Assembly: GCA_039680175.1 (NCBI GenBank)
Contig: JBDKTO010000071.1
Coordinates: forward strand, 1 to 53,651
From: Veillonellales bacterium
GTDB taxonomy: Bacteria; Bacillota; Negativicutes; JAAYSF01
Direction of reading: 5' to 3'
Length of the DNA: 53,651 nucleotides
The notes under the pieces are model-generated. The model was not told where the DNA came from, ran no database searches, and saw only the letters and a list, made by a program, of their open reading frames with translations. This document shows positions 1-53,651 of the stretch, in pieces. The stretch's first letter is position 1. The number at the start of each line of letters is the position of its first letter. Made by a program: the position numbers and the translations under genes.

Positions 1-936
1 CTGCCGCCGGTGATCTGGCTCCACGGTCATGAGTGCACCGGGTGCGACGAAGCTTTTCTTCGTTCCCAGACCCCCTTGGCATCCGACGTTGTCTTGAACA
101 TGATTTCCCTGGAAAGTATGGAAGTTATCGGTGCCGCCGCCGGTGAGACACTGGAGCAGCACACCGCTGACACGATGAAAACGTATGCCGGCCAGTACCT
201 GCTAATGGTGGAAGGAGCTGTGCCGCTGGCGGATAACGGTATTTCCTGTATGGTAGGCGGCAGACCCTTTGTCGAAGTGGTAAAAGAAGCGGCCAACGGA
301 GCGGCGGCAGTCATTGAAGTCGGTTCCTGCGCCGCCTGGGGCGGAATCCAGGCGGCAAAGCCAAATCCGACACAATCAGTAGCCGTCAGCGACGTCATCA
401 GCGGCAAACCGATTATTAAAGTACCGGGCTGTCCGCCCATACCGGAAGTACTAACCGGAGTCGTTATGCATTTTGTGTTGTTCGGTCAGCTTCCGCCGCT
501 GGACAGTAAAGGGCGGCCCAAGCAGTTTTTTGGCAATCGCATCCATGATACTTGTTACCGGCGTGCTTTCTTTGATTCCGGAATGTTTGTGGAAAAATTC
601 GATGATGCAGGCAGTAAAGCCGGCTGGTGTTTATACAAAATGGGCTGCCGGGGACCGGAAGCCTATAACTCCTGCGGCAATATGCGCTGGTGGAACGGCT
701 TATCCTATCCCATTCAATCAGGCGCCCCCTGCATAGCTTGCGCTTCCAATGATTTTTGGGATAACGACCCGCTATTCCAGCGGCTGCCCAATATTCCCAT
801 TCCCAACACCGTTGCCACCGCCGATAAAGTCGGTATGGTCGCCGCCGGCGTTGTGACCGCAGGAGTCATTGCCCATGGCGTTGCTTCGGCGATTCAGCAT
901 AAAAGATATAAAGACAAAGAAGAACATAGAGAGTAA
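1..936 (+). CDS. hyaA: [NiFe] uptake hydrogenase small subunit (5' partial)
   Basis: Electron-transfer subunit of a membrane-bound [NiFe] hydrogenase, carrying the Fe-S relay from the active site to the quinone side. The reading frame is open to base 1 and already starts inside the protein, so the N-terminus and any Tat signal lie outside the window. Visible ligands include the proximal-cluster CTGC (residues 12-15 of the visible part), GSCAAWGG, PGCPP, then HDTCYRR, YKMGCRGP and CIACASNDFWD for the distal and medial clusters. The C-terminus has a hydrophobic Ala/Val/Gly-rich helix followed by a basic tail, which is the usual membrane anchor. The gene lies 17 bp before the large subunit gene, in one operon with it and the cytochrome. 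Confidence 0.95.
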   Translation: MPPVIWLHGHECTGCDEAFLRSQTPLASDVVLNMISLESMEVIGAAAGETLEQHTADTMKTYAGQYLLMVEGAVPLADNGISCMVGGRPFVEVVKEAANGAAAVIEVGSCAAWGGIQAAKPNPTQSVAVSDVISGKPIIKVPGCPPIPEVLTGVVMHFVLFGQLPPLDSKGRPKQFFGNRIHDTCYRRAFFDSGMFVEKFDDAGSKAGWCLYKMGCRGPEAYNSCGNMRWWNGLSYPIQSGAPCIACASNDFWDNDPLFQRLPNIPIPNTVATADKVGMVAAGVVTAGVIAHGVASAIQHKRYKDKEEHRE

Positions 937-953
937 GAAGGGGAGACGCCAAT

Positions 954-2849
954 ATGAAACGTATCGTTGTTGATCCCGTCAGCCGGATCGAGGGACATTT
1001 GCGTGTGGAAATAAAAGTCGATGAGGCTAGCGGTAAAGTTCAGGATGCATTATCCAGCGGAACGGCCTGGCGTGGGATTGAACTGATTTGCAAAGGCAGG
1101 GATCCCCGGGATGTCTGGGCATATGCCCAGCGGATTTGCGGAGTGTGTACGACAGTGCACGCCTTAGGCGCCTTGCGGGCCGTGGAAGACGCTTTGGGGA
1201 TTGAAATTCCGAAAAACGCCAACTACATCCGGAATATTATTTTCGCTTCGCAAACCGTACAGGATCATCTGATTCATTTTTATCATTTGCATGGCTTGGA
1301 CTGGGTCAGTCCGGTGGAAGCGCTTAAAGCGGATCCGGCAGCTGCCGCCGCACTCCAGAACACGGTTTTGGATAAATATTCCCTGCCCCTCGCAGGGCCT
1401 ATTGAAATCAGCACCGACGCCTATCCGAAAGAATTTCCCAAAGCGACCACTGCCTATTATAAAGAAATACAAGCCAAAATCAAAAAAATTGTGGACAGCG
1501 GGCAGCTGGGCATTTTTGCCGCGCATTACTGGGATCATCCCGACTATGCTCTCCTGCCGCCGGCAGTTCATTTGATGGCGATAGCCCATTACCTGAACAT
1601 GCTGGATAAACAGCGGGAACTCGTTGTTTCCCATGTCGTCTTCGGCGGGAAAAATCCTCATCCCCACTATATTGTCGGCGGTATGCCCTGCTCTATTTCC
1701 CTGAACGACATGAATGCGCCGGTAAATGCCGAACGGCTTGCCGCAGTGGATACTTCGATCAATCTGGGCATAAGCGCTGTGAATTATTTCTATCTGCCCG
1801 ACTTGCTGGCCATTGGTGAAGCCTATGTGAAAGCCGGCTATATTGACGGCGGCGGCTTAGCCAAAGAAAGAGTATTAGGTTTCGGCGACTTACCCGATGA
1901 AACCTATTCGGGAACCAGTAACGGCAGCTATCATAAAAACCTGCTGCTTCGCTCTGACGGCGTAGTGGAGAACTTCGGACAGGGGGTTGCCAACGCAGTA
2001 TTTTATCCCTTCAATCCGCAGGATCTGGCGGATCCCGACGTATTGTCGGAAGGAGTAGAACATTCCTGGTATGAATATCCCGAAGCAGGCCAAGATTTAC
2101 ATCCGTGGAGCGGTATTACCAAACCCCGCTATACCGGCCCGAAAGAAGGAACGAAAACCAGCTGGAAATTCTTAAATGAAGACGGCAAATATTCCTGGCT
2201 GAAAACGCCGAAGTGGAGAGGAAAAACGGCAGAAGTCGGTCCGCTGGCCAGATATATCATCGTCTATACGAAAGTGAAGCAGGGCGTGATTCAGCCTACC
2301 TGGGTGGAAAAAATGATGGTGGATCAGATTGAGGCGGTATCGAAACTGTTAAATGTACCGGCAGAGAAATGGCTGACCTCCACAGTCGGGCGAACCGCCG
2401 TACGCGGGCTCGAAGCTCAACTATTTGCCTATGTGAATAAGTACTTTTATGCGAAACTAATCCAAAACATCCGTTCCGGCGATACAACCGTGGCCAATAT
2501 GGATAAGTGGGAGCCTTCGACTTGGCCGAAAGAAGCGAAAGGAGTCGGATTGCATGAAGCTCCCCGCGGCGCACTGAGCCACTGGGTTGTCATTAAGGAC
2601 GGCAAAGTCGCCAACTATCAGGCCATAGTGCCCTCGACCTGGAATGCCTGCCCCAGAGACAGCAAGGCGGGTTACGGGGCTTATGAAGCCAGCATGATCG
2701 ATACAAAAGTCAAAATTCCGGAAAAACCGCTGGAAATATTAAAAGTGATCCATTCCTTTGATCCTTGTCTGGCCTGTGCCACGCATTTATTCAATGCGGA
2801 GGGCAAAGAAATTACGGTGATTCATTCTGATTCCTATACACGGGATTAA
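954..2849 (+). CDS. hyaB: [NiFe] uptake hydrogenase large subunit
   Basis: Catalytic subunit holding the Ni-Fe(CN)2CO centre that oxidises H2. It opens with the typical MKRIVVDPVSRIEGHLR, has the N-terminal nickel motif RICGVC (C62, C65) and the C-terminal motif DPCLACATH. About 20 residues follow that His and would be removed by a maturation endopeptidase. That protease gene is not next to the operon in this window. The length of 631 aa is slightly above the 570-600 aa usual for group 1 enzymes. A GGGGAG ribosome binding site precedes the ATG. It is followed by the cytochrome b gene, so electrons probably go to the quinone pool. Confidence 0.96.
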   Translation: MKRIVVDPVSRIEGHLRVEIKVDEASGKVQDALSSGTAWRGIELICKGRDPRDVWAYAQRICGVCTTVHALGALRAVEDALGIEIPKNANYIRNIIFASQTVQDHLIHFYHLHGLDWVSPVEALKADPAAAAALQNTVLDKYSLPLAGPIEISTDAYPKEFPKATTAYYKEIQAKIKKIVDSGQLGIFAAHYWDHPDYALLPPAVHLMAIAHYLNMLDKQRELVVSHVVFGGKNPHPHYIVGGMPCSISLNDMNAPVNAERLAAVDTSINLGISAVNYFYLPDLLAIGEAYVKAGYIDGGGLAKERVLGFGDLPDETYSGTSNGSYHKNLLLRSDGVVENFGQGVANAVFYPFNPQDLADPDVLSEGVEHSWYEYPEAGQDLHPWSGITKPRYTGPKEGTKTSWKFLNEDGKYSWLKTPKWRGKTAEVGPLARYIIVYTKVKQGVIQPTWVEKMMVDQIEAVSKLLNVPAEKWLTSTVGRTAVRGLEAQLFAYVNKYFYAKLIQNIRSGDTTVANMDKWEPSTWPKEAKGVGLHEAPRGALSHWVVIKDGKVANYQAIVPSTWNACPRDSKAGYGAYEASMIDTKVKIPEKPLEILKVIHSFDPCLACATHLFNAEGKEITVIHSDSYTRD

Positions 2850-2885
2850 CCCCCGGTATAAGGGACAAGGGGAGGGAGAAAACTG

Positions 2886-3584
2886 ATGGACGACAATGTG
2901 ATGAAACCCTTTTATGTATTTAGTCCATTTCTTCGAGTCTTTCACTGGATTATGGTTGTTTCCATCCTGATTTTATTTGGTACCGGCCTGTATATCGGGA
3001 ACCCGGGCTATATCGGGTCATTGGGGATAGAACCAACCTTTGCGGTGGATAACATATTTTCCATGGAAAATATTCGCTATATTCATTTTGCGACAGCGTT
3101 TATCTTTATGTCCACGTTTATTTTCCGCTGGTATGGCGCATTTGTAAATAAAGGCGACCGCTTGTTTCCCAAACCCTGGACCTTTGATTATTGGCTGGGA
3201 ACGCTGGATGTGGCCTTACATTATATGTTTATTACGCCTGAACATCGGCCCTATCTGAGGAACCATATGGCCAGGGCCGGGTATGCTTCCGTCTATGTGC
3301 TGATCTTCATCGAAGCAGTCACCGGCTTGGCCATGTACTATATGATTGAACCTAACAGTATACTTGCCATCGTTTTCGGGCAGTTCAATTATTGGTTGAT
3401 CAACGAATACGTTGTTCATCTGCTGCACCATTATGTGGCTTGGGGTATTATTCTGTTCGCCATTACCCATATTTATATGGCGGTACGGGCCGATTTAACG
3501 GAAAACGGCGGAGAAATCTCCAGCATGTTTTCCGGCATTAAATATTTGCATGTCGATCCGGATGATATAGGAGATATTGATTAA
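2886..3584 (+). CDS. hyaC: Ni/Fe-hydrogenase b-type cytochrome subunit
   Basis: Membrane di-heme cytochrome b that anchors the hydrogenase and passes electrons to quinone. The 232-aa protein has four main hydrophobic segments (about residues 20-40, 60-80, 130-155 and 185-205). Conserved His residues sit in FHWIM, IHFATAF and LLHHYVAW/AITHIY, as expected for heme ligation in the HyaC/HupC family. The ATG is preceded by GGGGAGGGAG. It ends the visible operon; the next gene is convergent and no clear terminator hairpin is visible in the 97 bp between them. Confidence 0.92.
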   Translation: MDDNVMKPFYVFSPFLRVFHWIMVVSILILFGTGLYIGNPGYIGSLGIEPTFAVDNIFSMENIRYIHFATAFIFMSTFIFRWYGAFVNKGDRLFPKPWTFDYWLGTLDVALHYMFITPEHRPYLRNHMARAGYASVYVLIFIEAVTGLAMYYMIEPNSILAIVFGQFNYWLINEYVVHLLHHYVAWGIILFAITHIYMAVRADLTENGGEISSMFSGIKYLHVDPDDIGDID

Positions 3585-3681
3585 GAAGTCGTCTGCCGCG
3601 AACATAAGATTACATTCGTCACTGTCTTCCCCAATTAGATTTGATATATGTGTCTCAATCGAGGGGCTGACTGACTATAAT

Positions 3682-3978
3682 TCACGGCTTATGAGGTGCA
3701 ATTAACTTTATCCAGTCTATAAACGCATCCACAAATTTTTGTAAAAATTCGCGTGTTTTTTCATTAATAATCGGATTTTTATCATCGAAAAGTGACCATG
3801 ACTGGGGTGATTTCCCATCATCATCAAAATCCTGATTGTACATTGGAAGATCACCAATTTTGATTTCTTCCATTTCGAAAGGTGCAGGTACCATAGATTG
3901 TAATGTGAGATACATTTTTCTGCTAAACGAATCTTTGCGCAGACTGCCGATAAGAACGCCAATTTTTGTAACAGCCAT
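3682..3978 (-). pseudogene. NADPH-dependent FMN reductase with internal deletion
   Basis: The first 55-60 residues match the start of the flavodoxin-like NAD(P)H:FMN reductase/chromate reductase family: KIGVLIGSLRKDSFSRK is the phosphate-binding loop, followed by LPMYNQDFDDDGKSP. The last ~35 residues (NEKTREFLQKFVDAFIDWI) match the family C-terminus. The middle third, which holds the TPEYN motif and the flavin-contacting loops, is missing, giving 98 aa instead of about 180. The deletion is in frame, so an ORF remains and it keeps a good RBS (AAGGAGGATTC). It is most likely non-functional. The family assignment is firm; the deletion is inferred from remembered family architecture. Confidence 0.7.
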
Positions 3979-4033
3979 ATGAATCCTCCTTATTCATAAA
4001 TAATTTTTTACTTCAATAAAAAACTGATTTCCT

Positions 4034-6895
4034 TTATTGTTTTGCCTTACTGCAATAATCGACTAGATAGGCAATTGACTGGTAACTGATACCACTATGA
4101 TCCGCCAAACCGATTTCGCACGTTCGGCTGTTGGAGAATCCCCAGGTACAGTCGTTAGGAAGAGCTTCTTTTAAATGCTCCAGAGCAGAATCATTCAGTT
4201 CGGGAACTTCAAAACCTTTGTCGCCGGCAAAACCGCAGCAATGCACTTTATCCGGGATAATCACCTTTGCGGCGCAGAGTTCACCAATGGTACGGAACTT
4301 TCCGGCTAATCCCATTTTGGTGGCACTGCAGGTTACATGAATGGCTATGGGCTCCGGTAGTTTTGTAAATTCCAGTACCTCCAGCAGGTAGTCATGAATA
4401 AATTCTACTGTGTCCAGTATCTTCAGACGCTTAGCCATAACCTTTTTCATCCGATATACGCAAGGACTTGTGTCGCATAGAACGGGATATTTACCGTCCT
4501 GAGTGCAGGTAAGCAGTACCTTTTCCAATTCACCGCTTAGTTTGTCGGCTTGCTCAAAGAATCCCTTGCTTTCAAAAGGCATACCGCAGCATAACTTGTT
4601 CATGTCTGGCGGAAAAATTACTTCAAAATTTGCTTTAGCAAGCAGCGACAGCATGACTTCGCTTAATTGACGCTGATCCCGGTCGTTTAACGCCGGGCCC
4701 ATTGTCCGGCTTAAGCAGCTGGGAAAGTAGACAATTTTTTGCCGACACTTCCGGTTCGACGGGGTCTGCCCTGGAGTCGCACCACCTCGCGGCAGCCATG
4801 GATTCCATTTTGGTATTCGGTCGCCGCTGAGCTTTCGGATACCCTGAGATAGACCGCCCATGGCGCAGCTTCCAATTATCCGGTGGGCAAGGTGAACTCC
4901 GGCCAAGCCCAGTTTGGCAAAGGTAGTGATTCCGGCAAAATGTTTTCGTGCGAACTTGGCTGCTTTGCGCTGCTTTTTAGTTGTCCGACAGGAACGGAGC
5001 TTTTTGGTATGTGTACCGGTATTAATAGAAAGCGGGCAGTTGATTTCGCACAGGCCGTCGGCAGCGCAAGTTTTTTCACCAAAATATTCATAATCCTGTT
5101 TCAAGCGGGTGAGCCGTTCTTCGTCTTCGCCTGTCGCTGTTAGCCGGTTGATTTCCCGTTGGACAACAATACGCTGCCGGGGGGTCGCTGTTAAATTTTT
5201 GGAGGGGCAAAGGACTTCGCAGTAGCCGCATTCGATGCATTTATCCACTACATCGTCGGTGGCCGGCATTGCTTTCAGATTCTCCACATACAGAAGAGAA
5301 TTTTCCGTTAAAATGACCTCCGGATTCAAAATGCGATTCGGATCAAAGGCTGTTTTGAGCCGCTGCATCAGGCCATAGGCTTTTTTCCCCCACTCCATTT
5401 CAACGAAGGGGGCCATATTCCTGCCCGTGCCATGTTCCGCTTTTAATGACCCATGAAAACGGTGGACCACCATATCGCAGACATCATTAATGAGCTTTTG
5501 GTAACGGTTTCTTTCCTGAGCGGAACTAAAATCCTGGTTAAAGACGAAATGTACATTTCCGTCCAGTGCATGTCCGTAAATGATACCGTCCTCATAGTTG
5601 TTTTGGTTCATAATCAGCCGCAGGGCTTCAACGGCATCCGCCAGTTGATCTCTGGGGAACGCCACATCCTCAATTATAACCGATGTACCAACGGGCCGTA
5701 TTCCCCCTACGGCTGGGAAAACGCCGGCCCGGATATTCCAGAGCTTTTCGTATTCCGCTTTGACATCGGTAAAGGTGATGGGCAGCAAAGATGGTATCTC
5801 AGTCAGCCGCTGTTCTACAGCCGCTATATTGTTTTTTAAGGCGGCAGCAGTTTCGGCACGGGTTTCAACAAGCAGTGCCGCCGCTGATTCAGCCAGCGAT
5901 TTTAAGTATTCCGGCATGCCCGGCCGGTCTTCAACCGATCGCAGGGAAACCCGGTCAATGAGTTCAGCAGCCGCTACCAGAGGCTTATCCAGCTTCATTA
6001 CAGCTAAACACGCTGTCTTGATATCCGGAAAGATCATTAATGAGGAAGCTTTATAGGTGTGATCCAAAATGGTGCGATAAGTAATCTCGCTGATGAAGCC
6101 CAAAGTGCCCTCCGAGCCGATGAGCAAATGGCTGAGAATAGCAAAGGGATCGGTAAAATCGACAAACGCATTGAGGCTGTAACCGGTTGTGTTCTTGATT
6201 TTATATTTTTGGATTATTTGATTTTTCAAACCCGGGTCAGTCTGAATTTCATCACGGATGTCGGTTACTGTTTTCAGCAATTGCCTGCGGGATGACGCAA
6301 AGGCCTGGCGGGATGCTGTATTACCGGTATCCAGCAGCGTTCCGTCGGCGAAAATGATTTTCATTGATTCGACGGTTTTATAACTGTTGTCTGCCGTACC
6401 GCAGCACATGCCGCTGGCGTTGTTTGCCGCAATTCCCCCGACCATAGCGTGGCGGATGGAGGCCGGATCGGGACCGATTTTGCGGGAATACGGTTTTAGG
6501 TATTCGTTTGCTTCGGAACCGATGATTCCCGGTTCCAGTGTTATGGACATTCCGTCAGGAGCAATGTGGTACCCATTCCAACCACCGGCCAATACCAGTA
6601 AAACCGAATCGGTTAATGCCTGACCGGACAGACTTGTACCTGCCGCCCGAAAGGTTACCGGGATTTTCCGTCTATCCGCTGCTTGCAGAATAGCGGCTAT
6701 TTCGTCTGTTGATCGCACTTTTATTACCAGTTTCGGATTGATCCGGTATAAACTGGCGTCTGTTCCGTAAGCAAGACAGCGTATAGGATCGGCAAAAATT
6801 CGGTTGTAAGGAACTTTTGTTTTCACTTCCCGGCAGAATTCCTGATATTGTTCCGGTAATCTGTCCCAATCTTTTTGGCATATTCCTGAGTTCAT
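4034..6895 (-). CDS. FAD-linked oxidase / Fe-S fusion dehydrogenase (D-lactate or glycolate type)
   Basis: A 953-aa fusion of a GlcD-like flavoprotein with a GlpC/LutA-like iron-sulfur half. Residues ~45-275 form the PCMH-type FAD domain, including VTFRAAGTSLSGQA and IGSEGTLGFISE. Residues ~280-520 form the FAD-oxidase C-terminal domain with the EHGTGRN motif. Two ferredoxin motifs follow (CIECGYCEVLCP and CAADGLCEINCP), then two cysteine-rich CCG motifs (CCGMPFESKGF and CCGFAGDKGF). Such enzymes oxidise D-lactate, glycolate or other 2-hydroxy acids at the membrane. The substrate cannot be read from sequence. The ATG follows AGGGAGG. It appears to be a single-gene unit. Confidence 0.88.
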   Translation of the reverse strand: MNSGICQKDWDRLPEQYQEFCREVKTKVPYNRIFADPIRCLAYGTDASLYRINPKLVIKVRSTDEIAAILQAADRRKIPVTFRAAGTSLSGQALTDSVLLVLAGGWNGYHIAPDGMSITLEPGIIGSEANEYLKPYSRKIGPDPASIRHAMVGGIAANNASGMCCGTADNSYKTVESMKIIFADGTLLDTGNTASRQAFASSRRQLLKTVTDIRDEIQTDPGLKNQIIQKYKIKNTTGYSLNAFVDFTDPFAILSHLLIGSEGTLGFISEITYRTILDHTYKASSLMIFPDIKTACLAVMKLDKPLVAAAELIDRVSLRSVEDRPGMPEYLKSLAESAAALLVETRAETAAALKNNIAAVEQRLTEIPSLLPITFTDVKAEYEKLWNIRAGVFPAVGGIRPVGTSVIIEDVAFPRDQLADAVEALRLIMNQNNYEDGIIYGHALDGNVHFVFNQDFSSAQERNRYQKLINDVCDMVVHRFHGSLKAEHGTGRNMAPFVEMEWGKKAYGLMQRLKTAFDPNRILNPEVILTENSLLYVENLKAMPATDDVVDKCIECGYCEVLCPSKNLTATPRQRIVVQREINRLTATGEDEERLTRLKQDYEYFGEKTCAADGLCEINCPLSINTGTHTKKLRSCRTTKKQRKAAKFARKHFAGITTFAKLGLAGVHLAHRIIGSCAMGGLSQGIRKLSGDRIPKWNPWLPRGGATPGQTPSNRKCRQKIVYFPSCLSRTMGPALNDRDQRQLSEVMLSLLAKANFEVIFPPDMNKLCCGMPFESKGFFEQADKLSGELEKVLLTCTQDGKYPVLCDTSPCVYRMKKVMAKRLKILDTVEFIHDYLLEVLEFTKLPEPIAIHVTCSATKMGLAGKFRTIGELCAAKVIIPDKVHCCGFAGDKGFEVPELNDSALEHLKEALPNDCTWGFSNSRTCEIGLADHSGISYQSIAYLVDYCSKAKQ

Positions 6896-7044
6896 AATAA
6901 TCCTCCCTGCTCCGGTATAAATTAGCCGGGCATACTCCGTTATTTCCTATTATAGAATAATAATTATCCACTGGTACCGATTATCCTCTTTTTAAACTAA
7001 ATATAATTAAAAAAAATAGAAAAAATAATTCAAACCTCACTGAT

Positions 7045-7279
7045 TTGCAGCTATAATCCTGCCGGATATCTACAACTGCATCCACATAACGGCAGCCTCT
7101 TTGATCTGATAAACTAAGAGGTACTTTTTTTCAAGCAGAAGCTTTCGATATTTTCCTACCGTAAACAGTGGATCAATTTGTCCCGTATTTCTTTCTGGAA
7201 ACTGTTCCAGAAATTGGCTTTCTCTCGAAGGCCTCAATAAGCCGCAAGGCCGCTGCCCTTCTCCTGCTAATTGGGTCAT
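7045..7279 (-). pseudogene. RelE/ParE-type toxin remnant, frameshifted
   Basis: One frame reads FPE...KYRKLLLEKKYLLVYQIKEAA, which resembles the core of RelE/ParE toxins, and then hits a stop. Shifting the frame by one base near 7095 continues as YVDAVVDIRQDYS, the characteristic end of this family (V-x-D-x-RQDY). The N-terminal half of a normal ~95-aa toxin is not recognisable and no antitoxin gene is adjacent. I read it as a decayed orphan toxin. The right boundary is taken from the open frame and may include non-homologous sequence. Confidence 0.6.
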
Positions 7280-7303
7280 AGCTGCTGCTAGTGAATTTTT
7301 AGG

Positions 7304-7332
7304 TTGACTTTTCTAATTTGTTTTTATACAAT
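7304..7332 (+). promoter_or_regulatory. Sigma-A promoter of the gcv operon
   Basis: TTGACT at 7304-7309 and TACAAT at 7327-7332 are separated by 17 bp, close to consensus. Transcription would start near 7339, just upstream of the glycine riboswitch. Confidence 0.75.
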
Positions 7333-7365
7333 ACAACTAATTAAATATAATATATCCATGTGAAG

Positions 7366-7525
7366 ATTGCGGGAGAGATCTGATTTCAGGCGCCGAAGGA
7401 GCAAGCTGGCAAAAACTCTCAGGCAAAAGAACCGTAATCGAATGGAACTCTGGAAAGACTGCTTAGACGGCACCCAAGGGGTAACTGGTTATCCGGTATT
7501 CTCTCAGGTAAAGAAGACAGAGGCC
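7366..7525 (+). promoter_or_regulatory. Tandem glycine riboswitch
   Basis: Two consecutive glycine aptamers. The first has GGGAGAGA, then GCGCCGAAGGAGCAA and AACTCTCAGGCAAAA. The second has GGAACTCTGGAAAGA, then GGCACCCAAGGGGTAA and TCTCTCAGGTAAAG. The A-rich linker between them is short (7428-7443). The second aptamer has CCCAAGG where CCGAAGG is usual. The element directly precedes a terminator and the gcv genes, so glycine binding is expected to favour read-through. Confidence 0.93.
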
Positions 7526-7560
7526 AACTTTAATGGTTGGTTTCTGTCTTTTATTTTTTT
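7514..7560 (+). terminator. Riboswitch expression-platform terminator
   Basis: AAGACAG (7514-7520) pairs with CTGTCTT (7544-7550), and the stem continues through AGGCCAAC / GTTGGTTT to give about 15 pairs including G-U, with a 7-nt loop. A run of T follows (7549-7560). The 5' arm overlaps the 3' end of the second aptamer, as expected for a glycine-controlled switch. Confidence 0.85.
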
Positions 7561-7603
7561 GCTTATGAAAGACATATAAGTTCATAAAAGAAAAGCTTTA
7601 AGA

Positions 7604-7658
7604 GCAGACGGATACAAAGACGTATTTTCATGGTTCTATTTGTGTAAGTCTGCCTTTT
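7604..7658 (+). terminator. Second leader hairpin before gcvT
   Basis: GCAGAC (7604-7609) pairs with GTCTGC (7648-7653), with further pairing of ATACAAA to TTTGTGT inside, and the stem is followed by CTTTTAATTT. It lies between the riboswitch terminator and the gcvT RBS. It could be a second attenuator, an RNA-stability element or a processing site; the sequence does not decide. Confidence 0.5.
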
Positions 7659-7686
7659 AATTTAGTCAAAATAAGGGGGAAAAACT

Positions 7687-8790
7687 ATGGGGCAAGGGAA
7701 AAAGACGCCGTTATATGAAGTGCATCAAAAATATGGCGGTCGGATGGTCGAGTTTGGTGGCTGGCTGCTGCCGGTGCAGTATTCGGGCATTAAAGAGGAA
7801 CATCAAGCGGTGAGGACAAAAGCCGGTCTGTTTGATGTATCTCACATGGGAGAGGTGTTGGTGCAAGGACCTGAGGCTTTGCCTTTCTTGCAACGATTAG
7901 TGACGAATGATGTGGCACGGCTAGCTGAAAATCAGGTGCAGTATACGCCAATGTGCTACCGGGAAGGGGGAACGGTGGATGACTTGCTCATTTATAAGTA
8001 TGCAGAAACTGAATATTTGTTAGTGATTAATGCAGCAAATATTGATAAGGATTGGTCCTGGATGCTGGAAAATAGTCAAGATTTTAAGGTGCAGTTGACT
8101 AATAAATCGGATCAAATTGCGCAAATTGCTTTACAGGGGCCTAGAGCACAAGAGATATTAGCAAAATTGACAAATGCACCGCTGGAACAAATAAAATATT
8201 ATTGGTTTATCCCGGAAGCTGAGTTGCTAGGGAAAAAAGTAATAATATCGAGAACCGGCTATACCGGCGAAGACGGGTTTGAAGTTTACTGTGAACCGGA
8301 AGACGCGGCTTATATTTGGGAGCAGCTTATGGAAAAAGGCAAGCCGTTCGGCCTGCTGCCGGCCGGTCTTGGCTGTCGGGATACCCTGCGGTTTGAAGCT
8401 TGTTTTCCTTTATACGGTCATGAACTTTCTATTGATATTACTCCGCTTGAAGCAGGGTTGTCTATTTTCGTTAAAACGGATAAGGAAAATTTTAATGGCA
8501 GGGAGGTATTGGCAAAGCAGAAATCTGAGGGAGTATCCAAGAAAGTTGTTGGGATAGAAATGATAGGCCGAGGAGTTGCACGGGCTCAATATCCTGTCTT
8601 TGTAGAAGAAAAACAGGTGGGCATAATAACAACCGGTTCCTATGCACCAACGCTTGATAAAAATATGGGGTTGGCTTTACTCTCGACGGAGCAGTCCGCT
8701 ATCGGCCAGATGGTAGATGTCGAGATCCGGGGCAAAATGATATCAGCTAGAATCGTGGCAAAGCCATTTTATAAAAGAAAGGGGAAATAA
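7687..8790 (+). CDS. gcvT: Glycine cleavage system T protein (aminomethyltransferase)
   Basis: Transfers the methylene carbon from the aminomethyl-lipoyl arm of GcvH to tetrahydrofolate and releases ammonia. The 367-aa length is normal. The N-terminal half has GGWLLPVQYSGIKEEHQAVR and FDVSHMGE, and RTGYTGEDGFE and LGCRDTLRFEA are classic family blocks. The ATG follows an AAGGGGGAAAA ribosome binding site. It is the first gene of the riboswitch-controlled operon and is separated from gcvH by 2 bp. Confidence 0.97.
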   Translation: MGQGKKTPLYEVHQKYGGRMVEFGGWLLPVQYSGIKEEHQAVRTKAGLFDVSHMGEVLVQGPEALPFLQRLVTNDVARLAENQVQYTPMCYREGGTVDDLLIYKYAETEYLLVINAANIDKDWSWMLENSQDFKVQLTNKSDQIAQIALQGPRAQEILAKLTNAPLEQIKYYWFIPEAELLGKKVIISRTGYTGEDGFEVYCEPEDAAYIWEQLMEKGKPFGLLPAGLGCRDTLRFEACFPLYGHELSIDITPLEAGLSIFVKTDKENFNGREVLAKQKSEGVSKKVVGIEMIGRGVARAQYPVFVEEKQVGIITTGSYAPTLDKNMGLALLSTEQSAIGQMVDVEIRGKMISARIVAKPFYKRKGK

Positions 8791-8792
8791 AG

Positions 8793-9182
8793 ATGAATAT
8801 TCCAAAAGAACTTAAATATTCAAATGATCATGAATGGGTGAGGCTGGAAGGCGATACAGCCGTTGTCGGCATATCTGATTATGCCCAGTCGCAGCTGGGG
8901 GATGCAGTGTTTGTTGAATTGCCGGAGGAGGACATAGAGGTATCTGCGAAACAAGGTTTTGCAGTGATTGAATCCGTTAAGGCCGTGTCGGATATTTATG
9001 CGCCTGTCGCCGGAAAGGTAATTAAAGTCAACGAGGCTCTTGCCGACGCACCGGAATTGATTAACCAGGATCCGTATGGTGAAGGCTGGATTGCCGTCAT
9101 TCAAATGACGGATAAAAAAGAACTTGATGAGCTTTTGGACAGTACCGCTTATGAAAAGCTGATAGCCGAGGGAGGAGAGTAG
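8793..9182 (+). CDS. gcvH: Glycine cleavage system H protein
   Basis: Small lipoylated carrier that shuttles the aminomethyl group between the P, T and L proteins. The 129-aa protein is full length. The lipoyl-lysine is K63 in the conserved ESVKAVSDIYAPVAG. It is tightly packed between gcvT and gcvPA (2 bp gaps), so translation is probably coupled. It is the likely acceptor for the octanoyl and lipoyl groups made by the radical SAM and lipM genes of the same operon. Confidence 0.97.
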   Translation: MNIPKELKYSNDHEWVRLEGDTAVVGISDYAQSQLGDAVFVELPEEDIEVSAKQGFAVIESVKAVSDIYAPVAGKVIKVNEALADAPELINQDPYGEGWIAVIQMTDKKELDELLDSTAYEKLIAEGGE

Positions 9183-9184
9183 TC

Positions 9185-10531
9185 ATGCCTTGGAGTTATT
9201 TACCGCATACCGCGGACGACAGGCAAGAAATGCTGGATGCAATCGGTGTCAAATCGAGCGGTGATTTATTTGATACGATTCCGGATAAGCTGATGTTAAA
9301 AAATAAGCTTAACTTGCCGAAGCCTTTATCGGAAGCAGAATTGGTAAAGAGTATGCACAAACTGGCTAAGAAAAATTGTAACATACAGGAGTATGTCTGC
9401 TTTTTGGGCGCCGGTGCCTATGACCACTACATTCCCAGTGTAGTTGACCATATAGTGCGCCGTTCGGAATTTTACACGGCGTATACTCAGTATCAGCCGG
9501 AAATATCACAAGGGTATCTGCAGGCCTTGTGGGAATATCAGTCCATGATTTGTGAAATCACCGGTATGGAGGTGGCCAATGCCTCTATGTATGACGGTGG
9601 GACGGCGGCGGCTGAGGCGGCTATGATGGCTTGCAGCGCATTAAGACGCAGTGAGGTTTTAGTGGCGAATACCGTTTCTCCCAATTATCGTGCCGTGATT
9701 CGGACGTATGCCGTTGATCGCAATTACTCAGTAAAAGATATTGGGTACAAGGACGGGACGATGGATCCTATCGTGCTTGAGCAGAGAATCGGCAAAACAA
9801 CAGCGGCGGTTATTATCCAATCTCCCAACTTCTTTGGTTCAATGGAGGACATACATAAGATTTGCGAGTTGGCGCATGCACAGGGAAGCTATGTGATTGT
9901 GATTGCTGATCCTATTTCATTAGGAATTTTGGAAAGCCCGGGAGCATTAGGAGCCGATATTGTGGTCGGAGAAGGGCAGAGCATGGGAATTCCTCTGTCT
10001 TTCGGCGGTCCCTATTTGGGGTTCTTCGCCGTCAAGGAGAAATTAATGCGCAAAATGCCGGGACGTATTGTGGGACAGACGGTCGATACTAATGGCAAGC
10101 GTGGTTTTGTTTTAACCCTGCAGGCGCGTGAACAGCATATCAGAAGAGAAAAGGCAACCTCCAATATTTGTTCCAATGAAGCGTTGTGTGCGTTAGCATC
10201 TTCCGTCTATTTAGCCGCTCTGGGCAAACAGGGATTTCAGGAAGTTGCGTCACAGTGCTTGCGCAAGGCACATTATGCCTATGCGGCACTCAGTAAGCTA
10301 AAAGGATGCGAGGTTGTCTTTAACACCCCGTTTTTTAAAGAATTTGTCCTCAAGCTGAATAAGCCTGTAGCCGCGGTGAATAAAAGCTTATTAAAAGCCG
10401 GGATTCTAGGAGGACTGGATCTGGGACGCTATTATCCGGAGCTTGACCACTGTATGCTGCTGTGTGTCACCGAAAAAAGGTCGAAGACGGAAATTGACAG
10501 TTTAGTCACTGAAATGGAGGCGGCATTATGA
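9185..10531 (+). CDS. gcvPA: Glycine dehydrogenase (decarboxylating) subunit 1
   Basis: Alpha part of the split P protein, which decarboxylates glycine with PLP and loads the aminomethyl group on GcvH. Length 448 aa is typical. It starts [20 protein letters not shown] and carries [18 protein letters not shown] and [20 protein letters not shown], both strong GcvPA blocks. Its stop overlaps the gcvPB start by 4 bp (ATGA), consistent with equimolar synthesis of the two halves. Confidence 0.97.
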
Positions 10532-11979
10532 GAGACAGCGAGTCGCTTATTTTTGAGATTAGCAAGCCCGGGCGGTTGGCTTTAGATTTGCCGAAATGCG
10601 AATTGCCGCGTGAGGAAAGTGAAGCAAGCATTCCCGCCGTATTTTTTCGCAGCAAGGCGGCCGAACTGCCGGAAGTAAGTCAGCTTGATTTAGTACGGCA
10701 CTATACCGCGTTATCCCAAAGAAACTTTGGGGTGGATTCCGGTTTTTATCCGCTTGGGTCTTGCACCATGAAATATAACCCTAAGGTCAATGAAGATATT
10801 TGCAGGTATCCGGGGTTTGCCGATATCCATCCGCTGCAGGACAGCGATACTGTGCAGGGGGCATTGAAGGTTTTGTATGATATGGAACGGTATTTGGCGG
10901 AAATCTCGGGTATGGATGCGGTGACCATGCAGCCGGTGGCAGGCGCGCATGGCGAACTGACAGGTCTTAAGCTTATTCGTGCTTACCACCGCAGCCGCGG
11001 TGAGAACCGTACCAAGGTAATTGTGCCTGATTCCGCTCACGGTACAAATCCGGCCAGTGCAGCTGTCTGCGGGCTGGAAATTGTTGAAATTAAATCCAAT
11101 GAGGATGGTTCCATAAATCTAGATGCATTAAGAAGTGCGGTGGGTTCGGATACGGCAGCCTTGATGTTAACAAATCCAACTACTTTGGGGCTGTTTGAAA
11201 GCCAGATTGAAGAAATAGCTCAGATCGTTCACGCGGCAGGCGGCTTATTGTATTATGACGGGGCCAATATAAATGCCATTATGGGCATCGTACGACCGGG
11301 CGATATGGGCTATGATGTGGTGCATCTTAATCTGCATAAAACATTTTCAACGCCCCATGGCGGCGGTGGACCCGGCTCCGGGCCGGTAGGAGTAAAAAAA
11401 GACCTTATCCCGTTTTTACCCGCACCGGCTGTAGTATTTGACGGACAAAAATATGAATTTGATGATAACCGGCCGCTTTCTATCGGTAAAATGCAATCGT
11501 TTTACGGCAATTTTGGGGTTATTGTACGGGCCTACGCTTATATCCTGACTATGGGGCCGGATGGTTTAAGGCAGACCAGCGAGGATGCCGTGCTTAATGC
11601 CAATTATTGTCTGAGTGAATTAAAAAATGATTATGATGCACCCTTTAAACGGCACTGCATGCATGAATGTGTACTTACGGCAAAGCACCAGAAGCAATTT
11701 GGGGTACGGACACTCGATATTGCAAAACGGCTTTTGGACTACGGCTATCATCCGCCGACAATCTATTTCCCGCTGATTGTGGAGGAAGCTATGATGATTG
11801 AGCCTACCGAGTCGGAAAGTAAAGAAACGCTGGACGGATTTATTAAAGTTATGCGTGATATTGCCGCCGAAGCCAAAGAAAATCCGGAGAAGGTCCTGCA
11901 TGCCCCGCAAAGCACGGTTGTTGGCAGGCTGGATGAGACCAGGGCGGCCCGTAAGCCGGTAGTAAGATGGAACCCTTAG
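10528..11979 (+). CDS. gcvPB: Glycine dehydrogenase (decarboxylating) subunit 2
   Basis: Catalytic half of the split P protein. The PLP lysine is in [34 protein letters not shown] and [11 protein letters not shown] are further family signatures. Length 483 aa is normal. It overlaps gcvPA by 4 bp and the following radical SAM gene by 13 bp, so the lipoyl genes are translated from the same message as the enzyme that needs the cofactor. Confidence 0.97.
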
Positions 11980-12827
11980 CGAAAAGATTTCAGGCAGGCT
12001 GGAAAATTCGCAGCGAAAATTTTAGCCCTGAAATCTACTGTGCTTATCCGAGAAAAACAAAGGCCGTCAGCGTTACGGGATCAAAATGTGAGCTTCATTG
12101 CAGCCATTGCGGCGGGCACTATTTAAAGGGCATGACGCCGCTTGCCGATGCTTTAGCCGGTGAGGACAATGCGGCGAGTTATTTAATTAGCGGCGGCTGT
12201 GACAGATTCGGCAAGGTGCCGGTAGCGCAGCATATTGAGAAAATAAAGCAGCTGAAACACGATAAACAGCTGAATCTGCATGTCGGGTTAGTGGATCAGG
12301 AGGATATCGCAGCGATTGCCCAGGTAGCCGATAAGGTGTCGTTTGATTTTATCGGTGATAATGAAACCGTTCATGAGGTGTTAGGTCTTAACCGGTCTGT
12401 TGAGGATTATGTTGCTTGTTACCGGAATTTGCGCAAGCAATGCAGTGTTATTCCTCATATTTGCATCGGTTTAAGGGGCGGACAAATCAGCGGCGAGTAT
12501 AAAGCTATGGAGCTTCTGAAGGATATGGGCGTGGAAGGGCTGACTTTTATTGTTTTTATGCCTACGCCAGGCACGAATTTTGCCGCAAAGCAGCCGCCTG
12601 ACATTGGAGCGGTCCTAGACATATTGCTGAAAGCCAGAAAAGAATTCCCCAATGTGCATCTTGGCCTTGGTTGCATGCGGCCAGGTGGAAGCTATCGAGC
12701 AGAACTGGATTCATTAGCAGTCCGTGCCGGTATAAATTCTATAGTAAATCCTGTGCCGGAGGCAGTTCGAGTCGCGGAATATTTAGGATTATCGGTGGTA
12801 AAAAGAGAGGAGTGCTGTGTATTTTGA
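11967..12827 (+). CDS. Radical SAM protein, probable component of LipS1/LipS2-type lipoyl synthase
   Basis: A 286-aa radical SAM protein with the cluster motif CELHCSHC (C41, C45, C48). It lacks the second N-terminal Cys motif of classical LipA. It sits between gcvPB and a second radical SAM gene, and lipM follows, which is the context of the two-protein lipoyl synthases (LipS1/LipS2) described in archaea and some bacteria and often annotated as biotin synthase-like. The protein would therefore insert one or both sulfurs into octanoyl-GcvH together with its neighbour. I do not assign S1 or S2. The start overlaps gcvPB by 13 bp and has only a weak RBS, suggesting translational coupling. The C-terminus ends in ECCVF. 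Confidence 0.7.
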
Positions 12828-13777
12828 ATACCGAAAAATGGAAGCTTTCGTTAGGCACAGCCTGTGTTATCGGCAAAAAGCAAATAAAAGCAGAGACTTT
12901 GCCGACCACCGCATATGTGATGATTGGAGAAAAATGTCGCAATAATTGCCGCTTTTGTTCACAGGCCAGGGAAAGCAAGGCGGGAAGCAATAAGCTGTCG
13001 AGGATTACCTGGCCAACTTTTGCGGCTGATGAAGCCGCGGCAGATATCGGTAATGCATACTTGGCAGGTAAACTAAAACGGGTATGTCTGCAAGTTGTAA
13101 ATAATGGCGACAGCTTGGAAAAAACAACGAGTAGTGTTATCAAACTTAATAATATAAACAAGGAACTTCCTATCTGTGTGACAAATGATGTCGGGACGGT
13201 GGAACAGGCCGCACAGCTTTTGGCCGCAGGTGCCGATAAAATAAGCATTGCGCTGGATGCGGCAAATCCTACGGTTTACCGGCAGGTCAAGGGGGGCGAT
13301 TGGCAAAAGCGATGGGATTTACTGTATTCCTGTGCGAAAGCACTGCCGGGACGGGTTGCTACTCATCTTATTGTCGGGCTGGGCGAAAGTGAACAGGAGC
13401 TGATTAACCTCCTTGCTGATTGTAAAAATGCAGGGATTACCGTCGGCTTATTTGCTTTTACGCCGGTAAGGGGAACAGCATTAGGCACAAAACAGGCACC
13501 GCCTATTGGCCAATATCGCCGCTGCCAGATTGCCCATTATTTACTGCGCAAGGGGTATAATCAAAGTGTTTTTCATTTTCAAGAAGGCAGGCTGGTTTCG
13601 TGCGAGGTGCCTGATTTCAAGGGGATTTTAGCGGATGGTATTGCCTTTGAAACCAGCGGCTGTCCGGATTGCAACAGACCGTTTTATAATGAACGCCCGG
13701 GCGGAATCATGTACAACTTTCCCCGTAACCTTACGGTGGCGGAAACGGCACAAGCCATAAAAGAAAGTGAATTGTAA
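12824..13777 (+). CDS. Radical SAM protein (BioB-like), probable second LipS-type lipoyl synthase subunit
   Basis: A 317-aa radical SAM protein with CRNNCRFC (C38, C42, C45) and a C-terminal SGCPDCNRPFYNERPGG block that supplies a CxxC and an Arg, probably for an auxiliary cluster. I chose TTG at 12824: it gives a TTGA overlap with the stop of the preceding gene, follows GAGAGGAG, and starts the protein just before the conserved WKLSLGTACVIG. A longer frame upstream is read-through in an alternative frame. Neighbours (gcv, lipM, lpdA) point to lipoyl synthesis and not biotin: no bio gene is present. Biochemical role is inferred. Confidence 0.72.
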   Translation: MNTEKWKLSLGTACVIGKKQIKAETLPTTAYVMIGEKCRNNCRFCSQARESKAGSNKLSRITWPTFAADEAAADIGNAYLAGKLKRVCLQVVNNGDSLEKTTSSVIKLNNINKELPICVTNDVGTVEQAAQLLAAGADKISIALDAANPTVYRQVKGGDWQKRWDLLYSCAKALPGRVATHLIVGLGESEQELINLLADCKNAGITVGLFAFTPVRGTALGTKQAPPIGQYRRCQIAHYLLRKGYNQSVFHFQEGRLVSCEVPDFKGILADGIAFETSGCPDCNRPFYNERPGGIMYNFPRNLTVAETAQAIKESEL

Positions 13778-13791
13778 AGGGAGAGACTCAT

Positions 13792-14616
13792 ATGTGGCGG
13801 GTAATTGATACAGGTTTAATGGATGCGGCAGCCAATATGGCTATTGATGAAGCGATCCTGCTGTCACACACGCGGGACGAGGTTCCTCCAACCTTGCGGT
13901 TATACGGTTGGAAACAACCGGCTGTTAGTTTGGGATACTTTCAAAAGTCGCAGGACGAAATTGATTTGGAAGCCTGTGCCGAGCAGGGAATCCCAGTGGT
14001 CAGAAGAATGACCGGAGGCAGGGCGGTACTTCATGATGCCGAATTGACCTACAGCCTTGTTGTCAAAGAAAATAGTAAAGACATTCCTAAAAGTATTACG
14101 GCTTCCTATCGTTATTTTAGCGGCGGGCTGATAAAAGGGTTGAACAAGCTGGGAATTAAGGCGCAAATGAATATGCCGCGCCAGGCTTACGGACAGGGCA
14201 GGCCAGATCGTCACCATACATCAGCGGCTTGCTTCGATGCCTCCTCCCACTATGAAGTTACCTACGAAGGGAAAAAACTGATTGGCAGCGCCCAAGTACG
14301 AAAACAAGGTGTGATTCTCCAGCATGGTTCCATTTTGCTGCGATTTTCTCCTGAAAAACTGATCGGAATCTTAAAATGGAAGTCTCCGGCTCAACGAGCG
14401 GCAGCAGCAAAACTGCTGGCACAGAATGTGGCTTCGCTAGAGTTGGCTGGGCAGGGTATTAAACGGCAAACCTTGTGTTCCGCTATTATAAGCGGCTTTA
14501 GCGAGCAACTGGGAATCAATCTTATTCCCCAGGAACTTTCGGCAGAAGAAACAGCAGCCGGCAGAGAATTGGCTGCTGTGAAGTACAGTCAGGCAAGCTG
14601 GAATTTGAAGCGATAG
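13792..14616 (+). CDS. lipM: Octanoyltransferase / lipoate-protein ligase family protein (LipM type)
   Basis: Transfers octanoyl groups from acyl carrier protein to GcvH, the first step of lipoyl assembly. The 274-aa BPL/LplA-fold protein has RRMTGGRAVLHD and the lysine block KKLIGSAQVR (K162). A cysteine in SAACFDASSHYEV (C147) matches the catalytic Cys of Bacillus LipM, which separates it from LplA ligases. Together with the two radical SAM proteins it would give the operon a complete route to lipoyl-GcvH without LipA or scavenged lipoate. The RBS is GGGAGAG. Confidence 0.85.
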   Translation: MWRVIDTGLMDAAANMAIDEAILLSHTRDEVPPTLRLYGWKQPAVSLGYFQKSQDEIDLEACAEQGIPVVRRMTGGRAVLHDAELTYSLVVKENSKDIPKSITASYRYFSGGLIKGLNKLGIKAQMNMPRQAYGQGRPDRHHTSAACFDASSHYEVTYEGKKLIGSAQVRKQGVILQHGSILLRFSPEKLIGILKWKSPAQRAAAAKLLAQNVASLELAGQGIKRQTLCSAIISGFSEQLGINLIPQELSAEETAAGRELAAVKYSQASWNLKR

Positions 14617-14631
14617 ACGGGAGGAAACAGA

Positions 14632-16014
14632 ATGGATTATGACGTTGCAGTAATCGGCGGGGGCCCGGGAGGATATGCTGCCGCTATTAAGGCGGCAAAG
14701 CTGGGAGCCAAGGTTTTGTTAGTAGAAAAAGAAAAAATTGGCGGAGTTTGTTTGCATCATGGCTGTATTCCAACTAAGACCTTGCTAGATAGTGCTGAAA
14801 AATGGCGCCAACTGCATAGTTTGTCTGAGTTTGGACTGACGGCGGATAATCTCGCTTTTGATTTTACCAAGGTTAAGGAACGGATGAATCAGGTAATTTC
14901 TCAGCTGGAACGTGGTATTTTGCAAATGGTCAAAAGCAGTGCCGTTGAAATAAAATATGGTACGGCGGTTTTAGAAGCACCCCAGGTGTTTAAGATACAA
15001 TCTTCTTCTGCCGACATGGAACAATATACGGCACAAAATATTATTTTGGCTACCGGATCGGAACCTATAGGACTGCCCGTGCCCGGCAGCAATTTGGCAG
15101 GAGTCCTCAATAGTGATCAAGTACTTTCCCTGACAGAGGTGCCGCGCAGCATGGTGATTGTGGGAGCCGGTGCAGTGGGACTCGAGTTCGCTACCGCCTT
15201 TAAGTCCTTTGGCTGTAATGTTACGGTGGTGGAAATGATGCCGCAAATTTTACCCGGAGCAGACAGTGATATCGTAAAACGTTTAGGCTTTTTAATGCGG
15301 AAACAGGGCTTCAAAATCCTGACAAATACCAAAGTAATTCGTTTGGCGCAAGGCGATGACGCGCTGGAAATCGAAGTGGACAATGGTAAAAATGCCCAAG
15401 TCTTAACAGCGGAAAAAGTACTGGTCGCGATTGGCAGAAAGCCTCTGACAGAAGGGCTGGGCCTGGAAAGAGCCGGGGTGAAATACAGTGCTAAAGGGAT
15501 TGAAGTTGATGCGAAGCTTACGACTAATGTCAAAGGAATTTACGCAATCGGTGACGTAACGGGTAAATCCATGCTGGCGCATGCCGCGTCAACGGCTGGA
15601 ATCGCAGCGGCTGAGAATGCTCTCGGCGGTCAGGCGGCTGTAGATTTTAGTGCGGTGCCCGCTTGTGTATTTACAACGCCGGAAGTGGCAATGGTGGGAT
15701 TAACCGAGCAGGCCGCTGCTGCGAGCGGGCGAAGTATAAAAATTAGCAAAGCCAACTTTGCAGCGAACGGTAAGGCTGTTTCTATGGGTCAGATCGACGG
15801 GTTAGTTAAAATTATTGCCGACAGCGGCAATGATCAAATTTTGGGGATGCATATTCTGGGACCACATGCGAGCGATTTAATCATGGAAGGCGCTTTGGCT
15901 GTTACCAACGGGCTTAGAGCGAAAGACATAGGCAGGACGATTCATCCTCATCCGACTATTTCGGAAACGATAATGGGATGTATACATGGTTTTGAAAGCC
16001 CAAAGGTTTATTAG
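14632..16014 (+). CDS. lpdA: Dihydrolipoyl dehydrogenase (L protein)
   Basis: FAD enzyme that reoxidises dihydrolipoyl-GcvH with NAD+. Residues 1-40 carry the FAD-binding VIGGGPGGYAAAIKAAKLG. The redox disulfide is in GGVCLHHGCIPTK. The NAD-binding GAGAVGLEFA is at about residue 180, and the C-terminal catalytic HPHPTISE contributes the base to the partner subunit. The 460-aa length is standard. There is no lipoyl domain at the N-terminus. The gene sits in the gcv operon, so it is the glycine-cleavage E3. Confidence 0.95.
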   Translation: MDYDVAVIGGGPGGYAAAIKAAKLGAKVLLVEKEKIGGVCLHHGCIPTKTLLDSAEKWRQLHSLSEFGLTADNLAFDFTKVKERMNQVISQLERGILQMVKSSAVEIKYGTAVLEAPQVFKIQSSSADMEQYTAQNIILATGSEPIGLPVPGSNLAGVLNSDQVLSLTEVPRSMVIVGAGAVGLEFATAFKSFGCNVTVVEMMPQILPGADSDIVKRLGFLMRKQGFKILTNTKVIRLAQGDDALEIEVDNGKNAQVLTAEKVLVAIGRKPLTEGLGLERAGVKYSAKGIEVDAKLTTNVKGIYAIGDVTGKSMLAHAASTAGIAAAENALGGQAAVDFSAVPACVFTTPEVAMVGLTEQAAAASGRSIKISKANFAANGKAVSMGQIDGLVKIIADSGNDQILGMHILGPHASDLIMEGALAVTNGLRAKDIGRTIHPHPTISETIMGCIHGFESPKVY

Positions 16015-16065
16015 GCGGAATAAAAAAGTAGTACAACATTCTTGCCGCTGTGAGGGGAGGTTCAT

Positions 16066-16725
16066 ATGGGAGTATTTGATGTAGTTGGTCCGGTGATGAT
16101 TGGCCCATCCAGTTCGCATACCGCAGGAGCTGCCAGACTTGGAAAAATGGTGCGTAATATTTTGGGCGAACAGCCAATAGAGGCCATAATTTATTTATAT
16201 GGCTCTTTTGCCCAAACTTATAAAGGGCACGGGACAGATAAAGCCTTAGCGGCGGGACTTTTGGGCTTTTCGGCCGAAGATCCGAGAATTAGGGAAGCAT
16301 TGACGCTTGCAGTACAATCGAATATGAAAATTGCATTTAAAACGGTAACTGATACAGGGTACCATCCGAATACGGCAGAATTTGAACTTCGGGGCCAGTC
16401 CGGTAAAACACTGAAGGTTGTCGGTGCTTCCGTTGGCGGGGGCAAGATTGTTGTCAGCAAAATTAATAATTACGATGTCGAAATTACCGGCGAGTACTTT
16501 ACTTTAATTGCAATTTATCCCGACAAACCCGGAGTTATTGCCGCAGTCAGCCACATGCTGGCCCGATATAATGTGAATATTGCCTTTATGAAGGTTTCAC
16601 GCCAGGAAAAGGGAGAGCAGGCATTGATGATTGTACAAACGGATCAGCTTATTGATGAAGAAACGCTCTTTTCCATAAAGTCGTTACCGGTAATCCATTC
16701 AGCGTTGGTGGTACAGCCGTTATGA
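16066..16725 (+). CDS. sdaAB: L-serine dehydratase, iron-sulfur-dependent, beta subunit
   Basis: Regulatory and structural half of the oxygen-sensitive [4Fe-4S] serine dehydratase. The N-terminal block GPVMIGPSSSHTAGAARLG is the family signature. The C-terminal ~75 residues form an ACT domain (YFTLIAIYPDKPGVIAAVS). Length 219 aa is standard. The ATG follows GGGGAGG. It lies 51 bp downstream of lpdA and is probably on the same riboswitch-controlled transcript, linking glycine and serine use. Confidence 0.95.
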   Translation: MGVFDVVGPVMIGPSSSHTAGAARLGKMVRNILGEQPIEAIIYLYGSFAQTYKGHGTDKALAAGLLGFSAEDPRIREALTLAVQSNMKIAFKTVTDTGYHPNTAEFELRGQSGKTLKVVGASVGGGKIVVSKINNYDVEITGEYFTLIAIYPDKPGVIAAVSHMLARYNVNIAFMKVSRQEKGEQALMIVQTDQLIDEETLFSIKSLPVIHSALVVQPL

Positions 16726-16740
16726 AGGAGGCAACATAAC

Positions 16741-17598
16741 ATGATTCATTTTAAAAGTAGTGCCGATTTGGTAGCGCTGGCTGAGAAAACAGAGAAGCCG
16801 CTTTCGAATATTATCTGGGAGTGGGAAACCGAGAGAAGTGAGAGCCTGCCAGACAAAGTATGGGAGGAAATGAAAAAAAGACTCCATGTTATGAAACAGG
16901 CTGTCATGCAAGGGATGAATCAGCCGAAAAAATCATTTAGCGGATTGGCCGGCGGTGACGCCTGCAAGTTAGCGTCGGGCAACAGCTTCATCGGTCCGGT
17001 CGTTGCGAAAGCAACAGCCTACGCAATTGCGGTAAGCGAAGTCAATGCCACTATGGGGCGGATTGTAGCTTGTCCTACGGCAGGTTCCTGCGGGATCGTT
17101 CCGGGAGCCATTTGTGCCGTACAGGATTTTTTGCATTGCAGCGATGACGTATTGGTGCGGGCTTTGTTTACGGCAGCTGGAATCGGACAGGTTATTGCTG
17201 ATAATGCTACCGTTTCCGGTGCCGTGGGCGGTTGTCAGGCTGAATGCGGCACAGCAGCAGCCATGGCTGCCGGTGCTGTTGTAGAAATGCTGGGTGGGAC
17301 ACCCGGACAGTCGGCACAGGCACTCGCTTTGGCACTGAAAAATATGTTGGGGCTTGTCTGTGATCCTGTTGCCGGACTTGTGGAAGTGCCTTGTATAAAA
17401 CGGAATGCTTTTGCGACTGTTCATGCTTTGGTGGCAGCTCATATGGCGCTGGCGGGAATTAAAAGTATTATACCTGCAGATGAAGTTATTGCTGCTATGT
17501 ATCAGATCGGCTTAGATATTCCTCGCTCTTTAAAGGAAACCTCTAAAGGAGGTTTGGCAAAGACACCGACGGCTTTGCGCTTAAAGGAAAAGCTGTGA
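16741..17598 (+). CDS. sdaAA: L-serine dehydratase, iron-sulfur-dependent, alpha subunit
   Basis: Catalytic half that converts L-serine to pyruvate and ammonia. Conserved cysteines in ACPTAGSCGIVPGA and LVCDPVAGLVEVPCIKRN would hold the [4Fe-4S] cluster. Length 285 aa is normal. The RBS AAGGAGG precedes the ATG by 8 bp. It is the last recognisable gene of the gcv-lip-lpd-sda operon. No hairpin follows directly; the first strong terminator is at 17828. Confidence 0.95.
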   Translation: MIHFKSSADLVALAEKTEKPLSNIIWEWETERSESLPDKVWEEMKKRLHVMKQAVMQGMNQPKKSFSGLAGGDACKLASGNSFIGPVVAKATAYAIAVSEVNATMGRIVACPTAGSCGIVPGAICAVQDFLHCSDDVLVRALFTAAGIGQVIADNATVSGAVGGCQAECGTAAAMAAGAVVEMLGGTPGQSAQALALALKNMLGLVCDPVAGLVEVPCIKRNAFATVHALVAAHMALAGIKSIIPADEVIAAMYQIGLDIPRSLKETSKGGLAKTPTALRLKEKL

Positions 17599-17687
17599 TT
17601 AACTTATCTGTGGTGAAGTTCATAGGATGGATATACTTCGTATTTTATTAGCTGTCAGAATATGTATATTTGTCGATTTATGATGTA

Positions 17688-17716
17688 TTGACAAGAAAAA
17701 AGGCGGAGAATATAAT
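17688..17716 (+). promoter_or_regulatory. Consensus sigma-A promoter
   Basis: TTGACA at 17688-17693, a 17-bp spacer and TATAAT at 17711-17716: a perfect consensus. The only downstream features are a terminator at 17828 and the regulator gene at 18016, so it drives either a short RNA or a terminated leader of the regulator. Confidence 0.8.
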
Positions 17717-17722
17717 AATGGC

Positions 17723-17860
17723 AATACCATAATTTAATATTAAAAGAATGAATCGTTTTCAGCAGTAGAAAAGGTAGTATGTTTATTATTTAGTATTTAG
17801 TATCTTAATTGAATAAGGGCAACGATGCTCTTAAGAGAGAAAATCTCTTAAGAGTTTTTT
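17723..17860 (+). ncRNA. Candidate small RNA or attenuated leader
   Basis: A consensus promoter fires into a 135-140 nt stretch without a credible ORF that ends in a perfect intrinsic terminator. The stretch is AT-rich. It could be a free-standing sRNA or the leader of the sigma-54 regulator. No known RNA family was recognised. Confidence 0.4.
17828..17860 (+). terminator. Intrinsic terminator
   Basis: CTCTTAAGAGA (17828-17838) pairs perfectly with TCTCTTAAGAG (17844-17854) across a 5-nt loop and is followed by six T. It would stop both read-through from sdaAA and transcripts from the promoter at 17688. Confidence 0.9.
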
Positions 17861-18015
17861 ATTTGCCAACTTTTTCATAATTTGATTTTTAGATAAAAAT
17901 CACAGTAGTAACTGCAGCAGTTAATTTATTATTTATTTGCGTTGAGGATAACTTAGTTTGATTTATGAAAATCTCTCAGTTAGTTTATTGCTAATAATGA
18001 TAGGGGGATTACGCT

Positions 18016-19428
18016 GTGAGTAGAATGATTGATAGAGAGTTGAATTTGCAATCTATGGATTTGTCAAAAATATTCGAGGTGATTATTAATTCGGAATTTG
18101 ATGAAGTAACTATAACCGATCAGAACGGTGTTTTTATTAGTGTATTTAAGACATGTAATAACAATTTTGGAATTGATAAAAACAAAATGCTTGGTAAAAG
18201 CGCTTATGATCTGGAAAAAGACGGGGTCTTTTCTAAATCAGTGACTCTCAGGGTGTTAAAAGAAAAAAAGAAGATATCTTTGGTGCAAGAAACTGCGGCA
18301 GGAAAAAGGTTGCTGGTGACAGGTATGCCTTGCTTTAATTCGAGTGGTAATTTGATGGGGGTCATTAATGTATCAAGGGATATTACAGAATATGAATCGC
18401 TACGCCAAAGAATTGGTGAAATAGAAGGTATTTTAAAGTGGTACAAAAAAGAATTTCAAAAGAGGCAGATTCTTAAAGAAAATTTCTTTATTGGTGAAAG
18501 TAGAAAAATGGAAACGACAATCAATCTGATTAATCGTGTTGCTGATACAGATGCTACGGTAATATTGACGGGAGAAACGGGCGTTGGTAAAAGTTTTTTT
18601 GCTAGGTCTATTCATCAATTAAGCAATCATAGAGATAAACCGTTTGTGCAAATAAATTGTAGTGCAATTCCTGAAACATTAATGGAATCGGAATTATTTG
18701 GTTATGAAGAGGGGTCCTTTACTGGAGCCAGTAGAAAAGGGAAAAAAGGATTGTTTGAAATAGCCCAAAATGGAACAATTTTTTTAGATGAAATAGCGGA
18801 AATTCCATTGCATTTACAGGCAAAATTACTTAATGTTCTTCAAGAAAAAAGATTTTATAAAATTGGCGGAACTAAAGCTTTTGAGGTTCAGGCGAGAATA
18901 ATATCGGCAACCAATAAAAACCTAATGGAACTAGTTCGAGAAGGGCGCTTTAGAGAAGATTTGTACTTTAGGCTGAATGTTATTCCTATTCACATTCCTT
19001 CATTAAAAGAACGAATTGAGGATATTCCAAATTTTGTATATTATTTTCTTGAAAAATTTAATAAGAAATATGATGTTCATAAACAGATTACAGCGGAGGT
19101 GTATCATATGTTGATTAATTACTCCTGGCCGGGAAATATTCGTGAATTAGAAAATACTTTAGAAAGATTAGTAATTACTTCCAACGGCGAACTTATTGAT
19201 AAAACAAATTTATTTTTGCCCATAAAAGCCGAACAAACAGCGGACACAATCTTTTCTTTAGATACGGTAATTCCTTTAAAACAAGCATTAGAACAGTTAG
19301 AAGAAAAATTGCTGACGAAAGCTATGGGACAATGTAAGACAACCCGTAATGCGGCAAAAATATTAGAAATTGATCAGTCAACAGTTGTAAAAAAACTTAA
19401 AAAATATCATAAAACTGTAGTTTTATAA
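18016..19428 (+). CDS. PAS-domain sigma-54-dependent transcriptional activator
   Basis: A 470-aa enhancer-binding protein. Residues ~10-125 form a PAS sensor domain. Residues ~155-385 are the AAA+ sigma-54 interaction domain, with Walker A GETGVGKSFFARS, the loop ELFGYEEGSFTGA (Ser in place of the usual Ala of GAFTGA), Walker B GTIFLDEIAEIP and the arginine region FREDLYFRLNVIPI. A Fis-type HTH closes the protein (NAAKILEIDQSTVVKKLKKY). The start is GTG at 18016, 8 bp after AGGGGG. A -24/-12 promoter lies 215 bp downstream, so it almost surely controls the catabolic operon that follows. Confidence 0.93.
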   Translation: MSRMIDRELNLQSMDLSKIFEVIINSEFDEVTITDQNGVFISVFKTCNNNFGIDKNKMLGKSAYDLEKDGVFSKSVTLRVLKEKKKISLVQETAAGKRLLVTGMPCFNSSGNLMGVINVSRDITEYESLRQRIGEIEGILKWYKKEFQKRQILKENFFIGESRKMETTINLINRVADTDATVILTGETGVGKSFFARSIHQLSNHRDKPFVQINCSAIPETLMESELFGYEEGSFTGASRKGKKGLFEIAQNGTIFLDEIAEIPLHLQAKLLNVLQEKRFYKIGGTKAFEVQARIISATNKNLMELVREGRFREDLYFRLNVIPIHIPSLKERIEDIPNFVYYFLEKFNKKYDVHKQITAEVYHMLINYSWPGNIRELENTLERLVITSNGELIDKTNLFLPIKAEQTADTIFSLDTVIPLKQALEQLEEKLLTKAMGQCKTTRNAAKILEIDQSTVVKKLKKYHKTVVL

Positions 19429-19473
19429 TATTTGATTGGTGAAGATAGAGTAAGGCCAAATACAAACGCGGTT

Positions 19474-19533
19474 TGATGCCGATAGTCATCATCAGTGGCG
19501 TAAACGGCTAAAAAGCGATGACGACGGTCATCG
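19474..19533 (+). promoter_or_regulatory. Putative enhancer (UAS) for the sigma-54 activator
   Basis: CGATGAC (19516-19522), 4 bp, GTCATCG (19527-19533) is a perfect inverted repeat. A weaker related site, GATG-N8-CATC, lies near 19475-19490. They are 110-170 bp upstream of the -24/-12 promoter, a usual enhancer distance. Binding is inferred. Confidence 0.5.
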
Positions 19534-19643
19534 TTTGATGAAATAATTCCTTCAAGCGATATATATGTAGGATTAAAAGGATTGATAAAATACGATTTTA
19601 ATACTAATAATCCCGTAAAATAAATAAATTTAAGAGAAACCTA

Positions 19644-19660
19644 TTGGCACGATAATTGCA
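19644..19660 (+). promoter_or_regulatory. Sigma-54 (-24/-12) promoter
   Basis: TTGGCACGATAATTGCA matches the consensus TTGGCAC-N4-TTGCA, with invariant GG and GC at the right spacing. It lies after the activator gene and before the M20 hydrolase operon. Confidence 0.9.
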
Positions 19661-19732
19661 TATATTTTAAGTAGTAATTTAAAGACAGATCTTTTGTTAA
19701 AAGGAAAATTCTACAAAAATTTTTAGGCAATG

Positions 19733-19780
19733 ACGCCGTTGAATGTCTGAGTATATACAGATAATTTAACGGCGTTTTAT
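19733..19780 (+). terminator. Hairpin in the sigma-54 operon leader
   Basis: ACGCCGTT (19733-19740) pairs with AACGGCGT (19768-19775), followed by TTTATATT. It lies between the sigma-54 promoter and the first gene, so it would attenuate the operon or stabilise the 5' end. Confidence 0.45.
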
Positions 19781-19902
19781 ATTGGGAGGGGATCAACATT
19801 AAAGATAAATTTAAAAATCAATTCTATACCGACTATTTTATAACAGGATGATAAAGAGACGAATTGCTAGAATGAATATGATTTGAATTCGAGGTGTAGA
19901 AT

Positions 19903-21156
19903 GTGGAAACACAAATTAACAGGATACGACAAGTGATCAAGGAAGTCACCCGATTTAATAGTACACCAGGAGAAGGATATAGCAGATTTTCTTATAGCGA
20001 ACAAGACAGACAGGCAAGAGAATATTTTAGCTGCGAATTTTTAAAATTGGGTCTCAAGGTACGTGTGGATGGTGTAGGCAATATTAGAGCACGTTTGGAG
20101 GGAGATGATCCAAGCCTTTCGTCTGTAATGATCGGCTCACATATTGATACAGTTTTGCATGGTGGGAAGTTTGACGGTTTACTTGGAGTTGCAGCTGCTT
20201 TAGAAGTAGTAAGAGTTATAGTCGATAATAAGCTGAAGCTGTTGCATCCAATTGAAATTATTATTTTTACCGAAGAAGAAGGGTCTAATTTCGGCTCAAC
20301 AATGGCTGGCAGTAAAGCAATGACGGGTAAATATACTCTAAATGACCTGAAAAATTTAAAAAACAATGATGGTATTTCAATGTATGAAACGGCTAATGAT
20401 TTTGGGCTTTATATTGATAATATAGAAAACCAGCAAATAAAACCGGGTTCCGTGAAAGCTATGTTGGAAATGCATATTGAACAAGGCTCAATTCTAGATA
20501 ATAAGAAGATTCCCATTGGAATAGTGGAAGCTGTTGCAGGCAGTAAGCTGCTGCGGGTAGAAATCCAGGGACTCTCGAATCATGCTGGAGCTACACCGAT
20601 GAATCTACGTAAGGATCCGATGGTGGCTGCGGCAAAAATAATTTCTGCGGTTGAGAAAATTGTCCGTGAAGAGGCTTTGAATACTACAGTAGGGACGGTT
20701 GGCAAGATATTTTGCTATCCTAATGTTCCAAATTGCATTCCGGGAAAAGTTTCTTTTACTGTTGACGTGCGGGATGTTACGGCTCAAGGAATTGAGCTGG
20801 CGGTTCAAGAGATTAATAGAATTATTAAACAAATTTGTGATTTACATGAAGTGAGTGCTAATGTTGGGGTAATCGCTGAGTCAAATGCATTCGTGCTGTC
20901 TGAGAAAATTATAAATCTTCTAGAAAAAACGGCTTTGCGGAAAAAACTACCTTATATAAGGATGAACAGCGGTGCCGTTCACGATTCTTGCATGATGACT
21001 GACGTTACCGATGTGGGGATAATCTTTGTGCCCAGTATTGATGGTAGAAGTCATGTTCCGGAAGAAGACACCCGCTATGAAGATATAAAACTGGGAAGCG
21101 ATTTATTGCTGGAAACCGTTTTGATGCTAGCCGGTGAAGCAATGAGCTTAATATAA
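19903..21156 (+). CDS. M20-family Zn hydrolase (hydantoinase/carbamoylase type)
   Basis: A 417-aa member of the N-carbamoyl-L-amino acid hydrolase / allantoate amidohydrolase branch of peptidase family M20. GSHIDTVLHGGKFDGLLGVAAALE supplies two metal ligands, EEEGSNFG the bridging glutamate region and EMHIEQG a further ligand. GLSNHAGATPM starts the dimerisation domain. It would cleave an amide or ureido bond of the imported compound. The start is GTG at 19903 after GAGGTG; the overlapping ATG at 19901 is in another frame. First gene of the sigma-54 operon. The substrate cannot be assigned. Confidence 0.9.
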   Translation: METQINRIRQVIKEVTRFNSTPGEGYSRFSYSEQDRQAREYFSCEFLKLGLKVRVDGVGNIRARLEGDDPSLSSVMIGSHIDTVLHGGKFDGLLGVAAALEVVRVIVDNKLKLLHPIEIIIFTEEEGSNFGSTMAGSKAMTGKYTLNDLKNLKNNDGISMYETANDFGLYIDNIENQQIKPGSVKAMLEMHIEQGSILDNKKIPIGIVEAVAGSKLLRVEIQGLSNHAGATPMNLRKDPMVAAAKIISAVEKIVREEALNTTVGTVGKIFCYPNVPNCIPGKVSFTVDVRDVTAQGIELAVQEINRIIKQICDLHEVSANVGVIAESNAFVLSEKIINLLEKTALRKKLPYIRMNSGAVHDSCMMTDVTDVGIIFVPSIDGRSHVPEEDTRYEDIKLGSDLLLETVLMLAGEAMSLI

Positions 21157-21235
21157 GACATTAATTATGCTTGATGCTGCGAGCGTATTACCCGGGAGGG
21201 CTGAATGAAATAATTAGAAAGGATAACTAACTATT

Positions 21236-21553
21236 ATGGAAATGAATGCTTTGGTGCTGAACAAAAATGACAATGTGGGGACAGCGATAGTCGATTTGCA
21301 AAAGGGTGATTTTGCTAGGATGCACATTGATGGGGAGATGAAAACTATAAAATTGCGGGAGAATGTACCTTTTGGATTTAAAATTTCCTTATGTGTAATT
21401 AAAGCCAGCAAACCAATTATTAAGTATGGTGCGAAAATAGGCGTGGCTTCTAAGGACATTCAGCCTGGTATGGTTGTTCACGTTCATAATTGCGAGGGGG
21501 CCCGCGGACGCGGCGATTTGTCCTATCAAACAGTCGGTTCGGATAAATTTTAG
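21236..21553 (+). CDS. UxaA-family N-terminal (SAF) subunit
   Basis: A 105-aa SAF-domain protein equivalent to the N-terminal part of altronate/galactarate dehydratases. The typical end (KYGAKIGVASKDIQPGMVVHVHNCEGARGRGDL) is present. The large domain is encoded by the next gene, so the enzyme is a split two-subunit form, as in several anaerobe dehydratases and in sulfolactate sulfo-lyase (SuyA). The reaction is probably a beta-elimination from a hydroxy acid. The ATG is 11 bp after AAAGGA. Confidence 0.85.
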   Translation: MEMNALVLNKNDNVGTAIVDLQKGDFARMHIDGEMKTIKLRENVPFGFKISLCVIKASKPIIKYGAKIGVASKDIQPGMVVHVHNCEGARGRGDLSYQTVGSDKF

Positions 21554-21604
21554 CAGTTAGGTTTTTGAAAGTATACCTTATTGTTACATAGGGAGGAATT
21601 GAAT

Positions 21605-22810
21605 ATGAAGACGTTTCTGGGATATCCCCGCCCAAACGGCTCGTTTGGTATTCGCAACTGGGTATTAATCATACCAGCTCAACGAGAGGTAAATATTTTA
21701 GCAAAAAAAATTTCACAAATGGTAAATGGCACTAAGGTTATTTTAACAACTGGCGAGGGGGGGCGACCTAAGAATGACAGGAAAACAATTGCCCGTACGT
21801 TTATTGGCCTGGGAATAAACTCCAATATTGCAGGAGTACTGGTTATCGGCTTACAAAAAGGCTATGGCTACCCGGAATTACATGAAGATATTTTAACTGA
21901 GCAGATAAAAACGGAAACTGGTAAACCCGTTCGTACCCTTATTGTAAGTGATTCAGGCGGTTTTTATAGTGCTTTGGGTGAAGGCATACGTGTTGCGCGG
22001 GAGCTTGTGAATGAAGCTACGAATATACGAAGGGTGCCATGTGCATTAAGCAACTTAAAAATTGGTATTAAATGTGGCATGTCTGATCCTACATCTGGCA
22101 TTGTGGGGAATCCGGTTGTTGGCAAGGTTTTAGATATAATAGTTGCGGCTGGGGGGATGGGCTTTTTTTCCGAAACAACGGAATTGATTGGTGCCGAGGA
22201 AATAGTTGCTAAGCGAGGTGTGAATTCGGAAGTTGAAAAGGCGATTCTTCGGGTGGTTCATGTAACGGAGGAGAAAGCCAAGGCAACGGGTGAAGATATT
22301 CGAAGTATTAATCCGATTCCGGCTAATATCGCTGCCGGAATTACTACATTGGAAGAAAAATCAATTGGGGCTATAGCCAAATCAGGTTCTATGGCAATTG
22401 AGGGAGTACTTAATTATGCAGAAAGGCCTGTGAAACCAGGATTGTATTATATGGATTCTTGGATGTCTTCTTTATCGTTGCCACTTGGTTATGCTGCGGC
22501 GGGAGTTCATTTATTTATCTATCAGATGGGCGGCGGCGGAATGCCTGCTTATTCTCCTATGCCGGCAATTAACAGTGGTATTATTAGTCCGCTGATGTAT
22601 GTTACCGGAAACAGGCAAACGTATAGGCAAAATAGCGATAGTATGGATTTTGATTCTTCTGCAGTTATGGAAGGAAAACAGTCTATTAATGAAATGGCTG
22701 AGAGGATGCTTGACCGTATTCTGGAAATTGCTTCCGGCTCATGGACAAAAATGGAAAGCTGGAATTATAATGATCCAACTGAAATCCTATTACAAGGACC
22801 TTGTTTTTAA
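21605..22810 (+). CDS. UxaA-family large subunit (altronate/galactarate dehydratase-like)
   Basis: A 401-aa protein matching the catalytic C-terminal domain of UxaA/GarD. It begins FLGYPRPNGSFGIRNWVLIIP, with later blocks such as IGLQKGYGYPELHEDIL, IKCGMSDPTSGIVGNPVVG and MGGGGMPAYSPMPA. It pairs with the SAF subunit just upstream. Members act on sugar acids (altronate, galactarate) or, when split like this, also on sulfolactate (SuyB). The ATG at 21605 follows GGGAGGAATT; the longer TTG-initiated frame upstream includes that RBS and is rejected. Confidence 0.85.
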   Translation: MKTFLGYPRPNGSFGIRNWVLIIPAQREVNILAKKISQMVNGTKVILTTGEGGRPKNDRKTIARTFIGLGINSNIAGVLVIGLQKGYGYPELHEDILTEQIKTETGKPVRTLIVSDSGGFYSALGEGIRVARELVNEATNIRRVPCALSNLKIGIKCGMSDPTSGIVGNPVVGKVLDIIVAAGGMGFFSETTELIGAEEIVAKRGVNSEVEKAILRVVHVTEEKAKATGEDIRSINPIPANIAAGITTLEEKSIGAIAKSGSMAIEGVLNYAERPVKPGLYYMDSWMSSLSLPLGYAAAGVHLFIYQMGGGGMPAYSPMPAINSGIISPLMYVTGNRQTYRQNSDSMDFDSSAVMEGKQSINEMAERMLDRILEIASGSWTKMESWNYNDPTEILLQGPCF

Positions 22811-22923
22811 TTAGGTTGTTTTTAGAATGCCCCGCTGAACCTGTATGAACGTCTAAAACGAGGGTGTTGTATAAAAACTTTTATATAAATTATATGCTCT
22901 AAATTAACAAGGAGGTATAACAA

Positions 22924-23640
22924 ATGATTAGTCATGGTAAGTGTGCCCAATGTAAGCTTAAAAATCGGATTTGCCAACGAATGGATGGTAATAGTCCAGC
23001 TTTTTGTTCCACTTGTCTATATGCTGATGTTATTCAAGAAGCCGAGGACGAATACAATATTGCCGAAATTAATAAATTTGCCTGTGAGGCAGCCGAACAG
23101 GAGGCAACATGTTATATCGACCGCAAAGCTAGTCCGGGCTATTTATATCCAGTGAAACCGCGTGTTCAGGAAATTATCGAGTTTGCGCGAAGAATGGAAT
23201 ATCGTAAATTAGGAGTAGCGTTTTGTATGGGGCTGCACAAAGAAGCGGCTGTTTTTTGCAAAATACTTGAAGATCATGGTTTTGATGTGGTGTCGGTTGT
23301 ATGTAAAGTTGGCGGTAAAGATAAGACTTTTCTTGGATTGAAAGAAAATCAAAAAATACATGAGGGCTGTTTTGAACCAATGTGCAATCCTATTGCACAA
23401 GCAAAAATACTAAATACTGCACAGACGGAATTCAACATTTTATTAGGATTGTGTGTTGGCCATGATTCCTTGTTTATTAAGTACTCCCAATCTTTGGTAA
23501 CTATATTGGCCGTAAAGGATCGGGTGTTAGGCCATAATCCACTGGCTGCTATTTACAATTACGATTCTTATTATGAACGGTTTCAAACGGATCGAATTAA
23601 GGAACTTGATGTTAAAAGCACTCCTGGTAGAAGCAAATAA
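22924..23640 (+). CDS. DUF1847 cysteine-rich protein
   Basis: A 238-aa protein of the DUF1847 family, a predicted metal-binding protein. Cysteines are in CAQCKLKNRIC, CSTCLYADV, a mid block with VAFCMGLHKEAAVF and a conserved CFEPMCNPIAQAKILN, then GLCVGHDSLFIKYS. The function is unknown. It is found here inside a catabolic operon, after the dehydratase and before the importer. The RBS AAGGAGG is strong. Confidence 0.82.
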   Translation: MISHGKCAQCKLKNRICQRMDGNSPAFCSTCLYADVIQEAEDEYNIAEINKFACEAAEQEATCYIDRKASPGYLYPVKPRVQEIIEFARRMEYRKLGVAFCMGLHKEAAVFCKILEDHGFDVVSVVCKVGGKDKTFLGLKENQKIHEGCFEPMCNPIAQAKILNTAQTEFNILLGLCVGHDSLFIKYSQSLVTILAVKDRVLGHNPLAAIYNYDSYYERFQTDRIKELDVKSTPGRSK

Positions 23641-23683
23641 TGTATCGTTATGACTTTCAGTATATTATTAGGGAGGTTGTCAA

Positions 23684-25243
23684 ATGAGTAAGCGAAATTG
23701 GTGCATCGTACTGATTGCCATCGTTATGCTGGTATTCTTGGCTGGTTGCTCAACGTCATCGTCGGGAACGTCAGATGGTAAAGAAAAAAATGAATTAAGG
23801 GTTGCTCTATCGGCTAATCCCCCTACACTTGATCTGCATAGGACAACAGCGTCAGTTAGTCAGCAGATTGCATTTCATATGTTCGAATCGCTGGTAACAT
23901 TGGATAAGGACTATAAAGTAGTGCCTATGCTAGCCGAAAAGATTGAGATAAGCCCGGACGAAAAAACGATTACCTTTCCTTTGCGCAAGGATGTTACCTT
24001 TCATAATGGAAAAGTTTTGAATGCAGAGGATGTTGTTGCGTCGATTAATCGGTGGAGAAAATTTTCGTCCGCAGGTCGCTCAACTTTGAGCCAAGCAATG
24101 GTAAGCGCTAAAGACGAACATACTGCTGTAATTACGCTTCCTCAGCCATCAAGTGCGGTTTTGCCGGCTTTAGCTAATACATCACAGGGATGTGTTATTA
24201 TGCCGAAGGAAGTTATTGAGGAAGCTGGTGACAATAATGTCACACAATATGTGGGAACAGGACCGTTTCAGTTTGGCGAATGGAAACAGGATCAATATAT
24301 TCATTTGAAAAAATTTGCTAATTATAAACCATTACCGGGCGAACCTAACGGTATGGCGGGGAAACATGAGGCATTGGTTGATGATTTGTATTTTATTCCC
24401 GTGGCGGATGCGGCAACCAGAGTTGCTGGCATTCAGTCGGGTGAATATGACGTTGCCGATGATATTCCGTATGATAACTACGATATCTTAAAAAATGATT
24501 CGAATCTTGTCTTAACAGTTGCCAAGCCTTTTTGTGAAAATATTATTATATTTAATACAAAAAGTGAGGTTTTTTCTAATGTAAAGGTACGTCAGGCAGT
24601 AAATGCCGCACTTGATCTAGATGCGATTATGAAAGCCGCGACTGGTAATCCGGATTTTTACGAAATTGATCCTGGGCTTATGTTCAAGGAACAGGCTTGG
24701 TATGTGGATATTGGTAAGGATAAATACAACCAAAAGAATTTGGCTCTGGCAAAAAAACTTCTCGACGAAGCTGGCTATAATGGGCAGCCAGTGAAACTTC
24801 AGGTGACGCGTGACTATGAATATTTATATAAAAGTGCTGTCGTAGTTAAAGATCAACTGGAGAAGATTGGGATGAAAGTCGATCTAGAAGTATATGATTG
24901 GCCAACATTGCTAAGCAAACGCAAAGATGAGAAAGCATGGGATATGAGTATGACTTTTCTTACAATTTTTGTCGAACCGACTCAAACCTTATATTTGGAT
25001 TCAAGGTTTAATTGGGGAGGCTGGTATCATAATCCGGAAATGGACAAGCTTCTTGATGAAATCCGTGCAACCAATGATTTTGATAAAGCAAAGAAAATCT
25101 TCGAGCAAGTTCAGAGTCTTAGTTTGGATGATGCACCTATTGCTAAGCTTGGAAATATGCATGGATTAATTGCTCAACGTAAGTACGTAAAGGGATTTCA
25201 TTTTTTCAAAATACTTTCTTTGACTAATGTTTCTGTTAAATAG
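23684..25243 (+). CDS. ABC transporter substrate-binding lipoprotein (peptide/nickel/opine family)
   Basis: A 519-aa family 5 solute-binding protein. The signal peptide ends in the lipobox LAGC with C22 as the lipidated residue. LAEKIEISPDEKTITFPLRKDV and the VGTGPFQFGEWKQDQYI block are typical of DppA/OppA proteins. Family 5 proteins bind di/oligopeptides, opines, nickel complexes or glycans, so the ligand is open. It heads the five-gene importer in the sigma-54 operon. Confidence 0.92.
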   Translation: MSKRNWCIVLIAIVMLVFLAGCSTSSSGTSDGKEKNELRVALSANPPTLDLHRTTASVSQQIAFHMFESLVTLDKDYKVVPMLAEKIEISPDEKTITFPLRKDVTFHNGKVLNAEDVVASINRWRKFSSAGRSTLSQAMVSAKDEHTAVITLPQPSSAVLPALANTSQGCVIMPKEVIEEAGDNNVTQYVGTGPFQFGEWKQDQYIHLKKFANYKPLPGEPNGMAGKHEALVDDLYFIPVADAATRVAGIQSGEYDVADDIPYDNYDILKNDSNLVLTVAKPFCENIIIFNTKSEVFSNVKVRQAVNAALDLDAIMKAATGNPDFYEIDPGLMFKEQAWYVDIGKDKYNQKNLALAKKLLDEAGYNGQPVKLQVTRDYEYLYKSAVVVKDQLEKIGMKVDLEVYDWPTLLSKRKDEKAWDMSMTFLTIFVEPTQTLYLDSRFNWGGWYHNPEMDKLLDEIRATNDFDKAKKIFEQVQSLSLDDAPIAKLGNMHGLIAQRKYVKGFHFFKILSLTNVSVK

Positions 25244-25272
25244 GCGCAAGAAATAGGGAGTGAAGGATATCA

Positions 25273-26226
25273 ATGGCACAATATATTTTTCGGCGAGTTA
25301 TTTCATTGATTCCCATACTAATTGTCGTTGCAGTGGTAGACTTTATTATTATTCACCTTACCCCCGGAGATCCTGCAGCCGTAATGCTTGGTTCAGAGGC
25401 TACGGAGACGGATTTGGCCAATTTGCGTGAGCAGCTTGGCCTGAATCTCCCTATCTATATTCAGTTCGGCAAATGGATTTTAGGAGTATTGCAGGGGGAT
25501 TTAGGACGGTCAATTTTTATAAATATGCCTGTTACGCAGGCAATATGGCAGCACTTGGGGCCTACCATTTCATTAACTTTATTGGCAGAGATCATTGCCG
25601 TATTATTTGCCATTCCGTTGGGTGTAATGGCAGCGACACATCGGGGGACATGGAGCGATCAGTCATTTATGATGATTGCACTGCTCGGTATTTCAATCCC
25701 TAGTTTTTGGCTGGGACTGAATTTTATCTTGCTGTTTGCCGTTAAACTAAATTGGCTCCCGGCTGCTGGGTATCAACCATTGTCAAATGGACTGGTGAAT
25801 CATCTAAAATATTTGATTTTACCAGCTATTTCTCTGGGAATCATGCAGGGCGCACTGATCGCTCGAATGACTCGTTCGTCTATGCTTGAGGTGCTGAATG
25901 AAAATTATATTTTGACGGCTGAAGCCAAAGGATTAAGTCAAAGAGTTGTTATTTACAAACATGCTTTAAAGAATGCATTTATCCCAATATTAACGGTAAT
26001 TGGACTGACATTTGCCACACTGATCGGTGGTGCGGTAGTTACTGAGACCGTCTTTAACATTCCCGGTATTGGAAAACTAATCGTCAATTCGGTTTTGAGA
26101 CGGGATTATGTAGTTATACAAGGAACGGTTTTGATGATTGCGGTTGCCTATGTATTGATTAATTTATTTGTAGATATTTTGTACGCTTATATTGATCCAC
26201 GGGTTCGATATGACGGCAAAGCATGA
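25273..26226 (+). CDS. ABC transporter permease (DppB type)
   Basis: A 317-aa inner-membrane permease with six predicted helices. The first helix is followed by DFIIIHLTPGDPAAVMLG, a DppB hallmark, and the EAA loop is EAKGLSQRVVIYKHALKNA. It pairs with the DppC-type permease 21 bp downstream. Confidence 0.93.
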   Translation: MAQYIFRRVISLIPILIVVAVVDFIIIHLTPGDPAAVMLGSEATETDLANLREQLGLNLPIYIQFGKWILGVLQGDLGRSIFINMPVTQAIWQHLGPTISLTLLAEIIAVLFAIPLGVMAATHRGTWSDQSFMMIALLGISIPSFWLGLNFILLFAVKLNWLPAAGYQPLSNGLVNHLKYLILPAISLGIMQGALIARMTRSSMLEVLNENYILTAEAKGLSQRVVIYKHALKNAFIPILTVIGLTFATLIGGAVVTETVFNIPGIGKLIVNSVLRRDYVVIQGTVLMIAVAYVLINLFVDILYAYIDPRVRYDGKA

Positions 26227-26247
26227 GGATGGAAAGGATAGATTTAA

Positions 26248-27102
26248 ATGGGTACTGTATTACAAAAGAAGTTGCTATTACGGCGTATATTATCGAATCG
26301 GCTAGCAGTAACAGGAAGTGTGCTGATATCGATTGTGATTTTAATGGCTCTTTTTGCGCCGTTAATTGCCACTTATAGTCCTCTTGAAATGCAGGTTTTG
26401 GATCGGTTAAAACCGCCTAGCGTAGCTCATTGGTTTGGGACCGATGAATTCGGACGGGATATTTTTAGCCGAGTTGTGTATGGTAGTCAAATATCCATGG
26501 AAGTTGGGTTTTCTGTAGTTGTAATTACATCGACGGTCGGTTTGATTATCGGTCTTTATTCCGCTTACTACCGACGGTTAGATAATTTTATTATGCGCAT
26601 TAATGACGGGTTAATGGCATTTCCGGCTATTTTATTGGCTATCGCCATTATGGCTGCTTTAGGGCCGACGATCAAAAACATTATTATCTCTATCAGTGTG
26701 GTACATATTCCTACGGTTGCTCGGTCAGTAAGGGCGACCGCCCTTGTAGTACGGGAACAGACATATATTGAAGCGATACGGGCTATCGGAGGAAAACCGA
26801 CAAGAATTATCTGGCGGCATATAGCACCAAACTGTTTGTCGCCTTTGATTATTCAGGCAACTTTTATTTTTGCATATGCAGTGATTATTGAAGCATCCTT
26901 GAGTTTTCTGGGAGCTGGCACGCCTCCCCCCCAGCCGAGTTGGGGAAATATTTTAAACGATGGGAGAACCTTGATAAGGCAGGCATGGTGGATCATGATA
27001 TTCCCTGGACTCGCAATTGCGATGACAGTATTCGGGTTAAATCTGATCGGCGATGGATTGCGGGATCTTTTGGATCCGCATACCAATAAAGCCAAAGGAT
27101 AG
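26248..27102 (+). CDS. ABC transporter permease (DppC type)
   Basis: A 284-aa partner permease. It has the DppC signature HWFGTDEFGRDIFSRVVYGSQIS near residue 65 and the EAA loop EAIRAIGGKPTRIIWRH. Five to six membrane helices are visible. It is followed by the two ATPase genes. Confidence 0.93.
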   Translation: MGTVLQKKLLLRRILSNRLAVTGSVLISIVILMALFAPLIATYSPLEMQVLDRLKPPSVAHWFGTDEFGRDIFSRVVYGSQISMEVGFSVVVITSTVGLIIGLYSAYYRRLDNFIMRINDGLMAFPAILLAIAIMAALGPTIKNIIISISVVHIPTVARSVRATALVVREQTYIEAIRAIGGKPTRIIWRHIAPNCLSPLIIQATFIFAYAVIIEASLSFLGAGTPPPQPSWGNILNDGRTLIRQAWWIMIFPGLAIAMTVFGLNLIGDGLRDLLDPHTNKAKG

Positions 27103-27130
27103 TAAATGTTATCAAAGGAGGTGAAAATCT

Positions 27131-28147
27131 GTGGGAAATGCGATTCCATTGCTGCGTGTAAACAATTTAAGAACCAAGTTTTTTACTGAAGAAGGACCAT
27201 TGACGGCTATTGACGGAGTTACATTTGACGTAAATGAGGGAGAGACAGTAGGTTTGGTAGGGGAATCAGGTTGTGGTAAGAGTGTTACAGCGCTGTCAAT
27301 TTTGCGTCTGTTTAAGGCGCATAGCGGGACACAACTGGAGGGAGAAATTTACTTTAGACAAAAAAATTTGCTGACGATGTCGCTTGCTCAAATTCAAAAA
27401 ATTCGTGGAAACCAGATTTCGATGATTTTCCAGGATCCGATGACATCATTGAATCCCCTGTATACAATTGGCAATCAAATTGTTGAATCCATTACCTTAC
27501 ATCAAAATGTCAATAAAAAAGCAGCTATGGAGATAGCGGTCAATATGTTGGAATTGGTAGGAATCCCTTCTCCGCAAAAACGAATTAAGGAATATTCACA
27601 TCAGCTTTCTGGCGGAATGCGTCAACGCGTTATGATTGCAATGGCATTAGCATGTCATCCCAAATTACTGATTGCCGATGAGCCCACAACCGCTCTTGAT
27701 GTGACGATACAGGCACAAATTCTCGATTTGATGATGGAACTGCAGCAGCAGCTGAATATGGGTATTATTTTAATCACGCATGATTTGGGGGTTGTTGCTG
27801 AAGTATGTACCCGGGTGATGGTCATGTACTTAGGTCAGATTGTCGAAGAATGTTCGGTGGAGAAGTTGTTTGCGACACCTTGTCATCCCTATACGGTTGG
27901 ATTGATTCAATCCAATCCGACGCTTGATGGCAATCGAGGAAAACCACTGCATGTGATCAACGGAGTGGTTCCTTCCCTATACCATATCCCCGATGGATGC
28001 CGTTTTGCGCCGCGTTGTCCTCATGCCGATAAGCAATGTTGGGAACAGCCTCCTGAAATGGAAGTTATTTGTGCGGGACACAAGGTCAGGTGCTGGCATC
28101 GGGAAAAACAGAATGGAGATGAAACATTTTGCCGTTTAGTGACTTAA
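27131..28147 (+). CDS. ABC transporter ATPase (DppD type)
   Basis: A 338-aa ATPase with Walker A GESGCGKS, signature LSGGMRQR, Walker B LLIADEPTTALD and the C-terminal oligopeptide-transporter extension with FAPRCPHADKQC. The start is GTG at 27131, 8 bp after GGAGGTG. Its 3' end overlaps the next ATPase gene by 19 bp. Confidence 0.94.
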   Translation: MGNAIPLLRVNNLRTKFFTEEGPLTAIDGVTFDVNEGETVGLVGESGCGKSVTALSILRLFKAHSGTQLEGEIYFRQKNLLTMSLAQIQKIRGNQISMIFQDPMTSLNPLYTIGNQIVESITLHQNVNKKAAMEIAVNMLELVGIPSPQKRIKEYSHQLSGGMRQRVMIAMALACHPKLLIADEPTTALDVTIQAQILDLMMELQQQLNMGIILITHDLGVVAEVCTRVMVMYLGQIVEECSVEKLFATPCHPYTVGLIQSNPTLDGNRGKPLHVINGVVPSLYHIPDGCRFAPRCPHADKQCWEQPPEMEVICAGHKVRCWHREKQNGDETFCRLVT

Positions 28148-29115
28148 AAATAGTAGAGCCGTTGGTTAAAGTCAATAAATTGGTCAAATATTTTCCCGCT
28201 AGGGGGACATATTTTCAACCTTCTGCCATGGTAAGGGCGGTTAACGAGATTTCTTTTTCGCTGCGGGAAGGAGAAACGTATGGACTTGTCGGGGAATCCG
28301 GTTGTGGCAAAAGCACAACTGGTCGGATGATATTGCGGTTGATTGAACCAACATCCGGTGAAGTATTTTACCAAGGTAGAGATATTCTGAAATTAGATGA
28401 GCCTGAATTGCAAAAAATTCGTAAACAAGTACAGATCGTGTTTCAGGATCCTTTTTCCGCATTGAATCCTCGGATTAGGATTGGTGACGCTATCCGGGAG
28501 CCGTTGAATATTTACAATATCGGCAGTCCACAAGACCGTAAAGGCCATGTATGCGAAATTTTGAGTAAAGTTGGTTTGCAAATAGATCATTATGACCGAT
28601 ATCCGCATGAATTCTCTGGCGGGCAGCGACAGCGAATCGTTCTAGCCCGGGCGCTTTCCGTTCAGCCAAAGTTTGTCGTTTTAGATGAGCCGGTATCAGC
28701 ATTGGATGTTTCCACGCAGTCGCAAATTATTAATTTGTTGAGAAAAATCCAGGACGGATTACAATTGACGTATTTATTTATTTCACATAACCTAAGTGTT
28801 ATCCGCCATATTTCAGATCGAATCGGTGTCATGTACCTAGGGCACATATTGGAAGAGGCTGATACGGATTCGCTGTTCAGTGAGCCACAGCATCCATATA
28901 CCCAGGCATTGTTGTCGGCTATTCCTCATTCCAATCCGACACGGAAACGAAGCCGGATTGTGCTAAACGGGGATGTGCCTTCGCCTTTAAATATGCCGTC
29001 CGGATGTGTTTTTCACACAAGATGTCCGATTGCAAATGAAAAATGCAAGGAAATTCCGCCTGCTTTGCGGGAGATTGGTACAAAGCACAAGGTTGCCTGT
29101 CACTTGCATGTTTAG
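28129..29115 (+). CDS. ABC transporter ATPase (DppF type)
   Basis: A 328-aa ATPase with Walker [10 protein letters not shown], signature FSGGQRQR, Walker [12 protein letters not shown] and the C-terminal [12 protein letters not shown] block. The TTG start at 28129 overlaps the upstream ATPase gene and has GGAGATG as RBS. With DppD it powers the importer. Confidence 0.93.
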
Positions 29116-29212
29116 TATCGACATTGTTTAGCACAGTAAAGATTACCCCAAGGGGTGTTAACAGCTTTTTTGCTATATGTATGTTCTATAAAAATATAAG
29201 GTGGTTTTATTA

Positions 29213-30388
29213 ATGAAAATTACTCAAGTGGAAGTATTTCATGTACATCTACGTAAAAACTCAGGGCAACGCCCTATTTTAGTGAGAATTGGTACAGATC
29301 AAGGAATTTTTGGTGTTGGGGAAGCAGGTATGGCTTATGGTATAGGTGGAAGCGCCGCTGTTGGAATGATCAAAGACCTTTCCCAGATGCTTTTAGGATT
29401 GGATCCATTTAATACGGAATTTATATGGGAGAAGTTCTTTAAAAAAACCTTTTGGGGGCAGGGCGGAGGAACTGTCATTTTTTCCGGAATGAGTGCACTT
29501 GATATGGCGCTTTGGGACATTAAAGGAAAGGTGATGGGATTGCCGTTATATAAACTTTTAGGTGGAAAGTGCAGGAATGATCTTAGAGTATATGCTTCGC
29601 AAATTCAGTTTGGATGGGGCTCAGAGAGGAAGCCGAAAGGGCTAAAAGAAGAATACGCAGAGGAAGCCCTGAAGGCTGTTGAGGATGGCTATGATGCCAT
29701 AAAAGTAGATGTATTGGCGCTTAATCGCAACGGCACTACGGATAATGTATATCTGGAAGGACCTTTAGCCAATTCTGTAATTCAACTAGGTGTAGAACGC
29801 GTAAAAGCAATCCGCGAAGCTGTTGGCCCAGACGTAGATATCATTATTGAGAATCATGCGAATACGGATATGGTTAGTGCAGTTCAGTTTGCAAAAGCAA
29901 TTGAAGAATACAATATTTTCTTTTATGAAGAGATTAATACACCGTTGAATTCTAAATTACTGCAAAAGGCCAAAGAAAAGATTAATATTCCTATTGCTTC
30001 GGGTGAAAGAATATACACCCGCTGGGGATATTTACCTTTCTTTGCGGATCGTTCTATTGATATAATTCAGCCAGATATTGGCTCATGTGGTGGTTTTTCT
30101 GAGTTTAAAAAGATTGCAGACATTGCGCATGCATATGAGGTTACAGTACAAGCACATGTGGCAGGAACGGGTGTAGCAGAAGCGGCAGCCTTGCATGCTG
30201 AAACAGCAATTCCTAATTTCTGCATTCATGAACATCATCAAAAAAGTTTGTTGCCGGAGTATGCTGAACTATGCGTTTATAATTACCAGCCAGTAAGAGG
30301 ACGCTATACCGTTCCAGAACTTCCTGGTATAGGGCAGGATATTACCGAAATAGTGTATAAGGATTCAGATAGAATCTTGATTAAGTAA
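29213..30388 (+). CDS. Enolase-superfamily enzyme (mandelate racemase/muconate lactonizing type)
   Basis: A 391-aa enolase-superfamily protein. Residues ~1-115 are the capping domain (ITQVEVFHVHLR), then a barrel with the second-strand Lys region YDAIKVDV, metal-ligand strands IIIENHANTD and FFYEEIN, SGERIYTRWGY, QPDIGSCGGFSE, and a conserved His in VQAHVAGTGVAEAA. The pattern fits the mandelate racemase / sugar-acid dehydratase subgroup. The ATG at 29213 is 8 bp after AAGGTGG; the longer frame starting at 29201 overlaps that RBS. Last gene of the sigma-54 operon, so it probably acts on the imported acid or its product. Confidence 0.88.
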   Translation: MKITQVEVFHVHLRKNSGQRPILVRIGTDQGIFGVGEAGMAYGIGGSAAVGMIKDLSQMLLGLDPFNTEFIWEKFFKKTFWGQGGGTVIFSGMSALDMALWDIKGKVMGLPLYKLLGGKCRNDLRVYASQIQFGWGSERKPKGLKEEYAEEALKAVEDGYDAIKVDVLALNRNGTTDNVYLEGPLANSVIQLGVERVKAIREAVGPDVDIIIENHANTDMVSAVQFAKAIEEYNIFFYEEINTPLNSKLLQKAKEKINIPIASGERIYTRWGYLPFFADRSIDIIQPDIGSCGGFSEFKKIADIAHAYEVTVQAHVAGTGVAEAAALHAETAIPNFCIHEHHQKSLLPEYAELCVYNYQPVRGRYTVPELPGIGQDITEIVYKDSDRILIK

Positions 30389-30499
30389 AGCATATTGTAA
30401 TAGGATAAGTATAGGATGATGCGGTCGCTGTAATTCAGCAGCTAATGGACGATGAAAAAAATGAGCAAAGAGGGGAGTGATTTTTATTTTCAAGTGTGC

Positions 30500-30540
30500 A
30501 TAGAATGCATGTTTTTCAAAAATTCTATGCATTCTATTTA
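30500..30540 (+). terminator. Probable terminator of the catabolic operon
   Basis: ATAGAATGCAT (30500-30510) pairs with ATGCATTCTAT (30527-30537), with a 16-nt loop and a modest T-rich tail. It lies about 110 bp after the enolase-family gene. Confidence 0.5.
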
Positions 30541-30554
30541 TAATCACCCCACAG

Positions 30555-30594
30555 GCAAAAAAACAAGGACTTTGGAATAAATTCCAAAGTCCTT
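30555..30594 (-). terminator. Intrinsic terminator downstream of the tRNA-Ser fragment
   Basis: AAGGACTTTGGAAT (30565-30578) is perfectly complementary to ATTCCAAAGTCCTT (30581-30594). On the minus strand the stem is followed by a T7 run, so it terminates leftward transcripts coming from the tRNA fragment. Confidence 0.8.
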
Positions 30595-30605
30595 TCTCTT
30601 GTAAA

Positions 30606-30662
30606 TGGCGGAGTGGCAGGGATTTGAACCCTGGCAGGGATTGCTCCCTCTAACGATTTAGC
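30606..30662 (-). tRNA. 3' half of a tRNA-Ser(GCT), probable attachment-site scar
   Basis: Read on the minus strand from the anticodon GCT: anticodon-stem 3' side, an AGGGAGCAATCCCT variable arm, the T-arm CCAGGGTTCAAATCCCTG, the acceptor 3' strand and CCA. Upstream of the anticodon the sequence does not form a D arm, an acceptor 5' strand or a matching anticodon stem. So only the 3' half is present. Islands often integrate at tRNA genes and recreate such 3' pieces; this is the left edge of the accessory region. It is unlikely to give a functional tRNA. Confidence 0.7.
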
Positions 30663-30826
30663 AATTAGTCCCCAGCCTTTTTTTGCCTGTTTTATGTGCA
30701 TTTTAGGCTGTTTTTTACACAAAACCAGGGCATATTTTTTATTTTTTATATGTTTTCCATGCAGTATAATTTGAAATCACCCCACAAATCACCCCATAGG
30801 AAAAATCGATTTCCGGCAGCCACTTT

Positions 30827-31171
30827 CTATTTATCCCCGAAAATTCCATTAGTGTTAATGTCAATTGGCCCGCGGATTGAGGTATCAACATCCAACACCT
30901 CATGGACGGCAACTTTCATCATGGCGGATACCTCGTCTATGGAATGTTCGGGCGTTCCTTGAAGCCGACTCTCTTCTGAGACAAGCAAGTTTTCCCGCAG
31001 ACGCAGCATACTTTCCCTTTTCGTATAGGTTGCGATATCCATAACCACGAGATCACCTTCGCCGTTTTTAGTCAAATAAACTGTACTTGCTGCATATTTG
31101 AATTGCCTCGCGAGAATAATCTTAAGAAATGATTTTACGATCTCTTTCACGGATAAAATTATCAATGTCAT
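30827..31171 (-). pseudogene. Phd/YefM-family antitoxin remnant
   Basis: The core VYLTKNGEGDLVVMDIATY is the typical Phd/YefM fold segment, followed by the helical tail (SMLRLRENLLVSEE, then EHSIDEVSAMMKVAVHEV). The N-terminal DNA-binding part is abnormal: in another frame IS-DYSREAIQICSKYS resembles the expected start, which suggests a frameshift near 31110. The C-terminus runs on for about 20 residues beyond the family end. No partner toxin follows; the region next to it is the att scar. Its 5' end overlaps the DUF3791 gene. Confidence 0.55.
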
Positions 31172-31337
31172 TTATGATATAGTTTGATCCTGTTGTATGC
31201 AAGGCATCGTAACAGTCATAAAGATAATTTTGTACACCATATTTCTTAAACAGTTCCATGGTTGCCCTGCCGGTCATACGTTTTTGCGTCTTATATTCCT
31301 CAATGCAATACACCAAAAAGGGCAAATTCTTGCTCAT
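31122..31337 (-). CDS. DUF3791 small protein
   Basis: A 71-aa protein with the family pattern FLVYCIEEYK, ELFKKYGVQNYLYDCYDALHTTG, then YIINDIDNFI. DUF3791 genes commonly lie next to DUF3990 genes, as here. It may act as an antitoxin or accessory protein of the cassette; that role is inference. It starts 2 bp after the preceding small gene and ends in the antitoxin remnant. Confidence 0.75.
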   Translation of the reverse strand: MSKNLPFLVYCIEEYKTQKRMTGRATMELFKKYGVQNYLYDCYDALHTTGSNYIINDIDNFIRERDRKIIS

Positions 31338-31339
31338 GC

Positions 31340-31579
31340 TTAAGCCTCCTCAGGAAAAGTAATTTGGCCGGTTTGCTTCTCCTCGGCGAACATTTCATAT
31401 AGTGTTAACGGACTTAAATGCCAAAGTTTTGTATCTTCATCTTCCAGTAATGCATATAGCTCAGATTGATATAATGCCTCTGTAGCCTGCAGTTCATCCA
31501 CTTTTTGCTTTTCGGCAATTAAGGCAATTAATTGTGGCACAATCAAAGTAAGTATTCCATGCAGTTGTTTTTCTTCCAT
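31340..31579 (-). CDS. Small helical protein of the DUF3990 cassette
   Basis: A 79-aa acidic, helical protein (EEKQLHGILTLIVPQLIALI, then LYALLEDEDTKLWHLSPLTL, ending FPEEA). It starts with ATG at 31579, 9 bp after GGAGG; the longer TTG frame begins inside that RBS. The gene begins 1 bp after the DUF3990 stop, so translation is coupled. I do not recognise a named family with certainty. Position between toxin-like and DUF3791 genes suggests a partner or antitoxin. Confidence 0.7.
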   Translation of the reverse strand: MEEKQLHGILTLIVPQLIALIAEKQKVDELQATEALYQSELYALLEDEDTKLWHLSPLTLYEMFAEEKQTGQITFPEEA

Positions 31580-31580
31580 T

Positions 31581-32069
31581 TTAGTATTCCTCCTCAAGGC
31601 TACCTGAAAACTTCAAGTACGTTAAGGACTTTTCAGTTGCAAAAACAACTTGATCATATAAATTTTTCACCTTTAGAGCAGCTAATGTTTGCTCTTTTGT
31701 TAAGAGACCGCTTGTATAAAGGGTAAAAGTCCGATAAACGTCATCATCTGCAACCGGACCAATAATACAATCATATTGCCTCCCGGTATATTCGCCTGCT
31801 CTGTTAAGTGAAACAAAATCCAGCCATTTTTCATTAGCATAATCAAAGCGTAAAACGTCTAATGCCTGCAGGGCACGCTCTTCATCTAAATGATAAACAT
31901 TTACGATTGCTTTTCCAATTTTTCGGCGTATCATTACTTTTTTTGAAAAATTGGTTGCCTGTGCTTTATTTGTTGTTGTATAAAAGCCGAATCCAAAATC
32001 TAAAAATCTATTCTGGATAATCAGCTTCGGTTTTGACACCATTTGGTTAGTGCCATGATAAAGCAACAT
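31581..32069 (-). CDS. DUF3990 protein, predicted ADP-ribosyltransferase-fold toxin-like
   Basis: A 162-aa protein that starts [15 protein letters not shown] and continues [24 protein letters not shown] (H5) and FGFYTTT (Y30) resemble the H-Y pair that binds NAD in PARP-like ADP-ribosyltransferases, and DUF3990 is generally placed near that fold. NAD use and toxicity are inferred. The ATG at 32069 follows GGAGGT with 9 bp; the ORF can be extended 10 codons upstream without an RBS. It heads a three-gene minus-strand unit with the two small genes. Confidence 0.78.
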
Positions 32070-32137
32070 AGCAAGACTACCTCCGCTCTTCTTATCCATC
32101 AGTATGCCAATAGTTAATCGTCAATATGTTATGCTTC

Positions 32138-32178
32138 AGTACTATCTAGTACATATCTAGTGCATATCAATTTAATTT
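32138..32178 (-). promoter_or_regulatory. Putative promoter/operator of the DUF3990 cassette
   Basis: On the plus strand TATCTAGTACA and TATCTAGTGCA stand as 11-bp tandem repeats near 32144-32165, about 75-95 bp from the DUF3990 start. A TATAAT box read leftward lies next to them (ATTATA at 32173-32178); its -35 is weak. Such repeats often bind autoregulating antitoxins. Confidence 0.4.
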
Positions 32179-32396
32179 ATTATAGCATATCTATGTAGGG
32201 AAAAAGAATAGATGCCATAGGACTTTGCTGCTGCTGGTGAATTTTGTTTAGGTCTAATAGGCTAGGGTGATGATATCCTCATGACTGACATTCTCGTATC
32301 CATTTCTGGATAAAAGCAAGATGAATCTTGATGCAGAAACAATGCTATTTAGCAAAGATACCTTTATGAAATATTAATAGGGGCAGGCATATTCTT

Positions 32397-32528
32397 GTCC
32401 GTCGTCCGCAAGATTTTTTTAAAAATCCAGCTATATCAACGGTTAGGTATATAAAAATTTAGGGGACGAGGCGGACGTAGCGGACAGCTGGATTTTTTGC
32501 ATCGCAAAAAAGTGCATCACTTTTTTCG
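32397..32528. ncRNA. Structured non-coding block with crossing inverted repeats
   Basis: Two long complementary pairs cross each other. GTCCG-TC-GTCCGC (32397-32409) pairs with GCGGAC-GTA-GCGGAC (32471-32485). AAAAATCCAGCT (32421-32432) pairs perfectly with AGCTGGATTTTT (32486-32497). The order A-B-A'-B' would form a pseudoknot. Two small hairpins follow: TTTTTTGC/GCAAAAAA (32493-32511) and AAAAAAGTG/CACTTTTTT (32506-32526), which exclude each other. No ORF covers this block. The strand is unknown. No known RNA family was recognised. Confidence 0.45.
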
Positions 32529-32529
32529 T

Positions 32530-32962
32530 AAAGGAGCGCTTGGTTTGTTGTAATTAAAATGACATTATCGAAAAATTCGAAAAAATTATAACGAATAACC
32601 TTAAAGGACTAAACGTAATTTTAAAGAAACATAATCCTATCTTTTAGATATAAGTTACATGCCTATACTGGAGCAGATAGGTTATGTTAAAGTTTCCGAT
32701 AAGAAATCAAAATCCAACTATCCCCAAGGATGTGATTTGACTGTCCAAGCTCGTAAAGTTTATATGTCCACGTAAAGATATAAAAAAATTGAATTCGTGT
32801 AAAATAGCTGACAATGATAAACCGGGACAACTAGAAATTTTTGCTGATGTGGAAATGCTGTCAACAAAATATAAATTAGCATTGATTGTCGCGGTTAGTG
32901 CTGTTTCTGCGAGCGGGTATATACATTGGTCCTCAAAAAATGTCTTCCACATGTATACATAT
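32530..32962. other. Intergenic stretch without a convincing gene
   Basis: AT-rich sequence between the structured block and the NdpA gene. Short open frames exist on both strands (plus 32789-32995, minus 32707-32952) but they have no good RBS or recognisable domain. Confidence 0.5.
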
Positions 32963-33967
32963 TTATTTATTTATTATTTTCCCAATGTTTTTTAATTGTA
33001 TTAGTATGGTTCCGTCTGGATTATTTGTAAATTCAATATAATCCTTATTTTGAAAGTAATCCACCGGAAATGCTAATTCAATTCCTGTATCAGTTTTAAT
33101 TCTATGATTTTTACTATTTTTTATGGCGAAAGATCTATCTACTTTAACAGTATTTGGGATACCTGCATTTTTTACTTCGTTAATATATTCTTCCTGCATT
33201 GCAGAAGAAGAACTAAATACCTCTTTTCCTAATTCTACTGGATCTAGGAAATCCGAAATCTCTGCATTTTCAACCAAATAGCTTTTTACTTTAGATATTG
33301 CAGCAACGCTACTTTGTCCATGATTTTCTGATACAGTTCGTGTAATCGATTGAACTAAGTCAATTGCATGTTTAGGTGAAATTGAGGAAGTACATTCTAA
33401 AAGCTTTTCCGGTATTATAAATGTATCTTTACCATCTATAAACCTTTTTTTATCGTTAAACTTAATGTACAAAGAATTTGTTTCTACAATAGCATATTCA
33501 TCAATCTTTTGGGAAATATTAGGAAGAATGGTATAATAATTAATGAGTTCATTTTTTATTCGTCCATCGTCTTTATTCACATAATGAGTAAATCCTATTT
33601 TATTATTGCATTTAAAAATGACTAGATATGGTTTATTGTCTACACTAAGATCAGCAATAATTAAATCTGTAGGATCTAAAATATCTGACTTTGACGTTTC
33701 AGAATGTATTATATTTGCTATATAATAAGAAAATTCCATAAAATCTAAATTGCCATCGGTATAATCTAGTAGGTTTTTACAAAAGATACTATTTTTACAA
33801 AAAACTCCTGTTTCTGCATTCGAATTGTTTAAAAACTTTTCAACATGTTTTGTTATATAAGTTATTACGCTATTATCATGAATATCTAATTCTTTTTCCG
33901 ATAAAACAGTTATTCCAGAATCAAAATCCAGAATATGTAAAACAGCTTTATTTAGAATTATTATCAA
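32963..33967 (-). CDS. Nucleoid-associated protein (NdpA/YejK family)
   Basis: Full-length NdpA-like protein: LNKAVLHILDFDSGITVLSEKELDI at the start, a long middle domain with DLIIADLSVDNKPYLVIFK, and an end with YIEFTNNPDGTILIQL. Family members bind DNA and are part of the nucleoid or of accessory loci. I prefer TTG at 33967 (334 aa), which has AAGAAGG 8 bp upstream and starts exactly at the domain; the ATG at 34024 (353 aa) has no RBS and overlaps the upstream gene by 77 bp. The TTG start still overlaps that gene by 20 bp, so the two are translationally coupled. Confidence 0.82.
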   Translation of the reverse strand: MIIILNKAVLHILDFDSGITVLSEKELDIHDNSVITYITKHVEKFLNNSNAETGVFCKNSIFCKNLLDYTDGNLDFMEFSYYIANIIHSETSKSDILDPTDLIIADLSVDNKPYLVIFKCNNKIGFTHYVNKDDGRIKNELINYYTILPNISQKIDEYAIVETNSLYIKFNDKKRFIDGKDTFIIPEKLLECTSSISPKHAIDLVQSITRTVSENHGQSSVAAISKVKSYLVENAEISDFLDPVELGKEVFSSSSAMQEEYINEVKNAGIPNTVKVDRSFAIKNSKNHRIKTDTGIELAFPVDYFQNKDYIEFTNNPDGTILIQLKNIGKIINK

Positions 33968-34634
33968 TAAATTCGCCTTCTTTCCCTTTATTTCCTGTTT
34001 TTCCCATGACTTCTTCTTTTTCATTTTTTGCTATTATGAGGATTTTGTATGTGATACTTTCTCTAAACATAACTATTGTATTGTAAATAGTGCTTTTAAG
34101 TTCATAAAATATTCGAAAAGTATAGAAAAAGTATACAAGAAGAAATAGGATTGTTATGCTACTATTAATACCTTGATCTGGAGTTAAACTCCAATCATTT
34201 TGTAAACAATTTAAAAAGAGAGATAAAACACCCGTTATCGCCAAACCTATAAAATATAAGAAGAGAATAGATTCATAGTAAGACGTACGTTTTTTTAAAG
34301 AACTTACGCCATCTACTTCGCAAACTTTAGAAAGTGCTTTAATATATTTATCGCTCAAAAAGGCCAATAAAATGGTATAAATTGTAAACAGATACGCAAA
34401 TATATTTAATTGCGCAGATAGAATTATGCCTTCAATTGCAGTTAATATCTTTATTGTATTCTCATCTACTCCTATATAAACCGCAAAAGAGAGAGCTAAA
34501 GCAAAGATAATACAGGTAGAAAAACGATTATTTTTATTTGGACAAATTTCTTTGAAGGCATGCGCAATCATTTTTTTTGCAGGTGTTTCTTTTATAAATT
34601 CTTCAATAGTAGAAAAATATTTTTCTTCACTCAT
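33948..34634 (-). CDS. Predicted four-helix membrane protein, middle gene of the NdpA cassette
   Basis: A 228-aa protein without a known name. Hydrophobic segments lie at about 40-56, 68-95, 118-142 and 155-175. The ~40-residue N-terminal part and the ~40-residue Lys/Glu-rich C-terminal tail (with EKEEVMGKTGNKGKEGEF) would be cytosolic. It overlaps the NdpA gene and lies 39 bp after the upstream gene of unknown function. In a defence setting such a protein would be a candidate membrane effector, which is inference only. Confidence 0.75.
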   Translation of the reverse strand: MSEEKYFSTIEEFIKETPAKKMIAHAFKEICPNKNNRFSTCIIFALALSFAVYIGVDENTIKILTAIEGIILSAQLNIFAYLFTIYTILLAFLSDKYIKALSKVCEVDGVSSLKKRTSYYESILFLYFIGLAITGVLSLFLNCLQNDWSLTPDQGINSSITILFLLVYFFYTFRIFYELKSTIYNTIVMFRESITYKILIIAKNEKEEVMGKTGNKGKEGEFIDNNSK

Positions 34635-34673
34635 TTACTACACCCCTATCTATGCGCGCATCCTTCTTGCGCT

Positions 34674-35615
34674 TTACAACAAAGAACGAATAATAGGTAA
34701 AATTCTTTTATACCATGCTATATTTTCTGAACTGGTTACATTTATAATTGATTCTTTTTGCGCAATGCCTATGAGATATACATCATCTTCAGACAAGATA
34801 TCTCTTGCAAATGGAATTTTTTTATTAGATGAAAACGAGTCTTCTTTAATTGTATCTTTTTCGCCATTTTCATTCGTAACACGTATTGTTGGAGCAGCTT
34901 GCCCGCCTATATGTACTAACATTTCCTTAATTCCTTCTTTGGAATCTGGCGAGTTAAACTTTGCGTTAGCAGATGACGATCCAATCTTTTTCATTTCAGC
35001 CCGCACTGCACTTGCCATAGGTAGCTGATCAAAGTCGTTGTTGAGAGGGAAAAAACGAAGCGTAACCCAATCTATCTTTTTCACATTTTTTAAAATAGAC
35101 TCAATATCTTCTCTCAGCGGTATATCTACTATATTTACGTTTGCTTTTGGCAACTTAACATAATCTTTATTTTTCTTCTTTTCTTCCTTATTAAATTCAC
35201 GGACATATTTACTCAAAAAAAATCTTACCGTTTTCTGGAAACTTCTAATATCGGGACTAGCATTTTCATTTCGAACAAGAACCATACGGTGATTTTTTAG
35301 AAATATAATAAATCGTGAGTATGGAGCGGTTGGATGTTGGGCAGGAGAAACTGTTAATTCTCCATTTTTTACAGTTGTATGAATTCTATATTCTGTTTCT
35401 TTAATATAGTTCCCTACAAGTACATATTCTTCTGCGTCAAATTTTTTTATTTTAACATGGTTTAATAAAAATGAAGGAATTTCATCTTTTTTTCCTCGTA
35501 TATAACCAGCGTTAAAGGCGGGAAAAATAACATCCTCAAAATGAGATAACATTGGTTCTTCTTTATCCCCAAACGTAATATTGAAATTAGCCAAGTGCAT
35601 AATCTTTTCTTCCAT
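34674..35615 (-). CDS. Uncharacterised 313-aa protein, first gene of the NdpA cassette
   Basis: No family recognised. It starts MEEKIMHLANFNITFG, is soluble, and mixes beta-rich stretches (RIHTTVKNGELTVSP, FIIFLKNHRMVLV) with a Lys-rich central linker (EFNKEEKKKNKDYVKL). The C-terminal third (VYLIGIAQKESIINV) could be a second small domain. The ATG at 35615 follows AGGGGG with 9 bp; an extension of 8 codons includes that RBS. It is co-oriented with the membrane protein and NdpA genes and probably opens their operon; a sensor or recognition role is possible but unproven. Confidence 0.7.
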   Translation of the reverse strand: MEEKIMHLANFNITFGDKEEPMLSHFEDVIFPAFNAGYIRGKKDEIPSFLLNHVKIKKFDAEEYVLVGNYIKETEYRIHTTVKNGELTVSPAQHPTAPYSRFIIFLKNHRMVLVRNENASPDIRSFQKTVRFFLSKYVREFNKEEKKKNKDYVKLPKANVNIVDIPLREDIESILKNVKKIDWVTLRFFPLNNDFDQLPMASAVRAEMKKIGSSSANAKFNSPDSKEGIKEMLVHIGGQAAPTIRVTNENGEKDTIKEDSFSSNKKIPFARDILSEDDVYLIGIAQKESIINVTSSENIAWYKRILPIIRSLL

Positions 35616-35670
35616 GTTAAATGGCCCCCTAAAAATCATGTCAGCTCCGCTGCAAATAACTTATTTCGGT

Positions 35671-35698
35671 ATTATTCGACACATATTTTGAACGTCAA
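35671..35698 (-). promoter_or_regulatory. Putative promoter of the NdpA cassette
   Basis: On the minus strand TTGACG (35698-35693) and AATAAT (35676-35671) are 16 bp apart, about 55 bp upstream of the 35615 start codon. Confidence 0.5.
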
Positions 35699-35884
35699 TA
35701 CCACACCTTTATAGTTTGGTTGCTCTTTTCAAACGGTTCCGATATTTAGCATTTTATATTAAATTTAGTTGATGTTGATAGCACATAAACACAACCACAT
35801 GCGGAATTGTAAATGATACTTATATTCTGGAGAAGACGTTTATTTATTTGTATAATTATCATAAAAGTGGTATGCAAAGGGGTT

Positions 35885-36070
35885 GGTAGTCTCCAATCCT
35901 CATATTTATGCGAGCTTGCTTTTTTCATAATATATTCAATAACACCCTGCTTTTAAATCTTCCAAACCGGTTATACCGGACCGAAAGATAATAATTATAA
36001 GCGGTTTACCGGCTGAAAGAACTTCACACAGTTGTTCTACGCACGGGATCTCCCCATAATTATTAAGCAT
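35885..36070 (-). pseudogene. Excisionase-family HTH protein, decayed
   Basis: From the ATG at 36070 the frame reads LNNYGEIPCVEQLCEVLSAGK, which resembles the start of small MerR/excisionase HTH proteins. It then shifts: another frame gives VWKI-KQGVIEYIMKKASSHKYED, which closely matches the end of the intact protein at 46137-46322 (VWKIPKQGVVEYVL). At least one indel and stops separate the two parts. A GGAGG RBS remains. It is a broken homologue of the gene on the other side of the restriction-modification locus. Confidence 0.65.
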
Positions 36071-36277
36071 AATTTTTTTACCTCCGAAAAGATTGTTTTG
36101 CTGTAATATAAAGAGCTGTATAAAAAATATCATGATTTTAGGGAAAAGACATAAAATAATTCGACAAAAAATGAATCAATGTTTAATTAACCTTACTCAT
36201 TTTGCAGGATATGACAGATGGTATATAGAAGATTTTAGGAGATGTTGTTTCGGTGAAGTGAGGGAGCGGTTCTAGTT

Positions 36278-39200
36278 ATGGAGGTATTTAACAATACCGT
36301 CAACGTTGTAAAAGATGATTTGGCTAAGACCATTATTCCCGGCAGCAAACTTTCTATTGCTGCTGCTTGTTTTTCGATTTGCTTATCAGGAACTGAAAGC
36401 TCAGTTGGAGAAAATCGACGAGTTGCGCTTTGTTTTTACTTCGCCGACTTTTGTTGCGGAAAAAACGCCGAAGGAAAAGCGAGAATTCTATATTCCCCGC
36501 TTGACCCGAGAAAAAAGCCTTTACGGTACGGAATTTGAAGTCAAGTTGCGCAATGAGCTGAAGCAGAAGGCGATTGCCCAAGAATGTGCGGAATGGATCA
36601 AGAAAAAAGTACATTTTAAAACGAATACCACGCAAGAGAATATGAGTGGTTTTTTAAATGTGCAGTCTTCGTCAGAAAACCTGACGTATATGCCGTTGAA
36701 TGGATTTACTACCGTCGATATTGGCTGCAAGCGGGGCAATAATGTTTATAACATGGTCAATAAGTTTGAGGCTCCATTCAGCAGCGAATATGTACGCCTT
36801 TTTGACGGTATTTGGTCGGATTATACAAAATTGCAAGATGTTACAGATGAAGTTATGGAGAGCATTTCCGCTGTGTATCAGGAGAATCCGGCGGAATTGA
36901 TTTATTTTATGGCTTTGTACAATATTTTCAACGAGTTTCTGGATGATATTTCCGAAGATATTTTACCGAATGAAGCGACCGGATTTAAAAGCAGTGTGGT
37001 CTGGAATAAATTATATAATTTTCAGAAGGATGCGGCACTGGCGATTATCAATAAGCTGGAACAATATAACGGCTGTATTTTGGCGGATAGTGTCGGACTC
37101 GGCAAGACATTTACGGCCTTAGCGGTTATCAAATATTATGAAGGGCGGAATAAAAGCGTATTGGTTCTTTGCCCGAAAAAGCTGAAAGACAATTGGCTGA
37201 CGTATCGGGGCAATTTAGTCAATAATCCGTTGGTGCAAGATCGGCTGCGCTATGATGTGCTTTACCATACAGACGTTTCCCGCGAACGCGGCGACACGGC
37301 CATCGGGTTGCCGCTTGACCGGATTAACTGGGGTAATTATGATTTAGTCGTGATAGACGAATCCCATAATTTTCGTAACGGCGGTGCCTTTAATGGCAAA
37401 GACAGCGAAAAAGAAAATCGCTATCTTCGTTTATTGAATCGTGTCATTCGTCCCGGCGTGCAGACAAAAGTGCTTATGCTTTCGGCGACGCCGGTTAATA
37501 ACCGCTTTAATGATTTAAAAAACCAATTGGCTTTAGCCTATGAAGGACGAGCGGAAATCATCAATGAAAAATTGAATACGAAATCGGACATTGATACCAT
37601 ATTTCGGCAGGCACAGGCGGCGTTTAATGTTTGGAGTTCAATGCCGGAAAAACAGCGAACAACCGAAGCGTTATTGAAAAAACTTGACTTCGACTTTTTT
37701 GAAGTGCTCGACAGCGTAACGATTGCCCGGTCGCGCAAGCATATCCAGCGGTATTACGATACAAGTGAAATCGGTAGTTTTCCGAAGCGGAATAAACCAA
37801 TTTCTCTTAGACCAAGGCTGACCCACAGAGAAGGCGCGATCAATTATAAAGAAGTTTACGAGCAGCTAATGAACTTGAATCTTTCGCTTTATACGCCGTC
37901 CTACTATATTCATGCCAGCAAACTAAAAAAATACATTGATACAGAATCGAAGCATGGCAAAAATTTGTCCCAGAGCGGCCGCGAGGAAGGCATCCGCCGT
38001 TTAATGAGCATCAATCTGCTGAAGCGAATGGAAAGCTCCGTCCATTCATTTTGCCTGACCGTACAGCGAATTCGGCAAATGTACGCGTCGATGCTGGAAC
38101 AGATTATGACCATGGGGCCGGGGAAAAGAATCAATACCCAGGAGCTTTCCGACATGGAAGATTTTGATTTGGATGATCAGAACCTGGATGTGTTTTGTGT
38201 CGGCAAGAATTTTAGAATTGATTTGCGGGATATTGATGTCCTTTCCTGGCAGCGTGATCTTAAGGCCGATTTAGAAATTCTGGACTTATTGATCGCAATG
38301 ATTGAAGACATAACACCACAATACGATTCCAAGCTCAATACGCTGCTGCAGGTTGTCGGCAGCAAAATAGAAAATCCGATCAATTCCGGTAAGAAAAAAA
38401 TTATTGTATTTACTGCGTTTGCGGATACAGCGGAATATTTGTATGAGCATGTCAGCGCTTTCGTACAAAAAAAGTACGGCTTGAATACAGCGCTGATTAC
38501 CGGTACAATTGCCGGTAAAACAACGATTCCCCGCTTTCCTGCCGATATGAATGAGATTTTGACAGCTTTTTCACCGATTTCTAAGGAAAAAGTATTGTCG
38601 AATCGAAACGACTCCAATGAGATTGACGTACTGATTGCAACGGACTGCATTTCGGAAGGCCAAAACCTGCAGGACTGCGATTATCTGATTAACTATGATA
38701 TTCACTGGAATCCCGTTCGCATTATTCAGCGATTCGGGCGCATTGACCGTATCGGCAGCCAGAATGAAGTCATTCAGCTTGTCAACTTTTGGCCGGATTT
38801 AACGCTGGACGACTATATCAATTTAAAAAGCCGCGTGGAAATACGCATGAAGATTTCCATTATGACTTCTACCGGCGACGATGACTATATCAATCAGGAA
38901 GAGAACGGCGATTTGCAGTATCGGCGACGTCAGCTGGAACGGCTGCAGGATGAAGTCGTCGATTTGGAAGAAATGACAACCGGTATTTCTATTATGGATT
39001 TAGGATTGAATGAATTTCGAATGGATTTGTTGAATTATTTGAAAGAGCAGCCTAATCTTGATCGTGTGCCGCTGGGAATCCATGCCGTGGTTCACGGCGA
39101 ACAGCCGGGTGTCATCTTTGTTCTGAAAAACGTGAATACGGCGATTAACATCAAAAATCAAAATCGGCTGCATCCTTTTTATATCGTCTACATCGGTGAT

Positions 39201-39506
39201 GACGGCAGAGTAATCTGCAACCATCTGGAACCGAAATCATCTTTAGACATCATGCGGCATTTTTCCCGGGGGAAGAGCGAACCTGATATGGAGGCCTGCC
39301 GATTTTTTAATAGCAGAACCCAGGACGGCAGAAATATGGAAAAAGTTTCAGAACTTCTGGAACAAGCTGTTTCCGCTATTATTGATGTAAAAGCAGCAAG
39401 AGATATTGACAGCTTTTTTGCCAATTGTCAAACGACATTCCTTTCCGATGGAATCTCCGGGTTGGATGATTTTGAATTAATCTGTTTTATGGCGGTGATT
39501 GCATGA
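36278..39506 (+). pseudogene. PLD-like/SNF2-type helicase, frameshifted near its N-terminus
   Basis: The natural start is ATG 36278 (MEVFNNTVNVVKDDLAKTII, then GSKLSIAAACFSI). After about 34 codons, near 36377-36381, the frame breaks and continues in another frame as AYQELKAQLEKIDELRF. About two bases seem lost (an expected TAT codon is reduced to T). From there a 1,000-residue open frame holds the helicase: ILADSVGLGKTFTALA (motif I), VVIDESHNF (II), MLSATPVNN (III), and EGQNLQDCDYLINYD with IIQRFGRIDRIGS (V-VI). The N-terminal part is a PLD-like domain, the C-terminal ~250 aa are uncharacterised. It ends with ATGA overlap to the DUF4391 gene. Sequencing error would also explain the shift. 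Confidence 0.75.
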
Positions 39507-40147
39507 AGGCGCTTCCAGCAGCCACTGCGGTGAATCGGATTTTGCCAAAAGAAGCTTTTTACCAGAGGCTGTCCTTGAGCAGCGAACTCAAAGCCCGCTT
39601 CGTAGCCGACATCAGCCATATCAGTCTGGCCAACTCTTTGACAGCGGATACTCTGAATATCCAGCCGGGCTGCGACGTCAAGGAAATCCTTTTGCTCGTC
39701 GTGGATTTGAAAGCTCAGGACTTTGAATATCGGATTATAGAACGGATCACCCGACAGAACCAGCATCATCTTGTATTTCAACTGCGCTATGAAGGCTGGG
39801 AACAGTTCGCCCTCTACTGCAGCAAGCTTTACAAAACCGAATGGCAGGCCAACGGTGAACTGGAATTTGACTTTTCCGGCAGTTTCACACTGGACGATAT
39901 ATGGTCTTGCTTTGTTCGGCAGATTGCCTTGCGGCAGGAGATACTGCCGAATCGTCAGGGAGTCGAAGTTGCAGAATTACTGGAAAAGCAGGAACATATT
40001 TTAAAATTGCAGCGAGATATTGATAAGATGGAGAAACAGACCAGGACGGAAAAGCAGCCGAAGAAAAAGTATGCTTTATATACGGAGATGCAAACATTGA
40101 AACGCCGGCTGGCGGAAGAAAAAGGGGAATACACATGGAAAAACTGA
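39503..40147 (+). CDS. DUF4391 protein
   Basis: A 214-aa protein of the DUF4391 family: VNRILPKEAFYQRL at the start, a beta-rich core (ILLLVVDLKAQDFEYRIIE), LVFQLRYEGWEQFALYCSKLY, and a C-terminal coiled coil with many Lys/Glu/Gln (LEKQEHILKLQRDIDKMEKQ). Function unknown. The family is often found between a helicase gene and a type III methylase gene, as here. It overlaps the helicase by 4 bp and the methylase by 13 bp. Confidence 0.8.
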   Translation: MKALPAATAVNRILPKEAFYQRLSLSSELKARFVADISHISLANSLTADTLNIQPGCDVKEILLLVVDLKAQDFEYRIIERITRQNQHHLVFQLRYEGWEQFALYCSKLYKTEWQANGELEFDFSGSFTLDDIWSCFVRQIALRQEILPNRQGVEVAELLEKQEHILKLQRDIDKMEKQTRTEKQPKKKYALYTEMQTLKRRLAEEKGEYTWKN

Positions 40148-42051
40148 AAATGCATTCCATTGATCAGGTTGCAGACAATATCGAAAAAATCGGCGCATTG
40201 TTTCCCAATGCGCTTACTGAAACAATTAAGGACGGCAAAGCAGTCCGCAGGATTGATTTTGATGTATTGAAACAAGAGCTTGCCGATAGCATTATTGAAG
40301 GACCCAAGGAACGATATCAATTTACCTGGCCGGATAAAAAGAAAGCGATTTTGCTGGCGAATGCCCCTATTGCCAAAACACTGCGCCCCTGCCGGGAGGA
40401 AAGCGTCGACTTCGACACGACGGAAAACCTCTACATCGAAGGCGACAATCTTGAAGTGCTGAAGCTGCTGCAGGAAACCTATCTGGGCAAAGTAAAGCTG
40501 ATCTACATTGACCCGCCTTATAATACAGGCAAAGATTTTGTCTACGAGGATGATTTTGCCCAGAATGCGGACGAATATTTGGCCAACAGCGGACAGTTCA
40601 CCGACGATGGCGACCAGCTGGTTGCTAATTTAGAGAGCAATGGCCGGTTTCATACGGACTGGCTGAATATGATGTATCCACGGTTAAAACTGGCGAAAGA
40701 TTTATTAACCGACGATGGAGTTATTTTTATCAGCATTGATGATAATGAAGTGGAAAATTTGAAAAAAATTTGTAATGAAATATTTGGTGGGAATAATTTT
40801 GCTGGTTGTATTGTATGGAAGAAAAAAACGAATGGAAACAATGTAGGCGTAATACCACCGGTCCATGATTATCTACTTGTATATTCAAAATCTATAATGA
40901 CGATATGTGATATTGGGTATGAAGTAAGTCAAGAAGAAAAACAATCGACCTTTAGCAATCCCGATAATGATCCACGCGGTGATTGGGATACAATGGATTT
41001 ATCTGCAAATCATAAAGGACCATATTTCTCCATTACAAATCCTAAAACAGGTGAAGCTTTTTTTCCGCCTAAAGGTCGTTATTGGGTTTTTAATGAAAAA
41101 GAAACGTTAAAACGCATTAAAGATGGGACAATAATTTTTGGAAAATCAGGAAATGCAAGACCCGTTCAAAAAGTTTTTTTAAAGGATAAAGTAACAAAAA
41201 AAAGAAAAGCAGAGTCTTGGTGGGACAATCAAGGTATGAATGAAGATGCAACTACTGAATTGGCGACATTATTCGGAATTCCTAAGCTATTTTCTCATCC
41301 TAAACCAACAAAATTATTAAAAAATATATGTTCAATTGTGCTACATAAAAATGATATTATTTTAGACTTTTTTTCAGGGTCTGGAACTTCTGCAGACGCT
41401 GTTATTCAATATAGTGCCGAAAATATAAATGTAGCACCAAGGTTTATTATGGTTCAGTTACCAGAGGACTTATTAGAAACTTTAAGCCATTCTGATAGTA
41501 ACGCTAAAGCATCTATTCAAGTAGCAATTGATTTTTTGGAAAAAGAAAGCAAACCATTATTGATTACTGAAATCGGCAAAGAACGCATCCGCCGTGCCGG
41601 ACAGAAAATTAAAGCGGATCATCCGCTGACTACCCAGAATTTAGATATCGGTTTTCGCGTACTGAAAGTCGATTCCAGCAATATGGAAGATGTCTACTAT
41701 CATCCGAGTGAGGTGACGCAGCTGAATCTTCGTTCAATGGTGGACAATATAAAGAAAGACCGTACGCCGGAAGATTTGCTGTTTCAGGTGATACTGGATT
41801 TGGGAATTTTGCTTTCCGCCAAAATCGAAGAAAAGATTATCGGTGGCAAGAAGGTATTCAATGTGGACGATGGGTATCTGCTGGCCTGCTTTGATAGTGA
41901 CGTTACCGACGAAACCGTTCAGGAAATCGCCAAATGTCGGCCCTATTATGCAGTTTTCCGTGACAGTAGCCTTGCCAATGACAATGTGGCCGCAAATTTT
42001 GAACAGATTTTTGCCACCTACAGCCCGTCAGCCGTAAGGAAGGTGCTGTAA
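40135..42051 (+). CDS. Type III restriction-modification DNA methyltransferase (Mod)
   Basis: A 638-aa beta-class N6-adenine methylase. The catalytic motif IV is IDPPYNTGKDFVYEDDF at about residue 127 and the SAM-binding motif I is LDFFSGSGTSADAV near residue 415. The N-terminal EGDNLEVLKLLQETYLGKVK is typical. Between them lies the target recognition domain (about residues 205-480), whose DNA (about 40735-41575) is clearly more AT-rich than both flanks, as if exchanged. The gene appears intact, so the methylase could be active even though res is broken. One base separates it from the RhuM gene. Confidence 0.93.
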   Translation: MEKLKMHSIDQVADNIEKIGALFPNALTETIKDGKAVRRIDFDVLKQELADSIIEGPKERYQFTWPDKKKAILLANAPIAKTLRPCREESVDFDTTENLYIEGDNLEVLKLLQETYLGKVKLIYIDPPYNTGKDFVYEDDFAQNADEYLANSGQFTDDGDQLVANLESNGRFHTDWLNMMYPRLKLAKDLLTDDGVIFISIDDNEVENLKKICNEIFGGNNFAGCIVWKKKTNGNNVGVIPPVHDYLLVYSKSIMTICDIGYEVSQEEKQSTFSNPDNDPRGDWDTMDLSANHKGPYFSITNPKTGEAFFPPKGRYWVFNEKETLKRIKDGTIIFGKSGNARPVQKVFLKDKVTKKRKAESWWDNQGMNEDATTELATLFGIPKLFSHPKPTKLLKNICSIVLHKNDIILDFFSGSGTSADAVIQYSAENINVAPRFIMVQLPEDLLETLSHSDSNAKASIQVAIDFLEKESKPLLITEIGKERIRRAGQKIKADHPLTTQNLDIGFRVLKVDSSNMEDVYYHPSEVTQLNLRSMVDNIKKDRTPEDLLFQVILDLGILLSAKIEEKIIGGKKVFNVDDGYLLACFDSDVTDETVQEIAKCRPYYAVFRDSSLANDNVAANFEQIFATYSPSAVRKVL

Positions 42052-42052
42052 G

Positions 42053-43063
42053 ATGGATGAACAGGCTCTTGGAAGAATCCTTATTTACCGGAACGAAAAG
42101 GGCGATACCAAAATTGACGTCTATTTTGAGGCTGACACCATTTGGATGACTCAGAAAAGTCTTGCAGAATTATATCAAGTCCGTATTCCCACGATAAATG
42201 AACATATAAAAAATATTTTATCTGATGGTGAGCTTGATGAGTCAACTATTAGGGAATTCCTAATAGTTCAAAATGAAGGCGGTAGACAGATTGAAAGGCA
42301 TGTAAAACATTATAATTTCCAGATGGTGCTTGCGATCGGCTATCGTGTCCGCTCGAATGTGGGCATCCATTTCCGCAACTGGGCGTCGGCTATTCTGACG
42401 GAATACAGCCAAAAAGGTTTTGCGATGAACGACGAACGGTTGAAGAATCCGCAGCCTTTCGGCGCCGACTATTTTGATGAGCTGCTTGAACGGATCAGAG
42501 ATATCCGCACTTCGGAAAAGCGTTTCTATGAAAAGATTAAAGAAGTTTATGCGACCTCTGTGGATTATGACTCCAGAAGTGAAGCGGCTGCCAATTTTTT
42601 TGCAAACGTTCAAAACAAGATGCACTACAGCGTTCACGGTCATACGGCGGCTGAATTAATTGCCGGACGGGCGGATGCGAGTAAACTGAATATGGGACTG
42701 ACTTCATTTAAGGGAGCTGTAGTCCGTAAGCGTGACGTTGCCATTGCGAAAAACTATCTTAACAAGAACGAAATTTCGGAACTTAATCATATTGTAACCA
42801 TGTATCTTGATTATGCGGTGGATCAGGCGAGACACCGCATCCCTATGCATATGGCAGATTGGGAAGAAAAACTGGATTTATTTTTGCGGTTTAACGGTCG
42901 GGAAGTATTGAATAACTATGGAACAATTACTGCGGAAATTGCAAAAAAGCTAGCGGAACATGAATATGAAAAGTTTGATTCTCACCGCAAAGAACTTGCC
43001 GAGATGGATGTCAGGCAGCTTGAAGATCAGGTAAAATCCGTTGGACGGGAGAAAAAATCATGA
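42053..43063 (+). CDS. RhuM-family protein
   Basis: A 336-aa protein with the RhuM family pattern: IWMTQKSLAELYQVRIPTIN as an N-terminal DNA-binding part, FQMVLAIGYRVRSNVGIHFRNWA, LRNPQPFG-like segment, and a conserved middle with FANVQNKMHYSVHGHTAAE. RhuM was named as a Salmonella virulence protein; in many genomes it is an extra gene within type I or III restriction loci, with unknown role. It overlaps the res gene by 4 bp (ATGA). Confidence 0.9.
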   Translation: MDEQALGRILIYRNEKGDTKIDVYFEADTIWMTQKSLAELYQVRIPTINEHIKNILSDGELDESTIREFLIVQNEGGRQIERHVKHYNFQMVLAIGYRVRSNVGIHFRNWASAILTEYSQKGFAMNDERLKNPQPFGADYFDELLERIRDIRTSEKRFYEKIKEVYATSVDYDSRSEAAANFFANVQNKMHYSVHGHTAAELIAGRADASKLNMGLTSFKGAVVRKRDVAIAKNYLNKNEISELNHIVTMYLDYAVDQARHRIPMHMADWEEKLDLFLRFNGREVLNNYGTITAEIAKKLAEHEYEKFDSHRKELAEMDVRQLEDQVKSVGREKKS

Positions 43064-45058
43064 AGTTCCAGTTCAAAATTCAGCAATATCAGACCGACGC
43101 CGTAAACAGCGTTGTGGATGTTTTTGCCGGCCAGCCTTACCAATCCGGCTTGCAGTATACGCGGGATTTGGGTATTAAGGAAAAGCCGAAAGCGATGCCA
43201 GTTGAAGCCATGCCTTTGGATTTTTCGGAGCATGCGGCAGGGGCGGACGAAGACTTGGACGATGCGACAGGTTTTGCCAATGCTGCTTTGGTTTTGCGGG
43301 ACGAGCAATTGCTGGCGAATATCCGCAGCATGCAGCTTGGCAATAACATCAAGCAGTCTGTGGAACTGGTCAAAGATATCGGACGGTGCAGCCTTGATGT
43401 CGAAATGGAAACGGGAACCGGCAAGACCTACGTCTACAGTAAGACGATTTTTGAATTGAACAAAAAATACGGCTGGAGCAAGTTTATCGTAGTCGTTCCG
43501 TCTATTGCCATTCGCGAAGGGGTAAAGAAGTCTTTTGCGATAACGGAAGAACATTTCATGGAGCATTACAAGAAAAAAATGAGATTTTTTGTCTATAACA
43601 GCAAGAATTTTACGGATTTGGACAGCTTCAGCAGCAGTGCCAGCATAAACGTTATGATCATCAATATCCAGGCCTTCAACCGGACGATGAAAGAGGGGGC
43701 AAAAAATGCGGAAGCACTGCGTATTTATTCAGAACAGGATACCTTCGGCAGCCGCAGGCCGATCGATGTGATCAAGGCCAATCGGCCAATTTTGATTTTA
43801 GATGAACCGCAGAAAATGGGCGGTGCGGCAACGCAAAAAGCAGATGGAATATTTTGCAGGCAAGACTGTCATTGACGGCAAGGAGCAAAAGGTAGTGCTG
43901 GATGCAAAACAGGCACGGGTTATTTATCAATATCTGGTAAAAAATAATTATATTGATGAAAACGAAGCGATCACTGGTGAATATCACGATGCATTGGAAA
44001 ATAACAGGCTGGCGCCTCTGCCGGAGAGTTTGAAGAATATTGCCGCTGGTGTGCAGTGCTTGATACAAAGTGTATTTGATGAAAATGTGCTGAAGAATAT
44101 GGTTTCTAACGGAAATACAACCAAAGTTATAGAAAACGAACTGAATGATAACTTCTACAAGAAGGAATTCCAGACGCTCTGGCACTATATTAATCATAAA
44201 TATGCTTATACGGTTGATTTTAAAAGTTCGGAATTAGTTCGCAAAGCCGTAGCCCATATCAATGAGAAAATGCAGGTGGCATCGCTGCAATATACGGTTG
44301 TTTCCGCCAGCCAGCGTAAGGAACTGGATCAGGAAACCATAGCCCAGGGACAGAGCTTTGAAGACAAGAAAACGAAAACTAAGGATTTGAAAGCAGCCGG
44401 AATCGGCCAGGTAAAATATGATCTGATTGGAAAAGTCGCCGCTGGGACTACTCTGACGCGGCGTACTGCTGCCGAAATTCTCTATGGCATAACAGCGGAA
44501 AAATTTGCGATGTTCCGGGACAATCCGGAAGAATTCATCAGCAAAGCAATTCTGCTGATCGATGAGGAGAAGGCCACCATGATTGTCGAACACATTACCT
44601 ATAATTCGACGGATATGGGATATGACAGTACGATTTTTACGGCGGAAAAGCACAGCCAGAATATATCCCAAGCATTTAAAGGGAAAAAACATATTCAAGA
44701 CTATGTATTTACTGACGGGACGGCGGAAAAAAGCATCGAGCGCCGTTTTGCCGAAGACTTGGACAGTGCCGAAGAAGTTTGCGTATATGCTAAACTGCCT
44801 AAGGGATTTGCGATTCCGACTCCCGTTGGCCATTATTCCCCGGACTGGGCAATTGCTTTCTATGAAGGGACCGTAAAACATATCTATTTTATTGCTGAAA
44901 CTAAAGGCACCATGGAAAGCTTGCAACTGCGGCCGATAGAAAAAGCTAAGATTGATTGTGCCAAAAAGCTATTTAACGAAATATCCACCAGCAAAGTACG
45001 GTATCATGATGTCGACAGCTATCAAAGCCTATTGAATATCATGGGGCAATTAAAGTAA
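43060..45058 (+). pseudogene. Type III restriction endonuclease (Res) with large internal deletion
   Basis: The first part (43060-43845) matches Res up to the helicase motifs I and II: DVEMETGTGKTYVYSKTI and ILILDEPQKMGGAATQK. Then the frame ends at 43875. The second part (from about 43847, in another frame) begins at MEYFAGKTVIDGKEQKV, which belongs to a region after the helicase core, and continues to the PD-(D/E)xK nuclease (HYSPDWAIAFYE, AETKGTME). A normal Res is ~950-1000 aa; here about 260 + 400 residues remain, so roughly 300-350 residues with motifs III-VI are lost and the halves are out of frame. Restriction is therefore expected to be dead. Confidence 0.85.
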
Positions 45059-45167
45059 AAGTGACAAGGTGTAATAAGGGCTTATGAGTCAAACAACACA
45101 ACCAACTATTACACTTGATTTATAGGCGGGCAAGGGCATTCGTCTGGTATGGGAGATGAATTGATGT

Positions 45168-46082
45168 ATGAGTGAAACGAAACTATTCAAGTTGGTAGGA
45201 ACGGTTGCTCACGAGCTTACTCGTAAAACTATGCAGTTAGAGAAATCACTACAAACGGTTATGGAAAGAAATTTGGATACACTTCTTGGTGTTCATTTCC
45301 TCCAATCCGAATATTCTACCGGAAAGACCCATGGTGGTCGGATTGACACACTCGGTTTAGATGAGAATGGTTGCCCGGTTATTGTCGAATACAAACGGGC
45401 TGTTAACGAGAATGTTATTAATCAGGGCTTATATTATTTGGACTGGCTGCTTGATCATAAGGGTGAATTTCAGTTGCTTGTGTTAGAAAAAATGAGTAAG
45501 GATCAAGCTGATCAGATTGACTGGGCAGATCCTAGGCTTATCTGTATTGCAGCATCATTTACCAAGTTTGATGAACATGCTGTTAAACAAATAAATCGAA
45601 ACATTGACTTGATAAAATATTGTCAGTTTGGAGAAGATTTGCTTGATCTTGAACTGATTTATTCGCATAGTGTAGGGGCGATGAGCCTTGTAGAATCGAT
45701 CAGTAGTAATAGTAATGCCAACAGGGGTACTGACAAGACTGTTGCAGAGTGGTTAAAGGAATTAGATCCAGTCATGAAAAATTTATTTGAATCGCTTAGG
45801 GCATTTTTGTTAGCATTGGGTGATGATGTATCTGAAAGGCAACTCAAGCTCTACATGGCCTATCGTCGAATTAAAAATTTTGCTTCTATAGTTATTCAGA
45901 AGAAGTCTTTAATTGTTTATCTTAAGATCAATCCAGAAACAGTGAATTTGGAAGTTGGTTTTTCGCGCGACGTACGTGCGATTGGTCATTGGGCCACAGG
46001 GGATTTGGAAATTACTATCCATAGTCAGGAAGACCTTCGCAAGGCTGAGTCGTTATTGGTGAGGAGCTATGAAGAATCGTAA
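45168..46082 (+). CDS. DUF5655 protein with NucS-like nuclease domain
   Basis: A 304-aa protein. Residues ~30-160 form a PD-(D/E)xK-type domain: GGRIDTLGLDENGCPVIVEYK contains D and ExK candidates. Residues ~190-304 match the DUF5655 domain (LRAFLLALGDDVSERQLKLY, then VGFSRDVRAIGHWATGDLEI). Possibly a nuclease or DNA-binding accessory of the restriction locus; 109 bp separate it from res. Function is inferred from the fold only. Confidence 0.8.
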   Translation: MSETKLFKLVGTVAHELTRKTMQLEKSLQTVMERNLDTLLGVHFLQSEYSTGKTHGGRIDTLGLDENGCPVIVEYKRAVNENVINQGLYYLDWLLDHKGEFQLLVLEKMSKDQADQIDWADPRLICIAASFTKFDEHAVKQINRNIDLIKYCQFGEDLLDLELIYSHSVGAMSLVESISSNSNANRGTDKTVAEWLKELDPVMKNLFESLRAFLLALGDDVSERQLKLYMAYRRIKNFASIVIQKKSLIVYLKINPETVNLEVGFSRDVRAIGHWATGDLEITIHSQEDLRKAESLLVRSYEES

Positions 46083-46108
46083 TAATGCAGTGATGCTAAC
46101 AGGGAGGT

Positions 46109-46132
46109 GGGGCTTGGCAATTGCCAAGCCCC
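46109..46132. terminator. Perfect palindrome, probable bidirectional terminator
   Basis: GGGGCTTGGC, AATT, GCCAAGCCCC: a 24-bp perfect palindrome between convergent genes (DUF5655 to the right, HTH gene to the left). T-runs are weak on both sides. Confidence 0.6.
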
Positions 46133-46136
46133 ATAT

Positions 46137-46322
46137 TTATGCCAGTTTACTTTCTCTCAATACATACTCAACAACCCCCTGCTTTGGAATTTTCCAAACC
46201 CGGCGGTACCGGAACGCCTTCACCTTACCCGATGATAATAAACTATAAGCAGCATTTTTGCCGATGGATAGCATTTCGCATAGCTCTTCTACGGTTACCA
46301 CGTCGTTATATTGCTCAAACAT
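46137..46322 (-). CDS. Excisionase-family HTH protein
   Basis: A 61-aa MerR/excisionase-like HTH protein: VTVEELCEMLSIGKNAAYSL as the helix-turn-helix and VWKIPKQGVVEYVLRESKLA as the typical wing. AAAGGGGA precedes the ATG. The decayed homologue at 35885-36070 lies on the other flank of the restriction-modification locus, in the same orientation. Likely a small regulator or recombination directionality factor. Confidence 0.8.
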   Translation of the reverse strand: MFEQYNDVVTVEELCEMLSIGKNAAYSLLSSGKVKAFRYRRVWKIPKQGVVEYVLRESKLA

Positions 46323-46441
46323 TATTACATTTCCCCTTTAACTATTTTTTAATAATATGTTCTCGCAGTAATAAAGAGAAAATGTATTAATTAAAATAGG
46401 AATACTAAAATATTAAAAATGGAAGATAAGCCAGGACGCGT

Positions 46442-46621
46442 TTATTTGGCTAACCTTGACTTCATATAAGCTTTAAGAGCTTCAACCGGTATTTTCCACG
46501 CTTTTCCCGCCTTATAAGCATCCAGTTCGTTATTATGAATCATTTGGTAGACCTTTTGTGAACTGACGCCAAGCAGACTTGCGGCATCGGATACATGCAG
46601 AGCCAGTTTTTCAATTAGCAT
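46442..46621 (-). CDS. Second excisionase-family HTH protein
   Basis: A 59-aa protein. It reads LIEKLALHVSDAASLLGVSS, QKVYQMIHNNELDAYKAG, then KAWKIPVEALKAYMKSRLAK. The HTH and wing pattern is that of excisionase/AlpA-like proteins. GGAGGTG stands 8 bp before the ATG. It is upstream of, and co-oriented with, the similar gene at 46137-46322, and it could control an integrase that is no longer next to it. Confidence 0.75.
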   Translation of the reverse strand: MLIEKLALHVSDAASLLGVSSQKVYQMIHNNELDAYKAGKAWKIPVEALKAYMKSRLAK

Positions 46622-46817
46622 TGGGCTTCACCTCCTCATCCTTTTTATCATTATGTTAGCTTAACAAAGCGCAAAATGTGTTAGTAGCGTTGAGTTTCGT
46701 CAAAATTTAGTTGCATGACAGGTTAAAAAAATACAGTTATATATTATAAACTTGACACTGGCAGGTTTTATGGAGGTCCCATAAACCCTTGCAAAGGAAC
46801 ATACTAAAGGAACATAG

Positions 46818-46855
46818 AAAAGCACTGACTTTCGCGGTCAGTGCTTTTCTTGTTT
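46818..46855 (+). terminator. Intrinsic terminator before radC
   Basis: AAAAGCACTGAC (46818-46829) pairs with GTCAGTGCTTTT (46837-46848) with a short loop, followed by CTTGTTTT. It separates radC from what lies upstream, or forms part of the radC leader. Confidence 0.7.
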
Positions 46856-46874
46856 TAAGAGGAGGAATACTGCT

Positions 46875-47343
46875 ATGCCCATTGGCAAAGAAAAAACACC
46901 CTTGGAATGTCTGTCGGAGGAAACCTTGTTAAGTGAATTTGTCGCACCGGAAGCTGCCAAACAGCTCATTGCGGAATATGCCAGTATCTACAATATCTTG
47001 CAGCATACATCGGAACAGCAGCTGGCTGGTATTACCGGTATCGGCAAGGCCAAGCTTCGAAAACTTGCTTGCATCAAAGCGGTGATCCAGCGGATGGAGC
47101 AGGAACGGAAAAAGCAGATCCAAAGGATTACCAAGCCCCAAGATGCGGCAGACTACTGCTTCGATATGCAGGACTTGCGGCAGGAAGAATTCCGGGTTTT
47201 ACTGTTGGATACAAAAAATAAGATATTGGCGCAAAAATGTGTTTTTATCGGTACCGTCAACTCTTCGCTGGTATCTGCAAGGGAAGTATTTTATGTGGCA
47301 GTACAGAATATGGCAACTACTATTATTGTTCTGCACAATCATC
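46875..47343 (+). pseudogene. radC: radC, 5' fragment (interrupted)
   Basis: The first 156 codons match RadC/JAB-domain proteins: a degenerate HhH region (LAGITGIGKAKLRKLACIKA), then LRQEEFRVLLLDTKNKIL and VSAREVFYVAVQNMA. At the JAMM metal site the frame reads LHNH and then departs into unrelated sequence, stopping at 47399. The missing part ([11 protein letters not shown] and onwards) is found at 52046-52204. The gene is thus split by a 4.7-kb element. The RBS is GAGGAGG. Confidence 0.9.
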
Positions 47344-47420
47344 GGAGAAAGAATAGGTTTACAGTTTTATTCTCCTATGATATATTAGGCATTGCCTAAG
47401 TAATTAAGGTAATGCCTAAT
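47344..47420. repeat. Left-end inverted repeats of the radC element
   Basis: GGAGAA (47344-47349) pairs with TTCTCC (47370-47375) right at the junction. Further in, ATTAGGCATTGCCT (47384-47397) and AGGTAATGCCTAAT (47407-47420) form a 13/14 inverted repeat just upstream of the recombinase gene. Possible recombinase binding sites or an operator. Confidence 0.5.
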
Positions 47421-47435
47421 AAAAGTGGGTGCTAA

Positions 47436-48518
47436 ATGGTGATCAGCAATAACTTTAGTATTATCAATGGAATAAATGCCCAGAGTAAGGAACCTACTTT
47501 AGAGGATTCTGTTAGGTTTCAGGCAAAATTGATTGGTTTATGGGAACAACAGCAAAATATATTGGGATATACCAAGGCCACTATTGCCTTGAATATTCGG
47601 AATGTAAATGAGATACTTGATTTAAGTAATAAATTTATATGGGAACTAACGAATGCGGATATGGATAGATTTTATGAAAGATTAGTGGGAAAAGGGCTTG
47701 CTTATTCCACCAGAAGGAAGTACCAGTCCAATATATCCGCATTTTTAAATTTCCTTAATGCCAGGCATAGTAGAGATATTTACGAACAGTATGGAGTAAA
47801 TGTGCCCAATATTATTGATAAGTTCAATCGACATATGCACCATAAAGATGATGTGGAGTCCTATGTATTGCCACCAGAGCCGGAAATATTGGAACGGTTT
47901 TGGAATGGTCTAAAGAAAGAAATGATGTCTGCAAGGAAATATGCTACGATGGTAAGAGATTACATGGTATTTCGAATGATGGAAAAATCAGGATTAAGAT
48001 CGTTTGAATGTATTATGCTCGATGTTAGGGATTTACGGTTTGATTTAGGAGATAATGGGAAAATCCATGTGAGATATGGAAAAGGATCAAGGGGAACCGG
48101 CTACAAGGAACGCCTAATACCAATGCTTTTTGGTTTGGATGAATTGTTGAAATGGTATCTGAAACAAGTACGACCTCTCTTTTCAACTGAGAAAGAAGGG
48201 GCGTTGTTTTATAGTGAGTCTGGAATAAGATTGGGGCGCGATGTGGCAAGAAATGCGCTGAGAAGAAGACAGCAGGACTTAGGGTTTAAGGAAAATGAAA
48301 TCTTCAGCCCTCATCAGTTGAGACATGCCTTTGCGACCAATCTTACAGAAAAGGGTGTTGATTTACTAACGATAAAAACATTGCTTGGGCACAGCAAGAT
48401 ACAGACAACATTTGAGTATGTTTCTCCTAATGATAATTTTCTGGAAAAACGTATCCGGATGGCACAAGAAAAGTGGCAAAAACAGCTACTGGAGTATCAG
48501 GAAGGAAAGGACGTGTAG
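47436..48518 (+). CDS. Tyrosine recombinase, TnpA-like
   Basis: A 360-aa phage-integrase-family recombinase. A core-binding SAM-like domain takes residues ~35-120. The catalytic domain shows the Arg region KSGLRSFECIMLDV, the Lys region RYGKGSRGTGYKERLIPM, SPHQLRHAFATNL (HxxR), GHSKIQTTFEYVSPND (His and Tyr nucleophile). All catalytic residues are present, so it should be active. Length equals that of Tn554 TnpA (361 aa). Start codon ATG 47436 follows a weak RBS. Confidence 0.92.
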   Translation: MVISNNFSIINGINAQSKEPTLEDSVRFQAKLIGLWEQQQNILGYTKATIALNIRNVNEILDLSNKFIWELTNADMDRFYERLVGKGLAYSTRRKYQSNISAFLNFLNARHSRDIYEQYGVNVPNIIDKFNRHMHHKDDVESYVLPPEPEILERFWNGLKKEMMSARKYATMVRDYMVFRMMEKSGLRSFECIMLDVRDLRFDLGDNGKIHVRYGKGSRGTGYKERLIPMLFGLDELLKWYLKQVRPLFSTEKEGALFYSESGIRLGRDVARNALRRRQQDLGFKENEIFSPHQLRHAFATNLTEKGVDLLTIKTLLGHSKIQTTFEYVSPNDNFLEKRIRMAQEKWQKQLLEYQEGKDV

Positions 48519-48520
48519 TC

Positions 48521-48820
48521 ATGGCACTAGAATGGAAGTTAAGAAAAATAATGGCGGAGAGAAATATCTGGTCTGGAGCTGAACTTGGTCGGTTATTACA
48601 GGATCTTGCAGGATATAAGTTATCAGCACCATCTATCAGTGTACTGATGAATGAGCAGCCTAAACAGGTTAAAGCAGAAACTATGGATGCACTATGCATC
48701 GCTCTGGAATGTACTCCAAATGATTTGTGGGAATTTACAATGACATCATACAAAAGGAAAAAGCAGGAAAAGATTGTGCCGATTGCCAAGGTTGCAAATG
48801 GCAAGCTGCCACCATTATAA
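48521..48820 (+). CDS. XRE-family HTH protein of the mobile element
   Basis: A 99-aa protein: an HTH of the Cro/CI kind (SGAELGRLLQDLAGYKLSAP, then SISVLMNEQPKQVKAETM) and ALECTPNDLWEF, ending in a basic tail. It begins 2 bp after the TnpA-like gene and is followed without any gap by the second recombinase gene. Position and size recall TnpC (125 aa), although the protein looks like a regulator. Start ATG 48521 is preferred over an upstream frame that overlaps the recombinase. Confidence 0.8.
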   Translation: MALEWKLRKIMAERNIWSGAELGRLLQDLAGYKLSAPSISVLMNEQPKQVKAETMDALCIALECTPNDLWEFTMTSYKRKKQEKIVPIAKVANGKLPPL

Positions 48821-50038
48821 ATGTTTTGTTATTTTTCACTGGAAATACCGATAGATAAAACATGGGTGGCAAATCTGCTTAAGGAGTACAAAGATTTTTT
48901 AATTGCTCATCATAAAGCACAAAAGTCAGTCAGGAAGCATCTGATGAATTCATCTGCTATTTTTATGGATATGGAAGATGTTTTGCCACATGAACTCACA
49001 TTTTATTGGCTGGAATCCAGCTTTCAAAAACACGGGACTACCGTAGCAAAGAGAAGTATGAAAGGATTTCTTCTGGGAAAAGGGCTGATTAAGGAGCCAG
49101 ATGAAGAATATCGATATAGAAAGATATTTGATAATTATTTAAAAGATTGTCCTATGGGTTTTAGAAAGTGTGTTGTTTGGTATTACGATGAAAAGTTCAG
49201 TCTACGCGAAAAGCAGATATCTAATAATGCAAGAAATCCAATAAAGGTCAGAACGATTGATAATGATGTGTGTTTCCTAAGCCGAATGATAAAGTGGATG
49301 ACTGCGAATTACCCTAATTCCCAGTCATGGCTTGATGTATCGGAAGAAATGGTTAATCAGTTTTTACTTTCATTAACACCTGCAAATCGGGAATGTATGA
49401 GAAAAGATCTGTATCAGTTCTTTAAATTTGCAGTAAGAAAAAGAAACATTTTCGTTATCCCGATGACTGACTATAAAACTCGTGAGACTACAAGAGTTAA
49501 TTATGTGCTTACCTTTAAGGAACAAAGCAGGTTGGCACAAAAAATACAGTTGGAAGGATTGAGTTTTCCATATGAGGCGTTGATGACGTCGTTGGCGTTT
49601 TATCATGCGTTACCAGTGCGATATATTTGTTCCATTTTATTGTCTGACCTTGATCTTGAAAAAAACGTAATTTATATGAAGAATATACCCAATTTGTATT
49701 TAACCACAATAGAGATGTTGTTGCTGAAGGAGTATTTGCTGTTAAGGAATAATTTTTCTCATAATAAAGGCAGAAAGTATCTATTTATTCAAAGAAAGCA
49801 AACCGTGTATTATGACGAGTCAATTGGAGCACATTTTGTAAGTAGGAGGGTATCTTATTTTTCAGGATTTAATCCGCGAACATTAAGGATTACCTGTTTA
49901 ATGGTAATGTCAAATCTATATGGCCCGCAGTTTTTGCGTGAAGCTTATGGTGTATCACAAACACATGCAAGCCGTTTTGGGAAGTATGAAGATTACTTAT
50001 TAGAAGAAACTTTAAATGATGTGTTAAATGAAAAATAA
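48821..50038 (+). CDS. Second tyrosine recombinase-like protein (degenerate active site)
   Basis: A 405-aa protein with a core-binding domain and an integrase-like C-terminal half. ALPVRYICSILLSDLDLE may supply the first Arg. The HxxR site is replaced (FNPRTLRITCLMVMSN, Arg/Pro in place of His), and the end reads GVSQTHASRFGKYEDYLLEE, where Tyr is present in an unusual setting. It may be a non-catalytic partner, or work with the TnpA-like enzyme. It starts immediately after the XRE stop codon, so the three genes are one operon. Confidence 0.7.
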   Translation: MFCYFSLEIPIDKTWVANLLKEYKDFLIAHHKAQKSVRKHLMNSSAIFMDMEDVLPHELTFYWLESSFQKHGTTVAKRSMKGFLLGKGLIKEPDEEYRYRKIFDNYLKDCPMGFRKCVVWYYDEKFSLREKQISNNARNPIKVRTIDNDVCFLSRMIKWMTANYPNSQSWLDVSEEMVNQFLLSLTPANRECMRKDLYQFFKFAVRKRNIFVIPMTDYKTRETTRVNYVLTFKEQSRLAQKIQLEGLSFPYEALMTSLAFYHALPVRYICSILLSDLDLEKNVIYMKNIPNLYLTTIEMLLLKEYLLLRNNFSHNKGRKYLFIQRKQTVYYDESIGAHFVSRRVSYFSGFNPRTLRITCLMVMSNLYGPQFLREAYGVSQTHASRFGKYEDYLLEETLNDVLNEK

Positions 50039-50425
50039 TTTGGCGGATTAACAATATGGCTATTTGTGCCCATCTCACCAAAAGGGTAGAATTGGGAATT
50101 GCGCGTTTTGAAAATCATACATAATAGCTTTGTAGGCTACATGGTGTATGATCTGTTTTCTTAGCGTACGAAATCCGCATAATGTTGGGGAGACCCCATA
50201 TAGGATTGAAATTCATAAATATCCAAGGCAGTAACTTTATCCGGTGCAAAGTTATAAGCATTAAGGTATACTTTAATGCTCATAACTCTTACCTTCAGAT
50301 TTCAGCCACATGCCAAAACCGTTTAACATTGGGTGACCCTTCCTTCAGATATATACATGAATGTTCAATTGCCGTATTCTCGGACGAAAATCAACGCAAG
50401 AGTCAAAGCAACAATATCGAGAATG
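50039..50425. other. Intergenic region of the mobile element with palindromes
   Basis: No gene supported. TGGGGAGACCCCA (around 50184-50196) forms a small hairpin. GTTATAAGCATTAAGGTATA (50251-50270) begins a 36-bp near-palindrome that ends ATGCTCATAAC at 50286, centred on GTATAC. It lies between the recombinase operon and the end of the convergent MFS gene, so it may be a terminator or a binding site. Confidence 0.45.
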
Positions 50426-51613
50426 CTAATTCGCAGTACTGTTTGTTGGCAGATTCTTGATGCGCATTGAACCAGCTATGATAATACCAACGACACCAGC
50501 AATAAACCCGAAAAGAAAGGTTGAAGAATACCCAAATTTATCGGCAAAAACGCCCGCAATCGGTGCGGAAAAGGCATAGGCAATATCCTGAAACATTCCG
50601 AATCCTCCGATGGCGGTGCCGCGCTGTTCCGGGTTAACCCTCTTTATAACTTCTACACCCATCGCCGGGTATATCATTGAACAGCCGAGACCGGTAAGTA
50701 ACGCACCAATCAGTGCAAGACTATAATGAGGTGCAAGCCAGAGTAAACTTTGCCCAACCGTTTCAACCACAAGCGAAACGAGCGCGACTTTTACTCCTCC
50801 AATTTTATCGGGTAGGGCACCGAAAAGAATCCGGCTTATCACAAATCCGATTCCGAATAATGAAAGACCGACACCGGCATATGGCCATCCTTGATCTTTA
50901 AAATAAAGCGAGATAAATGCTCCGAGAACCGCAAAACCGACTCCTTGAAGCGTAACGGCAAGTCCTTGCTTCCAGATTATTCCCAAAAGCTTGAGAAACG
51001 ATTTTTTCGCTTCGGTAGCTTTATGAGGAGCAACTTCAGGAGCGGTGAGAAACATTATAACACCGATAATCGGCAAAATGGATGACGCTAGCATGACCGA
51101 ACTAAAGCCAAAATACTTATAGAGTGTAAGTCCCACAGGGCCGCCTACTGCAAATGTACCATACATCGCCATCCCAAAAATCGAGAGTATTTTCCCCGAA
51201 TGGACAGAGCCGAGGCTTGAAAAATGCCAGCTTAGAAACCCGACGGTTGCCATACTTTCTCCTATGCCGAGCAGGAGTCGTCCTGCGATAAGAATTGCAA
51301 ATGCTACTGAGGCACTCATTCCACTTATATCGGCAGCCATGCAAACAAGTGCAGCAGCCATGTAGAAGAAAAAGCCGAGCATAAAGCATTTTTTGCTGCT
51401 TTTTGCATCAGCAAAATTCCCCGCATACTTTCTGGAAAGAATCGTTGAAACGAAGGCGACACCGACAGCGGCCCCCCCTAGCCAGTTAGGAAGTTTGAGC
51501 TCTTCTATTACGAATACAGAAACAACAGGAAGTGCCATCGCGACGGATAAATAGGTGAGAAAAATTGCAAAACCAAGTTTTGCGAGACTTTGCTTTAATG
51601 ATACTTGAGACAT
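50426..51613 (-). CDS. MFS transporter (YhhS-like)
   Basis: A 395-aa major facilitator with 12 predicted helices. It has the motif GRLLLGIGESMATVGFLSW in the first half, GALPDKIGGVKVALVS between helices, and ERGTAIG-like QRGTAIGGFGMFQD. This places it near the YhhS/arabinose efflux group, without a known substrate. It is the only cargo gene of the radC element and is transcribed against the recombinase genes. AGGGGG is 6 bp before the ATG. Its long leader contains an attenuator-like hairpin and it may be an inducible drug or metabolite exporter. Confidence 0.88.
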   Translation of the reverse strand: MSQVSLKQSLAKLGFAIFLTYLSVAMALPVVSVFVIEELKLPNWLGGAAVGVAFVSTILSRKYAGNFADAKSSKKCFMLGFFFYMAAALVCMAADISGMSASVAFAILIAGRLLLGIGESMATVGFLSWHFSSLGSVHSGKILSIFGMAMYGTFAVGGPVGLTLYKYFGFSSVMLASSILPIIGVIMFLTAPEVAPHKATEAKKSFLKLLGIIWKQGLAVTLQGVGFAVLGAFISLYFKDQGWPYAGVGLSLFGIGFVISRILFGALPDKIGGVKVALVSLVVETVGQSLLWLAPHYSLALIGALLTGLGCSMIYPAMGVEVIKRVNPEQRGTAIGGFGMFQDIAYAFSAPIAGVFADKFGYSSTFLFGFIAGVVGIIIAGSMRIKNLPTNSTAN

Positions 51614-51653
51614 ATAACCCCCTTATACTATACACCACCTAGTAAAAGGGTAC

Positions 51654-51693
51654 AAAAAAAACGCACCCTCTGCCACATGGCAAACAGTGCGTT
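51654..51693 (-). terminator. Attenuator-like terminator in the MFS leader
   Basis: On the minus strand AACGCAC pairs with GTGCGTT (51693-51687 and 51666-51660), with TTGCCA/TGGCA pairing inside, followed by T8. It lies between the promoter at 51732-51760 and the MFS start codon, so transcription must read through it to express the exporter. Confidence 0.75.
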
Positions 51694-51731
51694 GGCTTAC
51701 GTGAACGCTTACGTTATTTATTATGGTACAA

Positions 51732-51760
51732 AGTATAGTTCTTTTCTTGCAAAAAAGCAA
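51732..51760 (-). promoter_or_regulatory. Promoter of the MFS gene
   Basis: On the minus strand TTGCTT (51760-51755), 17 bp, TATACT (51737-51732). It gives a leader of about 110 nt with the attenuator hairpin. Confidence 0.65.
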
Positions 51761-51812
51761 TCATTTTTTACATACCGTTGTTTTGCAATCGAATATTCAA
51801 AAAACACCTTTC

Positions 51813-51838
51813 AAAGCCCGATTTTTCGGGCCTTTTTA
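51813..51838. terminator. Hairpin near the right end of the mobile element
   Basis: AAGCCCGA, TTTT, TCGGGCCTTTTT: a compact GC stem with a T-run on the plus strand. It may insulate the element from transcription of the flanking radC. Confidence 0.6.
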
Positions 51839-52042
51839 CTGAAAAAAACTCTCAACTATGCTGATCTGCCGATAATATCTATAGAATAGCGAATCGGGCA
51901 AAGTAGTGGAAGCTGCCAATAATTTGTATGCTCAGCAGCGAACTGTCGATAAGGTACAGCACTACTGCTTTTCAGTACATGACACCGATGCTGGTACTGG
52001 GCTGTTAAGGATAAACTTGCTTGAAACGAACATGCACATTTC

Positions 52043-52204
52043 CATCCCAGCGGTGATCCGTCTCCCAGCCAAGAAGACAAAGAAGTAACAAAGCGGTTAG
52101 CACGGGCGGGGAAGATTTTAAACATTCCCGTCATTGACCATATCATTATCGGTAAAAACGGGTATTTCAGTTTTAAAGAAGGCGGCTGCCTGGATTCCTG
52201 TTGA
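52043..52204 (+). pseudogene. radC: radC, 3' fragment
   Basis: In frame from 52043 the sequence reads [20 protein letters not shown], then [17 protein letters not shown] and [11 protein letters not shown], ending at TGA 52204. This is the end of a RadC JAMM domain, and it fits precisely to the fragment that stops at HNH (47342). Without the mobile element the two parts would give a normal ~210-aa RadC. Confidence 0.92.
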
Positions 52205-52396
52205 GGCAGGTTAGGCGATAAAGCTTATCTGTCTTTTTCCTGCGTTTTGAAAATCATCGGCAGACCGACCATTATTGTACGAAAATAAAAAGCCTAAAGT
52301 CGCGGATTGTAACGGACAGTTAAAGTTTTATAACTATTCTCTAAAACCGAAAAAACCGGGATATGCGATAATTTATGTAGAGAGCGGGGTGAGTAC

Positions 52397-52658
52397 ATGG
52401 AACTGGAATACCGTGATAAATTACGTCAGGTCGGATTGAATATCAATTATTACAGGCGATATAGAAAACTGACCCAAATGCAGCTGGCTGAAAAAGTTCA
52501 TATATCGCCATGCTATGTAAGCCAAATCGAGCGTGGTTTGGTAAAAAAATGCGGTTTCATTGCCGGTACTCATCACCATCGCCGATGTTTTACATATCGA
52601 GCTGGCAGACCTTTTCAAGTTTAGAGCAGTGCCAAATTCCAAGGAAGCAGGGCGATAA
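52397..52658 (+). pseudogene. XRE-family regulator, frameshifted in a poly-A run
   Basis: The first ~50 codons are an XRE HTH (LRQVGLNINYYRRYRKLTQM, then QLAEKVHISPCYVSQIERG). After LVKK, at a run of seven A (about 52541-52547), the frame shifts. In the other frame the natural end follows: NAVSLPVLITIADVLHIELA, then DLFKFRAVPNSKEAGR and TAA at 52658. One base fewer would restore an ~86-aa regulator. It could be a pseudogene, a slippage-controlled gene or a sequencing error in the homopolymer. The ATG follows GGGGTGAG. Confidence 0.7.
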
Positions 52659-52791
52659 AAATGAGTAAAGGATACCGCTTGTCGTAGGCTACAGTAGCTA
52701 TTTATAACATAATTGCCAGTAAGGTAACCGAACCCTATACACCCATGCGGTGCTGATTTAAAACTTTACATTTACGATAGGAGGAAAATTT

Positions 52792-53118
52792 GTGTTAGAT
52801 CTAATCATCAACTATGCCTATATCATTTTTGTCCCCATCATTGCCATTGCCGGAACGGTTTGGTATATGAACAGCCATACAATCATTTCAACGGGACCGG
52901 AAGGAGAAGCAAAAGGCTGTTTGGGTGTTTTTATCACCTTCGGTATTGTTGGGGCGATACTCGTAACTCTTGCGATATATGCCCTGGCTTGGGGCGTACA
53001 ATTCTTCATGGAACACTGGAAATGGTTTGCCGGTGCCGCCGTGATTTTAGTTGTATTGCTGCTGGTTGGAAATCAACGGTCGAACCCGACCGCAGAGAAA
53101 GCGGAAGGTAAAAGGTAA
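52792..53118 (+). CDS. Small membrane protein
   Basis: A 108-aa protein of unknown family with three hydrophobic segments (about residues 5-25, 45-70 and 80-93) and a polar basic tail. The start is GTG at 52792, after the strong AGGAGGAAAATTT. It is followed 52 bp later by a secreted-protein gene with the same orientation. Confidence 0.65.
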   Translation: MLDLIINYAYIIFVPIIAIAGTVWYMNSHTIISTGPEGEAKGCLGVFITFGIVGAILVTLAIYALAWGVQFFMEHWKWFAGAAVILVVLLLVGNQRSNPTAEKAEGKR

Positions 53119-53170
53119 ATTTTATATTAGGTCAAGCGGCAGAACGGCCTTTAACTGCTGGGAGAACAAT

Positions 53171-53566
53171 ATGAAAAAGTATATATTAACTATGCTGGCC
53201 GCAGTATTTTTGGCATTTACTTTCGGAAATGTCCAGCAAGCAAATGCTCAGCATTTTGACTACGATGAAGCCTATCAAATTCTGCAAGGAGCATGGACGG
53301 ATGAATCTCCTTCCCATACAAACCCGCAACCAAGATATCTTGTATGGAAGAGCAATGACGGCTCCGAATGTAATATTGTCAATGGGAAAGGGTATACAGA
53401 TCCTGACGGTAATAGCATAATTTATTTTGATTATAAAGGTACAAGGGCATATGCGAATGTAACCTATTATCCTGATCAAGGGAAATATTACGCTAGAATT
53501 TATGCGTATATGAATACATCTAAAAGTTGGCTTACCCTTTATGATTGTTTATCTAAAGACAGGTAA
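53171..53566 (+). CDS. Secreted protein of unknown function
   Basis: A 131-aa protein with a clear signal peptide: MKKYILTMLAAVFLAFTFG, then NVQQANA with predicted cleavage after ANA (residue 26). The mature part is rich in Tyr and Asp (YDEAYQILQGAWTDE) and ends YMNTSKSWLTLYDCLSKDR; it looks like a small beta-rich domain. No family recognised. The ATG at 53171 has GGGAGAAC as RBS; the longer frame beginning at 53051 runs through the upstream gene and lacks a signal peptide. Confidence 0.75.
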   Translation: MKKYILTMLAAVFLAFTFGNVQQANAQHFDYDEAYQILQGAWTDESPSHTNPQPRYLVWKSNDGSECNIVNGKGYTDPDGNSIIYFDYKGTRAYANVTYYPDQGKYYARIYAYMNTSKSWLTLYDCLSKDR

Positions 53567-53651
53567 TATAAAGAGTAAGGATTAAAGCTGATGGATCAAG
53601 ATAATCAATAAAAAACAGTATGGTTTTTGGAGAAACTATAGATAGCCTAGC

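Follow-up and report, generated by a model that had tools for sequence, protein, structure and literature searches.

A non-coding block in a Veillonellales genome (positions 32397–32528 of a 53,651-nucleotide stretch, referred to hereafter as the window) raises the question of whether its crossing inverted repeats mark a structured RNA or a site in the DNA itself. A sequence-only reading, whose coordinates and elements are right, had described in it an 11-bp GC-rich pair (A/A′) and a perfect 12-bp pair (B/B′) in the order A-B-A′-B′, followed by poly-T/poly-A hairpins; it had considered the arrangement rare by chance, predicted a pseudoknot, and suggested either a regulatory or antitoxin-like RNA or the remnant of a mobile element end.

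Complementarity within the block

32421–32432 and 32486–32497: B and B′, perfect 12-bp inverted repeat, AAAAATCCAGCT
32486–32497, + strand: B′, complementary to B; restricted to the window and not conserved

The perfect pair is borne out, and both poly-A/T hairpins can be located after it (32493–32500/32504–32511 and 32506–32514/32518–32526). The GC-rich pair is less exact: A (GTCCGTCGTCC, 32397–32407) can indeed form 11 pairs with GGACGAGGCGGAC (32464–32476), but the pairing requires a 2-nt bulge and includes one G-U, and because A′ is a three-fold direct repeat, its second and third GGAC copies (32473–32485) are an equally good partner for A. Rarity by chance likewise holds in part. Compared with shuffles, folding of the block is moderately better (z −2.75 on the + strand, −2.0 on the − strand), whereas the window contains four perfect inverted repeats of at least 12 bp within 140 bp, and B/B′ alone is therefore not extraordinary. 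Crossing pairs of perfect stems (at least 8 and at least 11 bp) are absent across the whole window; the site at 32397–32528 yields none either, since A/A′ is imperfect. The GGAC array itself far exceeds chance, the pattern GGAC-N5-[GA]GAC-N4/5-GGAC giving 0 matches in 20 Markov-shuffled passes over 379 kb while being found in every locus scanned there.

Homologues of the block do exist, and in them the two pairs do not covary, contrary to the predicted pseudoknot. Within the compared segment, B/B′ complementarity of 11 nt is confined to the window (0/500 shuffles), with all 15 relatives lacking the pair and showing 4–7 nt, the chance level; nor do the closest homologues (Sporomusa ovata and a metagenome-assembled genome, MAG, of the same family) retain it. 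Of the 12 B pairs, 6 are broken among the three closest sequences, solely by cells that do not pair, and compensatory changes number 0; 90 of 500 shuffles reach the covariation score obtained for the full structure. The A/A′ complement amounts to an invariant tetranucleotide, GTCC, opposite GGAC: bases outside these motifs (offsets 1–4, 17 members) pair 11, 15, 10, and 8 times where re-pairing expects 10.1, 15.1, 10.5, and 7.8. Rfam, at gathering and relaxed thresholds, placed no family on the block, returning weak chance matches of which none overlaps it. The extra B/B′ complement in the window is a lineage-specific accident. A coding role, suggested by an S. ovata ORF (..KIQIYQGLGIYF..DVADKSGLC..), was also considered and rejected, as the reading frame is not kept (a 2-nt indel separates the window from S. 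ovata) and the dyad described below falls in different frames in the window and in a Negativicutes MAG (L055).

A conserved GGAC element in Negativicutes

BLAST against 380 genomes of the same class (Negativicutes) returned one strong homologue (L012, S. ovata DSM 2662, E 1e-20) and a weaker one from a MAG of the same family as the window genome (L018). Distant members were brought in by a model built from the window copy and these two homologues (R1), from whose matches L065, L069, L075, and L079 were rejected for absence of the iterons and L071 and L074 were left out of the counts. A sequence-only profile of 13 members (R2) then matches 34 of the 380 genomes at E ≤ 1e-3, with strong matches in about 25, and finds one copy in the window’s own genome (E 1e-18). 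Over a 368-genome sample of the phylum, R2 gave no credible match in other classes, the sole one (L099) sitting within a TetR-like coding sequence. Neither the block nor a relative gave a significant BLAST match to plasmids or phages. A strict pattern scan of the genome contigs produced 26 matches, the real ones only in S. ovata (L044) and the Negativicutes MAG (L055) and the remainder G+C-rich chance matches; the same can be said of 2.9 million scanned viral contigs insofar as their few matches are all chance. The window and S. ovata are alike at element offsets 6–135 only (77%), with unrelated flanks; the element is a discrete homology island, similarity stopping at its borders.

In the window the element comprises the following parts.

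32391–32525, + strand: conserved element, extent matched by profile R2
32397–32407, − strand: left iteron array, equal to A; GTCC at 32397–32400 and 32404–32407, 7-bp period, reading GGAC on the − strand
32408–32463: spacer of ~60 bp, 73% A+T here against 65% in the flanks; holds B (32421–32432)
32464–32485, + strand: right iteron array, equal to A′; GGAC at 32464, 32473, and 32482, 9-bp period
32506–32526: dyad AAAAAAGTG-CAT-CACTTTTTT, conserved AAAGTGnnTCACTTT motif, one copy here

The general plan is two to three GTCC copies, a spacer of ~60 bp, three GGAC copies at an 8–9-bp period, and one or two AAAGTGnnTCACTTT dyads. Offsets agree within a base or two in most members: GTCC at 6 and 13 (the left-array positions kept in most relatives; sometimes 17 and 21), GGAC at 75/76, 84/85, and 92/93, and dyads at ~113 and ~146. 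The GGAC array is 21–22 bp long, its first and third copies 17 or 18 bp apart (27 members). Paired dyads are spaced by 32 or 33 bp in 10 of 11 cases and otherwise by 22 bp, near whole helical turns, and dyads are degenerate or missing in some members. The spacer is 52–73% A+T, and in 13 of 14 members it is more A+T-rich than the flanking sequence.

This anatomy bears on whether the block acts as RNA, be it as a pseudoknotted regulator or antitoxin or through a transcription terminator formed by the dyads. The better-than-shuffled folding on the + strand would suit such a role, as would the fact that the dyads are hairpins beside U-runs toward which right-hand genes often run; an iteron period of 8 or 9 bp, dyads that are degenerate or missing in some members and otherwise set in helical phase, and the missing B/B′, covariation, and Rfam family all argue the other way, and we regard an RNA or terminator as very improbable.

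tRNA genes, attachment sites, and complete islands

At 11 loci an intact tRNA gene lies 140–305 bp upstream of the element on the same strand (Ser-CGA in seven, Arg-TCT in two, Thr-CGT and Ser-GCT in one each). The interval between tRNA and element holds a terminator-like hairpin together with a tandem repeat varying with the tRNA target (TTTTGGGCACATTTTGGGCACA for Ser-CGA, GTGGGTCCATTTGTGGGTCCA for Arg), and these target-matched repeats are putative integrase arm sites. The GGAC arrays themselves are unlikely to be arm sites, because the separate tandem repeat, changing with the tRNA target, is nearer the core.

One genome (G178, locus L152) carries a complete 15.4-kb island between a tRNA-Ser 3′ end (483–507) and its duplicate (15909–15932), beyond which lies a serC-like gene. 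With a duplicated tRNA 3′ end and an integrase inside (1813–3033), alongside an HTH_17 excisionase, a helicase-like protein, and ERF, it is a tRNA-targeting tyrosine-integrase island. Near each of its ends, inside a GGGCACA-type repeat, lies one element, the two being mirrored in orientation; a third GGAC array is found within the ERF coding sequence (8205). A second island (G172, L154) has the same two tRNA 3′ ends, with right-hand arrays at the same three places. In the arrays internal to ERF (L152 8205, L154 12073), the repeat is also translated. Elsewhere, L132/L091 shows two facing elements ~5 kb apart. Array pairs pointing apart, as if two island ends abut, were seen at L139 (4389–4678) and L092 (1151 and 3475), and no tRNA was found between the arrays of either pair. 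The GTCC side usually faces the att, in the window as elsewhere; at L094, contrary to this rule, the element points toward its att fragment.

Recurrent neighbors of the element are a tyrosine integrase, an HTH_17 excisionase-type protein, ERF, DUF932, RadC, a PD-(D/E)XK protein, and a 656-aa protein. The HTH_17 gene is at +168/+210 in four loci (L091, L093, L132, L133) and at +2330, adjoining the integrase, in two (L089, L129); several members in cargo regions have no excisionase gene within the fetched flank. The 656-aa protein has a weak primase/helicase match (PHROG 8841, E 0.003) and lies within ~5 kb of the element in seven loci. This unclassified ~656-aa family, without a Pfam match, is typical of the islands (L152 3869–5839, L086, L092, L084, L134, L139) and is a candidate replication protein.

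The islands are satellite-like, with phage-type genes (ERF, Gp157), and their repeat arrays are non-coding and near the ends, as a packaging site (cos/pac-like) or another site recognized by a helper phage might be. Neither a terminase nor a helper-phage homologue of the site was found, and with the viral-contig matches few and due to chance, we consider this the least probable of the explanations weighed here.

The window locus itself is organized around a tRNA scar.

30541–30554, − strand: single copy of the GGGGTGATTTGTGGGGTGATTT-type repeat, across the scar from the tandem repeat, then sequence matching the post-tRNA region of another island, on contig C102
30602–30664, − strand: att scar, 3′ part of tRNA-Ser(GCT) (nt 33–91), its 63 bp exactly matching the intact tRNA-Ser(GCT) that the genome carries on contig C37
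30774–30797, − strand: tandem direct repeat, − strand GGGGTGATTTGTGGGGTGATTT, putative integrase arm-type sites
31122–32099, − strand: DUF3791/orf/DUF3990 cassette, cargo between scar and element
32963–35639, − strand: NA37 (37-kD nucleoid-associated) and two more ORFs, cargo on the element’s far side
35936–36133, − strand: possible degraded HTH_17 excisionase relic, a weak match (E 2e-4, HMM of island HTH_17 proteins)
46875–47399, + strand: truncated RadC, homologous to the RadC of three other element-carrying islands
47436–48518, + strand: tyrosine recombinase PF00589, 15 kb from the element

The scar is also identical to C102, the probable continuation of C37, and its tandem repeat is the one beside tRNA-Ser(GCT) in C102 and also occurs in L142. 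With this tandem repeat on its right and the single copy and C102-like post-tRNA sequence on its left, the scar resembles a site where two integrated elements meet, or a decayed element. The GGAC element lies 1.7 kb inside it, with cargo in between. Type III R-M, the truncated RadC, and the tyrosine recombinase follow beyond NA37, and the far end of the island is off the contig; no direct or inverted repeats of note link the left part of the window to its right end. The element at this locus is probably left over from an island that has decayed.

Three further observations concern the window. The type III restriction gene (43060–45058) is split into two overlapping ORFs matching model positions 1–230 and 599–984 with the middle missing; it is apparently broken, while its methylase matches at full length. 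A 72-bp segment to the right of the element (32573–32644) shares 77% identity with the upstream region of a resolvase-type gene on C20, another contig of this genome. A tandem glycine riboswitch (two aptamers, 7360–7522) sits directly upstream of glycine-cleavage genes.

That the window copy lies between two cargo modules invites the explanation that the element is a boundary or exchange site, at which defence cassettes are gained or lost via recombination between copies. Two loci illustrate how this might look: in G211 (L086), two direct copies of 140 bp, 91% identical and with unrelated flanks, surround a 2.2-kb insert with two ORFs, and in G225 (contig C5) direct copies at 93644 and 100690, ~7 kb apart, surround restriction/ATPase-type genes. 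Homologous recombination or successive island insertions explain these cases as well, however; they are the only two clear ones, and a dedicated recombinase was not identified, which leaves cargo exchange quite unlikely.

Function of the element and its relation to known systems

We tentatively favor the explanation that the block is a subterminal, cis-acting double-stranded DNA site for the excision complex of tRNA-targeting integrative elements, bound by a predicted island protein, rather than an RNA gene; the suggested remnant of a mobile element end had pointed in the right direction. As part of this explanation, the carriers are best read as satellite- or IME-like islands of Negativicutes. 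The anatomy is firm, and the function is what we infer from it. A protein-binding double-stranded DNA site fits because the short repeats are invariant, their spacing is fixed and helically phased, and their positions at the island ends are mirrored. The binding protein would be encoded by the island, most likely as the HTH_17 protein (winged-helix, excisionase-type) whose gene lies beside the site or the integrase. It would oligomerize on the 9-bp-spaced GGAC repeats, and the oligomer would give rise to an excision complex at attL and attR that sets the direction of recombination and perhaps regulates nearby genes. RDFs are known from the literature as small wHTH proteins that bind att regions.

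Several features count against the excision-site reading, namely the third array in ERF, the members in cargo regions without an excisionase gene, the orientation at L094, and the 1.7-kb distance in the window. The layout in lambda does so too: there, excisionase sites lie on one arm rather than in a mirrored two-array arrangement 250 bp from the core.

The main rival to the excision site is a replication-origin-like site, its iterons bound by an island initiator or helicase so that the spacer melts and the island replicates after excision. Opposed short iterons around a spacer that is A+T-enriched in nearly all members would be expected of such a site, and the 656-aa protein near it in seven loci could supply the initiator; there is precedent in satellites, whose self-encoded initiators bind iterons, and in RepA_N plasmids, for which 8–9-bp iteron repeats are reported (PMC7145576). 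Yet each island has mirrored copies at its two ends and a further array instead of a single origin, the position follows the att and not the helicase gene (several kb off), the spacer is merely 52–73% A+T, and many copies have no replication gene nearby (often on truncated contigs); on balance we judge an origin somewhat unlikely. Broader, and in our estimate unlikely, is the reading that the element is a multi-copy end-and-module site, with mirrored GGAC arrays at island ends and between cargo cassettes, that would serve to excise, replicate, or swap defence cargo.

Literature searches with partial coverage yielded no description of the GGAC element, which is apparently an undescribed feature. 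It provides a compact, searchable signature for a tRNA-integrating island family in a poorly charted class, and illustrates that opposed DNA-binding repeats can yield an apparent pseudoknot as a by-product. If the site controls excision or replication, it could serve to identify the island protein that runs these elements and to show how defence cassettes move along.

By analogy, the known kind that the element seems to resemble is that of att-proximal accessory or iteron sites. Like the Xis/RDF and arm sites of lambda, Tn916, and ICEMlSym R7A, it lies by the att, beside integrase and HTH_17 genes, and its tandem repeats of ~9-bp period would suit oligomeric winged-helix proteins; unlike the Xis/RDF sites, it is mirrored at both ends and combines dyads with two opposed arrays that flank a 60-bp spacer, with binding putative, and unlike the arm sites it is accompanied by separate, non-GGAC tandem repeats that appear to fill that role. 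With the iteron origins of phage satellites (SaPI/PICI, P4, PLE) it shares short iterons around a spacer and satellite-like islands with a helicase-like protein, but it occurs in more than one copy per island, is tied to att ends, and has a moderately A+T-rich spacer and only a candidate initiator. The A-B-A′-B′ complementarity of pseudoknotted antitoxin or regulatory RNAs (e.g., type III toxin–antitoxin RNAs) can be drawn in the window, whereas it is conserved in no relative and comes without covariation or an Rfam match. The islands as a whole correspond to tRNA-targeting genomic islands (Islander), with a tyrosine integrase, a second copy of the tRNA 3′ end at the far end, and an intact tRNA restored, as shown for G178; they differ in no principle from these, the conserved GGAC element being an extra feature.
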